Shown here: piece by piece, positions 1 to 64,000 of the stretch
Layout: every line of letters begins with the position of its first letter
Numbering within the stretch: position 1 is the first letter of the stretch
NCBI RefSeq assembly: GCF_013409305.1
Contig: NZ_JACBZJ010000001.1
Coordinates: 62,001 to 126,000, forward strand
Reading direction: 5' to 3'
Source of the DNA: Cellulomonas soli
Lineage (GTDB): Bacteria > Actinomycetota > Actinomycetes > Actinomycetales > Cellulomonadaceae
Length of the DNA: 64,000 nucleotides
The notes under the pieces: generated by a model
The model's database searches: none
What the model was told of the DNA's origin: nothing
The model's input: the letters and a program-made list of their open reading frames with translations, nothing else
Made by a program: the position numbers and the translations under genes

Positions 1-427
1 CCGCGCCGAGTTCGAGACGCGCACCAAGGCCCTGATCGACCAGTACTCCACGTTCTCCCCGCAGCAGCTCGACGGCTCGCACCACGTCAACGGTGCGCTG
101 ACGATCGGGGAGAACATCGGCGACCTGGGCGGCCTGTCGATCGCGCTCAAGGCGTACCGCATCGCCCTGGGACGCCCGCTCGACGAGGCCCCGGTGATCG
201 ACGGGCTCACGGGCACCCAGCGGGTCTTCCTCGGCTGGGCGCAGGTGTGGCAGTCGAAGGGGCGCGACGAGGAGGTCGTGCGCCGCCTCGCGATCGACCC
301 GCACTCCCCCAACGAGTTCCGCTGCAACGGCGTGGTCCGCAACGTCGACGAGTTCTACGCCGCGTACGACGTGCAGCCCGGCGACGCCCTCTACCTGGCA
401 CCCGAGGACCGCGTGCGGATCTGGTGA
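1..427 (+). CDS. M13 family metallopeptidase, C-terminal fragment
   Basis: This is the last 141 residues of a neprilysin/PepO-type zinc endopeptidase; the frame is open from base 2 and the start lies outside the window. Two landmarks identify the family: a GENIGDLGG stretch, which follows the third zinc ligand region in M13 enzymes, and the EFRCNGVVRNVDEFY block near the C-terminus, part of the substrate-binding wall. The HExxH helix is not in view, so activity cannot be judged. A strong hairpin follows eleven bases after the stop, suggesting that the transcript ends here, and the next gene converges from the other strand. Confidence 0.9.
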   Translation, partial: RAEFETRTKALIDQYSTFSPQQLDGSHHVNGALTIGENIGDLGGLSIALKAYRIALGRPLDEAPVIDGLTGTQRVFLGWAQVWQSKGRDEEVVRRLAIDPHSPNEFRCNGVVRNVDEFYAAYDVQPGDALYLAPEDRVRIW

Positions 428-437
428 CGGCTGCGCG

Positions 438-468
438 GCGGGCCCGTCTCAGTCGAAGACGGGCCCGC
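438..468. terminator. Hairpin shared by convergent genes
   Basis: A perfect 12-bp GC-rich stem (GCGGGCCCGTCT and its complement) with a 7-base loop lies between the M13 peptidase stop and the end of the convergent nitroreductase-like gene. It overlaps the stop codon of the minus-strand gene. Without a T-tract it fits the bidirectional terminators usual in high-GC actinobacteria. Confidence 0.65.
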
Positions 469-1078
469 TCGTGCGGGTGCGCTTGAGCTCGTAGAAGCCG
501 GGCACGCCGGTGACCAGGGCGAGGCCGTCCCACAGCCGACCGGCGTCGGCACCCCGGGGCGCCGGCGTCATGACCGGGCCGAACAGCCCGACGCCGTTCA
601 CGGCGACCACGGGCGTGCCGACGTCGTCGCCGACGAGCGTGATCGCCTCGGCGTGCGAGGCCCGCAGCGGCCCGTCCATCTCGTCGGTGTCGCCGTACGC
701 GGCCAACGACGCCGGGAGCCCGGCCTCGTCGAGCGACTCCCGGATGATGGCGGCCGTGTCACGGCGCTGACCCGGGTGCCGACGGGTCCCCAGGGCGTCG
801 TAGAGCGGGCGCACGTGCGCGGCGCCGTGCAGTTCCTGGGCAGCGGTCAGCACACGGACGGCCGCCCACGAGTCGTCCATCAACCGGCGGTACTCCTCGG
901 GCAGGTCACGACCCTCGTTCAGCACGGACAGGCTCATCACGTGCCAGCGCACGTCGATGTCGCGCACCTGCTCCACCTCGACGACCCATCGGGACGTCAT
1001 CCACGCCCACGGGCAGGCGGGGTCGACCCAGATGTCGGCGGTCTGGCGGACAGGGACGGACGGGGACGTCGAGGTCAC
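449..1078 (-). CDS. DsbA-family protein, mycothiol-dependent nitroreductase (Rv2466c) type
   Basis: A thioredoxin-fold protein of 209 residues whose body closely follows the mycobacterial Rv2466c family, a mycothiol-dependent oxidoreductase: a WVDPACPWAWMTSRW active-site segment (about residues 18-31), a WHVMSLSVLNEGRD block, and the ending ELKRTRTSGPVFD. The N-terminal active-site cysteine is present, but the second CxxC cysteine is replaced, giving CPWA at 22-25, so the enzyme would work as a monothiol. I chose the GTG at 1078 because a GGAG motif sits eight bases upstream; the frame is open to an ATG at 1141, but that would add an unconserved Arg/Pro-rich leader. It implies a mycothiol-producing host. 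Confidence 0.85.
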   Translation of the reverse strand: MTSTSPSVPVRQTADIWVDPACPWAWMTSRWVVEVEQVRDIDVRWHVMSLSVLNEGRDLPEEYRRLMDDSWAAVRVLTAAQELHGAAHVRPLYDALGTRRHPGQRRDTAAIIRESLDEAGLPASLAAYGDTDEMDGPLRASHAEAITLVGDDVGTPVVAVNGVGLFGPVMTPAPRGADAGRLWDGLALVTGVPGFYELKRTRTSGPVFD

Positions 1079-1187
1079 GGGCGTGCTCCTGCAGGTGCGA
1101 GGGGGCGGTGCGGGCCGGGCGGCGTCGCGCCTGCTCATCATGCCAACGCGTTCGTCCGGCTCGGGAACCCGGTGGCCCCGCGTCGTC

Positions 1188-1739
1188 TCAGGGCAGCTGC
1201 GACCAGGCGCCGCTCGCGAGCCGGAAGCCGACGCCGTCGGCGCCCGTGCAGGTCACGCCGTCGGTCGCGCTGGTGCAGGTGTAACCGCCGACCGTCATCG
1301 ACGAGCCGTACTCGAGGGTCGCGACGTCGTCGCCCGCGACGGCCGGGGGTGCGCCGTCGACGCACGGGACGGTCACGCCGTCGGTGCTCAGGACGAAGAC
1401 GTGCCCCGTCTGCCCCGTACACCCGGCCGCGACGGGCGCCTCGAAGCGGATCGAGGCGATCGTGCAGGTGACGCCGTCGACCGAGACGGTGCAGGCGATG
1501 TTCCCGCTCGGCATCCGGAACGTGGTCGGCGCCGTGCCCGCGGTGCCCGTGCTCGTCGACGGGGACGAGGCCACGGTCGCGGCGGTGCCGGGGCCGTCGT
1601 CCGGGGTCGACGAGGTGGACGACCCTGCGACCCAGACCCCGACGAGCACCAGGAGGGCGAGCACGAGCACGACGTCGGCGACGACGAACGCGAGCATCCC
1701 TCGCCCCATGCCGCGTTCCCGCGGACCCCCGTTGACCAT
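1188..1739 (-). CDS. Membrane-anchored extracytoplasmic protein, function unknown
   Basis: 183 residues. The first 14 residues are basic, then comes a single hydrophobic helix (about 15-39), a Ser/Thr-rich spacer to about residue 72, and an extracytoplasmic domain with six cysteines (about 83, 92, 107, 126, 155, 164), three likely disulphides. The phrase MPSGNIACTV resembles small exported proteins common in actinobacteria, but I cannot name a function. The ATG at 1739 has a good AGGAGGGG site. It is divergent from pepN; the 212 bases between them carry no recognisable gene and presumably both promoters. Confidence 0.75.
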   Translation of the reverse strand: MVNGGPRERGMGRGMLAFVVADVVLVLALLVLVGVWVAGSSTSSTPDDGPGTAATVASSPSTSTGTAGTAPTTFRMPSGNIACTVSVDGVTCTIASIRFEAPVAAGCTGQTGHVFVLSTDGVTVPCVDGAPPAVAGDDVATLEYGSSMTVGGYTCTSATDGVTCTGADGVGFRLASGAWSQLP

Positions 1740-1951
1740 GCCCCTCCTCTGCGCGGCACACCGGCTGCCGCGCCCCAGGATCACACGACCGGCACCCCGC
1801 CTGCACCCCGTGCCCACCCGGCGGCGGCGCAGCCGGCGGGCCTGTGCACAGGCACGGTCGGGCACGGGGTGCCGTGGCATGATCGTCGCGGCCACGAGCC
1901 GTGACCGCTCCCCGCCGAGCGCCGCTCGGCACAGCCTGAAGGAGACCCCGC

Positions 1952-4540
<2,589 letters not shown>

Positions 4541-4546
<6 letters not shown>

Positions 4547-4573
4547 GCGGGGCCGGCGTCCCTCAGCTCAGGC
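4541..4573. terminator. Weak hairpin between convergent genes
   Basis: GCCTGAGC and GCTCAGGC form an 8-bp stem around a 17-base loop that spans the stop codons of pepN and the convergent P-loop gene. Possible bidirectional terminator, but the loop is long. Confidence 0.35.
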
Positions 4574-5173
4574 GGTCGAGCCGGGCAGGGCGTCGAGCCA
4601 CCGGCGAGCCGCGCGCGGTGACGTCAGACGCAGCACCGGGACCGTTCCCTCGGCCATCAGCGCCAGGTAGCGGTCCCGGTACGCGTCGTGCTGGGTCCAC
4701 GCCCAGCGGACGATGTTCTCCTCCGGCTCCGGGCGCAGCAGCGAGCGCCACCGCTCACGGTTGCCGTGCCAGAGCTCGCGCCGCAGGGCCACCCGCGCCA
4801 GGGTCCGGCGGACCACCCGGGCCATGACGACTCGGCGCGAGAAGTCGAGCCAGACGACCAGGTCGACCGGCAGGGCGTCACCCAGGCGCTGGTTCCAGTT
4901 GCCGTCGACGACCCAACCGGCCGCGGCCTGCGGCGCCGAGACGAAGCGCCGGACCGCGGCGCGCCCGTCGGCGGCGTCCACCATCTGCCAGTCCGGCCCC
5001 CAGAACGCCTCGTCGAGCTCCAGGTGAGGGATGTCCAGCCGGGAGGCGACCCGTCGGGCGAAGGTCGTCTTCCCGGCCCCGCAGTTGCCGACGACCTTGA
5101 TCCTGCACGCCGTGGCCGCCGCCGACTGCTCGTACGCCCGCGTCTCGTCCACCGCGGCAGTCTGCCACGGCAC
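4568..5173 (-). CDS. P-loop NTPase, adenylate-kinase/FlaR-like
   Basis: A 201-residue predicted small-molecule kinase of the AAA_17/FlaR ('topology modulation') type. The Walker A GNCGAGKT is at about 29-36, followed by the family's LDEAFWGPDW segment where the substrate aspartate sits, a VVDGNW strand, and an Arg-rich lid that includes REL(W)HGNRERW. The substrate is unknown for the family. The GTG at 5173 is the longest start and has no clear ribosome site, so translation may begin a few codons later. Convergent with pepN. Confidence 0.75.
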   Translation of the reverse strand: MPWQTAAVDETRAYEQSAAATACRIKVVGNCGAGKTTFARRVASRLDIPHLELDEAFWGPDWQMVDAADGRAAVRRFVSAPQAAAGWVVDGNWNQRLGDALPVDLVVWLDFSRRVVMARVVRRTLARVALRRELWHGNRERWRSLLRPEPEENIVRWAWTQHDAYRDRYLALMAEGTVPVLRLTSPRAARRWLDALPGSTA

Positions 5174-5249
5174 CGGGCCCGCCCCCGACGGCCCGTCCGG
5201 CGAGGCCCGGCCGTGCCCGACGACCGCGTCGACGATGCGTCGGCGCAGG

Positions 5250-7385
5250 TCAGCGCCGCGACTGCAGCACCGCGACGAGCGAGCGCAGCCGCGGGCTGTC
5301 GAACAGGTCCTCGATCAGCACGACCTGCCCCGAGCCGTCGGCCAGCGGGACCTTCCAGTTCGGGTACTCCTGGTCGGTGCCGGGCTGGTTCTGCGCGCGA
5401 CGCTCCCCCACCGCGTCGGCGAGGGAGACGCCGAGCAGCACCGACGGGGTCGCCATGACCCAGCGGTGCAGCGCCTCGACGACCTCGCGCTCGGACGGAT
5501 CCTCGCCGAGGAAGCCTCGTTCGCGCAGCAGCCCGATCATGCGCTCGCGCTCGACCCGGGCGGCGGCGCGGACCGTCTCGACGGGCTCGGTGAGCAGACC
5601 GAGGCGCTCCCGCAGCGCGACGTGCTCACCGGCCAGGTACCCGGCGCTGGGCGGCAGGTCGTGCGTGGTGACCGTGGCCAGGACCAGCGGTCGGTAGTGC
5701 TCGGGGGCGAGCGGCCCGCCGGTCATCTCGTGCTCGAACCACAGCACGGACGTGCCCAGCACGCCCCGCTCGGACAGGTAGTCACGCACCCACGGCTCGA
5801 CGACGCCGAGGTCCTCGCCGATGACGACCGCGCCGGCGCGGTGCGCCTCGAGCGCGAGGATCCCCACGAGCGCCTCGTGGTCGTAGCGGACGTACGCGCC
5901 CTCGGCCGGCGAGTGACCCTCGGGCACCCACCACAGCCGGAAGAGCCCGATGACGTGGTCGATGCGGATCGCCCCCGCGTGCCGCAGCACGGTGCGCAGC
6001 ATGTCGCGGTACGGCCGGTAGGCCGCACGTGCCAGGGCATCGGGGTGCCAGGGCGGCTGCGACCAGTCCTGGCCCTGCTGGTTGTACATGTCGGGCGGCG
6101 CGCCCACGGTCGCACCTCGGGCGAGCACATCCGCGAGCGCCCAGGAGTCGGCCCCCTCCGGGTGCGCGCCGACCGCGAGGTCGTGCATGATGCCCAGCGC
6201 CATGCCGCCGTCCAGCGCGGCCTGCTGCGCCTCCGCGAGCTGGCAGTCGGCGACCCACTGCAGCCACCGGTGGAACTCGATGCGCTCGGCCAGCTCCGAA
6301 CGGGCGGCCGTGACGAGCGTGGAGGTCGGGTCCATCGCCTCGACGGGCCAGGCCCGTCCGGCGTACCGCTCGGAGAGCGCGCACCACAGGGCGAAGCCGT
6401 CGAGCCCCGAGCCCTGCTCCTCCTTGAACTGCACGAATGCGGCCTCACGCGCGGCCGAGCGCGGGGCGGCGAAGACGACCTCGAGGGCGGAGCGCTTGGC
6501 CGTCCAGACCGCGTCCCGGTCGATGGGGCCCGGGTCGGTGTCGAGCGCGAGGACCGTCTCGGCGGACCACTCGACGAGCGAGCGGTCGGCTGCGCTCAGG
6601 TAGGCGGTCTCGCGCACGTCCTCGACGCGGATGTACAGCGGGCTGACGAACCGGCGCGTCGTGGGCAGGTAGGGCGAGGGCGTGACGGGCACGGTGGGCT
6701 CGGAGGCGTGCAGCGGGTTGATCAGCAGGAAGTCCGCGCCGCAGCGTCGCCCGGACAGCCACCCGAGGTCGGCGAGGTCCGCCAGGTCCCCGATGCCCCA
6801 CGAGGCGTGCGAGCGCACGGAGTACAGCTGGGCCATGAAGCCCCACGCGTGCCGGTCCCGCAGCACCTCGGGCAGCTCGAGGCGGGCGGGGGTCACGACG
6901 ACCGGGCTGTGCGCGTGCGCGCTCGGCCCCTCGGCGTGCACCTCGTGCCAACCGAGCGGCAGGTCCGCCGGGAGCGTGAACGTCGCGCGCCCCACGAGGC
7001 GCCCGTCGACCGTGCGCGGTTCGACGTAGACGTCGGCCTGCGCGATCTCCCGTCGCCCGCCGCCGACCTCCGGGTCGAGCTCGAGCCAGACCTCGACGGG
7101 GTCGCCGTCCGTGACGTGCACCGGGACGTGGCCGTGGCGTCCCTGCCGGACGACGACGACGGGCGGCAGCACGCGCCTCCACGGCATGTCCTCGACGTGC
7201 GCGGTGGCCAGGGCGATCCGCGCCGGGGACGAGGCGTCGACGCCGAGCGCCCCGAGGACGCCGCGCAGCGTGTCGGCGGAGACGTCGCGGCGGGTGCCGT
7301 CGAACCCCCAGTAGTCCGGGGTGATGCCGTAGGCGCCAGCCAGGCGCAGCAGCTCGTCGGAAGGGCGCTGCTGGTCGTCGGCCAC
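5250..7385 (-). CDS. malQ: 4-alpha-glucanotransferase (amylomaltase, GH77)
   Basis: A 711-residue enzyme that transfers maltodextrin segments between glucans in glycogen and maltose metabolism. The GH77 landmarks are present: the nucleophile region IRIDHVIGLFRLWW, the acid/base region VIGEDLGVVEPWV, and TTHDLPPSAGY with the third carboxylate. About 150 extra N-terminal residues before the barrel are normal for the long actinobacterial form. The frame is open far upstream, but a GTG at 7385 with AGGA eight to nine bases before it matches the family N-terminus (ADDQQRPSDELLRLAGAYGI). It is divergent from the S9 peptidase. Confidence 0.93.
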   Translation of the reverse strand: MADDQQRPSDELLRLAGAYGITPDYWGFDGTRRDVSADTLRGVLGALGVDASSPARIALATAHVEDMPWRRVLPPVVVVRQGRHGHVPVHVTDGDPVEVWLELDPEVGGGRREIAQADVYVEPRTVDGRLVGRATFTLPADLPLGWHEVHAEGPSAHAHSPVVVTPARLELPEVLRDRHAWGFMAQLYSVRSHASWGIGDLADLADLGWLSGRRCGADFLLINPLHASEPTVPVTPSPYLPTTRRFVSPLYIRVEDVRETAYLSAADRSLVEWSAETVLALDTDPGPIDRDAVWTAKRSALEVVFAAPRSAAREAAFVQFKEEQGSGLDGFALWCALSERYAGRAWPVEAMDPTSTLVTAARSELAERIEFHRWLQWVADCQLAEAQQAALDGGMALGIMHDLAVGAHPEGADSWALADVLARGATVGAPPDMYNQQGQDWSQPPWHPDALARAAYRPYRDMLRTVLRHAGAIRIDHVIGLFRLWWVPEGHSPAEGAYVRYDHEALVGILALEAHRAGAVVIGEDLGVVEPWVRDYLSERGVLGTSVLWFEHEMTGGPLAPEHYRPLVLATVTTHDLPPSAGYLAGEHVALRERLGLLTEPVETVRAAARVERERMIGLLRERGFLGEDPSEREVVEALHRWVMATPSVLLGVSLADAVGERRAQNQPGTDQEYPNWKVPLADGSGQVVLIEDLFDSPRLRSLVAVLQSRR

Positions 7386-7550
7386 GGCCCGATCCTGCCA
7401 GAAGGGTCCACGGGTCCGCAGGAGCAGCGTGGGCGCGTCACGGCCCTGCGGGCCACCCGCTGACCCTCGGGGCATGGCCCGACGATCGGGCGGCTGCCTC
7501 GCGCAGACGGCACGACCCCCGCACGGCTGCACGTCGTAGCCTTGCGGACC

Positions 7551-9791
7551 ATGACCGCCGAGACCACGCGCACCACGTCCGCGGCCCTCCCCGCGCACTA
7601 CCCGCCGGCCCGCCGCACCGACCTGGTCGAGCACCTGCATGCTCGCCCGGTCGCCGACCCGTACCGCTGGCTGGAGGACCCCGCCGACCCCGAGACGGAG
7701 CAGTGGTCGGCCGCGCAGGACGCGCTCTACGCCCGTTACCGCGAGCGCTGGGAGGACGCGGGCGACGGGCCGTTCGTGACGGGCACGTTGACCGCGCGCC
7801 TGAAGGACCTGCTCGGTGCCGGGTTCGTCGGTGCGCCGGCGTGGCGCGGGCAGCGGCAGTTCTTCGCACGCCGCACGGGCGAGCAGGAGCACGCGGTGGT
7901 GGTCGTCGTCGAGCCCGGTCCGGACGGCACCCCGGTCGAGCGGGTCCTGGTCGACCCCGTGGCGATCGACCCGGCCGGCACGACGACGCTCGACGCCTGG
8001 CAGCCCTCCAAGGAGGGTGACCTGCTCGCGTACCAGGTCTCCAGCGGCGGGACCGAGGAGTCGGTCCTGCACGTGCTCGACGTGTCGAGCGGTGAGGCCG
8101 TCGACGGGCCCGTCGACCGTGCGCGGTACTCCCCCGTCGCCTGGGTGCCGGGTGGGGCGGCGCTGTACTACGTGCGCCGGTTGGCGCCCGAGCTGCTGCC
8201 CGAGGACGAGCGGCAGTACCACAGGCGCGTGTGGCTGCACCGGGTCGGCACCGACGCCGCCGAGGACGTCGAGGTCTTCGGTGCGGGCCTGGACATGACG
8301 AACTACTACGGGGTGTCGGTCTCGCGCGACGGCCGCTGGCTGATCGTCTCGGCTTCGGCGGGCACCGCACCGCGCACCGACGTGTGGATCGCCGACCTGT
8401 CGGAGCCGGGTGCCACGACGGCTCCGCGCTTCGTCCCGGTCGCGGTCGGCCTGGACGCCGAGGTCGGCGCGTGGGTCGGCCGGGACGGCCGGCTGTACGT
8501 GCACACGAACCTCGACGCCCCGCGGGGGCGGCTCGTCGTCACCGACCCGACACGGCCGGGCGTCGAGCACTGGCGCACGCTGCTCGCCGAGGACCCGGAG
8601 GCCGTGCTCGAGGACGTCGCGTTCACCGACGGCGGCGGCGCGGACAGCACGCCCGTGCGCCTGCTGGCCTCGTGGCGGCGGCACGCCGTCAGCGAGGTCT
8701 CGGTGCACGACCCGTCGACGGGCGCCCGCCTCGCCGGGGCGGACGGCACCGTGGTGCTTCCCGGGCTGGGCTCGATCTCCGGGCTGGTCACCCGCCCCGA
8801 CGGAGGCACGGACGTCTGGTTCTCCTACACCGACCACGTCACGGTGCCGACCGTGCACCGGCTCGACACCACGACCGGCACGACCTCGCTGTGGGCCGCA
8901 CCCCCCGGAGCGCTGGCGGACCTGCCCGACGTCGTCGTGCGGCAGATCGAGGTCACCAGCGCGGACGGCACGACCGTGCGTGCCTTCGTCGTCGCCCGCC
9001 GCGACGCGCTCGACGCCGAGGCCAACCCGACCGCGCCGGCCCCGACCGTGCTCTACGGCTACGGCGGCTTCCAGATCTCCCTCGACCCCGCCTACTCGGC
9101 GAGCACCCTCGCGTGGGTCGAGGCCGGCGGCGTGCACGTCGTGGCGAACCTGCGCGGGGGTGGCGAAGAGGGCGAGTCGTGGCACCGCGACGGCATGCGC
9201 GCCCACAAGCAGCACGTGTTCGACGACTTCCACGCCGTGGCCGAGCACCTGGTCGCGACCGGGTGGACGACGCCGGACCGGCTGGCGTGCTGGGGCGGGT
9301 CGAACGGCGGCCTGCTGGTGGGCGCGGCCCTGACCCAGCGGCCGGACCTGTTCGCGGCGGTCGTGTGCTCGGCCCCGCTCCTGGACATGGTCCGGTACCA
9401 GCGCTTCGGCCTGGGCGTCACCTGGACCGAGGAGTACGGGGACGCGGGCACCGCCGAGGAGCTCGACTGGCTGCTCGGGTACTCGCCGTACCACCGGGTC
9501 GTCGACGGCACCGCCTACCCGGCCACGCTGTTCACGGTCTTCGAGGGCGACACCCGGGTCGACCCGCTGCACGCCCGCAAGCTCGCCGCCGCACTGCAGG
9601 CCGCCACCTCCTCGCCCGTCGAGGACCGACCCGTGCTCGTGCGCCGGGAGACCGGGGTCGGCCACGGCGGCCGGGCGCTGTCGCGCACGATCGGGCTGAC
9701 GGTCGAGCAGCTGCAGTTCGTCGCCGACCGGACAGGGCTCACCGGCCGTGACGCCGCCCTGGTCGACGGACCCGCCGAGGGCGTCCGATGA
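7551..9791 (+). CDS. Prolyl oligopeptidase family serine peptidase (S9A)
   Basis: A 746-residue cytosolic oligopeptidase: an N-terminal seven-bladed propeller that gates access, then an alpha/beta hydrolase domain. The nucleophile is the serine of GGSNGG at about residue 584, the acid lies in GDTRVDPLHARK (about 667-675) and the base is the histidine of GVGHGG. The order and spacing match prolyl oligopeptidase. A TTG three codons upstream would also fit, but the ATG at 7551 is preferred. Its stop overlaps the start of the mechanosensitive channel gene by four bases (ATGA), so the two are translationally coupled. Confidence 0.93.
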   Translation: MTAETTRTTSAALPAHYPPARRTDLVEHLHARPVADPYRWLEDPADPETEQWSAAQDALYARYRERWEDAGDGPFVTGTLTARLKDLLGAGFVGAPAWRGQRQFFARRTGEQEHAVVVVVEPGPDGTPVERVLVDPVAIDPAGTTTLDAWQPSKEGDLLAYQVSSGGTEESVLHVLDVSSGEAVDGPVDRARYSPVAWVPGGAALYYVRRLAPELLPEDERQYHRRVWLHRVGTDAAEDVEVFGAGLDMTNYYGVSVSRDGRWLIVSASAGTAPRTDVWIADLSEPGATTAPRFVPVAVGLDAEVGAWVGRDGRLYVHTNLDAPRGRLVVTDPTRPGVEHWRTLLAEDPEAVLEDVAFTDGGGADSTPVRLLASWRRHAVSEVSVHDPSTGARLAGADGTVVLPGLGSISGLVTRPDGGTDVWFSYTDHVTVPTVHRLDTTTGTTSLWAAPPGALADLPDVVVRQIEVTSADGTTVRAFVVARRDALDAEANPTAPAPTVLYGYGGFQISLDPAYSASTLAWVEAGGVHVVANLRGGGEEGESWHRDGMRAHKQHVFDDFHAVAEHLVATGWTTPDRLACWGGSNGGLLVGAALTQRPDLFAAVVCSAPLLDMVRYQRFGLGVTWTEEYGDAGTAEELDWLLGYSPYHRVVDGTAYPATLFTVFEGDTRVDPLHARKLAAALQAATSSPVEDRPVLVRRETGVGHGGRALSRTIGLTVEQLQFVADRTGLTGRDAALVDGPAEGVR

Positions 9792-10855
9792 GCTCGCTGG
9801 TCGCGTCCGTGCGCCTCGCCGAGCCCTCGCCCTCCGCCTCGGCGACGTCCGACCCGCTGGGCGACGTCACCGAGGCCGCGGCCAAGAGCTGGGACTGGTT
9901 GCTCGGCGTGCCGTTGCGGATCTTCCTCATCGTCGTCATCGGCGCGATCAGCCTCGCCGTCCTGCGACGGGTGATCCGCAAGGTGACCGAGCACATCGCC
10001 GACGGCTCCTCGCTGCTCGATCGCGGACCGCTGCGCCCGCTCGGCGAGTCCGAGATGGCTTCCGCCCTGCTCAAGGCTGCGAACCCGCTCGCCAACGCCC
10101 GTCGCGCCCAGCGCGCACGCACGATCGGCTCGGTCCTGCGCTCGGGGGCGACCCTGCTCGTGGGCGGGACCGTGGCGATCCTCGTGCTCGACACGCTCGG
10201 CGTGAACGTGGCGCCGTTCCTCGCCTCGGCCGGGGTGCTCGGCGTCGCGATCGGTTTCGGTGCGCAGAGCCTGGTCAAGGACTTCCTGTCCGGGCTGTTC
10301 ATGCTGCTCGAGGACCAGTACGGCGTGGGCGACGTGATCGACGTCGGCCCGGCGTCCGGCACCGTGGAGGCGGTCGCGCTGCGCGTCACGAAGATCCGCG
10401 ACGGCGACGGGACGCTCTGGTACGTGCCCAACGGCACGATGCTGCGCGTCGGCAACAAGACGCAGGGCTGGGCGAAGGCCGTCGTCGAGATCGACGTGGA
10501 CTACTTCGCGGATCTCGACGAGGTCCGCTCGCTGCTGACGGAGGCGGCCTCCAAGGTGGCCGACGACCCGGTCGTGGGCACGTACCTCGACGGCGAGCCG
10601 ACGATCACCAGCATCGAGAAGCTCACGTCCGAGGCGGTCACGCTGCGCCTGTCGGTCCGCACGGCGCCCTCGATGCAGTGGGAGGTCGCCCGGGCGCTGC
10701 GGGTGCAGGCCCGTGCCGCGCTGGAGTCGGCGGACATCCCGCTGGCCGGTCAGCTCGACCGGCTCACGGCGCTGCGCGCGGGACGCCAGGCCTCGGCCCC
10801 GGACGATGACGCGCCGGTGCCCGGCACCCAGGGCGCGGCTCCCGACGACCGCTGA
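9788..10855 (+). CDS. Small-conductance mechanosensitive channel (MscS family)
   Basis: A 355-residue inner-membrane channel that opens under membrane tension and releases osmolytes. It has a hydrophobic helix around 42-60 and another at about 115-140, followed by the pore helix FLASAGVLGVAIGFGAQSL with the Gly/Ala packing of MscS TM3, then the beta domain (GDVIDVGPASGTVEAVALR) and an alpha/beta C-terminus with a charged tail. The ATG overlaps the stop of the S9 peptidase gene. There is no obvious functional link to the peptidase beyond co-transcription. Confidence 0.92.
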   Translation: MSSLVASVRLAEPSPSASATSDPLGDVTEAAAKSWDWLLGVPLRIFLIVVIGAISLAVLRRVIRKVTEHIADGSSLLDRGPLRPLGESEMASALLKAANPLANARRAQRARTIGSVLRSGATLLVGGTVAILVLDTLGVNVAPFLASAGVLGVAIGFGAQSLVKDFLSGLFMLLEDQYGVGDVIDVGPASGTVEAVALRVTKIRDGDGTLWYVPNGTMLRVGNKTQGWAKAVVEIDVDYFADLDEVRSLLTEAASKVADDPVVGTYLDGEPTITSIEKLTSEAVTLRLSVRTAPSMQWEVARALRVQARAALESADIPLAGQLDRLTALRAGRQASAPDDDAPVPGTQGAAPDDR

Positions 10856-10866
10856 GCGGACCCGCC

Positions 10867-11322
10867 TCAGTCGACCCAGTCGAGCAGCGCCTCGCCCGCG
10901 GCGACGCTCGCGCCGGGGGCGACCAGCGGGCGCACCGCGGACGGGTCGGCCTGCAGCGCGACGACCGGGCACAGCGTGGACAGGCCGGCCAGCCCCACGT
11001 CGAGCGGCGACCAGGTGAGCACCCGTTGGCCGGCACGCACGTGCTGACCGGCCTCGACGTGCAGCGTGAACCCCGAGCCGCGCAGCGCGACCGTGTCGAT
11101 CCCGAGGTGCACGAGGACCGTGCGTCCGTCACCCAGCTCGAGCGCGAACGCGTGCGGGTGCAGCGCCCCCACGACACCGTCGGCCGGTGCGACCACGTCC
11201 TGCGTCTGGGTGCGCGACGGCTCCACCGCGAGACCCGGGCCGACGATCTCCTGGGCGAAGACCGGGTCAGGGACGTCGGCGACCGCGCGGACCACACCCG
11301 GGACGGGGCTCAGCAGCTGCAC
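10867..11322 (-). CDS. crr: PTS system glucose-family EIIA component
   Basis: A 151-residue cytosolic phosphocarrier of the glucose/GlcNAc family that takes phosphate from HPr and passes it to an EIIB. The phosphorylated histidine is H72 in VLVHLGIDTV, and its partner histidine H57 is in LHPHAFALEL; the DVVAPADGVVG and GFTLHVEAGQHVRAGQ segments complete the fold. Start GTG at 11322. It lies 15 bases after an EIIB gene, so EIIB-EIIA form an operon, divergent from ptsI. No EIIC permease is in the window, so the transported sugar cannot be read from this locus. Confidence 0.9.
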   Translation of the reverse strand: MQLLSPVPGVVRAVADVPDPVFAQEIVGPGLAVEPSRTQTQDVVAPADGVVGALHPHAFALELGDGRTVLVHLGIDTVALRGSGFTLHVEAGQHVRAGQRVLTWSPLDVGLAGLSTLCPVVALQADPSAVRPLVAPGASVAAGEALLDWVD

Positions 11323-11337
11323 GGCGCGCGGCCGGTC

Positions 11338-11568
11338 TCAGCGCAGGGAGTCGAGCTCGGCGGCGAGGTTGTCGGCCTCGGGGCCGACGATGACCTGGAC
11401 GATGCGCCCGGAGCGGACCACGCCGAACGCGCCGCTCGCCTTGAGCGCAGCCTCGTCGACGAGCTGGGCGTCACCGACCTCGACCCGCAGCCGCGTGATG
11501 CACGGCTCGAGGTCGACGACGTTGGCGTCCCCGCCCAGCGCAGCGAGGATCTGCTCTGCCTTGCTCAA
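11338..11568 (-). CDS. PTS glucose/GlcNAc-type EIIB subunit, stand-alone
   Basis: 76 residues, a complete EIIB domain of the glucose family. The phosphorylated cysteine is C23 in LEPCITRLRVEV, followed by the SGAFGVVRSGRIVQVIVGP strands. In many bacteria this domain is fused to EIIC; as a separate small protein it resembles NagF of streptomycetes, which serves N-acetylglucosamine uptake (established for that genus; specificity here is inference). The start is an uncommon TTG, supported by a GGGGAG site. First gene of the EIIB-EIIA pair. Confidence 0.88.
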   Translation of the reverse strand: MSKAEQILAALGGDANVVDLEPCITRLRVEVGDAQLVDEAALKASGAFGVVRSGRIVQVIVGPEADNLAAELDSLR

Positions 11569-11696
11569 TGGAACTCCCCAGTTCTCCAGGCGTCACCGGG
11601 CGACGCGCGACGTCCAGCCTAACGCGCTGCGTCCCGGCTGGCGCCGCAGCGCCCGGAGGGACGAGACTGCGTGCGACGACGAGGAGGTCATCGCAC

Positions 11697-13412
11697 GTGA
11701 GCACGCACACCTCGCACGTGAGCGCCCCTGCGGGCACGCTCATCAGCGGTATCGGGGTCAGCCCCGGTCGTGTCGTCGGACCGGCGGTGCTCATGCCGGA
11801 CCCTGTCGCCGAACCCCCGTCCGGCAGGCGCCTGGCACCCGGGGACGACCAGCAGGCGGCGGTCGACGCGATCACTGCGGCGTCGGCCCGCGTGCGCGAG
11901 TCGCTGGACGCGGCGGCCGAACGCGTCACCGAGAGCGACGCCCGGGACCTGCTCCATGCGACGGCCGCGATCGCGGCCGACCCGAGCCTGGTCGCGGACG
12001 CTGTCGACCGGGTCCTGCGCGAGCACCTGGTGCCCGAGCGGGCCGTGTGGGAGGCCGCCGAGGAGGTCGCCCGGCAGTTCGAGGCGCTGGGCGGCTACTT
12101 CGCCGAACGCACGCGTGACATCGCCGACGTGCGCGACCGGCTCGTCGCCGACCTGACCGGACGGCCCGCGCCGGGTCTGCCCGAGTCCGACGTGCCCTAC
12201 GTGCTGCTCGCCGAGGACCTCGCACCCGCGCTGACCGCGACCCTCGACCCGGCCTCCGTGCTCGCGATCGTGACCATCGGCGGCGGGCCCACCTCGCACA
12301 CGGCGATCCTGGCCCGCTCCCGCGGCATCCCGGCGGTCGTGGCCGCGCACGGCGCCGAGGGCGTCGTCACGGCGGGCACCGTGCTCCTCGTCGACGGTGC
12401 CGCCGGCACGGTGACGATCGAACCGGACGAGGCCCAGGTCGCGGCCGCACGATCGCGCGCCGCCCGGGCACGGACCTTCGACGGCACCGGCCGGACGTCC
12501 GACGGCGTGCACGTGGACCTGCTCGCCAACGTCGGCGACCCCTCGGAGGCCGCGGCGGCGGCCGCGTCCGGGGCGCAGGGCGTCGGGCTGTTCCGCACGG
12601 AGTTCGGCTTCCTCGGTCGCACCGAGGCCCCCGGCGTCGACGAGCAGGTCGCGATGTACCGGCAGGTGCTCGCCGCGTTCGCCGGCCGCAAGGTCGTGGT
12701 GCGCACGCTCGACGCCGGCGCCGACAAGCCGCTGCCGTTCGTCACCGACCGCGACGAGGCCAACCCCGCGCTGGGCGTGCGCGGGCTGCGGACCGCCGTC
12801 ACGCACCCCGAGGTGCTCGAGGACCAGCTCACGGCGATCGCACGCGCCGCCACCGCCGAGCAGGCCGACGTGTGGGTCATGGCGCCGATGGTCTCCACGG
12901 TCGACGAGGCCGAGGAGTTCGTCGCCGCGTGCGCACGGCACGGGCTCACGCAGGCGGGCGTCATGGTCGAGGTGCCGAGCGCCGCGCTGCTGGCCGGCCC
13001 GATCCTCGCGCACGCGACCTTCGCGAGCATCGGCACCAACGACCTGACCCAGTACACGATGGCCGCCGACCGGCTGCTGGGGGCCGTCGCCGCGCTCTCG
13101 GACCCGTGGCAGCCCGCCGTGCTGGCGCTCATCGCCGCGACCTGCGCCGGGGCCGCCCAGCAGGGCCGACCGGTCGGCGTGTGCGGCGAGGCGGCAGCCG
13201 ACCCGGCGTTGGCCTGCGTGCTCGTCGGGCTCGGCGTCGCCTCGTTGTCGATGACCCCGCGCGCCCTGCCCGACGTGGCGGCCGTGCTCGCGGCCACCAG
13301 CTCGCAGGAGTGCCGTCGGCTCGCCCAGCTGGCCCTGGCCTCGGCCCGGGCGGCCGACGCGCGCGCCGCGGTGCGCCGTGAGCTGCCCGTGCTCGCCGAG
13401 CTCGACCTGTGA
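11697..13412 (+). CDS. ptsI: Phosphoenolpyruvate-protein phosphotransferase (EI)
   Basis: 571 residues. It transfers phosphate from PEP to HPr, the first step of the sugar phosphotransferase system. The phosphorylated histidine is H201 in GGGPTSHTAILARS, the PEP-binding signature runs through DAGADKPLPF and the LFRTEFGFL block, and the catalytic cysteine is C496 in GVCGEAAAD. The GTG at 11697 is chosen for the GAGGAGG site ten bases upstream. It is divergent from the EIIB-EIIA operon, sharing a 128-base promoter region. HPr is not in this window, so it must be encoded elsewhere. Confidence 0.94.
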   Translation: MSTHTSHVSAPAGTLISGIGVSPGRVVGPAVLMPDPVAEPPSGRRLAPGDDQQAAVDAITAASARVRESLDAAAERVTESDARDLLHATAAIAADPSLVADAVDRVLREHLVPERAVWEAAEEVARQFEALGGYFAERTRDIADVRDRLVADLTGRPAPGLPESDVPYVLLAEDLAPALTATLDPASVLAIVTIGGGPTSHTAILARSRGIPAVVAAHGAEGVVTAGTVLLVDGAAGTVTIEPDEAQVAAARSRAARARTFDGTGRTSDGVHVDLLANVGDPSEAAAAAASGAQGVGLFRTEFGFLGRTEAPGVDEQVAMYRQVLAAFAGRKVVVRTLDAGADKPLPFVTDRDEANPALGVRGLRTAVTHPEVLEDQLTAIARAATAEQADVWVMAPMVSTVDEAEEFVAACARHGLTQAGVMVEVPSAALLAGPILAHATFASIGTNDLTQYTMAADRLLGAVAALSDPWQPAVLALIAATCAGAAQQGRPVGVCGEAAADPALACVLVGLGVASLSMTPRALPDVAAVLAATSSQECRRLAQLALASARAADARAAVRRELPVLAELDL

Positions 13413-13460
13413 CGGACCGACCTTCCCGGGCGCCAGGAACGCCCGTGTGAGGATGTGCCG

Positions 13461-13844
13461 ATGAGATCGGACTCCTTCTACGACACCGTCGGCGGGCACG
13501 ACACGTTCGTGCGGCTCGTCGAGGCGTTCTACCGCGGGGTGGCCGACGACCCGGTGCTGCGGGCGATGTACCCCGAGGACGACCTCGGCCCGGCGGCTGC
13601 CCGCCTGACGGCGTTCCTCGAGCAGTACTGGGGCGGCCCGACGACCTACTCCGAGGAGCGCGGTCACCCCCGCCTGCGCATGCGGCACGCGCCCTACAAG
13701 GTCAACCCGGACGCACGCGACCGGTGGCTGACCCACATGCGGTCCGCGGTCGACGAGCTCGACCTGGCCCCCCTGCACCGCGCCCAGCTGTGGGACTACC
13801 TGGAGCGCGCCGCCCACTCCCTGCTCAACACGTTCGACGAGTGA
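13461..13844 (+). CDS. glbO: Group II truncated haemoglobin (GlbO type)
   Basis: 127 residues with the two-over-two truncated globin fold. Visible group II features are the [15 protein letters not shown] start, the [24 protein letters not shown] helix region including a G8 tryptophan, and the haem-ligating proximal histidine in RMRHAPYKV. It likely binds O2 or handles NO and peroxide, as for mycobacterial TrHbO. The ATG at 13461 has an AGGA site; a GTG two codons earlier is possible. The tesB gene starts seven bases after its stop, probably in the same operon. Confidence 0.92.
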
Positions 13845-13851
13845 GGACGCG

Positions 13852-14730
13852 ATGACCACGGACCCCATCGCCACCACGCTGGCCGCGCTCGACCTGGTGG
13901 CCGACCCTGCCGATCCGGACCAGTTCACCGGACCGAGCCTGCCGCGACCCAACGGTCGCGTGTTCGGCGGGCAGGTGATCGCCCAGTCGCTGCTCGCCGC
14001 GGGGCGGACCGTGCCCGAGGGCCGGCTCCCGCACTCGATGCACGGCTACTTCCTGCGCGCGGGCGACGACCGCGAGCCGATCACGTTCGCCGTCGAGCGG
14101 CTGCGCGACGGCCGCTCGTTCACCGCCCGCCGCACGCACGCGCTGCAGGGCGGGGTGCCGATCCTGTCGATGATCGCCTCCTTCCAGGAGGAGCAGCCCG
14201 GGCTCGACTACGACGAGCCGATGCCGCGCGGGGTGCCCGGCCCCGAGGAGCTCACCTCGGCATTCGAGCTGTTCGCCCAGGTCGACCACCCGGTGGCCAA
14301 GTTCTGGGTCGACGAGGTCGCCTTCGACCTGCGGCACGTCGGACCCCCGATCTACCTGAGGCCCGACCCGCACCACGAGCGCGAGCTCGGCGGCCGCCAG
14401 ATGATCTGGATGCGCTCGCGCGGGCCCCTGCCCGACGACCCGATGCTGCACCGGGCGATGCTCGCCTTCGCGTGCGACCAGGTGATGCTCGAGCCGATCC
14501 TGCGGCGCTCCGGTCGCTCGTGGTCCACGCCCGGGCTGTCGATCGCCAGCCTCGACCACGCGATGTGGTGGCACCGGGACGTCCGGGTCGACGAGTGGCT
14601 CCTGTACGTGCAGTCGACGCCGAACGCGCACGGCGGTCGCGGGCTCGGCGCCGCGCGCGTCTTCCGGCAGGACGGCAGCCTGGTCGCCTCGATCGCCCAG
14701 GAGGGCATGGTCCGGGTCCCGCTGGACTGA
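13852..14730 (+). CDS. tesB: Acyl-CoA thioesterase II (TesB family)
   Basis: A 292-residue double hot-dog thioesterase that hydrolyses medium- and long-chain acyl-CoA. The N-terminal hot-dog carries RVFGGQVIAQSL and SMHGYFLRAGD, and the second carries ASLDHAMWWHRDVRVDEWLLY, including the catalytic aspartate (SLDHA); the protein ends with the usual VASIAQEGMVR. Length is typical. It follows glbO with a GGACGCG spacer and so is probably co-transcribed. Confidence 0.93.
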   Translation: MTTDPIATTLAALDLVADPADPDQFTGPSLPRPNGRVFGGQVIAQSLLAAGRTVPEGRLPHSMHGYFLRAGDDREPITFAVERLRDGRSFTARRTHALQGGVPILSMIASFQEEQPGLDYDEPMPRGVPGPEELTSAFELFAQVDHPVAKFWVDEVAFDLRHVGPPIYLRPDPHHERELGGRQMIWMRSRGPLPDDPMLHRAMLAFACDQVMLEPILRRSGRSWSTPGLSIASLDHAMWWHRDVRVDEWLLYVQSTPNAHGGRGLGAARVFRQDGSLVASIAQEGMVRVPLD

Positions 14731-14792
14731 CCGGCCCGCTGGACGGATCGGCCCCGGGTGCGACCCTGCGGCCCGACCCGCAGACTGCGAGG

Positions 14793-16424
14793 ATGACGCC
14801 CGCCGCACGGACCGACCCGGGCCGTGTCGGCCCGGTGCTCGACCCGGCACCCGTCGCGGGGTCGCTCTCGGGCCTCGTCCCTGGCCTCGGCCCCGACGGC
14901 CGTCCGCGGACCGACGCGCCGCTGGTGGCGGTCACCGGCGTCACCGGGTACATCGGCGGACGACTCGTGCCCGAGCTGCTCGCCGCCGGGTACCGCGTGC
15001 GGGCCGTCGCCCGGCGGCCGGAGCGGCTGCGCGCACGACCCTGGCACGACGACGTCGAGACGGCCCGCGCCGACGCCGCCGAGCTCGACGAGATCCGTGC
15101 GGCGCTCACCGGCGCCGACATCGCCTACTACCTCATCCACTCCCTGGGCACCGGTCGCTCGTTCGAGGCCCGCGACCGGCACACCGCCCGGGTGTTCGCC
15201 CGCGCCGCCCGCGAGGCCGGGGTGCGCCGCATCGTCTACCTGGGCGGTCTCGCCCCGGCGGGCGAGGAGCTGTCCCGGCACCTGGCCTCGCGCGCCGAGG
15301 TCGGCGAGATCCTGCTCGCCTCGGGCGTGCCGACCACCGTGCTGCGCGCGGCCGTGGTGCTCGGGTCCGGGTCCGCCTCGTTCGAGATGATGCGCTACCT
15401 CACCGAGCGGCTGCCCGCGATGACCGTGCCCCGCTGGGTCGACAACCGCATCCAGCCGATCGCCGTGCGCGACGTCCTGCGGTACCTGGTCGGCTCGGCC
15501 GCCATGCCCACCGAGGTGAACCGCGGGTTCGACATCGGCGGGCCCGAGGTCCTCACCTACCGGCAGATGATGCAGCGGTACGCCGCCGTCGCGGGCCTGC
15601 GCCGACGGGTGATCGTCGGGGTCGGGGTGCTCACGCCCCGGTTGTCCAGCCTGTGGGTCTCGCTCGTGACCCCCGTGCCCGCCGGACTCGCCCGCCCGCT
15701 CGTCGAGTCGCTCGTGCACGAGGTCGTGTGCGACGAGCACGACATCGCCGCCCTCGTACCCGACCCGCCCGGCGGGCTCGTCGGGTTCGACCTGGCGGTG
15801 CGGCTCGCCCTGCAACGCGTGCACGAGGCCGCGGTGACGACCCGGTGGTCGTCCGCCGCCGTGCCGGGAGCACCGAGCGACCCGCTGCCGACCGACCCGG
15901 ACTGGGCCGGCGGCTCGCTGTACGTCGACACCCGGCGGGTGCAGGTCGAGGCCTCCCCCGCCGCGCTGTGGCGCGTCGTCGAGTCGGTCGGCGGGGAGCA
16001 CGGCTGGTACTCCTGGCCGCTGGCGTGGTGGGCGCGCGGCCTGGCCGACCGGCTCGTCGGCGGTCCCGGGCTGCGCCGCGGACGCCGGGACCCGCACCGG
16101 CTGCTCGTCGACGACGCGGTCGACTTCTGGCGCGTCGAGGAGGTCGTGCCCGGTCGGCTGCTCCGCCTGCGCGCGGAGATGCGGCTACCCGGGCTGGCGT
16201 GGCTGGAGCTGTCGGTCGAACCCGGGTCCGGCGCCTGGACGGACCCTCCCGCGGTCTTCGCCCAGCGCGCGCTCTTCCACCCGCACGGCCTGGCCGGTCA
16301 CCTGTACTGGTGGGCGGTCTCGCCGTTCCACGGCCTGGTCTTCGGCGGCATGCAGCGCAACATCGCCCGGGCGGCGCGCACCGCCGAACGGGCCAGGACC
16401 GACCGTCCGGCCGCAGGGCGCTGA
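14793..16424 (+). CDS. SDR/NmrA-like NAD(P)-binding protein with DUF2867
   Basis: 543 residues. A Rossmann domain begins at VAVTGVTGYIGGRL (about 46-59) and continues with SDR-like AYYLIHSLGTG and YLGGLAP segments through about residue 330. The C-terminal part (GSLYVDTRRVQVEASPAALW through the tryptophan-rich GWYSWPLAWWARGLADRLVGG) is the DUF2867/START-like domain usually fused to it in actinobacteria. Substrate is unknown. The ATG at 14793 is the best fit but lacks a well-spaced ribosome site; GTG 14824 lies in another frame. It may be expressed from the glbO-tesB unit, 62 bases upstream. Confidence 0.85.
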   Translation: MTPAARTDPGRVGPVLDPAPVAGSLSGLVPGLGPDGRPRTDAPLVAVTGVTGYIGGRLVPELLAAGYRVRAVARRPERLRARPWHDDVETARADAAELDEIRAALTGADIAYYLIHSLGTGRSFEARDRHTARVFARAAREAGVRRIVYLGGLAPAGEELSRHLASRAEVGEILLASGVPTTVLRAAVVLGSGSASFEMMRYLTERLPAMTVPRWVDNRIQPIAVRDVLRYLVGSAAMPTEVNRGFDIGGPEVLTYRQMMQRYAAVAGLRRRVIVGVGVLTPRLSSLWVSLVTPVPAGLARPLVESLVHEVVCDEHDIAALVPDPPGGLVGFDLAVRLALQRVHEAAVTTRWSSAAVPGAPSDPLPTDPDWAGGSLYVDTRRVQVEASPAALWRVVESVGGEHGWYSWPLAWWARGLADRLVGGPGLRRGRRDPHRLLVDDAVDFWRVEEVVPGRLLRLRAEMRLPGLAWLELSVEPGSGAWTDPPAVFAQRALFHPHGLAGHLYWWAVSPFHGLVFGGMQRNIARAARTAERARTDRPAAGR

Positions 16425-16461
16425 CCCTGGTGGCGGGCCGACGGCGCCCGACCCGGCCGGG

Positions 16462-16965
16462 TCAGGCGTCGGTGCGCGAACCCCGGCGACGCATCCGCAC
16501 CGGCTCCTCGACGTAGGGCGCCCACGCAGCCCGCACCTCCTCGTCGATGCGTTGCGGCGCACCGGTGACCGCGTCCACGATGACCAGGGTCGTGACGGCC
16601 TTGGCGTAGATCACGCTCGCGGGGTCGGCCGGCGGCAGGTCGCGCACCTCGTAGCAGACGTCGAGGCTCGCCCCGCCGAGGTGGCCCAACCACATCTCGA
16701 TGACGACCGGCCGACGGCGGTACGCCAGCGGGCGCAGGTACTCGATCTCCTGCCGGGCCACCAGCGTCGACAGCGGAGCCCCCGGAGCGGCGTCGATGAC
16801 GGCAGTCGGCCAGTGGCGCACCGACCCGTCCGGCGTCGGCGGGTGGCTCCAGAACACCTCGATGCGCGCCTCCTCGAGCAGGCGCAGCATCTCGACGTTG
16901 TTGACGTGCGCGTAGGCGTCCATGTCGGACCAGCGCAGCTGCACCGGCACCTCGAGCCTGGTCAT
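16462..16965 (-). CDS. 4HBT-type acyl-CoA thioesterase
   Basis: 167 residues with the 4-hydroxybenzoyl-CoA thioesterase hot-dog signature RWSDMDAYAHVNNVEMLRL, where the aspartate (D14) and the H-V-N-N stretch (20-23) form the active site. The remainder is a single hot-dog with an Arg-rich tail. Its ATG overlaps the stop of the upstream GTPase gene (ATGA), so it is the last gene of the 20.7-16.5 kb operon. The link between a thioesterase and membrane-remodelling GTPases is unexplained. Confidence 0.85.
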   Translation of the reverse strand: MTRLEVPVQLRWSDMDAYAHVNNVEMLRLLEEARIEVFWSHPPTPDGSVRHWPTAVIDAAPGAPLSTLVARQEIEYLRPLAYRRRPVVIEMWLGHLGGASLDVCYEVRDLPPADPASVIYAKAVTTLVIVDAVTGAPQRIDEEVRAAWAPYVEEPVRMRRRGSRTDA

Positions 16966-18689
16966 CGGGCCCCTTCCGGGTCGTGGGATCGGTGGGCAGC
17001 GCCGGCTGCCCGGTCGGCGGACGTCCGGCACAGCGTCCAACGGTCGAGCTCGGCGGCCACCGGGTCGACGACGCGCTCGTTCGCGACGGCACGGACCGCG
17101 GCACGCAGGCGACGGCCGGCGGCCGCGGCGCGGCGTCGGGCACCCCAGCCGACGAGCAGCGAGGCCAGCAGCGCGAGCAGGACACCCGCGAGGAGGCCGC
17201 CGAGTGCCAGCGCGGTCGGCACGGGCAGCCCGCCCCACCGAGGCGTCGACGGCTCGGGCAGGCGCAGGTAGGCCAGCACGGCGAGCAGGCCAAGCCAGAG
17301 CAGACCGACGGCGGCCGCCGCGAGCAGCGCGCCGTGCAGGACGGCGGCCACCCGCCACCACCGCGGTGCGCGGTCCGGCAGCAGCGTCGTGGCCGCCACC
17401 GCCTGGTCGAGCGCGTCGGGCAGGGCGTCGACGGGCGCGGCCGCGCGTGCCGCGTCGGCCCACGCCGGCGGGGCACCCTCGAGCGCGGCACGGACGTACG
17501 TGCGCACCGCTTCCGAGACGCGTGCCCGAGTGACGGGACCACCGGCGGCCTGCACCGCTCCCGCGCGGGCCTGCGCGTCCGGCGTCGACCCGGGCCGAGG
17601 AGGAGCAGGGAGCGGCACATGCAGCCCGGTGCGCGTGGTCGTCGCCTCGCGCGGCGTCCCGGCGCGCAGGTGCAGCCGCCGCAGCGGGTCGGCCCGCCAC
17701 CGGTGCACCCAGCGCAGCGGCGGCCACCCGGTGGCGGCCCGTCCCGCACGCGCGGCAGAGCCCCGCACCGCCTCGACGACGAGCGGCACCCCGGCCGCCA
17801 CCTCGCACGCGCCGACGAGCTCACCGAGGTCGGGCGGCGTGCGGCGGGCGGTGCGGGCTGGTGCAGGGACCGCGTCCTGCACGCGTCGGCCGCCCGCCGC
17901 GACGTCGGCCTCGAGGCGGGCGACGGCAGCGCGGCGACGCGCGGCGGCCTGCCCGAGCAGTGCCCGCAGCTCGTCCACCCCGGCTCCCGTCCGGGCGCTG
18001 ACCGCGAGCACCGGCACCGCGCCCAGACCGTCCTCGACCGCGAGCCTCCGCACGTCGGCCACGCAGGCCGCGACATCACCCTCGGAGAGGCGGTCGGCGT
18101 GGTTGAGCACGAGCACCATGACCGCGGCGTGCCCGGCCAGCGGGCGCAGGTACCGCGTGTGCAGGACCGCGTCGGCGTACTTCTGCGGGTCGAGCACCCA
18201 CACGATGAGGTCGGCGCGCGCGTACAGCCGCTCGGCCACGGCGCGGTGCGCGGACTCCACTGAGTCGTGGTCCGGCAGGTCGAGCAGGACCAGACCGGGC
18301 AGCCCGCCGGACGCGACCTCGACCCGCGCACGCACGTCGAGCCAGTCGAGCAACGCGTGCGCCTCGGCCGCGCCGGTGCCGTCGTCCGGTCCGGCTCCTG
18401 GCCAGACGGCCGCGACCGGCTCGGCCGTCGTCGGGCGCAGCAGCCCCTCCTGCGCGACGTCCGTCCCGGTCAGGGCGTTGGCGAGGGACGACTTGCCGGA
18501 GCCGGTGGCCCCGGCCAGGGCGACCACGGTGCGCTCCGGTGCGAGCGCCAACCGCTCGCGCACGCGCGCCACCGTCGCGGTCAGGTCGACCACGAGCGCG
18601 GAGGGCAGCCGACCGTCACCGGCCGCCGCGGCCTGCTCCAGGGCGTCCACCCGGTCGGCGAGGTCACCGCTGCGCACCCCGCGCGTCAC
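16962..18689 (-). CDS. Dynamin-like/YfjP-type membrane GTPase, second member of pair A
   Basis: 575 residues. The G domain has P-loop GATGSGKS (about 60-67), a switch region RPTT (86-89), a DLPD G3 motif (137-140) and NHAD as G4 (196-199). The middle is Arg/Ala-rich and predicted helical, followed by two or three transmembrane segments (about 430-510) and a short basic tail. The architecture resembles bacterial dynamin-like proteins. The frame is open far upstream; the GTG at 18689 overlaps the stop of the preceding GTPase (GTGA), which fixes the start and couples the two. Paralogue of the 23162-24667 protein, including the LVLLDLPDHDSVESAHR phrase. Confidence 0.85.
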   Translation of the reverse strand: MTRGVRSGDLADRVDALEQAAAAGDGRLPSALVVDLTATVARVRERLALAPERTVVALAGATGSGKSSLANALTGTDVAQEGLLRPTTAEPVAAVWPGAGPDDGTGAAEAHALLDWLDVRARVEVASGGLPGLVLLDLPDHDSVESAHRAVAERLYARADLIVWVLDPQKYADAVLHTRYLRPLAGHAAVMVLVLNHADRLSEGDVAACVADVRRLAVEDGLGAVPVLAVSARTGAGVDELRALLGQAAARRRAAVARLEADVAAGGRRVQDAVPAPARTARRTPPDLGELVGACEVAAGVPLVVEAVRGSAARAGRAATGWPPLRWVHRWRADPLRRLHLRAGTPREATTTRTGLHVPLPAPPRPGSTPDAQARAGAVQAAGGPVTRARVSEAVRTYVRAALEGAPPAWADAARAAAPVDALPDALDQAVAATTLLPDRAPRWWRVAAVLHGALLAAAAVGLLWLGLLAVLAYLRLPEPSTPRWGGLPVPTALALGGLLAGVLLALLASLLVGWGARRRAAAAGRRLRAAVRAVANERVVDPVAAELDRWTLCRTSADRAAGAAHRSHDPEGAR

Positions 18690-20662
18690 CGCTCGTCCCG
18701 CGATCGGCGACGCCACCAGCGCCACGACCGGCGCGCACCGGTCGACTGCCCGACGTCGCCGGTCGGTTCGATGCCCCCTGCTCCCGGCTCCCCGGGCAAG
18801 AGGTCCGCGCCGCGCAACCGGCCGACCGACGCCGTCCCCACCCGCCGCTGGTCGTCGTCCGGCGCACCAGCCGTCACGGGCGGCCGCGGGGCGGCCGCGA
18901 CACGCTGCACCGCGTCCCGCACCCCGCGCGCGTCGTCGGCGCCCAGGCCGAGCGCATCGAGCGGCACGACGAACCGCGCCGACTCCCGGTCCGCCACCGT
19001 GCCCAACCGGGTGGTGAGCCTCTCCTGCGCGGTCCGGGTCAGGCGGCGGACCGCGTCGTCGCCGAAGACCGCCTCGAGCACGCGCTGGGCCAGGACCGCC
19101 GCGCCGCCCGCGATGCCCACCTCGGCACCCGTCAGACCGCCCGTCGAGGCGAACACGGCGAGCATGAGCGCCGCACCGAGCCCGTTGACACCGAGCGAGA
19201 AGGCACGAGCCGCCGTGCGCCGGCCCGCGCCCTCGTCGACCACCAGCGCCAGCACGTCGTCCTGCCAGGCCCGCACCTCGGCCGCCACGTCGGCCCGCAG
19301 CCGGGCGCGGTCGCCGGGGCCGACCTCGTCCAGCAGCCCGGCCCCTGCCTCGTCGGCGCGCCACGACGAGGCCACCTGCTCGGCGGCCGTCGACAGCGCG
19401 TCGACGACGAGGACGTCGAGGTCGTGCCCGATCGCCTCCTGGAGCGCCGGGACAGCCGGGGGCCGGCCACGCAGCGCGGCGACGAGCCGGTCGCGCAGCC
19501 GGGAGACCTGACGTTCCAACGAACGGAACAGCTCGCCGGTGCCGACCAGCTCCTGCCAGCGGGCCAGCACCTCGCCGCGCAGCAACGTGCCGTCCGACGT
19601 CGCCCGGGCGACGTCCGCGAGGGCGGCGGAGAAGGCGTGGTCCACCTGCGCCCGGAGCCGGTCCCGGCTCGATCGCTGCGCGTCGGCCGCCTCGGCGACG
19701 TGGCCCGCGCGCCGGACGACGTCCTCGAGGAGCCCGTCGCGCGTCTGGCCGATCGCGGCGGCCCGGGCACCGGCGTCCGCCCCGAGCGTGGTCAGCCACC
19801 GTGCGACGGGTGCGACCGCGACCGCCGGCAGGAGCCCGTCGACCAGCGGCGCCTCGGGGACCAGCAGGACCGGCACGTCGGCCAGCCCGTGCGCGTCGAG
19901 CATGGCGCGCAGGTGCGCGCGCACGGGCTCCTGCGCACCTGGGTCGACCCGGTCGAGCACGATCGCCAGGGCGACGGAGCGACGGGCGGCCTCGGCGAGC
20001 AGGTCCCAGGGCACGGCGTCGGCATACCGGGCTGCGGTCGTCACGAACAGCCAGAGGTCGGCGGCGCCGAGCAGCTGGACCGCGAGCGCACGGTTCTCCT
20101 CGACGACCGAGTCGATGTCGGGCGCGTCCAGCAGGGCGAGACCGGGCCACAACGCCTCGGCGGCGACGAGGCGCAACCCCGCGGGGTGACTGACCTCCAC
20201 CCCGCTCCGACCGGCGGTGCCGGCCTCCTGGTCAGAGGTGTCGGCGCCGTCGAGGGTCGGGTTCCCGGACGCGGCGTCCCGCACCCGTGCGAGCCCGGGC
20301 AGGATGCGCTCGGTGGAGAACCACCCGGCGTCGTCGGGGTGGTGCACGAGCACGGGCCATCGCGTGGTGGGCCGCAGCACGCCGGCCGAGGTGACCTGCC
20401 GGCCGAGCAGGGAGTTCACCAGCGTCGACTTGCCCGCGCCCGTGGACCCACCGAGCACGGCGAGCAGGGGCGCACCCGACGAGCGCAGCCTCGGCAGCAG
20501 CTGGTCGTCGAGCTGCTGCAGCACCGCGGCCCGCGTCGCACGGGCCTCCTGGGCACCGGCGACGTCGAGCGGGAGGGCGACCTGGCCCAGGTGGGCACGC
20601 AGGTCGAGCAACGCCTCGGCGAGGGCGGACGGGTCCGCTCCCGCCGAGGCGTGCGTGCTCAC
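18686..20662 (-). CDS. Dynamin-like membrane GTPase, first member of pair A
   Basis: 658 residues. G1 is GSTGAGKS (about 72-79), the switch I threonines are in VLRPTTRWPV, G3 is the unusual DAPD (179-182, DAPDIDSVVEENR), and G4 is LDRVD (236-240). A long helical region follows, then a hydrophobic stretch near 560-600 (LGAALMLAVFASTGGL and the Gly/Ala-rich segment after it). It matches the 24664-26421 protein motif for motif, so the two are paralogues. The GTG start lies ten bases after ettA's stop, making ettA, this gene, its partner and the thioesterase one operon. GTP hydrolysis is inferred from motifs only. Confidence 0.85.
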   Translation of the reverse strand: MSTHASAGADPSALAEALLDLRAHLGQVALPLDVAGAQEARATRAAVLQQLDDQLLPRLRSSGAPLLAVLGGSTGAGKSTLVNSLLGRQVTSAGVLRPTTRWPVLVHHPDDAGWFSTERILPGLARVRDAASGNPTLDGADTSDQEAGTAGRSGVEVSHPAGLRLVAAEALWPGLALLDAPDIDSVVEENRALAVQLLGAADLWLFVTTAARYADAVPWDLLAEAARRSVALAIVLDRVDPGAQEPVRAHLRAMLDAHGLADVPVLLVPEAPLVDGLLPAVAVAPVARWLTTLGADAGARAAAIGQTRDGLLEDVVRRAGHVAEAADAQRSSRDRLRAQVDHAFSAALADVARATSDGTLLRGEVLARWQELVGTGELFRSLERQVSRLRDRLVAALRGRPPAVPALQEAIGHDLDVLVVDALSTAAEQVASSWRADEAGAGLLDEVGPGDRARLRADVAAEVRAWQDDVLALVVDEGAGRRTAARAFSLGVNGLGAALMLAVFASTGGLTGAEVGIAGGAAVLAQRVLEAVFGDDAVRRLTRTAQERLTTRLGTVADRESARFVVPLDALGLGADDARGVRDAVQRVAAAPRPPVTAGAPDDDQRRVGTASVGRLRGADLLPGEPGAGGIEPTGDVGQSTGARRSWRWWRRRSRDER

Positions 20663-20672
20663 GGCCGGACCG

Positions 20673-22355
<1,683 letters not shown>

Positions 22356-22397
22356 TGGCTCTGTGTCCGCCTGCCTGCTCGGTGGTGGGGGGACGTG

Positions 22398-22442
22398 GCA
22401 GGTCGGCCGGCGTCGAGGTGTGCGCGTCGCGGGCCGACCTGC
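22398..22442. other. Long-loop inverted repeat upstream of ettA
   Basis: GCAGGTCGGCC and its exact complement flank a 23-base loop in the 124 bases between ssb and ettA. It could end the ssb transcript or be a structured leader for ettA; the sequence alone does not decide. Confidence 0.4.
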
Positions 22443-22479
22443 TGCGTCGTCGGGTGTGCCGGTCCCCCAGCCTAGGCGA

Positions 22480-23028
22480 TCACCTGGCCAGCGCCAGGTC
22501 GCGCTCCTCCTCCTCGACAGCCACGAGCGTGCCGACCAGGTCGACGTCGTCGAGGGCCATGAGCGCCGAGACGTCCACGGGGTCGAGGCCCGGCTCCTGC
22601 TCGTCGCCGGGCTCGATCGCGGCGGTCTGCTCCCCCGCCGCGTCACCCTGCCCGCCGGTGTGCACGGTCCGCATGAACTGCGCGCTGCCGTACGTCAGGT
22701 CGTGGCCGATGGCGGCCGCCTCGATGACGAGCGTGGTGCGGGGGCCGTCGGCACCCGTCCAGTCCTCGGTGGCGATCCGGCCGTGCACCAGCACCGGGTC
22801 GCCCTTGCGCAGCGAGGTCGCGGCGTTGAGCGCGGTGCCCCGGAAGGCCTTGACGGTGAACCACTCGGTGCGGCCGTCCTTCCAGAGACCGGACTCGCGG
22901 TCGAACCAGCGCCGGGTGCTGGCCATGCGGAACGAGGTGTACGGCGTGCCGCCGTCGGTGCCCGGGTAGTGCCGGACGGGGGTCGCGATCCAGCCGACGA
23001 GCGTCAGGTCGAGGGAGTGCGTGCTCAT
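22480..23028 (-). CDS. ssb: Single-stranded DNA-binding protein, SsbB-like
   Basis: 182 residues with one OB-fold domain at the N-terminus (TLVGWIATPVRHYPG through WFTVKAFRGTALNAATSLRKGDPVLVHGRI). The C-terminal part is acidic but ends in EEEERDLALAR and lacks the DDDIPF tip by which replication SSBs bind partner proteins, so it is more likely the auxiliary second SSB of actinobacteria than the essential one. Strong GGAGG site before ATG 23028. It sits between two dynamin-like GTPase pairs, and I recall a similar neighbourhood in Streptomyces, where ssbB acts in sporulation-associated chromosome segregation. Confidence 0.9.
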   Translation of the reverse strand: MSTHSLDLTLVGWIATPVRHYPGTDGGTPYTSFRMASTRRWFDRESGLWKDGRTEWFTVKAFRGTALNAATSLRKGDPVLVHGRIATEDWTGADGPRTTLVIEAAAIGHDLTYGSAQFMRTVHTGGQGDAAGEQTAAIEPGDEQEPGLDPVDVSALMALDDVDLVGTLVAVEEEERDLALAR

Positions 23029-23091
23029 GGGTGCCTCCGAGGGCGCGGGCCTCGCGGTGTGCGGGGCGGGTCGCGCCAGACTCGCGACGTC

Positions 23092-23119
23092 GGGTCCGGT
23101 CCCGTTCGCGACCGGACCC
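23092..23119. terminator. Hairpin between GTPase pair B and ssb
   Basis: A perfect 10-bp stem (GGGTCCGGTC/GACCGGACCC) with an 8-base loop lies 43 bases after the stop of the second pair-B GTPase gene and before ssb. It probably ends the pair-B transcript, separating it from ssb-ettA. Confidence 0.6.
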
Positions 23120-23161
23120 GCCCAGGAGAGCCCGCAGGCGCCGACCGGGGCTGGGGGTGGC

Positions 23162-24667
23162 TCAGCGGATGGCGGAGGCGGCCAGCTCGCGCACGCGCCG
23201 GTGCTCGGCGAGCACGACCTGCGTGGGCTCGACGAGCCGCACCACCGCCACGTGCTCGAGCGCCGAACGCCCGGCCCGCAGCACCCCGGAGGCCCGGCGT
23301 CGGGCCGCCGCCCGCCGCACGGCACCGGCGACGACCAGCAGCACCACACCCAGGACGACCAGGGCGATCGCACCTGCGGTCGTCCAGCCGTTGGCCGGCT
23401 CGCCACCGCCGAACCGTGAACCCACGGCGACCGAGGCCAGCAGCGCGCCCGCGCCCAGCGCGATCACGGCCAGCACCGTCACGGTGGCCGCCCAGCCTGA
23501 ACGCCGTGCCGCGACGCCGACCCCCGCGAGCGAGTCCGCGACGGCCAGCCGCAGCTCGGCAGGGGTCGCCACCCGCTCGGCGACGTCCCGCGACCATCGC
23601 CGCGGAAGGCCGGGGGTCACAGCCGCGAGCCACGCGGCACGAGCGAGGTCCACGGCGTCGGACTGCACCGCGCCGAAGGCCGGCACGGTCCGGGAACCGC
23701 CACGAACGACGGCCGCGACGGCGTCCGCCACAGCCCGCAGGCCCGCGGCGCTCGCCAACGTCTCCACGACGTCACCCACCGCGAGGGCCGTCGGCGACGG
23801 CTCGCGCAGTCCGACCTGCGCGGCCACGAGCGCGGCGGCGTCGTTGACCTCGGCCCCGGCACGCTTGGCCGCGAGCGAACGCGTGCGAACGACGGCGGAG
23901 AGCAGGTCCCGCAGCTCGGCGACGCCCTCCCCCGTCACGGTCGAGATCGGCCGCACATCCACCCCGGTGAGCCCGTCCTCGACGAGCAGCCGCGCCACGT
24001 CGTCCGCGAGGTCGCCGCGCACGTCCGGCGGCACGGTGTCGACCTGGTTCAGCACGACGACCATCGCGGCCTCGTGCCCGACGAGCCGCTGCAGGTAGCC
24101 GGTGTGCAGCGCGTCGTCGGCGTACTTCTGCGGGTCGACGACCCACACGAGCAGGTCGGCCTGCGGCAGCAACCGGTCGACCACCTCGCGGTGCGCCGGC
24201 TCGATCGAGTCGTGGTCGGGCAGGTCGAGAAGCACCAGGCCGCGCAGGGGCGCCTCGGTGTCACCGTCGAGCAGGCTCTCGCGCACGATGCGGCGGTCCT
24301 CGGCGACGGTCAGCCAGTCGAGCAGCGGGTCGCCGTCCTCGCCCCACACGCACGCCGTGATCTGCGAGGTCGTCGGACGCTTGACGCCGACGTCGGCGAA
24401 GTCGAGCCCGCACACGGCGTTGAACAGGCTGGACTTGCCCGAGCCCGTCCCCCCGACGAGAGCGACGACCGTCTGGTCGACACCCAGCTCGATGCGCTCG
24501 CGCACCCCGTCGATCGAGCGCGCGACGCGTGCCACGACCGCGGGCTCGAGACGCTCGGCCCCGATGACGAGGGCTTCGTCGAGCGCGACCACACGGTGCG
24601 CCAGCTCGAGCGTCTCGTCACCGTGCAACGCGCCACGGGCGACCGGAACCGGCTCAGCAGTGCTCAC
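23162..24667 (-). CDS. Dynamin-like/YfjP-type membrane GTPase, second member of pair B
   Basis: 501 residues. G1 is GGTGSGKS (72-79), the switch region is KRPTT (96-100), G3 is DLPD (148-151, followed by HDSIEPAHR) and G4 is NQVD (207-210). A helical middle follows, then two transmembrane helices (about 395-420 and 432-455), and a basic C-terminus. The same layout and several identical phrases (VWVxDPQKYADD/A..LHT.YLxxLxGH) occur in the 16962-18689 protein, its paralogue. Its GTG overlaps the upstream gene's stop (GTGA). The second helix pair suggests tail anchoring with the G domain in the cytosol. Confidence 0.85.
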   Translation of the reverse strand: MSTAEPVPVARGALHGDETLELAHRVVALDEALVIGAERLEPAVVARVARSIDGVRERIELGVDQTVVALVGGTGSGKSSLFNAVCGLDFADVGVKRPTTSQITACVWGEDGDPLLDWLTVAEDRRIVRESLLDGDTEAPLRGLVLLDLPDHDSIEPAHREVVDRLLPQADLLVWVVDPQKYADDALHTGYLQRLVGHEAAMVVVLNQVDTVPPDVRGDLADDVARLLVEDGLTGVDVRPISTVTGEGVAELRDLLSAVVRTRSLAAKRAGAEVNDAAALVAAQVGLREPSPTALAVGDVVETLASAAGLRAVADAVAAVVRGGSRTVPAFGAVQSDAVDLARAAWLAAVTPGLPRRWSRDVAERVATPAELRLAVADSLAGVGVAARRSGWAATVTVLAVIALGAGALLASVAVGSRFGGGEPANGWTTAGAIALVVLGVVLLVVAGAVRRAAARRRASGVLRAGRSALEHVAVVRLVEPTQVVLAEHRRVRELAASAIR

Positions 24668-26421
24668 GTGAGTCCCTTCAGGACGGCCAGCCGCAGCCGC
24701 AGCCGCGAGGCCGCGTCGTCGGCGAGGTCCGGGTCGTCCAACGCTGCGCCCGCCTGCGCCCGTTCGAGCGCCACCTGCGCCTCGACTCGGTCGACCAGCT
24801 CGGACGACAGCTCCTCGACCGCCTGGGAACCGGCCGCCCCGAGCACGTCCGCGAGCAGCTCACGGGCGGGCACGACGCCCGCGGCACCAGCCAGGGCGAT
24901 CGCCGCGAGGCCCTCGGTGGTGAGGATCTTCTCCGCCTTGGCGCGCCTGCGCGCCTCACGCGTGACGTCACGACCGCGACGCACGTCGCCCTCGGGCGTG
25001 GTCGTGGGCGGGGGCACGGCGAGCGCCGCCCGCACCGCGCGAGGGCCCTGCGCGACCCAGGCGCGCGCCGTCTGCTCGGCAGCGGTCGTGCGGACCTGCA
25101 CGCTGTCCCCGCTGGGCCAGGCGGCGTCGACCGAGGCTCCGCCCTCAGGGGCACCGGGACCGACCAGCCGCGCGCGCAGCACACGCTCCGTGTGCGTCCC
25201 GGCTGCACCCATCGCCGAGGTCACGGCACGGGCGAGGTCGGCCAGCAGCGGCTCGACCGCGACGGCCCGCGCCCGACCGGCACGGGCCGAGCCACGCAGC
25301 CGACCCGACGGCCGCGGGATGCCCGCGAAGGCAGCACCGGGTGTGGTCAGCTCGGCCCAGCGGGCGCGCACGGCGCCGTCGGCCACCGCACCCCCGCGCA
25401 CCGAGGCCACCGCCTGAGCCGTCGGCTCGACGAGCGCGTCGTCGAGCGCGTCGGCGATCCGACCTGCCGCGTCGGCCTGGTGCTGGACGGCCTCGGCCAG
25501 CTCGTCGACCCACGGGCGCAGCGCGGACAAGGACCCGCGAAGCGTGCGCCCGATGACCGTGCGGGCACGGTCGGGACCGGCGAGCATCTGCAGCCAGCGC
25601 TGGATGGGCGCGACGACGGCCGAGGCGAGCAACCCCTCGTGCGGCCCGACGTCCGGCACCACGAACAGCGGCGAGCCCTGCAGCCCGTGCCCGCGCAGCC
25701 GTTCGAGCAGGTCGCCGCGCACGGTCGGCAACGAGGCCGGCGGCACCCGGTTGAGCACCATGGCGATCGACGTGCCGCGGTCGACGGCCGCCTGCAGCAC
25801 CTGCCACGGCAGCGCGTCGCCGTAGCGCGCCGCGGTCGTGACGAACAGCCACAGGTCGGCGGCCTCCAGCAGCCGGTGCGCCGAGAGGCGGTTGGACTCC
25901 AGCACCGAGTCCAGGTCGGGCGCGTCGAGCAGCGCGATGCCCCGCGGGACGCTCTCGTCCGCGACGACCTCGACGGACTCCAGCACGGGGTGGTGCGAGA
26001 GCAGCTCGACGTCGAGCGGGTTGTGCACCAGGACCGGACGACGCGTGGTGGGCCGCAGCACGCCCGCGGCGCTCACCTCACGGCCGACCAGGGAGTTGAC
26101 CAGCGTCGACTTGCCCGCACCCGTCGAGCCGGACACGACCACGACCGCGGGCGCCGACAGCTCGGTCAGCCGCGGCACGAGGTGCTCGGCGAGCTGGTCG
26201 ACGAGACGAGCACGGGACGCCGCAGCCGCCTCGGTGTCCGACAGGTCCAGCGGGAACGTGGTCGCGGCGACATCGCGGTGCAGGTCACGGACCGCGTCGA
26301 GCAGCGACTGCGCCGCCAACGGGCGGGCCAGGACGTCGCGCGCGAGGGCCTCGTGGGCCGACGACGCAGGGCGCGCCGATGGCGCGGACTGCGGGTCTGC
26401 CTGCGCACTCACAGGGTCCAT
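24664..26421 (-). CDS. Dynamin-like GTPase, first member of pair B
   Basis: 585 residues. G1 GSTGAGKS (98-105), switch threonines in VLRPTTRRPVLVHNP, G3 DAPD (166-169, DAPDLDSVLESNR), and G4-like LNRV in MVLNRVPP (about 223-226), which lacks the usual aspartate. The C-terminal region has one moderately hydrophobic stretch (LAAIALAGAAGVVPARELL) and no clear transmembrane pair, unlike its partner. The ATG at 26421 has no ribosome site and may be leaderless; GTG three codons later is an alternative. Head of the pair-B operon, divergent from tRNA-Arg. Confidence 0.83.
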   Translation of the reverse strand: MDPVSAQADPQSAPSARPASSAHEALARDVLARPLAAQSLLDAVRDLHRDVAATTFPLDLSDTEAAAASRARLVDQLAEHLVPRLTELSAPAVVVVSGSTGAGKSTLVNSLVGREVSAAGVLRPTTRRPVLVHNPLDVELLSHHPVLESVEVVADESVPRGIALLDAPDLDSVLESNRLSAHRLLEAADLWLFVTTAARYGDALPWQVLQAAVDRGTSIAMVLNRVPPASLPTVRGDLLERLRGHGLQGSPLFVVPDVGPHEGLLASAVVAPIQRWLQMLAGPDRARTVIGRTLRGSLSALRPWVDELAEAVQHQADAAGRIADALDDALVEPTAQAVASVRGGAVADGAVRARWAELTTPGAAFAGIPRPSGRLRGSARAGRARAVAVEPLLADLARAVTSAMGAAGTHTERVLRARLVGPGAPEGGASVDAAWPSGDSVQVRTTAAEQTARAWVAQGPRAVRAALAVPPPTTTPEGDVRRGRDVTREARRRAKAEKILTTEGLAAIALAGAAGVVPARELLADVLGAAGSQAVEELSSELVDRVEAQVALERAQAGAALDDPDLADDAASRLRLRLAVLKGLT

Positions 26422-26573
26422 TGTCGGGGCGCGATCTGACCAGGCCAAACGCGCCACGCGGGTGACACGCGGGTGAACGGTCACCGAGGGACGATCCGGG
26501 CACCGCTGCACCCCTCCGGACGGACCCGCCCGGGGTCCCGTCCGTCACGACTACGCTGGTCGACGCACGTCCG

Positions 26574-26646
26574 GCCCCCGTAGCTCAACGGATAGAGCAA
26601 CGGCCTTCTAATCCGTCGGTTGCAGGTTCGAGTCCTGCCGGGGGCG
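26574..26646 (+). tRNA. tRNA-Arg (anticodon TCT)
   Basis: A complete cloverleaf: acceptor GCCCCCG/CGGGGGC, D arm GCTC..GAGC, anticodon loop CTTCTAA, T arm GCAGG TTCGAGT CCTGC, discriminator G, no encoded CCA. The anticodon TCT reads AGA. The last anticodon-stem pair (positions 31-39) is C-T and does not pair. The 3' end abuts a truncated gene, as expected where an element has used the tRNA as an attachment site. Confidence 0.92.
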
Positions 26647-26944
26647 CCCACGCAAGCCGGCCCGCAGAGCACGATCCCCGTTCGCGGCAGTCGGATGACG
26701 TCGTGCTCGGGCAGGCCGAACGTGACGGGTGCCCGCACCCCCGCATCGAGCGCGTCGAGGAGCCGACCCGAAGCGTCGAGCGCGTCACCCACCCCGGTGT
26801 CGTCGACGTCGGCGTCTCGAACGGCCTGCTCGAGCAGCCCGGCGAGTCCGCGCGCCTCGCTCTCGGAGAGGGTCAGGTGGACGTGGCGCAGGGTGCCAGG
26901 GTGCCGTCAGGTGCGATGTTGGGATCGGGTTCCATGCCCCGCAT
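26647..26944 (-). pseudogene. Broken small gene, frameshifted and cut off at tRNA-Arg
   Basis: Reading left from ATG 26935 (or 26944) gives MEPDPNIAPDGTL and then, eight bases out of register, RHVHLTLSESEARGLAGLLE and a further helical, Asp/Leu-rich stretch (AGRLLDALDAG-like, then PVTFGLPEHDVIRLPRTG). The two halves join perfectly if one copy of a tandem 8-base repeat at 26890-26905 is removed. The second frame has no stop before the tRNA and continues only as antisense-tRNA sequence, so the 3' end is lost. I do not recognise the family; the LTLSESEARGLAGLLEQA phrase looks like small actinobacterial helical proteins. Confidence 0.45.
26890..26905. repeat. Tandem 8-base duplication AGGGTGCC x2
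   Basis: Two adjacent identical copies of AGGGTGCC (26890-26897 and 26898-26905). Eight bases is not a multiple of three, so the duplication breaks the reading frame of the small gene described around it; deleting one copy restores a continuous frame. Confidence 0.7.
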
Positions 26945-26999
26945 CCGACCGGTGACCACCCACGAGGAGGCGCCACCGCCGGGCCCCCCAGCATCCGCC

Positions 27000-27569
27000 T
27001 CAGGGGCTCTGCGTGCTCGATCCAGGTCGGCCGTCGACGAGTGCACAGTGCGTCTCTCCGGTGATGGAGATCCCACCCGGCCCAGCGATGGTCGTCAGGA
27101 CGGCACCCGTGGGCGTCCGCGCGGATAGCGCGAGCGCGCCGGCGGCCACGCCGTCGCTCCCGGTGTAGCCCAGGCCGGTCCACAGCGACGAGATCGTCTG
27201 CAGAGCAGCATCGGTGTCGGGTAGCTCGTCGTCGGACTTGATGGCGGCCAGTGAGTAGAAGACACCGATCCTCCCGTCGCGGCGTTCGCACGCCTGGGCG
27301 CTGTCGATACCCACCTCCGGTGCCACGTGCAGATCGATCGCCTCGGCGGTCTGGACGATCACCGCCTCGAGTTCCTCGCGGGCGTCCCATGCTGTTGGTT
27401 CGGCGGCGTCTTCGGCCTGGCGGGTCTGTGTCGCGTGGTTGACAAGGAACCCGGCGACGACGAACACCACTGCACCCGCCCCGACCACCCACGGCGTCCG
27501 CCGGCGAGGGCGCGGTGCCGCAACCGCACCGGACGCGTCCTCGCGCGCGTGCGACTCGGAGTCACCCAA
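27000..27569 (-). CDS. Single-pass membrane protein, function unknown
   Basis: 189 residues: a basic N-terminus with RPRRRTPW, one transmembrane helix (about 27-44, WVVGAGAVVFVVAGFLV), then a mostly acidic external domain with two cysteines, one near CERRDGR and one near the end (THCALVDG). The start is TTG at 27569, supported by AAGGAA seven bases upstream; no ATG or GTG serves as well. It lies 174 bases downstream of a YezG-like immunity gene in the same direction, in DNA of lower GC than the surroundings, and may be a second part of that imported module. Family not recognised. Confidence 0.65.
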   Translation of the reverse strand: MGDSESHAREDASGAVAAPRPRRRTPWVVGAGAVVFVVAGFLVNHATQTRQAEDAAEPTAWDAREELEAVIVQTAEAIDLHVAPEVGIDSAQACERRDGRIGVFYSLAAIKSDDELPDTDAALQTISSLWTGLGYTGSDGVAAGALALSARTPTGAVLTTIAGPGGISITGETHCALVDGRPGSSTQSP

Positions 27570-27743
27570 CAGAGGTTCCTTCCGCCCGTGTCAGCCAGGC
27601 TGCCGGGCTGGCCGGCGACAACTGACGCGATGTTCCACAGGCTCTTGGTGCCCGCTGCGTAGTACTCGGAGCGTCCAGAGGACGGAAGTGTGCCATCGGC
27701 GGCGAACGGCTGGTAGCCACCGTCAGTTGGGAACCGGGTCGGG
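27570..27743 (-). other. Unassigned 174-base gap in the toxin/immunity patch
   Basis: No start codon with a ribosome site is visible, but one minus-strand frame, open from inside the immunity gene, reads as a protein-like segment (TDGGYQPFAADGTLPSSG, then SEYYAAGTKSLWNIASVVAG and QPGSLADTGG). Its amino-acid make-up looks selected rather than random, suggesting the remnant of another gene. I cannot assign it. Confidence 0.3.
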
Positions 27744-28589
27744 CTACCGGCCGAGTAGCGTCCGCTCGTAAGCGCTGGCGGCCTGGGCTGGGAGCACATA
27801 GTTGCTCGTGGCCTCGATCGCTGCGAGCGCGGCGCGGGCGGCGACTTGGAACGTCTCAGCGTCGCAGTCATCGGCAGCCACGTCGACTGTCCACAGAATC
27901 AGGTCCCTGAAGAACGCAATCGACATGTAACCGCCGCCGACCTCGACGACGAGTGCCTCGTATGTTGTCGCGTTGCCGCGCCCATCCTCCCCCTGGTCGA
28001 ACTGGGCGTGAACTGCATAGCCTCCGGTCTGGAGGCGTTCTCGAATCGCCACCGCCCACACATGCGCCTCGGCGGTGGTCGTGGCATCGATGACCATGTC
28101 CACGCTGCTGTTCGCATCGGTCGGCATGAGGTCGAACTGCCAGCGGGCCCCGTGCCATCCGGTCGGCGCCGCAGCGATGTCCGCCAGCCATGCCGGGGTC
28201 ACCGCTGGGGCGCGCGGGAACTTCTCCAGGTCGGCGGCGTACGCGCTGGGGTCGAACTCGACCCGCGGCGGGTTGTCGTAGTTGAAGTCGGCTGTGATGC
28301 GTCCGTCAGCGCAAACGTCCACGTCAGCGTCGAACCAGGTCCCCGCTCCCGGCTGGTACGAGGCCGTGCGCAGTTGATGGAGTGCGTGAATGACCTTGAT
28401 CGGCACCCGTGGCAGCGGCACCCGGGTGCCGTCGCGAAGCACCGCGATGGCTGACGGTTGTCCAACGTGGGCGACCTGTGAGTACCGGATCGCCACGTGC
28501 GTCCAGCCAGCAGGGGCCACGGCAGCGATCTGCGAGCCGATCGTTTGGTAGAACTCTGGCGACATGGCGGTGGCACGAGACTCGCTCAC
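27744..28589 (-). CDS. YezG/DUF600-family immunity protein, extended
   Basis: 281 residues. The N-terminal half fits the DUF600/YezG fold: a start helix EFYQTIGSQIAAVAPAGWTH, then WFDADVDVCADGRITADFNY and the aromatic-acidic DFNYDNPP block (about 100-108) typical of that family. YezG in Bacillus neutralises the secreted DNase toxin YeeF (established). Residues after about 128 (WLADIAAAPTGWHGARWQFD onward) form a second domain I do not recognise. The GTG at 28589 is preferred over ATG 28565 because of an AGAGG site and because it would overlap (GTGA) the stop of the toxin remnant upstream. GC is lower than in flanking genes. Confidence 0.65.
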   Translation of the reverse strand: MSESRATAMSPEFYQTIGSQIAAVAPAGWTHVAIRYSQVAHVGQPSAIAVLRDGTRVPLPRVPIKVIHALHQLRTASYQPGAGTWFDADVDVCADGRITADFNYDNPPRVEFDPSAYAADLEKFPRAPAVTPAWLADIAAAPTGWHGARWQFDLMPTDANSSVDMVIDATTTAEAHVWAVAIRERLQTGGYAVHAQFDQGEDGRGNATTYEALVVEVGGGYMSIAFFRDLILWTVDVAADDCDAETFQVAARAALAAIEATSNYVLPAQAASAYERTLLGR

Positions 28590-28946
28590 TGCAGGAAAGC
28601 CTCTGTCCGTTGGGAACACCGTCCACGAAGTACTGTGCAGTGAGCGTAGCGGGCCGCACTGACGTACCCGGATACTCGAGGTCGACCTCGAGTCGGAGGG
28701 TCGCATCGGGCTGGTTGGCGGCGATCGACCGGATGTCGGCCTTCATCGCACCGAAGCGGCCGTTGCCGATGTTGGTGTTCTTGGCCATCGCTACGAGGTT
28801 GATTCCTTCCCCGGGGCCACCGCCGGGGGCAGCGATCAAAGGTCCGCCCTGATCGCCAGCGATCCGGTCCGCCCGGCCGGACATGCGCTGCTGGCAAGGG
28901 TTCCGGTGGACCTTGGCGATCACCTGCGTGGAGAGCCTCCACTGAA
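28586..28946 (-). pseudogene. Remnant of a DNA/RNA non-specific endonuclease toxin domain
   Basis: The frame open through 28923 encodes a C-terminal toxin domain of the Endonuclea_NS_2 (YeeF-CT) type: CQQRMSGRADRIAGDQGG, then GGGPGEGINLVAMAKNTN, GAMKADIRSI, and the closing DLEYPGTSVRP and YFVDGVPNGQRLS strands. The N-terminal secretion and linker parts are missing; homology begins right after a terminator hairpin. The motif normally reading D-x-G-G-H has proline for the catalytic histidine, the next residues are altered, and the expected stop is out of frame by one base. Probably inactive. The following immunity gene fits it as cognate partner. Confidence 0.6.
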
Positions 28947-28978
28947 CCCGGGGCGAGACATCGAGTCCCGCCCGGGGG
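28947..28978 (-). terminator. Terminator of the sigma-factor gene
   Basis: An imperfect GC-rich inverted repeat (CCCCGGGCGGGAC, loop TCGAT, GTCTCGCCCCGGG; one base bulged) lies about 50 bases after the sigma-factor stop. Toxin-domain homology begins immediately beyond it, so the insertion of the toxin fragment left the terminator intact. Confidence 0.6.
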
Positions 28979-29027
28979 CACCGCAGCGGCGCGTACCCAC
29001 GACGTCCCAGACGTCACCGCGGCCCGC

Positions 29028-30062
29028 TCACAGGTAGTCGCGCAGCGCCTGCGAGCGCGCCGGGTGGCGCAGCTTGGCCATGGTCTTGGCCTCGATCTGC
29101 CGGATGCGCTCACGCGTCACGCCGTACACGTGGCCGATCTCGTCGAGCGTCCGGGGCTGCCCGTCGGTGAGCCCGAAGCGCAGGGTGACGACACCGGCCT
29201 CCCGTTCGGAGAGCGTGTCGAGCACGGCGCCGAGCTGCTCGCGCAGCAGGACGAAGCTCACGGCCTCCAACGGCATGACCGCCTCGGAGTCCTCGAGCAG
29301 GTCGCCGAGCTCGCCGTCGCCGTCTTCACCGAGCGTCACGTGCAGCGAGACCGGTTCGCGTCGGTGGCGCTGCACCTCGAGCACCTTGGCGGGATCGATC
29401 CCGAGCTCGAGGGCGAGCTCGTCCGTCGTGGCCTCGCGGCCGAGCGTCTGGTAGACGTGCCGCTCGACGCGGGCGAGCTTGTTGATCACCTCGACCATGT
29501 GCACCGGGACCCGGATCGTGCGCGCCTGGTCGGCCATGCCGCGGGTGACCGCCTGGCGGATCCACCACGTCGCGTACGTCGAGAACTTGAAGCCCTTCGT
29601 GTGGTCGAACTTCTCGACCGCCCGGATCAGGCCCGCGTTGCCCTCCTGGATGAGGTCGAGGAAGAGCATGCCGCGCCCGGTGTACCGCTTGGCGATGGAG
29701 ACGACCAGCCGCAGGTTCGCCTCCACGAGGTGCGACTTGGCACGACGCCCGTCGGCGACGAGGACGTCCAGCTCGCGCCGGGTCGCGTCGGTCACGGACC
29801 CCGGCGTCGCCAGCAGGTGCTCGGCGAACAGGCCGACCTCGATCCGCTGGGCGATGTCCACCTCCTGCTCAGCCGTCAGCAGCGCGATCCTGCCGATGGC
29901 GCGCAGGTAGTCCTTCACGGGGTCGGCGGTCGCGCCGGCCGCCTCGACGCGAGGGGCGGGGGCGTCGTCGTCCCCGGCCGAGAGCGTGAACTCCTCGTCG
30001 ACGGTCGCGACCTCGGGGTGCGGCGGTGTCATGGTGTGCGTCACGGTCGCTGTCACGGTCAT
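29028..30062 (-). CDS. Group 2 RNA polymerase sigma factor (SigB/HrdD-like)
   Basis: A 344-residue sigma-70 family protein. Region 1.2 is [21 protein letters not shown]; region 2 contains the core-binding and -10 melting segment [20 protein letters not shown] and [15 protein letters not shown]; region 3 follows with [15 protein letters not shown]; region 4.2 is the -35 reading helix [20 protein letters not shown]. There is no region 1.1, and the short N-terminus makes it a principal-like but non-essential sigma such as mycobacterial SigB rather than the housekeeping RpoD. The ATG at 30062 has a GAGAGGA site; an upstream open frame is not conserved. Confidence 0.92.
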
Positions 30063-30381
30063 GGTGCGTCCTCTCGCCCAGGCTCCCGGGCGGTGGCGCC
30101 CGGGGTGCTGCACGCGCCTGCCGCGAGGCCGTGCGGCCGCGACGAACCAGAGGATGCCGACCCCCGCGGGGCTCGGACGCAGACCCCGGTCGATGAGGAC
30201 CGGGCCGCTGTGCGCCGTCAATTCTACCGGCCGCCGCCCCGCCGTCACCGGGGCGGCGAGCCTCCCGTCACGGAGAAAATGACGTGCCCGGGGCGGGGTC
30301 GCCGTGGTGTCGTGGTCTCACCGCAACCGCATCGTCCAGACCCCCTCGAGGGGTCCGGTCGCTCACGCCCAGGAGACCCCC
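30063..30381. other. Divergent intergenic region between sigma factor and small gene
   Basis: 319 bases without a gene. It holds a possible sigma-factor promoter at 30221-30248, an inverted repeat at 30232-30258 (9-bp stem CGCCGCCCC), and a small hairpin at 30339-30355 (GACCCC/GGGGTC) just ahead of the small gene's ribosome site. An AT-richer patch, CGGAGAAAATGACG (30269-30282), stands out against the GC-rich background. Confidence 0.5.
30221..30248 (-). promoter_or_regulatory. Possible promoter of the sigma-factor gene
   Basis: On the minus strand GTGACG (30248-30243) and TAGAAT (30226-30221) are separated by 16 bases, close to a vegetative -35/-10 pair. This would give a 5' leader of about 150 bases. 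A hairpin overlaps the spacer. Pattern match only. Confidence 0.35.
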
Positions 30382-30573
30382 GTGCACCCCACCCTCACCT
30401 TCGACCTGATCCGCCAGGACCACGAGCGCCGCCTCGCCGAGGCCGCGATCGAGCGCGCCAACACGCGCGGGCGGGCGGCCAGACAGCCGTCCGACGCCTC
30501 GAGGCGACCCCCGTCGCGCACGTGGGCCTCGATCCTGCTCAGCACCGCACCGACCGCCCTGGTCGCGCGGTGA
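30382..30573 (+). CDS. Small basic protein of unknown function
   Basis: 63 residues starting MHPTLTFDLIRQDHERRLAE: a short amphipathic helix rich in Arg, Glu and His, then a basic Pro/Ser/Arg region and a small hydrophobic end. The GTG at 30382 has an AGGAGA site at good spacing, and the beginning resembles small actinobacterial proteins of the MHP-x-L-x-x-x-L-x-x-x-R-H/D type found beside stress genes. Divergent from the sigma factor. No function can be given. Confidence 0.55.
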   Translation: MHPTLTFDLIRQDHERRLAEAAIERANTRGRAARQPSDASRRPPSRTWASILLSTAPTALVAR

Positions 30574-30742
30574 CCTGCGACGGCGGTCTCCCCGGCCCGG
30601 GGGGACCGCCGCACGCGTTCCCGCTGCCGTGACCCGCCCCCGCGCACGGCCTCGCGTGGAACGATGACCCCATGCCCGCCCAGGTCAGCCCGCCGCCGAC
30701 GCCGCGCGGCAGGGGCGCCCGGCCGCGGGCGGGTACGACGGC

Positions 30743-31030
30743 ATGAGCAGGCGCGGCAGGGGCCGCCCTCAGGACCGCGGCCGAGGTCGGACCGCCACGC
30801 CCCCGGGCCGAGGCTCACGTTTCTCGACCTGGGTCGAACGGCTGGTGCAGGCCGTGGCCGCCGGGGCCGCCGCGGTGCTGGTGCTGCGCTGGGCGGGGAT
30901 CGCGCCGAGGACGTGCCTGATCGCCGGAGCCTGCGCCTTCGTCCTCGTGCCGGTCGCCGCGTGGATCGCCTCGACCGTCCCCGGCCCTCCTCCGGGGTCC
31001 TCCCGCGAACGGGACGACCGGCGCCGCTGA
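30743..31030 (+). CDS. Small two-helix membrane protein, unknown
   Basis: 95 residues: an Arg/Gly-rich basic N-terminus (about 1-30), two hydrophobic helices (about 33-48 and 55-78, separated by RWAGIAPRT) and a basic tail ERDDRRR. No strong ribosome site precedes the ATG, and opposite-strand frames are also open, so it is a modest call. It lies upstream of the oligoribonuclease gene, which has its own apparent leaderless start. Confidence 0.5.
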   Translation: MSRRGRGRPQDRGRGRTATPPGRGSRFSTWVERLVQAVAAGAAAVLVLRWAGIAPRTCLIAGACAFVLVPVAAWIASTVPGPPPGSSRERDDRRR

Positions 31031-31077
31031 GCCACCCCTGTCGCCCGTGCACCCCTCGGGCGCCGTAGGCTGGCCGC

Positions 31078-31743
31078 GTGACCAGCACGCCTGCACCCGG
31101 GACCACCAACGGGCACGAGTCGAACGACCGCATCGTCTGGATCGACTGCGAGATGACCGGTCTCGACCTGGGCGCCGACGCCCTCGTCGAGGTCGCCGCC
31201 GTCGTCACGGACTCCGAGCTGCGGGTGCTCGGTGACGGCGTCGACGTCGTCATCGCCCCGCCCGCCGAGGCGCTGGTGCAGATGAACGACTTCGTGCGCA
31301 CCATGCACACGACCTCCGGCCTGCTCGAGGACCTTGCGGGCGGCACGACCCTCGCCCAGGCCCAGGCCACGGTCCTGGAGTACATCCGCACCTGGGTCCC
31401 CGAGCCGTCCAAGGCGCCGCTGGCCGGCAACTCGGTCGGCACCGACAAGGCCTTCCTCGAGCGGGACATGCCCGAGCTCGTGGGGCACCTGCACTACCGG
31501 GTCGTCGACGTCTCCTCGATCAAGGAGCTCGCCCGCCGCTGGTACCCGCGGGTGTACTTCGCCTCTCCGGCCAAGAACGGCGGGCACCGCGCGCTGGCCG
31601 ACATCCTCGAGAGCATCGACGAGCTGCGCTACTACCGCGCGGCCCTCATGCCCGCGCAGCCGGGGCCGGACAGTGCCGCGGCGAAGGCCGTCGCGGCCCA
31701 GGTCGTGGCGACCTCGGTCAAGGGCACGCGCCTGCAGCCCTGA
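31078..31743 (+). CDS. orn: Oligoribonuclease
   Basis: A 221-residue DEDDh 3'-5' exoribonuclease that degrades short RNA oligomers, including the pGpG made from cyclic di-GMP. The first metal ligands are D23 and E25 in WIDCEMTG, the third is in [11 protein letters not shown], and the catalytic histidine and last aspartate are in GGHRALADI. The dimerisation and linear-dinucleotide pocket residues ([18 protein letters not shown]) are as expected. GTG start; a TAGGCT box eight bases upstream suggests a leaderless mRNA. A strong terminator follows. The window also encodes a diguanylate cyclase. Confidence 0.95.
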
Positions 31744-31785
31744 CCCACCGCGGCGGCGCACGGATGCCGTCCGACCCCAGCACGC

Positions 31786-31819
31786 CGAAGGGCGCCGACC
31801 ACGCGGTCGGCGCCCTTCG
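31786..31819. terminator. Strong bidirectional terminator between orn and rtcB
   Basis: A perfect 15-bp stem (CGAAGGGCGCCGACC/GGTCGGCGCCCTTCG) with a 4-base loop between the convergent orn and rtcB genes. A near-identical hairpin lies beyond the other end of rtcB. Confidence 0.8.
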
Positions 31820-31845
31820 CTCGTCCCCCGGCATGCCGACGGCGA

Positions 31846-33024
31846 TCAGTCGCCCTTGACGTTGACCACCTGCCGCAGCGTGTGCCGGATCTCCACCAGG
31901 TCCTTCGCGTCCTCCATGACGACGTCGATGTCCTTGTACGCCTGCGGGATCTCGTCGAGGAACGCGTCCGTGTCGCGGTACTCGATGCCGACCATCGCCG
32001 CACGCAGCTGCTCGTGCGTGAAGAGCCGCCGTGCCGCGGACCGGGAGTGGTGGCGACCCGCGCCGTGCGGCGAGGAGCTCAGCGAGAGCCGGTCGCCCTT
32101 GCCGGTCACGACGTAGGACGCGGTCCCCATGGAGCCCGGCACCAGTCCGGGGTCCCCGGCAGCGGCCCGGATGGCCCCCTTGCGGGACACCCACACCCGC
32201 TTGCCGAAGTGCTCCTCCTGCTCGGTGAAGTTGTGGTGGCAGTTGACCCGCTCGGCCTCGACGACCGGTGCCCCCATGTGCGCGCCGACCGCCGCGACCA
32301 CGCGGTCCATCATCTCCTCACGGTTGAGCAGCGCGAAGTCCTGCGCCCACCGCAGCTGGCGGACGTAGGCCCAGAACTCCTCGGTCCCCTCGACCAGGTA
32401 CGCCAGGTCCGGGTCGGGCAGGTCGATCCACCAGCGCCGGCACAGCTCGGCGGCGACCTTGATGTGGTGCTGGGCGATCTTGTTGCCGACACCGCGCGAC
32501 CCCGAGTGCAGGAACAGCCACACGCCGCCGCCCTCGTCCACCGACACCTCGATGAAGTGGTTGCCGGACCCGAGCGACCCCAGCTGGAGGCGCCAGTTCC
32601 CGGCGTAGGAGCCGGGGTCGAACCCGGCCTCGGCGGCCTTCGCCTCCAGGGCGGTGACGCGTGCCTCCGCGGACGCCGTGACCCGCTGGTTGTGGTGCCC
32701 GGCCGACAGCGGCACCGCTCGCTCGATGGCCACGCGCAGCGGGGCGAGCGGACCGGCCGCCCGCAGCTCCTGCTCGGTCCACTGCGTGCGCACGGCGATC
32801 ATGCCGCAGCCGATGTCGACGCCGACCGCGGCCGGGATGATCGCGCCGAGCGTGGGGATCACCGATCCGACGGTCGCCCCCTTGCCCAGGTGCGCGTCCG
32901 GCATGAGTGCGACGTGCGGGTAGACGAACGGCATCGAGGCGGTCCTGACGGCCTGCTCACGCGTGCTCGGCTCGAGGATCGACGCCCAGCTGATGAGCGT
33001 CCTGGTCAGGTGCTCGCGGGTCAT
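31846..33024 (-). CDS. rtcB: RtcB family RNA ligase
   Basis: A 392-residue GTP- and Mn-dependent ligase joining RNA 2',3'-cyclic phosphate and 5'-OH ends; in bacteria linked to RNA repair. Metal-binding residues appear in GVDIGCGM (aspartate and cysteine), GSGNHFIEV and LHSGSRGVGN, and in CHHNFTEQE; the guanylylated histidine is in SPHGAGRHHSRSAA. The initial PDAHLGKGATVGSVIP block is typical. ATG 33024 has a good AGGAGG site. No RtcA cyclase or RtcR regulator is adjacent, and the gene is isolated between two near-identical terminator hairpins, so it seems a single-gene unit. Confidence 0.95.
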   Translation of the reverse strand: MTREHLTRTLISWASILEPSTREQAVRTASMPFVYPHVALMPDAHLGKGATVGSVIPTLGAIIPAAVGVDIGCGMIAVRTQWTEQELRAAGPLAPLRVAIERAVPLSAGHHNQRVTASAEARVTALEAKAAEAGFDPGSYAGNWRLQLGSLGSGNHFIEVSVDEGGGVWLFLHSGSRGVGNKIAQHHIKVAAELCRRWWIDLPDPDLAYLVEGTEEFWAYVRQLRWAQDFALLNREEMMDRVVAAVGAHMGAPVVEAERVNCHHNFTEQEEHFGKRVWVSRKGAIRAAAGDPGLVPGSMGTASYVVTGKGDRLSLSSSPHGAGRHHSRSAARRLFTHEQLRAAMVGIEYRDTDAFLDEIPQAYKDIDVVMEDAKDLVEIRHTLRQVVNVKGD

Positions 33025-33147
33025 TCCTGGTTCCTCCTGGTCTTCCGGTTCTCCCACGGGTCGTCCGCGGGGGCCCGAGTCGACCACGGCGAGGAGGCGG
33101 TGGGCCACTGGTTTGACGGGCCGGCCGGCACGGCGACGAGAGGAACG

Positions 33148-33183
33148 ACGAAGGGCGCCGACCGCGAGGTCGACGCCCTTCGT
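33148..33183. terminator. Hairpin upstream of rtcB, near-copy of 31786-31819
   Basis: ACGAAGGGCGCCGACC and GGTCGACGCCCTTCGT form a 16-bp stem with one mismatch and a 4-base loop. Being directly after tRNA-His (read leftward), it most likely ends the tRNA transcript before rtcB. Confidence 0.65.
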
Positions 33184-33190
33184 GCTCACG

Positions 33191-33264
33191 GGTGGCTAAC
33201 GGGACTTGAACCCGCGACCCCCTGGACCACAACCAGGTGCTCTACCACCTGAGCTATAGCCACC
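33191..33264 (-). tRNA. tRNA-His (anticodon GTG)
   Basis: Cloverleaf on the minus strand with acceptor GTGGCTA/TAGCCAC, an encoded extra 5' G (G-1) facing C73 as all tRNA-His require, anticodon loop TTGTGGT, and T arm GCGGG TTCAAGT CCCGT. No CCA is encoded. Followed by a hairpin terminator. Confidence 0.93.
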
Positions 33265-33331
33265 ACGACCTGGCGCGTGCGCCAGGGACGACGAAAAGTG
33301 TACCGGGTCGCCGACCGTGGTCAGCACCGGC

Positions 33332-34258
33332 TCAGAACCGGGCTGCCACCGCGTCCGCGAAGCGCTCGGCCGAGCCCGGTCCGTGCTGGAAGAACAGCGA
33401 CGGCTCGGTCAGCTCGAGCTCGAGCAGGACCGGGTTGCCCTCGTCGTCCGGGATGAGGTCGATGCGCGTGTAGAGCAGCGGTCCGTCGAGCTGCGGCAGC
33501 ACCTGCGGGAGCGCCGCGACGACGCCGTCGGCCACCGTCCGCTCTGCCTCGGTCGCCTCGCGGGGCTCCATGACCTCCCGGCGGTACAGGACGCCCTCGG
33601 TCTCGCCCGCGCGGAACGGGCCGTCGAGCAGCGCACCCTTGCGCACGGAGTGGCTGAAGACGCCGTCGACGTAGACCAGCGCGGTCTCGCCGACCGTGTC
33701 GACCTGGCGCAGGTAACGCTGCAGCATGACGCGCCGACCGACCCCGAGCAGGTTCTTGGCGTGCGTGATGGCCAGCGAGCGCGAAGGCGTCTCGTCCGCG
33801 GCGTACCGGCCCGTGTCGCGCGAACCGGCACTGACCGTCGGCTTGATGACGAAGTCGCCGAAGGCCGGGAACCGGGTGTGGATCGCCCGGGAGTCGAAGT
33901 TCCGCTCGGGGTCCAGCCAGATCGTCGGCACGATCGGCACGCCGATGCGCTCGAGGTCGCGCAGGTAGGTCTTGTCGATGTTCCAGGTGACGACGTCCGC
34001 GGGGTTGTGCAGCTGGCTGGTGCGCTCGACGCGACGCGTCCAGTCGGCGAACTGCACGGGCCGGTCGGTGTAGTCCCAGGTCGAGCGGATCACGACGTGG
34101 GCGTACGTCGACCAGTCGACGGTCGGGTCGTCCCAGACGACCACGTCGGCCTCGACGCCGCGGCTGCGCAGGGCCTCGCGCAGCGGTGCGTCGTCGCTGT
34201 CGAGGTCCGGGAGGGCGGCGCAGGTCGCCAGGGCGAGGCGGGCGGTCGGGTTCGTCAC
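33332..34258 (-). CDS. ATP-grasp domain protein (RimK/glutathione-synthetase-like)
   Basis: 308 residues. An N-terminal pre-ATP-grasp domain (ARLALATCAALPDLDSDDAP, VVIRSTWDYTDRP) is followed by the ATP-grasp fold: FVIKPTVSAGSRDTGRY as the nucleotide loop, VMLQRYLRQVDTVGETALVY, and LLYTRIDLIPDD with LLELELTEPSLFF holding the metal-binding acidic residues. Such proteins ligate a carboxylate to an amine; the substrate is unknown. The GTG at 34258 has no ribosome site but a TACGCT box lies just upstream, suggesting leaderless translation. Divergent from the diguanylate cyclase gene. Confidence 0.85.
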   Translation of the reverse strand: MTNPTARLALATCAALPDLDSDDAPLREALRSRGVEADVVVWDDPTVDWSTYAHVVIRSTWDYTDRPVQFADWTRRVERTSQLHNPADVVTWNIDKTYLRDLERIGVPIVPTIWLDPERNFDSRAIHTRFPAFGDFVIKPTVSAGSRDTGRYAADETPSRSLAITHAKNLLGVGRRVMLQRYLRQVDTVGETALVYVDGVFSHSVRKGALLDGPFRAGETEGVLYRREVMEPREATEAERTVADGVVAALPQVLPQLDGPLLYTRIDLIPDDEGNPVLLELELTEPSLFFQHGPGSAERFADAVAARF

Positions 34259-34419
34259 CCGCTGAGCGTATCGGGCGGTGTCACCCCGGGGGGTTCCACC
34301 CCCTGCCGACCCGTTTCTCACCTGGTGCGACCCCTCAGCGGACCCTCGCGACACCCGATGTGCCGGACGAGGCCGGGTGGGTTGTCCCCCGGCGGAGGCA
34401 AGGAGCGGACGACGGCGCG

Positions 34420-36081
34420 ATGAGGACCGACGACGGGCAGGCCGAGCGGATCGGGCCGACGGACTGGGACGCCCTGGTCGACGAGCTCGCGTTCCTGGCG
34501 GACTCCGACGCGTCCCAGTGCGTGCGGCGCGCGACCGACGCCGTGCACCAGGCCCGCGCCGAGGGTGCCGTCGAGGCCGAGATGCAGCTGAGCTACTACG
34601 CGGCCGTCGCGCACCACGCCCTCGGGCAGGACTCGGACGCCCTGACCGCCGCCGCCCGGACCGAACACCTCGCACGGGACTCCAGCGAGCTCGTCTGGGA
34701 GTCGCGCGCGCTGGCCCGCCAGGGGCTCGTCCACCACGACCTCGGCAACATCGAGGACGCCGTCGACCTGCTGACGCGGGCCGTCGAGCTGCGACGCGAG
34801 GCCGACGACGTCGCCGGCACCGCAGACGTCCTGACGACCCTGGGCACGGTCTACACCGCGATGCCGCACTTCGCGCCGCAGGCCGCGGGTGTGCTCACGC
34901 AGGCCCACCGGTTGTGGCTGCAGGCCGGCGACCCCGATCGTGCGTCGATCGCGCACGCCCACCTGGCACGCACGTTCGTCGAGACCAGCAGCCGGCTCGC
35001 CGAGGAGAACCCCCGCGGCGCCCGTGCGGCCGCCCGGCGCGCCCTCGCGCTGGCGCTGGAGGCGGTGCAGGAGGCGGACGCGTCCGGTCTGAGCAGGACC
35101 GCCATCGACGCCCGGTTCACGGTCGTGGCGGCGCACGTGCTGGCTGACGACCTGCCGGCCGCCGGAGCGGTGCTCGACACCGCCGAGGACATGCTGGACC
35201 GCTTCCCCTCCGCCATGCAGCGTCTCGCGCTGCACCGGATCCGCGCGGGCTGGCTGGTCCGCAGCGGCCGGTACGCGGAGGCGGCCAAGGAGGCCACCGC
35301 CGGGCTGGTCCTGTGCGACGAGCTGCGTCGTCCCGCCGAGCGGGCCGGGCTGCTCCAGGTGCTCGTCGATGCCGACGAGGCCCGCGGGGAGCTCGCCGCG
35401 GCCCTGGACGCCCTGCACGAGCTGCACGAGCTGACGGTCCGCACCGGCGACGCCATGGCGCAGCGACGAGCCGTCCTGCTGGGCTCGCGCATGGAGCTGG
35501 AACGGGCCGAGCGCGTCGCCGAGGCCGAGCGCCGACGGTCCGAGGCGCTCGAGGAGCACAACGCCCGCCTCGTGCACGAGGCGTCGCACGACCCCCTGAC
35601 CGGGCTCGCCAACCGTCGTGCGCTCGACCGGGAGCTGACTCGGCGCGTGCAGGAGCGCGCGGTGTTCACGGTCGCCCTCGTCGACGTGGACCACTTCAAG
35701 CGGGTCAACGACACGTGGTCGCACCAGACCGGCGACGCCGTGCTACAGCGGATGGCCCACACGCTGCGCGACGGCCTGCGCAACGGCGACCTCGCGGCCC
35801 GCTACGGGGGCGAGGAGTTCGCCCTCGTGCTCGACGGGCTCGACGGGCCCCGGGCTGCCGAGGTCTGCGACAGGCTGCGCGCGCGCGTCGCCGCGCTCAC
35901 CTGGGACGGACCGATGTCCGGCTCGCAGGTGACGATCAGCATCGGGGTGTCCGGCTGGGTGCCCGAGGAGGGCGTCGACGTGACGCTCGCACGGGCCGAC
36001 GCCGCGCTGTACGGGGCGAAGGAGTCGGGCCGCAACCAGGTCCGGCTGTCGACCGCCGCGTCACCTGCGACCGTCGGCTGA
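34420..36081 (+). CDS. Diguanylate cyclase with N-terminal TPR-like sensor
   Basis: 553 residues, cytosolic. The first 390 residues are helical TPR-type repeats (for example ALARQGLVHHDLGNIEDAVD), then a short coiled coil (RAERVAEAERRRSEALEEHN) leads into the GGDEF domain at HDPLTGLANRRALD. The catalytic loop is GGEEF (463-467), and RNGD (454-457) lies five residues before it, the classic RxxD inhibitory site that binds the product c-di-GMP. It should therefore make c-di-GMP with feedback control. The ATG at 34420 has AAGGAG at a rather long 14 bases. No EAL or PilZ protein is nearby. Confidence 0.92.
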   Translation: MRTDDGQAERIGPTDWDALVDELAFLADSDASQCVRRATDAVHQARAEGAVEAEMQLSYYAAVAHHALGQDSDALTAAARTEHLARDSSELVWESRALARQGLVHHDLGNIEDAVDLLTRAVELRREADDVAGTADVLTTLGTVYTAMPHFAPQAAGVLTQAHRLWLQAGDPDRASIAHAHLARTFVETSSRLAEENPRGARAAARRALALALEAVQEADASGLSRTAIDARFTVVAAHVLADDLPAAGAVLDTAEDMLDRFPSAMQRLALHRIRAGWLVRSGRYAEAAKEATAGLVLCDELRRPAERAGLLQVLVDADEARGELAAALDALHELHELTVRTGDAMAQRRAVLLGSRMELERAERVAEAERRRSEALEEHNARLVHEASHDPLTGLANRRALDRELTRRVQERAVFTVALVDVDHFKRVNDTWSHQTGDAVLQRMAHTLRDGLRNGDLAARYGGEEFALVLDGLDGPRAAEVCDRLRARVAALTWDGPMSGSQVTISIGVSGWVPEEGVDVTLARADAALYGAKESGRNQVRLSTAASPATVG

Positions 36082-36162
36082 CGTCGGCCGAGCTCGCCCG
36101 GCCGAGGTCGACCTGCGGGCGGCCGGGGGTCGCTCGACCGTAGTCTGCGGGTACGGACGACA

Positions 36163-36200
36163 AAGGCCCCTGATCCGCGTCTCCGCAGATCAGGGGCCTT
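36163..36200. terminator. Strong hairpin between diguanylate cyclase and tRNA-Lys
   Basis: A perfect 13-bp stem AAGGCCCCTGATC/GATCAGGGGCCTT with a 12-base loop; on the minus strand it directly follows tRNA-Lys and on the plus strand it follows the cyclase gene, so it can serve both. Confidence 0.8.
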
Positions 36201-36205
36201 GCTGG

Positions 36206-36278
<73 letters not shown>

Positions 36279-36344
36279 GCGATTGAGAACGTTAGCAGCC
36301 TCCTGGCCGAAGAATCCAACTGGCGGGCCACGACGTGACGCCCG

Positions 36345-36557
36345 TCACCTCTCGACGTTCCCGGGGCCTGCCTCTGCGCCGCTTCCGTCGTCGGTCGAGT
36401 CCTCCCACCAGGCGTCCTCGGGCAGCCCCTCCTCCGCCAGGATCTCGGAGGACGTGCGCCGTTCGGCACCCAGCAGGTCGACCAGCAGCGCGAGGGGGAC
36501 GTGCTCGGCGAGCAGGTCCTTGATCGACTGCGTGTCGTCGGGTGTGGGCTCGCTCAC
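36345..36557 (-). CDS. Small acidic protein, conserved in actinobacteria, unknown
   Basis: 70 residues beginning MSEPTPDDTQSIKDLLAEHV. A predicted amphipathic helix (LLAEHVPLALLVDLLGAERR) is followed by an acidic disordered tail with WWEDSTDD. The GTG at 36557 has a strong GAGGAGG site. It is just upstream of tRNA-Lys and may share its transcript. I know no function; similar short acidic proteins sit near tRNA genes in related genomes, but that is memory, not evidence here. Confidence 0.65.
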   Translation of the reverse strand: MSEPTPDDTQSIKDLLAEHVPLALLVDLLGAERRTSSEILAEEGLPEDAWWEDSTDDGSGAEAGPGNVER

Positions 36558-36703
36558 GCGGCGTCCTCCTCGGTGGGCCCGCGGGCCGTGGTGCCGCGGT
36601 CCTTCATCGGAGCATCACGCCAGGAGGTGTGCAAGGCCTGGGAGCCCCTCGCGGATGAGAAATCACTCAGATGAGCCCCCGAGCCACCCGGTCGGCCGCA
36701 GGG

Positions 36704-37060
36704 TCAGAGGTAGAGACCCGTGCCCTCGCCGACCCCACGCGGCTCCGCCACCGCGTGCACGTCCTTCTCCCGCAGCAGCAGGTACGTCGAGCCCTCGAGC
36801 TCCACCTCGGCGCGCTCCTCCGGGTCGAACAGCACCTTGTCGCCCACCTCGACCTGGCGCACGTGCTGCCCCACGGCCACCACGGCCGCCCAGGCCAGCC
36901 GCTTGCCGACCACGGCGGTCGCCGGGATGACGATCCCCGCGGTTGAGCGACGCTCGGCGGACTCCCCGTCGAGCGCGACCAGCAGACGGTCGTTGAGCAT
37001 CCGGATGGGCAGTCCTGCCCCCGGGAGGCCGGTCGAGCGGTTCGCGCCAGGGCTGTTCAC
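36704..37060 (-). CDS. GroES/Cpn10-like co-chaperonin homologue
   Basis: 118 residues. The Cpn10 barrel is recognisable: RMLNDRLLVALDGE, GIVIPATAVVGKRLAWAAVVAVG, VEVGDKVLFDPEE and STYLLLREKDVHAVAE. An extra 20-residue N-terminal segment precedes the fold, and the mobile loop region (ESAERRSTAG) is shorter and more basic than in true GroES. No groEL is adjacent, so this is probably a divergent second copy rather than the main co-chaperonin. GTG start with a TAGCGT box seven bases upstream, likely leaderless; divergent from bcp. Confidence 0.85.
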   Translation of the reverse strand: MNSPGANRSTGLPGAGLPIRMLNDRLLVALDGESAERRSTAGIVIPATAVVGKRLAWAAVVAVGQHVRQVEVGDKVLFDPEERAEVELEGSTYLLLREKDVHAVAEPRGVGEGTGLYL

Positions 37061-37141
37061 GGCCCCGACGCTACCCCGGTCGGCACGTAGGCTGGACGTC
37101 CGCAGGCCACCCCCACCACGCCTCAGACCCCAGGAGCACCC

Positions 37142-37609
37142 GTGCCCCGTCTCGCCGTCGGCGACGCCGCGCCCGACTTCACGCTGCCGACCGCGGACGG
37201 TGGCAGCCTCACGCTGTCCGACCTGCGCGGACGGCGCGTGATCGTGTACTTCTACCCGGCCGCCTCGACCCCGGGGTGCACCAAGGAGGCCTGCGACTTC
37301 CGCGACTCGCTCGCCTCGCTGCAGTCCGCCGGCTACGCGGTCGTCGGCGTCTCGCCCGACCCCGTCGGTGCCCTCGCCGCGTTCGCCGACACCGAGGGCC
37401 TGACGTTCCCGCTCGTCTCCGACCTCGACCGCTCGACGCTCGAGGCGTGGGGCGCCTGGGGTGAGAAGACCCTCTACGGCAAGACCGTCACCGGGGTCGT
37501 GCGCTCGACCGTCGTCGTGGACGAGGCGGGCCTGGTGACGCACGCCCAGTACAACGTGCGCGCCACCGGGCACGTGGCACGGCTACGGCGCGAGCTCGGC
37601 GTCGGCTGA
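37142..37609 (+). CDS. bcp: Thioredoxin-dependent thiol peroxidase (Bcp peroxiredoxin)
   Basis: 155 residues of the PrxQ/Bcp class, reducing H2O2 and organic peroxides. The peroxidatic cysteine is C46 and the resolving cysteine C51, both in STPGCTKEACDFRD, the five-residue spacing of atypical 2-Cys PrxQ. GTG 37142 has an AGGAG site. A thioredoxin that could reduce it is encoded 270 bases further on, on the other strand. A short tandem repeat begins at its stop codon. Confidence 0.94.
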   Translation: MPRLAVGDAAPDFTLPTADGGSLTLSDLRGRRVIVYFYPAASTPGCTKEACDFRDSLASLQSAGYAVVGVSPDPVGALAAFADTEGLTFPLVSDLDRSTLEAWGAWGEKTLYGKTVTGVVRSTVVVDEAGLVTHAQYNVRATGHVARLRRELGVG

Positions 37610-37657
37610 GCCCGACAACCGAGCCGGACAACTGAGCCGGACGACCGAGCCCGACGC
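37608..37657. repeat. Degenerate 13-base tandem repeat, about four copies
   Basis: Units starting at 37608, 37621, 37634 and 37647 read GAGCCCGACAACC, GAGCCGGACAACT, GAGCCGGACGACC and GAGCCCGACGC, overlapping the bcp stop. Likely slippage; no regulatory role is evident. Confidence 0.6.
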
Positions 37658-37740
37658 GCGGGCAGGACGCCAACGGCCGGGCGCGTGGCAGACTTCCAGC
37701 GCCCGACCGGCGACGTCACGCACCCGCCGGCGACGGCGAC

Positions 37741-37823
37741 GCGGGAGTGGTGAAACGGCAGCCACGCCAGGTTTAGGTCCTGGTGCCCGAGAGGGCGTGC
37801 GGGTTCGAATCCCGTCTCCCGCA
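37741..37823 (+). tRNA. tRNA-Leu (anticodon TAG)
   Basis: 83 bases with acceptor GCGGGAG/CTCCCGC, anticodon stem CCAGG/CCTGG around TTTAGGT, and a long class II variable arm (TGCCCGAGAGGGCGT) as in leucine tRNAs; T loop TTCGAAT, discriminator A. No CCA encoded. Confidence 0.94.
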
Positions 37824-37880
37824 CGTCTCCCCCACGGCTGCTGCCGCGCTGAGCGGGCAGGGACCCGCCCGCCGGGCCGA

Positions 37881-38249
37881 TCAGGACTGCGCGGCCTGCT
37901 CGGCGATCTTCGCCCGGACCTCGTCCATGTCGAGCCCCTTGACCGCCTCGACGACCTGCGCGAGCGCCGGCGCGGGCAGGGCACCCGGCTGACGGAACAC
38001 GAGGATGCCCTCGCGGAACGCCATCAGGGTCGGGATCGACGTGATCTGCAGCTCGGCCGCGAGCTCCTGCTCCGCCTCGGTGTCGACCTTGGCATGCACC
38101 ACGCCCGGGTTCACCTCGGACGACTGCTCGAAGATCGGCCCGAACCGCTTGCACGGCCCGCACCACTCCGCCCAGAAGTCGACGAGGACGATGTCGTTGT
38201 CGGTGATGGTCGACCCGAGGGTCTGCGCGGTCAGCTCCGTGGTGGCCAT
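37881..38249 (-). CDS. trx: Thioredoxin
   Basis: 122 residues with the canonical active site WAEWCGPCKRF (C30, C33), the VDFWAEW strand, and cis-proline segment ITSIPTLMAFREG. The rest is a normal thioredoxin fold, with an extra alanine- and glutamine-rich C-terminal tail. Strong AGGAGA site before ATG 38249. It can supply electrons to the Bcp peroxidase encoded nearby; no thioredoxin reductase is adjacent. Confidence 0.95.
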   Translation of the reverse strand: MATTELTAQTLGSTITDNDIVLVDFWAEWCGPCKRFGPIFEQSSEVNPGVVHAKVDTEAEQELAAELQITSIPTLMAFREGILVFRQPGALPAPALAQVVEAVKGLDMDEVRAKIAEQAAQS

Positions 38250-38361
38250 GGTCTCTCCTAGCGTGTTCGTGGTCCGGTGCGTGCAGCGTCCGGCGCCCGC
38301 GCGGTATTCCCCGCCGCGAGCCGTGTGGGCCCCGACCGGTCGGTCGGGGTAGAACTGCACG

Positions 38362-38916
38362 GTGACCGAGACCGCCGACTTCCCGCCCGACCCCGAGCGC
38401 CCCGCCGGGTGGCTCAGCCCCGCGCAGATCGCCGCCGCCCGCACCCAGCTGCCGATCCTCTACGTGGACGCGATCCCGGTCCGGGTCGACGACTCCGGCG
38501 ACGTGGTCGAGGTCGGGCTGCTGCTGCGGGTGACCCCGGAGGGCGTGATGTCCCGCGCGCTCGTGTCCGGGCGGGTCATGTACCACGAGCGGATCCGGGA
38601 CGCGCTGCTGCGCCACATCGAGAAGGACCTCGGCCCGGTCGCCCTGCCGCAGATCCCGTCCTCACCCCAGCCGTTCACGGTGGCCGAGTACTTCCCCACC
38701 CCGGGCGTCACGCCGTACCACGACCCTCGCCAGCACGCGGTGTCGCTGGCCTACGTCGTGCCCGTCTCCGGGGACTGCCGCCCGCAGCACGACGCGATCG
38801 ACCTGGCGTGGCTGACTCCCGAGGAGGCGTGCGCCGAGCAGGTCCAGGTCGAGATGAACGGCGGCCAGGGGCTGCTGCTGCGCCAGGCGATGGGCTGGGT
38901 CGGCCGGCTGCCGTGA
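38362..38916 (+). CDS. DUF4916/NUDIX-like hydrolase family protein
   Basis: 184 residues. The strand pattern (LPILYVDAIPVRVDDSGDVVEVGLLLRV, ALVSGRVMYHERIRDALLRHI, AVSLAYVVPVSGDCRPQHDAIDLAWLTPEEA) is that of a NUDIX fold in the actinobacterial DUF4916 group. The standard NUDIX box G-x5-E-x7-REUxEE is not intact, so phosphohydrolase activity is doubtful. The GTG is preceded only by a TAGAAC box seven bases away, so translation is probably leaderless. Divergent from thioredoxin. Confidence 0.8.
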   Translation: MTETADFPPDPERPAGWLSPAQIAAARTQLPILYVDAIPVRVDDSGDVVEVGLLLRVTPEGVMSRALVSGRVMYHERIRDALLRHIEKDLGPVALPQIPSSPQPFTVAEYFPTPGVTPYHDPRQHAVSLAYVVPVSGDCRPQHDAIDLAWLTPEEACAEQVQVEMNGGQGLLLRQAMGWVGRLP

Positions 38917-38936
38917 CCGGACGCGCCGACGGCCCG

Positions 38937-40625
<1,689 letters not shown>

Positions 40626-40632
40626 CCCGTGC

Positions 40633-41253
40633 TCACCCGTGCAGCACGCGGACGACCACCGGCGTCAGCGCCCGGAAGGCCTGCCCCCGGTGGCTGATCG
40701 CGTGCTTCTCGTGGGACGTCAGCTCGGCGCAGGTCCGCCGCTCGCCCGCCGGGACCAGCACGGGGTCGTAGCCGAAGCCGTGCGTGCCGCGCGGCTCGGT
40801 GGCCAGCGTGCCGACCAGCTCGCCGGTCTCGACGTGCTCGAACCCGTCCGGGGTCACGAGCGCCGCGGCGCACACGAAGCGGGCGCCGCGGTGCGGGTCG
40901 CGGATGTCGGAGAGCTGGGCCAGCAGGAGCGCGAGGTTCGCGGCGTCGTCGCCGTGCCGACCCGACCAGCGGGCGGAGAAGATGCCGGGTGCACCACCGA
41001 GGACATCGACGCTCAGGCCCGAGTCGTCCGCCACGGCGGGCAGCCCGGTGGCCGCGGCGAGCGCCCGGGCCTTGAGCAGCGCGTTCTCGACGAAGGTCAG
41101 CCCGTCCTCGACGGGCTCGGGGGCGCCCAGGTCTCGCGCACCGACGACCTGCTCGGGCAGCAGGCCCGGCAGCGCGGGGACCAGGATCGCCCGCAGCTCG
41201 GCGATCTTGTGCGCGTTGTGCGTCGCCAGGACGAGCCGGGGAGCTGCGCTCAC
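40633..41253 (-). CDS. rdgB: XTP/dITP diphosphatase (RdgB/HAM1)
   Basis: 206 residues; hydrolyses non-canonical purine triphosphates (dITP, XTP) to keep them out of nucleic acids. Family landmarks: [19 protein letters not shown] at the N-terminus, [19 protein letters not shown] with the catalytic acidic residues, [13 protein letters not shown], and [17 protein letters not shown] with [10 protein letters not shown] at the end. GTG overlaps the rph stop (GTGA). The rph-rdgB coupling is widespread in actinobacteria. Confidence 0.95.
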
Positions 41254-42041
41254 GCCGAGACCCCGGCACGCGTGGCCGAGCCGTCGGCTGCGGGCGCCGC
41301 GAGCGCAGCGGCCTGCAGCAGCGCGAGCTCGGCCGTGCCGGCCACCGCGAGGTCCAGCAGCGCGTCGAGCTCGGCGCGGTCGAACGGCGCGTGCTCGGCC
41401 GTGCCCTGCACCTCGACGAACGTGCCCGAACCGGTGACCACGACGTTCATGTCCGTGTCGGCCTTGACGTCCTCGACGTAGGGCAGGTCGAGCACGGGGA
41501 CGCCACCGACGACGCCGACGCTGATCGCCGACACCGAGTCCTTGAGCACCGTGCGCCCGGGCCGGACGATGCCCTTGGCCTTCGCCCAGGCGACCGCGTC
41601 CGCGAGCGCGACGTACGCGCCCGTGATCGAGGCGGTGCGGGTGCCCCCGTCGGCCTGCAGCACGTCGCAGTCGAGCACGATCGTGTTCTCGCCCAGGGCG
41701 GCGACGTCGACGACCGCGCGCAGCGAGCGACCGATCAGTCGGGAGATCTCGTGGGTGCGGCCGCCGATCTTGCCGCGCACGGACTCACGGTCCGAGCGGG
41801 TCGACGTGGCGCGCGGCAGCATCGAGTACTCGGCGGTGACCCAGCCCTCGCCCGAGCCCTTGCGCCAGCGCGGGACACCCTCGGTGAACGAGGCGACGCA
41901 GAGCACCTTGGTGCCGCCGAACTCGACGAGGACGCTGCCCTCGCCCGCCTCGAGGAATCCGCGGGTGATCGTGACGGGCCGCAGCTCGTCGGGCCGACGT
42001 CCGTCCGGGCGCGCCGAGGTGGTCGAGGTGTGGGAGGTCAT
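41250..42041 (-). CDS. rph: Ribonuclease PH
   Basis: 263 residues; phosphorolytic trimming of tRNA 3' ends. It shows [59 protein letters not shown], the [12 protein letters not shown] phosphate-site block and [20 protein letters not shown], ending with [22 protein letters not shown] further 25-residue alanine-rich tail is extra. The ATG at 42041 has a TAGGCT box nine bases upstream, suggesting its own near-leaderless promoter, although murI and the MBL gene lie just upstream in the same direction. Confidence 0.96.
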
Positions 42042-42110
42042 GACGACGAGCCTAACCGGGGCGCCCGTCCGACCCGGGCCGCGCGTGCCGTCCCCGAGGG
42101 CTGCGGCTGC

Positions 42111-42899
42111 TCAGAGCACGTGCACGGCGCCCGGGACCGCGAGCTCGACGGGCCCGGCGTAGACCTGCCGGGCCTCGGCGAGCGCCACCTGCGGGTCGTT
42201 CCACACGGGCAGGTGCGTGAGCACGAGCCGGCGCGCGGCTCCGCGCGTCGCCGCCTCACCGGCGCGCCTGCCGGTCAGGTGCACCCCGCGCAGGTGGTCG
42301 TCACGGCCCTCGACGTAGGCCGCCTCGGCGAGCAGCAGGTCGGCGTCGGCGGCCAACCGGTCGAGGCCCTCGCACGCGTCGGTGTCGCCCGTGTAGGCGA
42401 GCGTGACGGTCCGCGAGGGGTCGTCGTCGCCGGGACCGCTGACGCGCAGGCCGAACGCCGGGATGGGGTGCTCGACGCGCACGGGCTCCAGTGTGAGCGG
42501 TCCGACGACGACCGGCACGCCCTCCTGCCAGGTGTGCACGACGAACTGCTCGGTGGGGTCCGTCGCCGGGTCCTTGCCCGCGTACGCCGCGAGCCGGTCG
42601 CACGTGCCTTCGGGCCCCCACAGGTCCACGGGCGGGCACGGACCCTGCGGCCGGTACCGGCGCAGCACGTTGAGCACCACGAGGTCGGCCATGTGGTCGG
42701 CGTGCAGGTGCGAGATCGCGACGGCGTCGAGCGCGGTCGGGTCGGTGAGCGCCTGCAGCGGCCCCAGCGCACCGTTGCCCAGGTCCATCAGGACCGTCCA
42801 GGTGCGCCCCGCGGCGTCCTCGGCCTGGACCAGGTAGGCCGAGGCCGCCGAGTCGGCGCGCGGGAACGACCCGGCGCAACCGACGACGACGAGCCTCAT
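42111..42899 (-). CDS. MBL-fold hydrolase, Rv1339-type phosphodiesterase
   Basis: 262 residues. Metallo-beta-lactamase fold of the RNase Z/class II phosphodiesterase branch: the metal motif is [11 protein letters not shown] (H64, H66, D68, H69), a second aspartate lies in [11 protein letters not shown], and a late histidine in [11 protein letters not shown]. By position (between murI and rph) and sequence it matches mycobacterial Rv1339, described as an atypical cyclic-AMP phosphodiesterase; that function here is inference. Its ATG overlaps the murI stop (ATGA). Confidence 0.85.
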
Positions 42900-43711
42900 C
42901 GCAGCGCCGCCCTCGTCTCGACCGCACCGACCTCGGGCCCGAGGAATCGGCGCGCGAGCGTCTGGAACGAGACCGGGTCACCCGTCGCAAGGAACCGGTG
43001 CTCGGGTGCTCCTGCCGCCGGGTCGCGCTCGAGGTCGTGCTTGACGAGCGTGCGGTAGACGTCCTTGGCCGTCTCCTCCGCGCTCGAGACGAGCGTGACC
43101 TCCTCGCCCATCACGTAGGAGATGACGCCGGTGAGCAGCGGGTAGTGCGTGCAGCCGAGCACGAGCGTGTCGACCCCGGCCTCACGCACCGGGTCGAGGT
43201 ACTCGTGCGCGACGGCCATGACCTCCGGGCCGGAGGTGATCCCGGCCTCGACCAGCTCGACGAACCGCGGGCACGCCCGGGTGACCAGCTCGACGCCGGG
43301 CGCGACGGCGAAAGCGTCGTCGTACGCCCGGGACTGCACGGTCGCCTTGGTGGCGATCACGCCGATCCGGCCCGTGCGGGTCGCGGCGACTGCGCGACGG
43401 GCGGCGGGCAGGATCACCTCGACGACGGGGATGCCGTGCCGCAGCGTGTACCGCTCGCGGGCGTCGCGGAGCATCGCGGCCGAGGCGGTGTTGCACGCGA
43501 TCACGAGCATCTTCACGCCCGCGTCCACGAGGTCGTCCATGACCTCGAGCGCGTGCGCGCGCACCGCGGCGAGCGGCTTGGTGCCGTACGGGGTGTTGAG
43601 CGTGTCACCGATGTAGAGCGTCGACTCCTGCGGGAGCTGGTCGAGCACCGCCCTGGCGACCGTGAGCCCCCCGACGCCGGAGTCGAAGATCCCGATGGGG
43701 GCGTCGTTCAC
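42896..43711 (-). CDS. murI: Glutamate racemase
   Basis: A 271-residue cofactor-independent racemase supplying D-glutamate for peptidoglycan. The two catalytic cysteines are C73 in [11 protein letters not shown] and the later one in [27 protein letters not shown] and [13 protein letters not shown] are typical. The frame runs on upstream, but homology and a GTG at 43711 with a TAGGCT box seven bases before it point to a leaderless start. First gene of the murI-MBL-rph-rdgB series. Confidence 0.95.
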
Positions 43712-43721
43712 GTCGCCGAGC

Positions 43722-44489
43722 CTAGCTGCTGGTGGAACCGCCCCGGCCGGACCTGCGGTGTGAGCCACGCCGCAGGTCCTCGAGCATGAGCTCGACGAGG
43801 GACTCCTGCAGCAGGCCCAGCGCGCCGTAGACGGAGACCAGGTAGCGGCGCACCGCGCGCTCGTCGTCCGCGGTCCCGTCCGTCGTCGAGTCGCCCGCCC
43901 AGTCCGCCGTCGCGTCGTCCTCCGCGCCGGACACGGCCCGGTCGTGCTCGTCGTCGAGCACGTCGTAGAGCGTGTCCGCGTCCTCGTCGGTCCGCACGTC
44001 GAGCCGTTCGGCCAGCACCAGGCGCACGTCCGTGAGCGTCGCGACGACCTCCTGCGCACGTCCCGCGGGGACCACGAGGGCGTCGTCGTCCGGGCCCGTG
44101 CTCGGCGTCGTGACCAGGTCCCAGAGCACCGCGAGCCGGGCGACCTTCCCCGCGCGCAGGTCGTCCTCCGTCAGGCGGCGGAACTCGGCCGCGACCTCCT
44201 CGTCGTCGCGTGAGGCGTCGGGGAGGAGCCGACGCACGGCACCGTCCCGGGGTCGTTCGACCGGCCCCGTGCGCAGCCGCAGCGCAGGCCCCGCCCGGTC
44301 TTCGCGCACGGGCCACTGCGGCGTGCCGTCGACCCCCCGGGGCACTCCCAGCAGCTCGGCGACGTCGGCGGCGAGCACCGCGAGCAGCGCCCGCTCGGCC
44401 CGGTCGACCCGGGCGACGTACCCGACCTCAGGACGGGTGGCGCCATCGGCACCGACCGCCGGGGCGTCCGAGCGCTCGAAGGCCCGCAT
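43722..44489 (-). CDS. DUF2017 domain protein
   Basis: 255 residues. The actinobacteria-specific family always found beside clpS; function unknown. Recognisable parts are [17 protein letters not shown], the [21 protein letters not shown] segment, VLWDLVTTP, and [20 protein letters not shown] near the middle, followed by an acidic low-complexity insert and [17 protein letters not shown]. The start ATG shares a base with the clpS stop (TGATG), so the two are coupled; a role in ClpS/ClpC-dependent proteolysis is only inferred from this linkage. Confidence 0.88.
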
Positions 44490-44779
44490 CAGTCGCCCGA
44501 ACGCTGCATCGTGGCCCACAGCCCGAACCCGTGCATGGCCTGCACGTCGACCTCCATCGCCTCCCGGTTGCCCGTCGAGACGACCGCCCGGCCCTCCTCG
44601 TGCACCTGGCGCATGAGCCGGTGCGCGCGTTCGGCCGGGTAGCCGAAGTAGCTCTCGAAGACGTAGGTCACGTAGGTCATGAGGTTGACCGGGTCGTTCC
44701 ACACGATCGCGACCCACGGGTCGGCCGTCGAGGTCGACGCCGCCTGCTCAGCGGTCTCCTCGGGAGCGATGGCGGGCAC
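44489..44779 (-). CDS. clpS: ATP-dependent Clp protease adaptor ClpS
   Basis: 96 residues; delivers N-degron substrates to ClpAP/ClpCP. The core is [20 protein letters not shown], with the Asn-Asp pair (N-D in WNDP) that recognises the N-terminal residue, the methionine gatekeeper in LMTYV, and the [20 protein letters not shown] strand that docks on ClpC. The GTG at 44779 has a TAGAGT box six bases upstream, indicating leaderless translation. Divergent from pncB, as in mycobacteria. Confidence 0.94.
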
Positions 44780-44866
44780 CCGTCCACTCTAGGCGCGGCC
44801 CCTGCGGCCCACCGCGCGGGGCGACCTGCGCGGTGAGGGATCGACGCGAGGTCCTACGGTGTCGGC

Positions 44867-46228
44867 ATGCCCTTGTCCTCACCGACCGGCCACCGCCCGG
44901 CGTCCCCCTCGACCGCACTGCTGACCGACCGCTACGAGCTCACGATGCTGCAGGCGGCGCTCGCCGACGGCACCGCGGACCGCCGCTGCGTGTTCGAGGT
45001 GTTCACCCGTCGGCTCCCCGCCGGCCGCCGGTACGGGGTGCTGGCCGGCACCGGACGGTTCCTGGAGGAGCTCGAGGACTTCCGGTTCGGTCCGGCCGAG
45101 CTCGAGTGGCTCTCGAACGAGGGTGTCGTCGACGACCGCACGCTGGACTTCCTCGCCGCCTTCCGGTTCTCCGGCTCGATCACCGGGTACGCCGAGGGTG
45201 AGGTGTTCTTCCCGCTGTCCCCGGTCGTGGTCGTCGAGGGCTCGTTCGCCGAGGCGGTGCTCCTCGAGACGCTGCTGCTCTCGACGCTGAACTACGACTC
45301 GGCCGTCGCCTCGGCCGCCTCGCGCATGACGAGCGCGGCGATCGGCCGCCCGTGCCTGGAGATGGGTGCGCGCCGCGCGCACGAGGACGCCGCGGTGGCC
45401 GCAGCCCGCGCCGCCGTGGTCGCCGGCTTCGCCGGCACCTCCAACCTGGAGGCGGGGCGACGCTACGGGCTGAGCACGATCGGCACGGCCGCGCACGCCT
45501 TCACGCTGCTGCACGACGACGAGCTGTCGGCGTTCCGCGCCCAGGTCGCGGCGCAGGGCACGGGCACGACGCTGCTCGTCGACACCTACGACGTGCGGCG
45601 CGGGGTCGAGAACGCGCTCGCCGTCGCCGGGACCGAGCTGGGTGCCGTCCGGCTCGACTCCGGGGACCTGACGCTGCTGGCCTCCGAGGTCCGGGCGCAG
45701 CTCGACGCCGCGGGGGCCCGGAGCACCCGCATCACGGTGACCTCGGACCTGGACGAGCACGCGATCGCAGGCCTGGCGGCGGCTCCGGTGGATGCGTACG
45801 GCGTCGGGACGTCGCTGGTCACCGGGTCGGGGGCACCGACCTGCGGGATGGTCTACAAGATGGTCGCTCGCGAGGACGCCCACGGCGTGCTGCAGCCGGT
45901 GGCGAAGGTCTCCCGGGCGAAGGCAAGCGTGGGTGGCCGCAAGTCGGCGGCGCGGCGGATCGGGACGGACGGCCGGGCGGTCGAGGAGGTGCTCGTCGCA
46001 GGGCCCGACGAGGCGGTGCGCGGCTGGCGGGCGACGGAGCCCGACCTGCGGGGGCTGCACGTCCCCCTGGTGGTCGACGGCGAGGTGGACCCCCGGTGGA
46101 CCGGCGCGGAGGGTGTGCGGACCGCGGTTGCGCGGCACCGGTCGTCCCGGGACGAGCTCCCGCGCGGGGCCCGACGCCTGTCGGCGGACGAGGCCGCCCT
46201 GCCGACGGTGACCGTGCGGCTCGACTGA
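44867..46228 (+). CDS. pncB: Nicotinate phosphoribosyltransferase
   Basis: 453 residues; converts nicotinate and PRPP to nicotinate mononucleotide for NAD synthesis. Family segments are TDRYELTMLQAAL at the N-terminus, the RRAHEDAAVAAARAAVVAGF region with the phosphorylatable histidine area, STIGTAAHAFTLLHDDE, LVDTYDVRRG, VRLDSGDLTLLA and YGVGTSLVTGSGAPTCGMVYK. ATG start with a TACGGT box eight bases upstream, leaderless-like. Its last codons form one arm of a long palindrome. Confidence 0.95.
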   Translation: MPLSSPTGHRPASPSTALLTDRYELTMLQAALADGTADRRCVFEVFTRRLPAGRRYGVLAGTGRFLEELEDFRFGPAELEWLSNEGVVDDRTLDFLAAFRFSGSITGYAEGEVFFPLSPVVVVEGSFAEAVLLETLLLSTLNYDSAVASAASRMTSAAIGRPCLEMGARRAHEDAAVAAARAAVVAGFAGTSNLEAGRRYGLSTIGTAAHAFTLLHDDELSAFRAQVAAQGTGTTLLVDTYDVRRGVENALAVAGTELGAVRLDSGDLTLLASEVRAQLDAAGARSTRITVTSDLDEHAIAGLAAAPVDAYGVGTSLVTGSGAPTCGMVYKMVAREDAHGVLQPVAKVSRAKASVGGRKSAARRIGTDGRAVEEVLVAGPDEAVRGWRATEPDLRGLHVPLVVDGEVDPRWTGAEGVRTAVARHRSSRDELPRGARRLSADEAALPTVTVRLD

Positions 46229-46257
46229 GTCGAGCGGGTCGCACGGTCACCGTCGGC
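46201..46257. terminator. Long palindrome at the end of pncB
   Basis: An 18-base arm GCCGACGGTGACCGTGCG at 46201-46218 is matched exactly by its complement at 46240-46257; the loop contains a second inverted repeat (GCTCGACTGAGTCGAGC). The left arm is inside pncB coding sequence and the stop codon lies in the loop. It can terminate both pncB and the convergent small membrane protein gene. Confidence 0.75.
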
Positions 46258-46267
46258 TGGCCGCACG

Positions 46268-46423
46268 CTAGACGCGCGACCGGCCTCGGCCGACCAGTCC
46301 GAGGATCAGGCTGACCACGAGGACCGCGACACCGATCCAGATGAGGAACTGCCCGATCGAGGTGGCGACGCCGAGCACGACGAGCACGACGCCGACGAGG
46401 ATGAGGACGAGCCAGCTGGGCAT
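46268..46423 (-). CDS. 51-residue membrane protein
   Basis: MPSWLVLILVGVVLVVLGVA and a second helix LIWIGVAVLVVSLILGLVG separated by a short TSIGQF turn, ending in RGRSRV. It belongs to the small two-helix hydrophobic proteins widespread in actinobacteria; function unknown. AAAGGGG precedes ATG 46423. Between it and the helicase gene on the same strand are 218 bases with no gene that I can see. Confidence 0.75.
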   Translation of the reverse strand: MPSWLVLILVGVVLVVLGVATSIGQFLIWIGVAVLVVSLILGLVGRGRSRV

Positions 46424-46641
46424 GGTGAGCCCCTTTCGTTCCGGTCCGCCGCCGGGATCTCCAGCGGCGTCCCCCCATCTCGATCCTGTGGGGCTGCGGC
46501 GCACGAAGTCCAACCGGGACGACCGAGTTGCGCCACCACCACGTCGTGTTATCCACGCCCGCGGCGCGATCGCCTGACCTGCGAGGACGCGGCCGATCAC
46601 CCCGCTCCGACGGATTTGTCACCGTCCACGGGACGAGACGA

Positions 46642-48462
46642 TCAGGTCCGACCGACGAACCATCCGCGCAGGAGGTCGACCCGTGCGGTCAGCTGCTCGG
46701 GGTCGGCCAGGGCGACCTCCGGGCCACCGCAGCGGCGGCGCAGCTCAGAGTGCACGGTGGCGTGCGGCTGCCCGCTGCGCCGCGACCACGCACCGACCAG
46801 CTGCGACAGCTCCTTGCGCAGCTCGGCCTGCCGCCGGTGGTCCATGGCAGGCACGGCGGCGACCTCGGCTGCCTTCGCCCGGCGACGGTTGGACAGCTGG
46901 TCGGCCTGGCGCTGCTTGAGCAGCGTCGAGACCTGGTCGACGTCGAGCAGGCCGGGAAGCCCCAGGAAGTCGAGCTCCTCGTCGGAGCCCACCTCGGCGC
47001 CGGTGCCGAACTCGCCGCCGTCGAACAGGACGCGGTCGAACTCGGCCTGCGCCTCGAGGGCCTCGAACGAGCCCTGGATGCCGTCCGGGCCGACCGCGTC
47101 GGGTCCGTTGCGCTCGGAGTTCGCCGCCGCGAGCAGCGCGTCCTCCGGGTTGTAGCCCTCGCCCTGCTCCTCGCCGGTCTTGGGCCGGTCGAGGGCGTGG
47201 TCGCGCTCGAGCTCCATGGTGTTGGCCAGCGCGAGCAGCTGCGGCACGCTCGGCAGGAACACCGAGGCAGTCTCGCCGCGGCGGCGTGCGCGCACGAACC
47301 GACCCACGGCCTGCGCGAAGAACAGCGGGGTGGCGGTGCTCGTGGCGTAGACGCCCACCGCGAGCCGTGGCACGTCGACGCCCTCGGACACCATGCGGAC
47401 CGCGACGAGCCAGCGCGACTCACCCGCGGAGAACTCGTCGATCCGGTCGCTGGCCCCGTCGTCGTCGGACAGCACGACGGTCGGCGACTGCCCCGTCAGA
47501 CGCGCCAGGTGACCCGCGTAGGCGCGCGCATCGGTCTGGTCGGTCGCGATCACCATCGCACCCGCGTCGGGCACGGTCCGCCGCACCTCGGTGAGGCGAC
47601 GGTCGGCGGCCGCGAGCACGCTGGGCACCCACTCACCGTTCGGGTCCAGCGCCGTACGCCAGGCTTGCGACGTCATGTCCTTGGTGAGCGGCTCGCCGAG
47701 GCGGGCGGAGATCTCGTCGCCGGCCTTCGTGCGCCACCGCATCGAGCCGGAGTACGACAGGAAGATCACCGGCCGCACGACGTGGTCGCGCAGGGCGTCG
47801 CCGTAGCCGTAGGAGAAGTCGGCCAGCGAGCGCCGGATCCCCTCCCGGTCCGGCGCGTACTCGACGAACGGGATCGCCGCGGTGTCCGACCGGAACGGCG
47901 TCCCCGTCAGCGACAGGCGGCGGGTGGCCCCCTCGAACGCCTCCCGCACGGCGTCACCCCAGGACAGCGCGTCGCCGCCGTGGTGCACCTCGTCGAGGAT
48001 CACGAGCGTCGGTGCGGCCTGCGTGCGTGCCGCGTGCAGCGCGGGCTTGCTCGCCACCTGCGCGTAGGTCACCGCGACACCGTCGAACCCGTGGCCGTGC
48101 CGACCCTGGGCGTTGCTGAAGTTCGGGTCGAGCGTGATGCCCACCCGTGCGGCCGCATCGGCCCACTGCCGCTTGAGGTGCTCGGTGGGAGCCACGACGG
48201 TCACCCGACGCACGATGCGCGCCTCGAGCAGCTCGGTGGCGATGCGCAGCGCGAAGGTCGTCTTGCCCGCACCCGGGGTGGCCACGGCGAGGAAGTCCCG
48301 CGGCGAACGCGCCCGGTAGAGCTCGAGCGCCTCGGCCTGCCACGCACGCAGACGCCCGGCGGTCCCCCACGGCGCACGTGAGGGGAACGCCGGCGGCAGG
48401 TTCGATGCCGCAGACGTCGAGGCGTGGGTCGTGGTGGTGGACGGGCGCGGGGCCGGGCTCAC
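46642..48462 (-). CDS. DEAD/DEAH-box superfamily 2 helicase
   Basis: 606 residues. SF2 core: Q/Walker A region LRAWQAEALELYRARSPRDF with ATPGAGKTTFA, motif II DEVHHG, motif III LTGTPFRSD, and motif VI in FAQAVGRFVRARRRGE, preceded by the MVSEGVDVPRLAVGVYATST strand of motif V. It is closest to the RAD25/UvrB-like helicases found beside DUF3039 in actinobacteria; nucleic-acid substrate unknown. The C-terminal 200 residues are helical and specific to this group. GTG 48462 overlaps the DUF3039 stop (GTGA); the longer open frame upstream is rejected on that basis. Confidence 0.88.
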   Translation of the reverse strand: MSPAPRPSTTTTHASTSAASNLPPAFPSRAPWGTAGRLRAWQAEALELYRARSPRDFLAVATPGAGKTTFALRIATELLEARIVRRVTVVAPTEHLKRQWADAAARVGITLDPNFSNAQGRHGHGFDGVAVTYAQVASKPALHAARTQAAPTLVILDEVHHGGDALSWGDAVREAFEGATRRLSLTGTPFRSDTAAIPFVEYAPDREGIRRSLADFSYGYGDALRDHVVRPVIFLSYSGSMRWRTKAGDEISARLGEPLTKDMTSQAWRTALDPNGEWVPSVLAAADRRLTEVRRTVPDAGAMVIATDQTDARAYAGHLARLTGQSPTVVLSDDDGASDRIDEFSAGESRWLVAVRMVSEGVDVPRLAVGVYATSTATPLFFAQAVGRFVRARRRGETASVFLPSVPQLLALANTMELERDHALDRPKTGEEQGEGYNPEDALLAAANSERNGPDAVGPDGIQGSFEALEAQAEFDRVLFDGGEFGTGAEVGSDEELDFLGLPGLLDVDQVSTLLKQRQADQLSNRRRAKAAEVAAVPAMDHRRQAELRKELSQLVGAWSRRSGQPHATVHSELRRRCGGPEVALADPEQLTARVDLLRGWFVGRT

Positions 48463-48833
48463 TTCCCGCCCGAGGAGCCGCGGCCGAAGCCGCTCCAGCC
48501 GCGTCGACCCGAACCGCCACCGGAACCCCCGGAGTCGTCGCCGTCCTGCGGTGCGCGCAGACCCTCGTAGATCTCCTTGCAGACCGGGCAGACCGGGAAC
48601 TTGTTGGGGTCCCGTCCCGGCACCCACACCTTGCCGCAGAGCGCGATCACCGGCTTGCCGGACAGCGCCGACTCGGTGATCTTCTCCTTGCGCACGTAGT
48701 GCGCGAAGCGCTCGTGGTCGCCCGGCTCGAGCTCCTCGTGGGCCTCGGTGCGCTCCAGGACGCTGGTCGAGGTGCCCTGGTCCGGGCCTGACGGGTCGTC
48801 GGGTCCGGTGCTCGGCGGGAACGGCTCACTCAT
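48459..48833 (-). CDS. DUF3039 protein, probable zinc-binding
   Basis: 124 residues. The conserved core HERFAHYVRKEKITESALSG leads into ALCGKVWVPGRDPNKFPVCP with cysteines 66, 82 and 85, a likely zinc ribbon together with a histidine. The tail is Gly/Ser/Arg-rich and disordered. ATG 48833. It is translationally coupled to the helicase gene and so probably works with it, perhaps in RNA or DNA metabolism; this is inferred from linkage only. Confidence 0.85.
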   Translation of the reverse strand: MSEPFPPSTGPDDPSGPDQGTSTSVLERTEAHEELEPGDHERFAHYVRKEKITESALSGKPVIALCGKVWVPGRDPNKFPVCPVCKEIYEGLRAPQDGDDSGGSGGGSGRRGWSGFGRGSSGGK

Positions 48834-48867
48834 GGCGGGGAGTCTACGTCGGGGGTCCGACGAGTCG

Positions 48868-49650
48868 TCAGATCGTCTGCCACCGGGGTTTCGCGTCGAA
48901 CGTCTCGCGGTAGTACCCGGCCAGCTGCAGGCGGCTCGCCGCGGCCTCGTCGACCAGGACGGTCACGTGCGGGTGGTGCTGCAGGATCGTGGCGGGCCAC
49001 AGAGCGCTGACCGGGCCCTCGACGAGCTGGTGCACCGCCTCCGCCTTGCCCCGACCGGAGGCCAGCAGCACCAGGTGCCGGGCGGCCATGATCGTGCCCA
49101 GACCCTGCGTGAGGCAGTGCTGCGGCACCGCGTCGACGTCGCCCCCGAAGAACCGGGCGTTGTCCACCCGGGTCTGGTGGGTCAGCGTCTTGATCCGTGT
49201 CCGCGACGCGAACGACGAGCCCGGCTCGTTGAACGCCACGTGGCCGTCCGTGCCGATGCCCAGCAGCTGCAGGTCCACACCGCCGGCGTCCACGATCGCC
49301 TGCTCGTAGGCCGCGCACGCGGCCGGCAGGTCCGCGGCCAGGCCGTCCGGCCCGCGCACGGAGCCGGGAGCCAGGTCGACGCGGCCGGCCAGCTCGGTCT
49401 CGATGACGTTGCGGTACCGCTCCGGGTGGTCGACCGGCAGACCGACGTACTCGTCGAGCATGAACGCCCGGGCCTGCGCGAAGGACAGGCCCTCCTGCTC
49501 GTGCCGGCGCACCAGCTCGTCGTACACGGCGAGCGGGCTGGACCCGGTCGCCAGGCCGAGCACGGCGTCCGGGCGTGCGCGCAGCAGGCGCTCGATCGCG
49601 TCGGCAGCCAGTCGCGCCAGCTCGGGGACCCCCGCGATGACGACCTCCAT
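48868..49650 (-). CDS. nagB: Glucosamine-6-phosphate deaminase
   Basis: 260 residues; converts GlcN-6-P to fructose-6-P and ammonia. Visible are GLATGSSPLAVYDELVR (phosphate site), the catalytic D66 in MLDEYVGLPVDHPERY, GIGTDGHVAFNEPGSSF, and VDNARFFGGDVDAVP. The allosteric-site residues of the E. coli hexamer are not obvious. ATG overlaps the ROK kinase stop (TGATG). Last gene of the amino-sugar operon; no nagA lies next to it, so deacetylation of GlcNAc-6-P must rely on an enzyme encoded elsewhere. Confidence 0.95.
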   Translation of the reverse strand: MEVVIAGVPELARLAADAIERLLRARPDAVLGLATGSSPLAVYDELVRRHEQEGLSFAQARAFMLDEYVGLPVDHPERYRNVIETELAGRVDLAPGSVRGPDGLAADLPAACAAYEQAIVDAGGVDLQLLGIGTDGHVAFNEPGSSFASRTRIKTLTHQTRVDNARFFGGDVDAVPQHCLTQGLGTIMAARHLVLLASGRGKAEAVHQLVEGPVSALWPATILQHHPHVTVLVDEAAASRLQLAGYYRETFDAKPRWQTI

Positions 49651-50651
49651 CAGACACCCACCTCTTCGGTACGCCCCTCGGCGGGGGCTCGGAACACCAG
49701 GGCCGCGCCGACCGCACCCACGGGCAGCCCGGGCGGGACGAGCCGGATCCGGTCCGTCATCGCGGTGGTGGCCAGGAACGGCGAGGTCCTGGCCTGTCGG
49801 TCGAGCTCGGCGACGATCGCCTCGAGCAGGGGCTCGCCCAGCTCGCTGACACCACCGCCGACGACGATGCGCTCGGGGTCGCAGGTCAGGACCAGGACGC
49901 GGATCGCCGCGACGACGGCCCGCACGAACGTCTCGCGCACCGCGAGCGCGCGCTCGTCGCCGCCTGCGGCGGCCTCGAACAGCTCGACGGGCGCCGGGCG
50001 GGCGCTCGTGGAGGGCCACGCCGCGTCGAGCGCCGAGCCGGACGCGTACTGCTCGAGGCACCCGCGCTGCCCGCACGGGCAGGGCAGACCACCCGGCACG
50101 TAGATGAGGTGCCCGATCTCACCGGCAGCCCTCCTCGCGCCCCGGCGCAGGTCGCCGTGCAGCAGGAGCCCCGCCGCCAGGCCCGTGCCGAGCGCGAGGA
50201 ACGCCAGGTCGTCGACCTGCTGCCCCTCGACGACGTCGAGGACGTGCGCGGCACCGAGGACGGCGGCGTTCAGGTCGTTCTCCAGCAGCACCGGCAGGCC
50301 GCCGAGCATGGTCTGCAGCACGGTCGCGAACGGCTCGCGCCGCGTGATGCCGAGGTTCACCGCGTTCTCGACCGTGCCACGCCGGGGGTCGACGACCCCG
50401 GGCAGCCCGACCCCGACGCCACGCACCGCGGCCGACGCGACCCCAGCGGCGCGCAGCACGCCGTCGACGGCCTCGGCCGCCGAACCTGCTACGCCGACCA
50501 GGCCCCGACGGGTGGGCACGCGCAGGCGGTCGTGCACGCCTCCGTGCTCGTCGAGCAGCACGGCCTGCACCTTGGTGCCGCCCACGTCGAGGCCGACCGA
50601 CCACGCGCCGGCCGCGCCCCCGGGAGGCGGGGGCGTCGTCATGGCGTCCAT
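49650..50651 (-). CDS. ROK family sugar kinase, probable N-acetylglucosamine/glucosamine kinase
   Basis: 333 residues. The ATP site SVGLDVGGTKVQAVLLDE opens the protein; the ROK zinc motif is CPCGQRGCLEQYASG, and the sugar-binding ENDLNAAVLGAAH plus GEIGHLIYVPGG are in place. There is no N-terminal DNA-binding domain, so it is the kinase type. Given nagB directly downstream and the sugar ABC permeases upstream, GlcN or GlcNAc is the likely substrate (inference). ATG 50651 has GAAGG six bases upstream. Starts two bases after the permease stop. Confidence 0.9.
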   Translation of the reverse strand: MDAMTTPPPPGGAAGAWSVGLDVGGTKVQAVLLDEHGGVHDRLRVPTRRGLVGVAGSAAEAVDGVLRAAGVASAAVRGVGVGLPGVVDPRRGTVENAVNLGITRREPFATVLQTMLGGLPVLLENDLNAAVLGAAHVLDVVEGQQVDDLAFLALGTGLAAGLLLHGDLRRGARRAAGEIGHLIYVPGGLPCPCGQRGCLEQYASGSALDAAWPSTSARPAPVELFEAAAGGDERALAVRETFVRAVVAAIRVLVLTCDPERIVVGGGVSELGEPLLEAIVAELDRQARTSPFLATTAMTDRIRLVPPGLPVGAVGAALVFRAPAEGRTEEVGV

Positions 50652-50652
50652 G

Positions 50653-51495
50653 TCAGCCCTTCACCGCTCCCGAGACCAGGCCCGAGGTCATCCGCCCCTG
50701 CACGATGAGGAAGAACACGATCACGGGCACGGCGATGAGCGTCGAGGCGGCCATGACCTGACCCCAGTCGACGCCCCGGTTCGCGGAGGCGGCCAGGAAG
50801 CTGCGCAGCCACAGGGGCAGCGTCTGCGCCGACTCGGCCGGCAGCGCGACCAGCGCGACCGTGAACTCGTTCCAGGCCTGCAGGAACGCGTACACGCCCG
50901 AGGCGACGAGCCCGGGGGCCAGCAGCGGGAACGTGATCCGCAGGAACGCCTGGGTCCGCGAGAGCCCGTCGACCATGGCGGCCTCCTCCAGGTCGGCAGG
51001 GACCCCGGCGACGAACCCGCGCAGCATCCACACCGTGAACGGCACGACCGCGGCGGTGTACAGCACCGAGACGCCGATGACCGTGTTGAGCAGCTGAGCA
51101 CCGGCCAGCATCTTGTACTGCGCGATGAACAGGCCCTCGGCGGGCAGCATCTGCACGAACAGCACGGTGAGCACGAACGCCGCGCGACCGCGGAACCGCC
51201 ACCGGCTGATCGCCAGCGCGGCCAGGAACGCGAACGCGAGCACGGCCACGACGGTCACGAGCGTGACCGACAGGCTCATCCGCAGCGCGCCACCGAACCC
51301 GCTGCCGTCCAGCACGGCGGAGAAGTTCGCCCAGGTGGAGCTGCTGTTCGGCCAGAACGTCGGCGTCGTGGCACGCAGCCGCGCCGACGGGGTGACGGCC
51401 GACAGCGCCATCCAGTACACGGGGAAGGCCCAGACGACGGCGATGGCGACGGCGAGCAGACCGAGCGTGGCCCGGCCGAGGGTGCGGCGGCTCAT
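50653..51495 (-). CDS. Sugar ABC transporter permease (MalG type)
   Basis: 280 residues, six transmembrane helices. The cytoplasmic EAA loop that docks on the ATPase reads EEAAMVDGLSRTQAFLRITF. The N-terminus (LGLLAVAIAVVWAFPVYWMAL) and ENDING helix VIVFFLIVQGRMTSGLVSGAVKG are characteristic of the CUT1 second permease. ATG overlaps the other permease's stop (ATGA). No ATP-binding subunit is in the operon; a shared MsiK-type ATPase is the usual partner in this phylum. Confidence 0.94.
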   Translation of the reverse strand: MSRRTLGRATLGLLAVAIAVVWAFPVYWMALSAVTPSARLRATTPTFWPNSSSTWANFSAVLDGSGFGGALRMSLSVTLVTVVAVLAFAFLAALAISRWRFRGRAAFVLTVLFVQMLPAEGLFIAQYKMLAGAQLLNTVIGVSVLYTAAVVPFTVWMLRGFVAGVPADLEEAAMVDGLSRTQAFLRITFPLLAPGLVASGVYAFLQAWNEFTVALVALPAESAQTLPLWLRSFLAASANRGVDWGQVMAASTLIAVPVIVFFLIVQGRMTSGLVSGAVKG

Positions 51496-52451
51496 GCTGC
51501 GTCCTCCTTGATGAGGCTGCGCACGTACGGCCAGCTCAGCGCGACGGTGAGCAGCAGCACGAAGATGGACACGGCTGCGGCCCCGGCGAAGTCCTGCCGA
51601 CCGATGCCCAGCTCGAAGATGAAGTTGCCCAGCAGGTTCGTCTCGGAGACGGGCGCCCCGGCGTCCTGCAGCAGGCGGATCTGCGCGAACACCCGCAGGT
51701 CCCAGATGATCTGCAGCAGCAGCACGATCGAGATCACCGGCCGGATCATCGGCAGCAGGATGTGCCGCAGCACCTGGTGCGGCCGGGCGCCGTCGAGGTT
51801 GGCGGCTTCGAGCACCTCGTCGGGCACCTGGGTCAGGCCGGCGTAGATCGACAGCGCCACGAACGGCACCGACATCCACACGATGATGACGGTGGCGACG
51901 AAGAAGAACGACAACGGCTGGGACAGCCACGCGTGGCCGGCGAAGTCGCTGAAGCCGAGCTGCACGAGCAGCCAGTTGATGACACCGGTGCGGTAGTCGA
52001 AGAGCCACTTCCACACGGTGACCGCCGCGACCATGGGCATCGCCCAGGCGAGCAGCAGCGCCACCTGGAGCACGACCCGGATCACCGGGTGCACGGCCCG
52101 CATGAGCAGCGCGAACGCCAGCCCGAGCCCGACCGTGACGAACGCGTTGACCAGGCAGAACGCGATGGATCGGACGACGACGGCCCACAGCGCGTCGTCG
52201 GTGAAGATGCGGGCGTAGTTGTCCAGCCCGACCCAGGTGGGCGGCTGCCCGAACTGCTGGGCGAGGCCGTACTCCTGGAACGAGGTGATGACCTGCCAGT
52301 ACAGCGGGTAGCCGAGCCCGAGCAGCAGCACGGCGAGGGTGGGGATGAGCAGCAGGTAGGGCGTGGCGGGGGTCCGCCGGTGCCGGATCGCGGGCGGCGT
52401 CGTCGCCTGCTCCGTCCGGGTAGGCCCGTCGAGGGCCACGTCGTGCGTCAT
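51492..52451 (-). CDS. Sugar ABC transporter permease (MalF/UgpA type)
   Basis: 319 residues, six transmembrane helices after a 30-residue cytosolic lead. Helix 1 is PYLLLIPTLAVLLLGLGYPLYW; the EAA loop is LEAANLDGARPHQVLRHILL; ends with a long helix and SLIKEDAA. First permease of a CUT1 system, paired with the MalG-type gene that overlaps its end. AAGGAGA precedes ATG 52451. A hairpin separates it from the binding-protein gene. Confidence 0.94.
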   Translation of the reverse strand: MTHDVALDGPTRTEQATTPPAIRHRRTPATPYLLLIPTLAVLLLGLGYPLYWQVITSFQEYGLAQQFGQPPTWVGLDNYARIFTDDALWAVVVRSIAFCLVNAFVTVGLGLAFALLMRAVHPVIRVVLQVALLLAWAMPMVAAVTVWKWLFDYRTGVINWLLVQLGFSDFAGHAWLSQPLSFFFVATVIIVWMSVPFVALSIYAGLTQVPDEVLEAANLDGARPHQVLRHILLPMIRPVISIVLLLQIIWDLRVFAQIRLLQDAGAPVSETNLLGNFIFELGIGRQDFAGAAAVSIFVLLLTVALSWPYVRSLIKEDAA

Positions 52452-52499
52452 GGGGTCTCCTTCGCCGGTCTTCGCCGGCGTTCCGGGCGCGGCCCGGTC

Positions 52500-52535
52500 G
52501 ACCGTCCGCGGGAGCGGGTGCCCCCGCGGACGGTC
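52500..52535. other. Intercistronic hairpin between binding protein and permease genes
   Basis: A perfect 13-bp stem (GACCGTCCGCGGG/CCCGCGGACGGTC) with a 10-base loop in the 111-base gap inside the operon. Such structures usually stabilise or partly terminate the transcript after the binding-protein gene, giving it excess over the permeases. Confidence 0.7.
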
Positions 52536-52562
52536 CGGACCTGCCGGCGGTCAGGGCAGGTG

Positions 52563-53885
52563 TCAGCCCTGGCCGTTGAGCATCGGCGTGAGCTTCTCGT
52601 CGTACTGCGCGGCGATCTGCGTCACGTCACCGCCGTCGGCGATCTTCTGGAAGAGCTCCTCGTAGACCTTGGCGCCCTCGATCGCGGCCCAGCCCGGTGC
52701 GGCCGGGGTGAGCTTGGAGCTCGCGGCGGTCTCGATCATCGTCTGGGCGAACTTGTCGTCGCCGAGCGAGGACACGTACTGGGAGTTGGCCGGGCCGAGC
52801 CCGTTCTTGCCCAGCATCGTCTGGTAGTCCTCGGAGTAGATGATCCGCAGGAGGTTCTCGGCCAGCTCGGGGTGCTGGCTCTGGGCCGAGATCGCGAGGT
52901 TGGACCCACCGGCGAACACCGGTGCGACCCCGCCGTCGACGCCCGGGAGGGCGAAGATGTCGAACTTGGCCGTGTCGGCCATGCCGTCACGGACCTCCTC
53001 GCCGGCGTCGTTGGTGGTCATGTCGCCGATCGACCAGCGGGCCCAGCCCGGAGCCATGATCGTCGCGGCGGCGGGGGCGGCACCGTCCGTGCCGTCGTTG
53101 AGGAAGTCCCAGTAGGCGACGTCACGCTCGGTCGAGGGCAGGTTCGAGGCACCCTGGTAGATGTCCTGCCACTGCTCGAGACCCTTGATGGTGTTGGGGT
53201 CCGAGAGCGTCGAGGTCCACTCGCCGCCGTCCTCGGTGGCCAGCTCGCCGCCGTTGGCGAAGACCCACGAGATGCCGTTGCGCCAGTCCTGGCCGCCGAT
53301 GGCGAAGCCGGACGTGGTGTCCGTCTTGAGCGCCTTGGCGGACTCGGAGAACTCCGCGAGCGTCGTCGGCACGGGCAGCCCCGCCGCCGACCACAGGTCT
53401 GCGCGGTAGAACATGTAGCGCGAGCCGAAGTAGTACGGCAGCGCGTAGTTCTTGCCGTCGGCCTTGCCGACCTCGACGAAGGACTGCAGCAGGTCGGACC
53501 CGCCGAGCTCCTCGTACAGCGGGGTCAGGTCGCGGAACGCGCCGATGGTCGTGAAGGTCGGCGACTGCGTGTTGCCGATCTCGACGACGTCAGGGGTGTT
53601 GTCCGCGTCGGGCAGCGCGGTCGTGAGCTTGGTGACGAGGTCGTCCCAGGTCTGCTCCTCGATGGTGAGGGTCGAGCCCGGGTTCTGCTCGGCGAAGGTG
53701 TCCACCAGGTAGTCCCGCAGCTCCTGCGGGGTGTCGGCACCGGCCAGCCAGAGGGTGATGTCTGCGGCCTCGGCGGCACCGTCCGAGGTGCTGCCGGCGG
53801 CGGGCTCGTCGCTCGAACCGGACGAGCACGCCGTCAGCGCGAGCGTGGCCGCCACGCCGAGGGCGGCGAAACGTAGGATCTTCAC
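52563..53885 (-). CDS. Extracellular sugar-binding lipoprotein
   Basis: 440 residues. Signal peptide with lipobox LTAC (C20) and a Ser/Gly/Asp linker, then a type 1 solute-binding fold beginning ADITLWLAGADTPQELRDYLV. The FGSRYMFYRADLWSAAGLPVPTT hinge region and NLLRIIYSEDYQ with TMLGKNGLGPANS are typical of CUT1 binding proteins for oligosaccharides. In view of nagB and the ROK kinase the ligand may be GlcNAc or chitobiose. GTG start with GGAGG upstream. It is preceded by the regulator gene, 85 bases away. Confidence 0.92.
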   Translation of the reverse strand: MKILRFAALGVAATLALTACSSGSSDEPAAGSTSDGAAEAADITLWLAGADTPQELRDYLVDTFAEQNPGSTLTIEEQTWDDLVTKLTTALPDADNTPDVVEIGNTQSPTFTTIGAFRDLTPLYEELGGSDLLQSFVEVGKADGKNYALPYYFGSRYMFYRADLWSAAGLPVPTTLAEFSESAKALKTDTTSGFAIGGQDWRNGISWVFANGGELATEDGGEWTSTLSDPNTIKGLEQWQDIYQGASNLPSTERDVAYWDFLNDGTDGAAPAAATIMAPGWARWSIGDMTTNDAGEEVRDGMADTAKFDIFALPGVDGGVAPVFAGGSNLAISAQSQHPELAENLLRIIYSEDYQTMLGKNGLGPANSQYVSSLGDDKFAQTMIETAASSKLTPAAPGWAAIEGAKVYEELFQKIADGGDVTQIAAQYDEKLTPMLNGQG

Positions 53886-53940
53886 GTTGGGGTTCCTCCC
53901 ATGAGCGAGGTGACGTCGTCTGACGTCGCCGGGTGGTGCT

Positions 53941-53985
53941 ACCGACCTGCAAGCGGTCGGCTCGGGGTCCTCACGAGACCCCGAG
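53941..53985. other. Two adjacent small hairpins at the ROK regulator stop
   Basis: CCGACC/GGTCGG (53942-53960) and CTCGGGGTC/GACCCCGAG (53961-53985), the latter spanning the regulator's stop codon. They may attenuate read-through from the regulator into the binding-protein gene. Confidence 0.45.
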
Positions 53986-55149
53986 CTGGCCGGCCAGGAC
54001 GAGGACCGAGGCGCCCGCAAGCGCCGCGTCCTCGTCGAGCGAGGCCATCCGGACCATCAGGTCCTGCCCGATGGCAGGCATGGTCCTGTGCCGGACGGTG
54101 TCGAGCGTCGCCTCCCGCAGCGGTCCGTCGAGCAGCTCGGGCGGGCCCGAGAGCACGATCTCCGCGAGGTTCAGCGCACTGCTGACGGGTGCGAGGACGA
54201 GTCCGAGCATCCGTCCGACCGACGCCAGCGCGGCGTCGGTGGCCTGGGGGTCGAGACCGGCGATGCGGCGGCGCAGGGCCGGCACGCTCAGCACGGTCTC
54301 GAGGCAGCCGGCGCGTCCGCACGCGCACGGCTGGGGGGTCTCACCGACGGTGGTCTCGTCGACGACGGTGACGTGTCCGATCTCGCCGGCGGCGTGCCGT
54401 CGGCCGCGCACGAGCCCGCCGTCGACGACGATCCCCGCGCCGACGCCCTGGCCGACGGTGACCACCATGGTCCCGTCGCCGGTGCCGGCGCCGTAGGTGA
54501 ACTCGGCGAGGGCGCGGGTGTTGGCGTCGTTGGCCACGTGCACGGGCACGCCGAGCGTGGCGGCCAGGTCGACTGCGAGGGGCACGTCGTACCACCCGCG
54601 GTTCGGGGCCTCGAGCACGTGGCCGTCGGCGTCGATGACGCCGGGCGAGGCGATGCCGACGCCGATGACGGGCCGGGTGGCGGCGGCGAGCATCTCGCGC
54701 AGCAGGTGCTCGAGCGTGGCGACCGCGTCGGCCCCGGTCCGTCCGTCCAGGTGCGCGCTCCCCCGGGCGACGACGTCACCGACGAGCGTCATGACCGCTG
54801 CGCGCAGGTTCTCGTCGTCGGTGAGGTCGGCGGCGACGATCTGGAAGTCGTCGGTGCGCATCCCGACGAGGATGGCGGGCTTGCCGACCTTGCCCTCGTT
54901 GCGGAAACCGAGCTCCTCGACGAGGCCTTCGGCGAGCAGGACGGCGACGAGGTCGGAGACGGTGACGCGGGTCAGCCCGGTGCTGCGGGCGATGTCGGCG
55001 CGCGAGGAGGGGCCGAAGTGGAACAGGTGCTGCAGGACGAGCGAGCGGTTGTGCGCACGGGCGTGCTCGGGGAGCACCTTGGCCGTGGGGCGCAGGGCCC
55101 TGCCGATGCCTCGGCCGGCGGCCGGGAGCGGCTTCGTCGTCGCAGTCAC
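53971..55149 (-). CDS. ROK family transcriptional regulator
   Basis: 392 residues. An N-terminal winged helix-turn-helix (about 33-85: NRSLVLQHLFHFGPSSRADI, ARSTGLTRVTVSDLVAVLLAEG) precedes a ROK sugar-sensing domain with IGVGIASPGVID, HVANDANTRALAEF and the zinc motif CACGRAGCLET. Such NagC/Mlc/NagR-like proteins repress amino-sugar genes until ligand binds. GTG 55149 is chosen because the promoter and a perfect operator palindrome lie immediately upstream; translation would then be nearly leaderless. The downstream transporter operon is its likely target. Confidence 0.9.
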   Translation of the reverse strand: MTATTKPLPAAGRGIGRALRPTAKVLPEHARAHNRSLVLQHLFHFGPSSRADIARSTGLTRVTVSDLVAVLLAEGLVEELGFRNEGKVGKPAILVGMRTDDFQIVAADLTDDENLRAAVMTLVGDVVARGSAHLDGRTGADAVATLEHLLREMLAAATRPVIGVGIASPGVIDADGHVLEAPNRGWYDVPLAVDLAATLGVPVHVANDANTRALAEFTYGAGTGDGTMVVTVGQGVGAGIVVDGGLVRGRRHAAGEIGHVTVVDETTVGETPQPCACGRAGCLETVLSVPALRRRIAGLDPQATDAALASVGRMLGLVLAPVSSALNLAEIVLSGPPELLDGPLREATLDTVRHRTMPAIGQDLMVRMASLDEDAALAGASVLVLAGQLGVS

Positions 55150-55153
55150 ATTT

Positions 55154-55185
55154 GTTAGTAGACCTTCCTTACTAACGAGTGTCAA
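55154..55185 (-). promoter_or_regulatory. Promoter and operator of the ROK regulator
   Basis: A perfect inverted repeat GTTAGTA-N9-TACTAAC occupies 55154-55176. On the minus strand a consensus -35 TTGACA (55185-55180) and a TCTACT -10 (55162-55157) are 17 bases apart, and the palindrome covers the spacer and -10. Binding there would block polymerase: classic autorepression. The AT content contrasts with the surrounding GC-rich DNA. Confidence 0.7.
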
Positions 55186-55236
55186 CCGCGCATCGTGACC
55201 GTGATCACATCGTGATCTGTCGTTCACACCGCCGAA

Positions 55237-56253
55237 TCACAGGCGCCCGCGGACCCCCTCGACCCAGCCCAGGGCACCCGCGTGACGCACCGAGGCGGTC
55301 GCCCACCGAACGCCCTCGACCAGGGCCGACGGCAGGTCCACCCCCCGCGCGAGCCCCGCCCCCGTGGCCCCGTGCAGCACGTCACCGGCCCCCACGGTGT
55401 CGACCACCGACCTGGGATCGACACGCTCGGGCACGATCACCCGCAGCGAACCCGAACGCGCACGGCCCGAGGCATCCGTGGGCACCGCGACACCGGGGCG
55501 CCCCTCGTGCACGAGCACGCGGACCGGACCAGGTCCCGCCGACCGCGCGACCGTCCGTGGGCCGAGCGCCGCGACCGCCGACAGCAGCGCGTCACCTTCC
55601 GGAGCGGCCCCGGTCCGGTCCGCCCAGGGCGCCGACGGGTCGGCCGGCAGACGGAAGTCGGCCGAGAGGACCGCGTGGTCGACGTGCGCGAGCAGCGCCG
55701 CCGTGCCGTCCTTCCAGCTGCCGCCGTCGAGCAGGACGGGCACCGACCTGCTCCGCGCGAGCCGGGCGAACGCCGTCCCCACCTCCATGTGGTGCCCGTC
55801 GACAAGGAGCGCCGTCGCACCGTCGAGGGCCTCCTCGGCCGCCGAGCCCGCGGCCGACCCCGCCACAGAGCCCAGCGCGCGCGTGCCCGTCGCGTTCGTC
55901 GAGACCACCGCACGCTCACCCGTGCCCCGCGTGACCAGGACCGTCGAGACGGCCGGGGTCCCGGGCTCGTCCCCGAGCAGGTCGACCAGCTCGACGCCCG
56001 CTGCCTGCAGGCCCGCCCGGACGACGTCCGCCAGGGCGCCGCGACCGAGGGCGGTGACCAGGCGTGCGGAAACACCCAGGGCGACGGCCGTCGCGGCCGC
56101 GTTCGCCGCCGGACCACCGAAGGCCACCGCGAGCCGATCCGCGACGACCTTCTCGTCCGGGCCGGGCAACCGATCCACCACCTGGCGGACGTCGAGGGTG
56201 ACCAGGCCGCAGCACACCAGCTGCGCGGACGAGGAGCTCACGTCGGTCGGCAC
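55237..56253 (-). CDS. PfkB-family carbohydrate kinase
   Basis: 338 residues. PfkB signature 1 is in [20 protein letters not shown] and signature 2 is [18 protein letters not shown], with the catalytic aspartate in GAGD. The substrate (ribose, fructose, tagatose-6-P, adenosine or another) cannot be told. The GTG at 56253 has AGGA eight bases upstream, and the frame is open upstream but unconserved. It precedes the ROK regulator gene by 87 bases in the same direction, yet that regulator has its own promoter. Confidence 0.88.
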
Positions 56254-56317
56254 GGGACCATCCTGCCCCTCACCTGCACCCTCACGTCCAGCCGACCCGA
56301 TCCCGGTCGACCACCGC

Positions 56318-56845
56318 TCACCGGTCGGGGTCGGCGCGTTCGACCAGGTAGGTGCGCCCGTCCGGCCCGACCTCACGCACCAGGTTCGTGCGCAGGTCCT
56401 GTTCGCGCGCCTGCTCCACGGGGGAGGCACGACGGACCGGCCGCCGCGGGTCACCGAGCTGCGCGGGCCCGACGAAGGTGAGCAGCCACTCCGTCACACG
56501 TTCCCCGCGCGTGAGGGGCCGGCCGTCGACCGGCCTGGCACGCCGCCGCGGGTGATCGACGAGCAGCACGGTCACGAGACCCAGGGCGCCGGCGCACAGC
56601 AGCACCGAGGGCCAGGCACCGAGCGGGTCGGCCAGCACGTGCGAGGCGACGAAGCACAGCGCACCCGCGAGGACCACCAGGGCGAGCCGCCACCACGCCG
56701 TGCGGCGCCACTCACGCACCAGGCACCAGGCGAGCCCGGCCAGCAGGACGAGACCTCCGAGCGCCCGCAGGTCGCTCCCCCGGGCGACCGCGAAGCCGAC
56801 GACGAGCGTGAGCGCGGCAAGGACCGAGGTGGGCACGCGGGACAT
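56318..56845 (-). CDS. Multi-pass membrane protein, unknown
   Basis: 175 residues. Four hydrophobic segments (about 7-20, 27-42, 52-72, 78-97) are followed by a basic patch [19 protein letters not shown] and a soluble C-terminus ending [20 protein letters not shown]. The ending resembles a dimerisation tail found in small actinobacterial membrane proteins, but I cannot name a family. It lies 64 bases upstream of the kinase in the same orientation. Confidence 0.7.
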
Positions 56846-57056
56846 GCCACCACCTTACGGAGCCCGGGTGCCGGCGCCCCGACTCATGAGAGTCCTCCCA
56901 TAAGCGATCCGGATGATTGCGACATATCGGGCGCCTGGTTAGGTTCGTCCGCACCTGCTCCCCCGCCGACCGGTCGGGGGTCCAGCCCCTCACGCGGCCC
57001 TGCCGCACGCCCCCTGTCCCACCTGGACGGGGACCGGTCCGAGAAAGGATGTGAAC

Positions 57057-58394
57057 GTGCACAGTTCGATGCACAGCCCCACCCGACGACGCCCAGGCCT
57101 CCGCGCCGCCGTCGCCGCCACCCTGGTCGGCGCCCTCACCGCGCTGACCGGTGTCGCGGTCGCCACCACCGCGACAGCGGCCACGCCGACGGTCGACACG
57201 ACCGCCTCGTACCAGCTGGTCAACTGGCGCAGCAAGAAGGCGCTCGACATCGAGGGGAAGTCGACCACGACGGGCGCCTCGATCGTCCAGTCGACCGTCT
57301 CGACCGCGACGAACCAGCAGTTCCAGCTCGTCCCCGCGACCGGCGGCTACTACCAGCTCACGTCGCGCTCGTCCGGTCTGGTGGTCTTCATCGGCACCTC
57401 CTCGACGGCGCACGCCACGCAGCAGACCTCGTCCGGCAGCGCGAGCCAGCTGTTCTCGCTCGTCGCCGGCTCCTCCGGCCGGATCAAGCTCGTGAACAAG
57501 GCCACCGGCAAGGCGCTGCAGGTCGAGGGCGCCTCGAAGGCCGACGGCGCGCTCATCACGCAGGGCACCGACACGAACGCCAACGAGCAGCAGTTCACGC
57601 TCGTCAAGGTCAGCGGCTCGAGCAGCACGCCGACCACGGCACCGTCCGCGAGCGCCACGCCGACCGCCACGCCGACCGCCTCAGCGAGCCCCACGGCGAC
57701 GGCCACCACCGGCACGTTCCCGGCGTGGCCGACGGCGACCGGCACCAAGAAGGTCACCGCCACGATCAAGGTGACCGGGACGCTCGACGGCAAGCTCGTG
57801 CGCTACTACGGGATCAGCGACGGTTCGCAGGACGAGTCGCAGCCCCCGATGTTCGAGCTGGCCGACGGCGCGACGATCAAGAACGTGATCATCGGCACCG
57901 ATGCCGGCGACGGCATCCACTGCCTGGGCACCTGCACGATCCAGAACGTGTGGTGGGAGGACGTCGGCGAGGACGCCGCCACGCAGAAGGGCAAGATCAG
58001 CGGCCAGGTCATGACGATCGACGGCGGTGGCGCACGCAGCGCCTCCGACAAGGTGTTCCAGCACAACGGTCCGGGCACCATGGTGATCAAGAACTTCCAG
58101 GCCTCGGACATCGGCAAGCTCTACCGCTCGTGCGGCAACTGCTCCACGCAGTACGCCCGCACGGTCAAGGTCCAGAACGTGCAGATCACCGCACCGGCCA
58201 AGTCGCTCGTCGGGATCAACCCGAACCTGGGCGACAAAGCGACTCTCACCGGGGTGACGATCATCGGGGACACCTCGAAGAAGGTCGCCATCTGCCAGGA
58301 GTACAAGGGTGTGACCTCCGGCGAGCCCACGCTCGTCAGCAGCGGGCCCAGCACGGCCTGCGGGTACACGGCGTCCGCGGTCCTCTACAAGTAG
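57057..58394 (+). CDS. Secreted pectate lyase (PL3) with N-terminal ricin-type lectin domain
   Basis: 445 residues. Signal peptide (Arg-rich start, [20 protein letters not shown], cleavage after about residue 41), then a CBM13-like beta-trefoil domain ([20 protein letters not shown] with repeats of the QFQL, QLFSL and QQFTL type), a Thr/Ser/Pro/Ala linker, and a PL3 catalytic domain with [20 protein letters not shown] and the [11 protein letters not shown] calcium and base region. It cleaves polygalacturonate by beta-elimination. GTG 57057 has AAAGGA seven bases upstream; GTG two codons earlier is too close to that site. It is a single gene. Confidence 0.9.
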
Positions 58395-58543
58395 GAACGC
58401 ACGCGTCTCACCGGTGCCGTCCCGGGGTCCTTCCCGGGGCGGCACCGCCGTGCGCGGGCGGCTCGGACCGACGTCCCGTGCACCGCGAGGCCTCGGGGCA
58501 ATACGGTGGACGTTCCGCGCCCCACGTCCCGAAAGAGACCCCC

Positions 58544-60226
<1,683 letters not shown>

Positions 60227-60240
60227 GTCAGCCGGCACAC

Positions 60241-60273
60241 GCGGGGCCCCGGACGACGCGTCCGGGGCCCCGC
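60241..60273. terminator. Terminator after pgi
   Basis: A perfect 15-bp stem GCGGGGCCCCGGACG/CGTCCGGGGCCCCGC with a 3-base loop, 14 bases after the pgi stop. Strong terminator, also facing the convergent amidohydrolase gene. Confidence 0.85.
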
Positions 60274-60310
60274 GGTGTCTCAGCCTCCCGGGCGCCGACC
60301 CGGGCCGAGC

Positions 60311-61564
60311 TCAGCCGGCGAAGCGCTCGGCGCGCTCGACGACGTGGCCCCGGCGCTCGGCGGCGTCCCACGTGTAGACGGTGCGGCCCTCGATGAGCAC
60401 GTGCTCGACGCGCGCGTCCGTGGTCAGCGGGTCGTCCGACCAGATCACCACGTCGCCGTCGCGCCCCGGGGTCAGCGCACCGATGCGCCCCTCGAGCCCG
60501 AGGAACGTCGCCGGGTTGATCGTCAGCGCCTCGAGGGCGGTCTGCCGGGGCAGCCCGTCGCGCACGGCCAGCACGGCCTGCAGCACGAGCAGGTTGATCG
60601 GCACCACCGGGTGGTCGGTGGTGATCGCGACGCGCACCCCCGCGGCGGCCAGCGTCGCCAGGTTGACGATCGCCCGGTCGCGCAGCTCGACCTTCGACCG
60701 GCTGGTGAGCATCGGGCCGAAGATCACGGGGATCTGCTTCTCGGCCAGCACGTCGGCAATCTTGTGCGCCTCGGTGCCGTGGTTGACCACGAGCCGGTAC
60801 CCGAACTCCTCCGACAGGCGCACGGCCGTGGCGATGTCGTCGTGCCGGTGGGTGTGCTGGTCCCAGACGAGCTCGCCGTCGAGCACCCGGGCCAGCGTGT
60901 CGAGCGTGAGGTCCACGGCGAACGGCTCGCCCTTCGCCTCGGCGGCCGCGCGGGCGGCCCGGTAGTGCTGGGCCTTCGTGAACGCCTCGCGGATGACGAA
61001 CGCGACGCCGAGCCGGGTCGACGGCGTCTGCTTGCGGTCGCCGTACACGCGCTTGGGGTTCTCGCCGAGGGCCGACTTCACCGACACGGCGTCGCTGATG
61101 ACCTGCTCGTCGATCGTCCGCCCGCCCCACGACTTGAGCGCGACCGACTGCCCGCCGATCGGGTTGCCCGATCCGGGCTTGACCACGACCGAGGTCACGC
61201 CGCCCAGCAGGGCGTCACGGAAGCCCTCGTCGTCGATGTTCACCGCGTCGATCGCACGCACCCCGGCGGTGTTCGGCGAGGTCATCTCGTTGGTGTCGTC
61301 CCCGGCCCAGCCCTGCGCCTCCTCGTCGATGCCGACGTGACCGTGCGCCTCGACGAACCCGGGCAGGACCCACCGGCCGGTCGCGTCGACGACCTGCGCG
61401 CCCTCGGGCACGACGACGTCGGCGCCGACCTGCGTGATGCGGCCGTCGACGACCAGGACGGTGCCGCCCTCGATCGGGTCGCCGACGACGGGGACGACCC
61501 GTCCGCCGGTGACGGCGACGACGCGGGGACGGGAGGTGGACGCGGAGGAAGCCGGTGAGGACAT
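60311..61564 (-). CDS. Amidohydrolase family protein (imidazolonepropionase-like)
   Basis: 417 residues. TIM-barrel amidohydrolase with a beta-sandwich N-terminus (TGRWVLPGFVEAHGHVGID), where the first metal histidines are in EAHGHV, further ligands in WDQHTHRHDD and VNHGTEAHK, and the last aspartate in ITTDHPVVP. The ending (IGALTPGRDGDVVIWSDDPL) is standard for this group. Closest to the metal-dependent dipeptidase or imidazolonepropionase-like set; substrate unknown. Although near the amino-sugar genes in the window it is not NagA, whose motifs differ. ATG 61564. Confidence 0.88.
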   Translation of the reverse strand: MSSPASSASTSRPRVVAVTGGRVVPVVGDPIEGGTVLVVDGRITQVGADVVVPEGAQVVDATGRWVLPGFVEAHGHVGIDEEAQGWAGDDTNEMTSPNTAGVRAIDAVNIDDEGFRDALLGGVTSVVVKPGSGNPIGGQSVALKSWGGRTIDEQVISDAVSVKSALGENPKRVYGDRKQTPSTRLGVAFVIREAFTKAQHYRAARAAAEAKGEPFAVDLTLDTLARVLDGELVWDQHTHRHDDIATAVRLSEEFGYRLVVNHGTEAHKIADVLAEKQIPVIFGPMLTSRSKVELRDRAIVNLATLAAAGVRVAITTDHPVVPINLLVLQAVLAVRDGLPRQTALEALTINPATFLGLEGRIGALTPGRDGDVVIWSDDPLTTDARVEHVLIEGRTVYTWDAAERRGHVVERAERFAG

Positions 61565-61644
61565 GCCTCCACCGTACGTCCGGCCGACTCGCCCGCCGGA
61601 CGACCGTCCTGGTCAGCGCTCCGTCCAGCACCCCCCGAGGCGCG

Positions 61645-64000
61645 CTACCCGGTCGGGTCGGTGACGACGAGGCTGCCCGCGGCGCCCTTCTCGGCGTCGC
61701 CCATGATGTGCGAGACCACCGAGTAGGTGCCCGCCTCGGGGAACGTCAGCTCGACGAAGCCGCCCTCGGCCGGCTGCAGCGCGAGGACCTGCGAACCACC
61801 CGTGCCCGTCGAGCCGCCGTCGCGCAGCACCCAGTCGCCCTCGCGGTAGACGGTGTCGAACTGGCCGCCGACGACGTGGAACGCACTGGGCCGGTTCGGT
61901 CCGGCGTCCAGGACCCAGATCCGCACCCGCTCGCCCGTGGTCGCCACCAACGGCTCGTGCCGGTACTGCCAGGCGTACCCGTTGAACGTCACCAGGTCGG
62001 GGACCTGGGTGGCCAGCCGGGTCGTGTCGACCTCGCCGCCCTGCGGGCCCAGGTAGTACTCGGACTGCACCAGCAGGTACTCCCGGTCGACCTGCGGCAG
62101 GCCGGGCGGGTCGATGACCACCGCACCGGCCATCCCGTTGGCGATGTGCGCGCTCATCGGCATGGTCGAGCAGTGGTACATCCAGATGCCGCTGCGCGTG
62201 GCCGTGAACGTGTAGGTCAGCCGCTCCCCCGGGGCGATCGTGCGCATGACGTCGTCCGGGGCGAGGGCGCCGGCGTGGAAGTCGATCGAGTGCCCGATCG
62301 ACCCGTCGTTGACCAGGGTGATGACGAACGTGTCGCCGACCGCGCCGCGCAGCACGGGGCCGGGCGCCTGCCCGCCGAACGTCCACAGCCGTTGCGTGAT
62401 GCCGGGTGCGACCTCGCGCTCGACCTCCTGCACGGTGAGGGTGATCCGGTGGGTTGTCGGGCCGTCGCCGTCGTGCTCGGCGGGCTCGAGGGTCGCGTCG
62501 TGCGCCTGGAAGCCAGGGGCGGGCGCGGCCGACATGTCGATGTCCGCTGCGGCGGACGCGGCGGTGGGGGCAACAGTGGGGGCAGTGGTGGGGGCAGCTG
62601 CGGGGTCACGGTCGGGCATGTCCATGCCGTCGTGCGTCGTGGCCTGGTCGGTCGTCGTGTCGTCGGTGGCCGCGTCGCTGGTGGCGGTGCCGCCTGCGTC
62701 GACGGCGACGACGGTGAGCGTCATCCCCATGAGCCGGTGCCCGGCGACCGAGCACCACCCCTCGAGGTCGCCGGTGACGACCCCGACGTCGACGCGCGAG
62801 GACGCGCCGGGGGCGAGGCGTCCGGAGGTGGCGCCCGAGGCGAGCACCAGGTCGTGGACGGTCGAGTCGGTGTTGGTCACCTCGACGACCAGGCGGTTCC
62901 CGGCCGGCACCTCGACACTGTCCGGGGTGAACCGCATGTCGCCGGCCTCGACCGTCACCGTGGTGGTCAGGCCGGTCGCCGCGGCGGTGCCGGCGTCCGG
63001 AGCCGAGCCGGCGGCGAGCGCGAGACCGGCAGCCGCCGGGTCGACGGCGACGCCGCCGACGACCGCGAGCGCGAGGACGGCGACGGCCAGTGCGGCGGCG
63101 CCGGCGCGGGACGGCAGGACCGGCTCGTCCACCGCGACTCCCCCGGCTCGGGACGGCGACGCGTCGGCGTGCGGCCGGGCGGCCGCCACGGCCCGGGCGG
63201 CCAGCACGAGGAAGGCCGCGAGCGCCCCGAGCCCGACGACCGAGACGAGCACCCGGACGGCGCTCGGCACGGGGGCGACGAAGAGCACGAGAGCGCCGTT
63301 GACGAGCAGCACGCGCACGAGCGCCCCGCGGTCGAGCTCGGCCGCGGTCCGCCGGGCCACGGCGGGGCCGCCGCCGAGCACGACGGGCATCAGGTAGGAC
63401 AGCGAGCCGAGCAGCACCTGGGCGACGAACCCGACCGCGAAGGGGGCCACCAGCACCCGGACGTCCTCGGCGGCGGCAGCCCACGAGGGCGCGAGGACGA
63501 CGACCGCACCGAACGCGACGACGTCGACCAGGAACCACGCCGTGGCCGCCGCGACGCTCCAGCCGGCGTAGGTCCGGGGCGGGGCGGTCCGGGCCTGGCG
63601 CACCATCATGAGCACGACGAGCACGACCGCTGCCGCGACGACCGCGGCGCCGACCCCGACGAGCGCTCGCCAGCCCGTGGCGGCCGCCACAGCGACGACC
63701 CCCAGTCCGAGGAGGACCAGGGGCAGCGCGCGGGTACCCGCGGTCGCGTCCTGCGGCTCGATCCGGGCGTGCAGCACCGTGGGCCACAGCACGAGCAGGG
63801 TGCCGAGCACGGTCAGGCCGACCCAGCCCAGCAGCGTGAACGTCAGGTGCGCGACGTAGATCCGTCCGTGCAGCTCGTCACCCGCGGTGCCCCGCGCGAG
63901 CAGCACGCCGGCGGCCACGCCGAGCGGCAGCACCGCACCGGCTGCGACGTAGTAGCGCACGAGCGGACCGAACTGGGAGGGCAGCGCACCCCGCGACTGC
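61645..64000 (-). CDS. Membrane-anchored multicopper oxidase / NirK-like protein, 5' end cut off
   Basis: At least 784 residues, open through the right edge. The N-terminal part (about 1-300 of the visible protein) has eight or so hydrophobic helices including WVGLTVLGTLLVLWPTVLHA and an SYLMPVVLGGG segment like heme-copper or NnrS-type membrane domains. A cupredoxin-like domain follows (TVEAGDMRFTPDSVEVPAGN), then an Asp/Thr/Ala-rich linker, and two cupredoxins of the copper nitrite reductase class: HSIDFHAG, the type 1 site MYHCSTMPMSAHIANGM, and SAFHVVGGQFD. Fused proteins of this kind occur in actinobacteria; substrate unproven. Stop TAG at 61645. Confidence 0.85.
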   Translation of the reverse strand, partial: QSRGALPSQFGPLVRYYVAAGAVLPLGVAAGVLLARGTAGDELHGRIYVAHLTFTLLGWVGLTVLGTLLVLWPTVLHARIEPQDATAGTRALPLVLLGLGVVAVAAATGWRALVGVGAAVVAAAVVLVVLMMVRQARTAPPRTYAGWSVAAATAWFLVDVVAFGAVVVLAPSWAAAAEDVRVLVAPFAVGFVAQVLLGSLSYLMPVVLGGGPAVARRTAAELDRGALVRVLLVNGALVLFVAPVPSAVRVLVSVVGLGALAAFLVLAARAVAAARPHADASPSRAGGVAVDEPVLPSRAGAAALAVAVLALAVVGGVAVDPAAAGLALAAGSAPDAGTAAATGLTTTVTVEAGDMRFTPDSVEVPAGNRLVVEVTNTDSTVHDLVLASGATSGRLAPGASSRVDVGVVTGDLEGWCSVAGHRLMGMTLTVVAVDAGGTATSDAATDDTTTDQATTHDGMDMPDRDPAAAPTTAPTVAPTAASAAADIDMSAAPAPGFQAHDATLEPAEHDGDGPTTHRITLTVQEVEREVAPGITQRLWTFGGQAPGPVLRGAVGDTFVITLVNDGSIGHSIDFHAGALAPDDVMRTIAPGERLTYTFTATRSGIWMYHCSTMPMSAHIANGMAGAVVIDPPGLPQVDREYLLVQSEYYLGPQGGEVDTTRLATQVPDLVTFNGYAWQYRHEPLVATTGERVRIWVLDAGPNRPSAFHVVGGQFDTVYREGDWVLRDGGSTGTGGSQVLALQPAEGGFVELTFPEAGTYSVVSHIMGDAEKGAAGSLVVTDPTG

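What the first reader, a model, noticed from the sequence alone, without database searches (positions are those of the whole stretch)
16962..26421. Two paralogous pairs of dynamin-like GTPases flank ssb and ettA
Four large GTPases occur in 9.5 kb, all leftward: B1-B2, ssb, ettA, A1-A2. Within each pair the first protein has the DAPD G3 variant and the second DLPD followed by HDS-E-AHR, and each pair overlaps by GTGA. So an ancestral heteromeric pair was duplicated as a unit and the two copies kept both subunit types. Bacterial dynamin pairs (Streptomyces DynA/DynB, Bacillus DynA, mycobacterial IniA/IniC) remodel membranes in septation or stress; two complete pairs around an SSB and a translation throttle suggests a division- or stress-linked system of four proteins not described to my knowledge.
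Basis: partly seen in the sequence, partly recalled or inferred. Interest (0 to 1): 0.72.

Follow-up and report, generated by a model that had tools for sequence, protein, structure and literature searches.

The report
Two DynA/DynB dynamin pairs, one cluster
An actinobacterium carries two different copies of a known pair of membrane-shaping, dynamin-like proteins (relatives of the pair that helps Streptomyces build division walls) in one gene cluster with a DNA-binding protein and a ribosome regulator; the family is known, but this doubled arrangement is a variation whose purpose is untested.

Summary
In detail: four dynamin-type GTPases lie leftward in 16962-26421. Transcription order is A1-A2-ssb-ettA-B1-B2-thioesterase (the finding misplaces ssb and ettA). 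A1/B1 are one subunit type, A2/B2 (two TM segments) the other. Both pairs overlap by GTGA.

The pairs belong to the family of Streptomyces DynA/DynB, described divisome proteins. In 74 of 80 Streptomyces-group loci the homologous pair and an ssb are present, in 63 with ettA and thioesterase too. Pairs stand by ssb and/or ettA in 13 sampled families. So the setting is old, not a new system.

The doubling is the unusual part. It is not a family-local duplication: a tree joining this family's A and B pairs is rejected (p-AU 6e-45). The pairs are old paralogues, each inherited as a unit. The B pair sits after ettA in this family and in two examined genomes of another; elsewhere it is unlinked or not found. 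In 5 of 24 congeners only the A pair was found, so an obligate four-protein machine is unlikely.

Most likely each pair is a membrane-anchored DynA/DynB-type heteromer at the division site, B being accessory. Function is inferred only.

The parts
24664..26421 (-). A1: DynA-type (type-1) dynamin-like GTPase, 585 aa, no TM segment over the threshold used, G3 DAPD, G4 degenerate (NRVP)
23162..24667 (-). A2: DynB-type (type-2) dynamin-like GTPase, 501 aa, two C-terminal hydrophobic (TM-like) segments, G3 DLPDHDS, G4 NQVD; GTGA overlap with A1
22480..23028 (-). second SSB of the genome (182 aa), without the ...PF tail (SsbB-like)
20673..22355 (-). EttA, energy-dependent translational throttle (ABC-F), 560 aa
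   Evidence: NF008775 916.7 bits against cut-off 599; TIGR03719 895.9 against 806.75
18686..20662 (-). B1: DynA-type dynamin-like GTPase, 658 aa; starts 10 bases after the ettA stop
16962..18689 (-). B2: DynB-type dynamin-like GTPase, 575 aa, two C-terminal hydrophobic (TM-like) segments; GTGA overlap with B1
16462..16965 (-). 4HBT_2 thioesterase-like protein; ATGA overlap with B2; right-hand end of the cluster

Best explanation
The locus is the actinobacterial dynA-dynB-ssb-ettA-thioesterase cluster with a second, anciently diverged dynA-dynB pair placed between ettA and the thioesterase. Each pair encodes one heteromeric bacterial dynamin: a DynB-type subunit (A2, B2) anchored by a transmembrane hairpin and carrying complete GTPase motifs, and a DynA-type subunit (A1, B1) without a clear TM anchor and with a degenerate G4 motif. 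By homology to Streptomyces DynA/DynB the most likely action is that the pair assembles on the inner membrane at the division site and steadies the Z-ring or remodels septal membrane in a GTP-dependent way. The B pair is an accessory paralogue, probably co-transcribed with ettA, perhaps acting under other conditions or with other partners. Shown by calls: anatomy, family, neighbourhood, relative age of the pairs, existence of congeners in which B was not found. Inferred: complex formation, place in the cell, function, co-transcription.
For: Pfam Dynamin_N above cut-off for all four. The A2 model (pLDDT 84.9) has a G domain flanked by helices and a C-terminal hairpin; its top seven solved matches are IniA, the paired bacterial dynamins 5owv/5oxf, and BDLP. 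TM-like segments: A2 and B2 two, A1 none, B1 one marginal; published DynB has two TM segments (PMC8748795, passages). A1 is 37-40% identical to Streptomyces DynA-position proteins (32 of the 79 on hand) and A2 35-38% to DynB-position proteins (32 of 80). Streptomyces-group context, 80 loci: 63 have pair + ssb + ettA + thioesterase within the fetched DNA, 11 pair + ssb only, 5 pair only, 1 all but the DynA-type gene. The ssb lacks the PF tail, as do 141 of 145 ssb hits in loci with such pairs; S. coelicolor SsbB is reported to lack the acidic tail (PMC5945547, passage). The genome also has one SsgA-family protein; SsgB is a reported DynB partner (PMC8748795, passages). sepX-dynB co-occurrence is reported in unicellular actinobacteria (PMC8748795, passage).
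Against: No experiment in this genus. Identity to Streptomyces proteins is only 35-40%, and the trees place neither A nor B firmly beside them. S. venezuelae itself was not among the 80 named loci, and the DynA/DynB paper (PNAS 2017) was not readable, so identity with the studied proteins rests on there being one DynB-type match in each of the 13 f17 genomes listed with a match. Streptomyces DynAB act in sporulation septation; whether this genus sporulates was not tested. The A1 model is weak (pLDDT 63.6) and whole-length TM-scores are low for both models (0.17-0.36 by query length in the rows shown), so the fold match is chiefly the G domain and its flanking helices. No promoter or terminator was found by the simple scan.
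Confidence: 0.62

Rival explanations
1. A four-subunit machine: A and B pairs form mixed complexes and work together as one division or stress system.
For: Both pairs stand in one cluster on one contig in 16 of 24 congeners and across a contig break in 2 more, in the 5 other-genus members of family f1 examined (one with A1 cut by a contig end) and in 2 of 5 f13 genomes examined.
Against: In 5 of 24 congeners, and in G327, only the A pair was found; in the f3 genomes and the other 3 f13 genomes examined the B pair is unlinked; the f6 and f11 genomes examined have a B-type pair and no A pair.
Confidence: 0.15
2. The pairs act in membrane repair or envelope-stress tolerance (as proposed for B. 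subtilis DynA and IniA) rather than in division.
For: General DLP fold; a repair role is proposed for B. subtilis DynA and speculated for other bacterial DLPs (PMC6104087, passages); an extra pair that some species lack fits a conditional role.
Against: Sequence and neighbourhood kin are Streptomyces DynA/DynB-type pairs; the genome has a separate IniA orthologue with another GTPase gene beside it for that niche.
Confidence: 0.2
3. The B pair arose by tandem duplication of the A pair within this family and is a recent spare copy.
For: Same order, same GTGA overlaps, same strand, within 9.5 kb.
Against: Joining f1 A and f1 B pairs as one clade costs 380 log units (p-AU 6e-45); also rejected in each subunit tree (3e-4 and 8e-5). 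A wider grouping (all A + f1 B + linked f13 B) was not rejected (p-AU 0.114), so an older duplication near the base of these families stays possible.
Confidence: 0.03

Closest known systems
Streptomyces DynA/DynB (dynAB, sporulation septation)
   Same: Adjacent gene pair, type 1 then type 2; type 2 with two TM segments; one family by sequence; neighbourhood with ssb, ettA and thioesterase.
   Different: Here two pairs, the second between ettA and thioesterase; 35-40% identity; host biology differs; no function shown.
Mycobacterial IniA/IniC
   Same: Actinobacterial dynamin-like pair; IniA is the best structural match of A2.
   Different: Separate family: the genome has its own IniA (E 1.5e-138 to M. 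smegmatis IniA) at another place.
Campylobacter Cj-DLP1/DLP2 (PDB 5owv, 5oxf; name from PMC6104087 and recall) and Nostoc BDLP
   Same: Heterotypic or membrane-binding bacterial dynamins with the same G domain plus helical stalk.
   Different: Not among the sequence hits shown for the two profiles at E 0.01 (best 60 of 65; 6 of 6); other phyla.
Bacillus DynA (two fused dynamins)
   Same: Two unlike dynamin subunits acting as one unit.
   Different: Fused protein; NCBIfam model NF052648 gives 20.7 bits at most against a cut-off of 1600.

Membership tests
Bacterial dynamin-like proteins | Dynamin_N type G domain with G1, G3 and G4 motifs | tested here: met
   PF00350 above cut-off in all four; G1 and G3 intact; G4 N-Q-x-D or N-H-x-D in type 2, degenerate, most often [DN]RVP, in type 1
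Bacterial dynamin-like proteins | Helical stalk and membrane-binding element after the G domain | tested here: met
   A2 model pLDDT 84.9 with helical bundle and hydrophobic hairpin; inconclusive for A1, whose C-terminal half has pLDDT of 65 or less per block; B1 and B2 were not modelled
Bacterial dynamin-like proteins | GTP hydrolysis and membrane remodelling | not testable with these tools
   needs biochemistry
Streptomyces DynA/DynB family | Sequence homology of both subunits with the Streptomyces pair along most of their length | tested here: met
   S. venezuelae proteins themselves not compared
Streptomyces DynA/DynB family | Adjacent pair, DynB subunit with two TM segments, DynA subunit without | tested here: met
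   B1 shows one marginal hydrophobic stretch (1.82 against threshold 1.8)
Streptomyces DynA/DynB family | Same gene neighbourhood (ssb, ettA, thioesterase) | tested here: met
Streptomyces DynA/DynB family | Orthology of A or B with the Streptomyces pair in a tree | tested here: inconclusive
   deep branches unresolved or model-dependent
Streptomyces DynA/DynB family | DynA-DynB interaction, septal localisation, Z-ring stabilisation | not testable with these tools
   needs experiments
IniA/IniC | Closest relative is IniA or IniC by sequence | tested here: not met
   IniA is not among the best 60 of 65 PDB hits of the type-2 profile nor among the 6 of the type-1 profile; the genome's own IniA is elsewhere
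Bacillus DynA | Match to NF052648 above its cut-off | tested here: not met
   16.1 (A2) and 20.7 (B2) bits against 1600; no row for A1 or B1

The most novel reading that the evidence does not exclude
The conserved neighbours are functional: dynA-dynB-ssbB-ettA-thioesterase is one module that couples closing of the division membrane with clearing of single-stranded or trapped chromosomal DNA and with braking of ribosomes in energy-poor cells, and this family has widened it to a two-pair, four-subunit dynamin machine whose A and B pairs act at different stages or form mixed assemblies.
Probability: 0.12. Interest if true: 0.68.

Novelty: new variant of a known kind. Interest (0 to 1): 0.38.

Why it matters
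Bacterial dynamins of the DynA/DynB kind have been studied in Streptomyces sporulation, yet here such pairs stand beside ssb and/or ettA in 13 sampled actinobacterial families, and congeneric species are seen with one pair and with two. That makes a natural comparison: what does a second, anciently diverged pair add? The neighbourhood also raises a testable link between septal membrane, the second SSB and EttA.

Tried and rejected
Duplication within the family: rejected. IniA/IniC identity: rejected. Bacillus DynA membership: rejected. Orthology of the A pair to the ssb-linked pairs of other families of the order: support 99 in the 40-row LG+G4 pair tree, 93 in the type-2 tree, not in the best type-1 tree (not rejected, p-AU 0.306), and not recovered in the 67-row mixture tree, whose deep forks are open; left open. 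The AU test on 67 rows with the mixture model did not finish, so 40 rows and LG+G4 were used. Operon signals: none found by consensus scan. Literature on the cluster: no paper on two such pairs or on this neighbourhood was among those listed by the searches (searches returned none; two searches listed 10 of 47,640 and 10 of 26); papers were judged by listing, and six of those listed also by passages. PMC6683498 matched 'dynab' only through 'Dynabeads'. PNAS 2017 (DynA/DynB) and NAR 2013 (SsbB) are not held; supplements were not open to me.

Limits: in whole-genome searches only some first-look candidates per genome were scored (9 to 12 at most; up to 34), so counts are lower bounds and 'not found' is not proof of absence.

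Rows dropped: one search left out proteins under 330 aa or, in later loci, under 75 bits. One search left out 17 congener loci as redundant and the incomplete pairs of L068, L072, L126 (A pair), L077, L082, L147, leaving 106 pairs; 67 were used. Labels A/B in the tables are best hits to the window's proteins, not tree results; L062, L064, L070, L093 and L141 have mixed best hits.
Full report
WHAT IS THERE. The region 16462-26421 is one leftward cluster. In transcription order it is A1 (585 aa), A2 (501), ssb (182), ettA (560), B1 (658), B2 (575), and a 4HBT thioesterase. A1/A2 and B1/B2 overlap by GTGA, B2/thioesterase by ATGA, and B1 starts 10 bases after the ettA stop. A tRNA-Arg lies on the other strand before A1 (26574-26648). 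All four large proteins pass Pfam's Dynamin_N cut-off. A1 pairs with B1 (216 bits, 38% over 462 columns) and A2 with B2 (187 bits, 50% over 261); the chief within-pair matches are in the G domain. In its own genome A2 matches only itself, B2 and, weakly, A1.

SUBUNIT TYPES. Type 1 (A1, B1) has G3 D-A-P-D and a degenerate G4, most often [DN]RVP; type 2 (A2, B2) has G3 D-L-P-D-H-D-S, the motif DPQKYAD and a G4 with N and D kept (N-Q-x-D in most, N-H-x-D in B2). Over 106 pairs these are the rule with exceptions. By hydropathy A2 and B2 have two strong C-terminal segments, A1 none and B1 one marginal. Over all rows of that call, type 2 (138 rows) has two segments in 92, three in 24, one in 13, none in 8 and four in 1; type 1 (137 rows) has none in 67, one in 64 and two in 6. 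A G-domain tree of 80 rows splits the types 40 against 40 at support 100. The A2 model (pLDDT 84.9) matches IniA, the paired bacterial dynamins 5owv/5oxf, BDLP and mitofusin best; the A1 model (pLDDT 63.6) matches mitofusin, EHD4 and 5owv. Whole-length TM-scores are low (0.17-0.36 by query length in the rows shown), so the match is mostly of the G domain and flanking helices.

FAMILY. A profile of type 2 found matches in 112 of 149 genomes of the order, 71 of 148 of the class and 24 of 119 of the phylum; none in the 4 listed f18 genomes and the 6 listed f58 genomes. The f17 genomes are Streptomyces: the protein of L075 is identical to one of Streptomyces cyaneofuscatus. Of these 80, 63 have pair, ssb, ettA and thioesterase within the fetched DNA, 11 pair and ssb, 5 the pair alone, and 1 all but the DynA-type gene; some of the incomplete ones are short contigs. 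Each of the 13 f17 genomes listed with a match has one type-2 match, so this is very likely the published DynA/DynB pair (DynB = vnz_12105, PMC8748795, passages), but S. venezuelae itself was not compared.

NEIGHBOURHOOD. Outside the families with an A pair, a pair stands beside ssb and/or ettA in loci of 13 families: f2, f5, f7, f8, f16, f17, f61, f64, f69, f71, f75 and f85 with both genes in at least one locus, f15 with ssb only. In the f6, f11, f77 and f82 loci examined the pair is not beside them. The ssb is the second SSB of the genome; the other ends in DEPPF, whereas this one does not. Of 145 ssb hits in loci with such pairs, 4 end in PF (L075 and L162 are the same gene, counted twice). 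S. [quoted passage not shown] ssbB is reported as poorly transcribed in ordinary growth of S. coelicolor (PMC6637917, passage).

TWO PAIRS. Of 24 congeners searched, 16 have A1A2, ssb, ettA and B1B2 on one contig in the window's order, 2 have the same genes across a contig break, in 5 only the A pair was found and in 1 (89% complete) none. In 3 of those 5 the ettA and thioesterase frames abut directly, in a fourth they overlap in stop-to-stop terms, and in the fifth (L058) neither ssb nor thioesterase was seen. In family f1, 11 of 12 genomes have two type-2 genes; the five other-genus loci examined have the window's arrangement, one with A1 cut by a contig end. All 11 listed f13 genomes have two; of 5 examined, 2 are linked like the window (in one of them, L128, the thioesterase is turned round) and 3 have the A pair by ssb-ettA and the B pair elsewhere. 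Six f69 genomes also have one linked and one unlinked pair, so having two pairs is not unique to this family.

HISTORY. In the pair trees the A pairs of f1, f3 and f13 form one clade (100; with f9 and f86), and the B pairs of f1 form a clade that also holds the two linked f13 B pairs (100, 98; in the FastTree that clade also draws in the long-branched f41 row). Holding f1 A and f1 B together is rejected, also in each subunit tree. Holding all A with f1 B and linked f13 B is not rejected (p-AU 0.114). So the split is older than the family, both genes of a pair moved together, and the B pair came to lie between ettA and the thioesterase either by relocation or by transfer; the f13 case hints at exchange of the linked B pair between families. 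Which of A or B is the true counterpart of Streptomyces DynAB is unresolved; position favours A.

FUNCTION. Inferred: each pair is a membrane-anchored heteromeric dynamin working at the division site as DynA/DynB do in Streptomyces (partners SepF2, SsgB, SepX: PMC8748795, passages; repression by BldC together with other division genes: PMC6428758, passages). One SsgA-family protein is in the genome. The genome also has an IniA orthologue with another GTPase gene beside it elsewhere, so a dynamin of the stress-linked kind is provided separately. Congeners without a detected B pair argue against an obligate four-protein machine.

VERDICT. Real and correctly seen; family known; arrangement a new variant as far as the searches named in Tried and rejected go.

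Noticed in passing
L159 7521-10672 (G000:C1 about 539.5-542.7 kb): A third dynamin pair of the genome: an IniA orthologue (E 1.5e-138 to M. smegmatis IniA) followed by a GTPase that looks IniC-like, and preceded by a gene (6226-7434) with long Asp/Asn/Ser/Thr-rich repeats that looks IniB-like (IniB and IniC by recollection, not searched).
   Followed up: partly
window 22480-23028: The ssb is a second SSB without the PF tail; this is the rule for ssb hits in loci with such dynamin pairs (141 of 145 do not end in PF).
   Followed up: partly
window 24664-26421 and 18686-20662: Type-1 subunits have a degenerate G4 motif (most often [DN]RVP in place of NKxD) across the family, suggesting altered nucleotide specificity or a mainly structural partner.
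   Followed up: partly
L128, L129 (two f13 genomes): They share the window's six-gene order, and their B pairs group inside the f1 B clade rather than with other f13 B pairs: possible transfer of the linked pair.
   Followed up: partly
L094-L105 (f69): Six genomes of another family have two DynA/DynB-type pairs, one beside ssb-ettA and one elsewhere.
   Followed up: no
G000:C1 1152204 and 3162810: Two further Dynamin_N-like P-loop matches in the genome, not identified.
   Followed up: no
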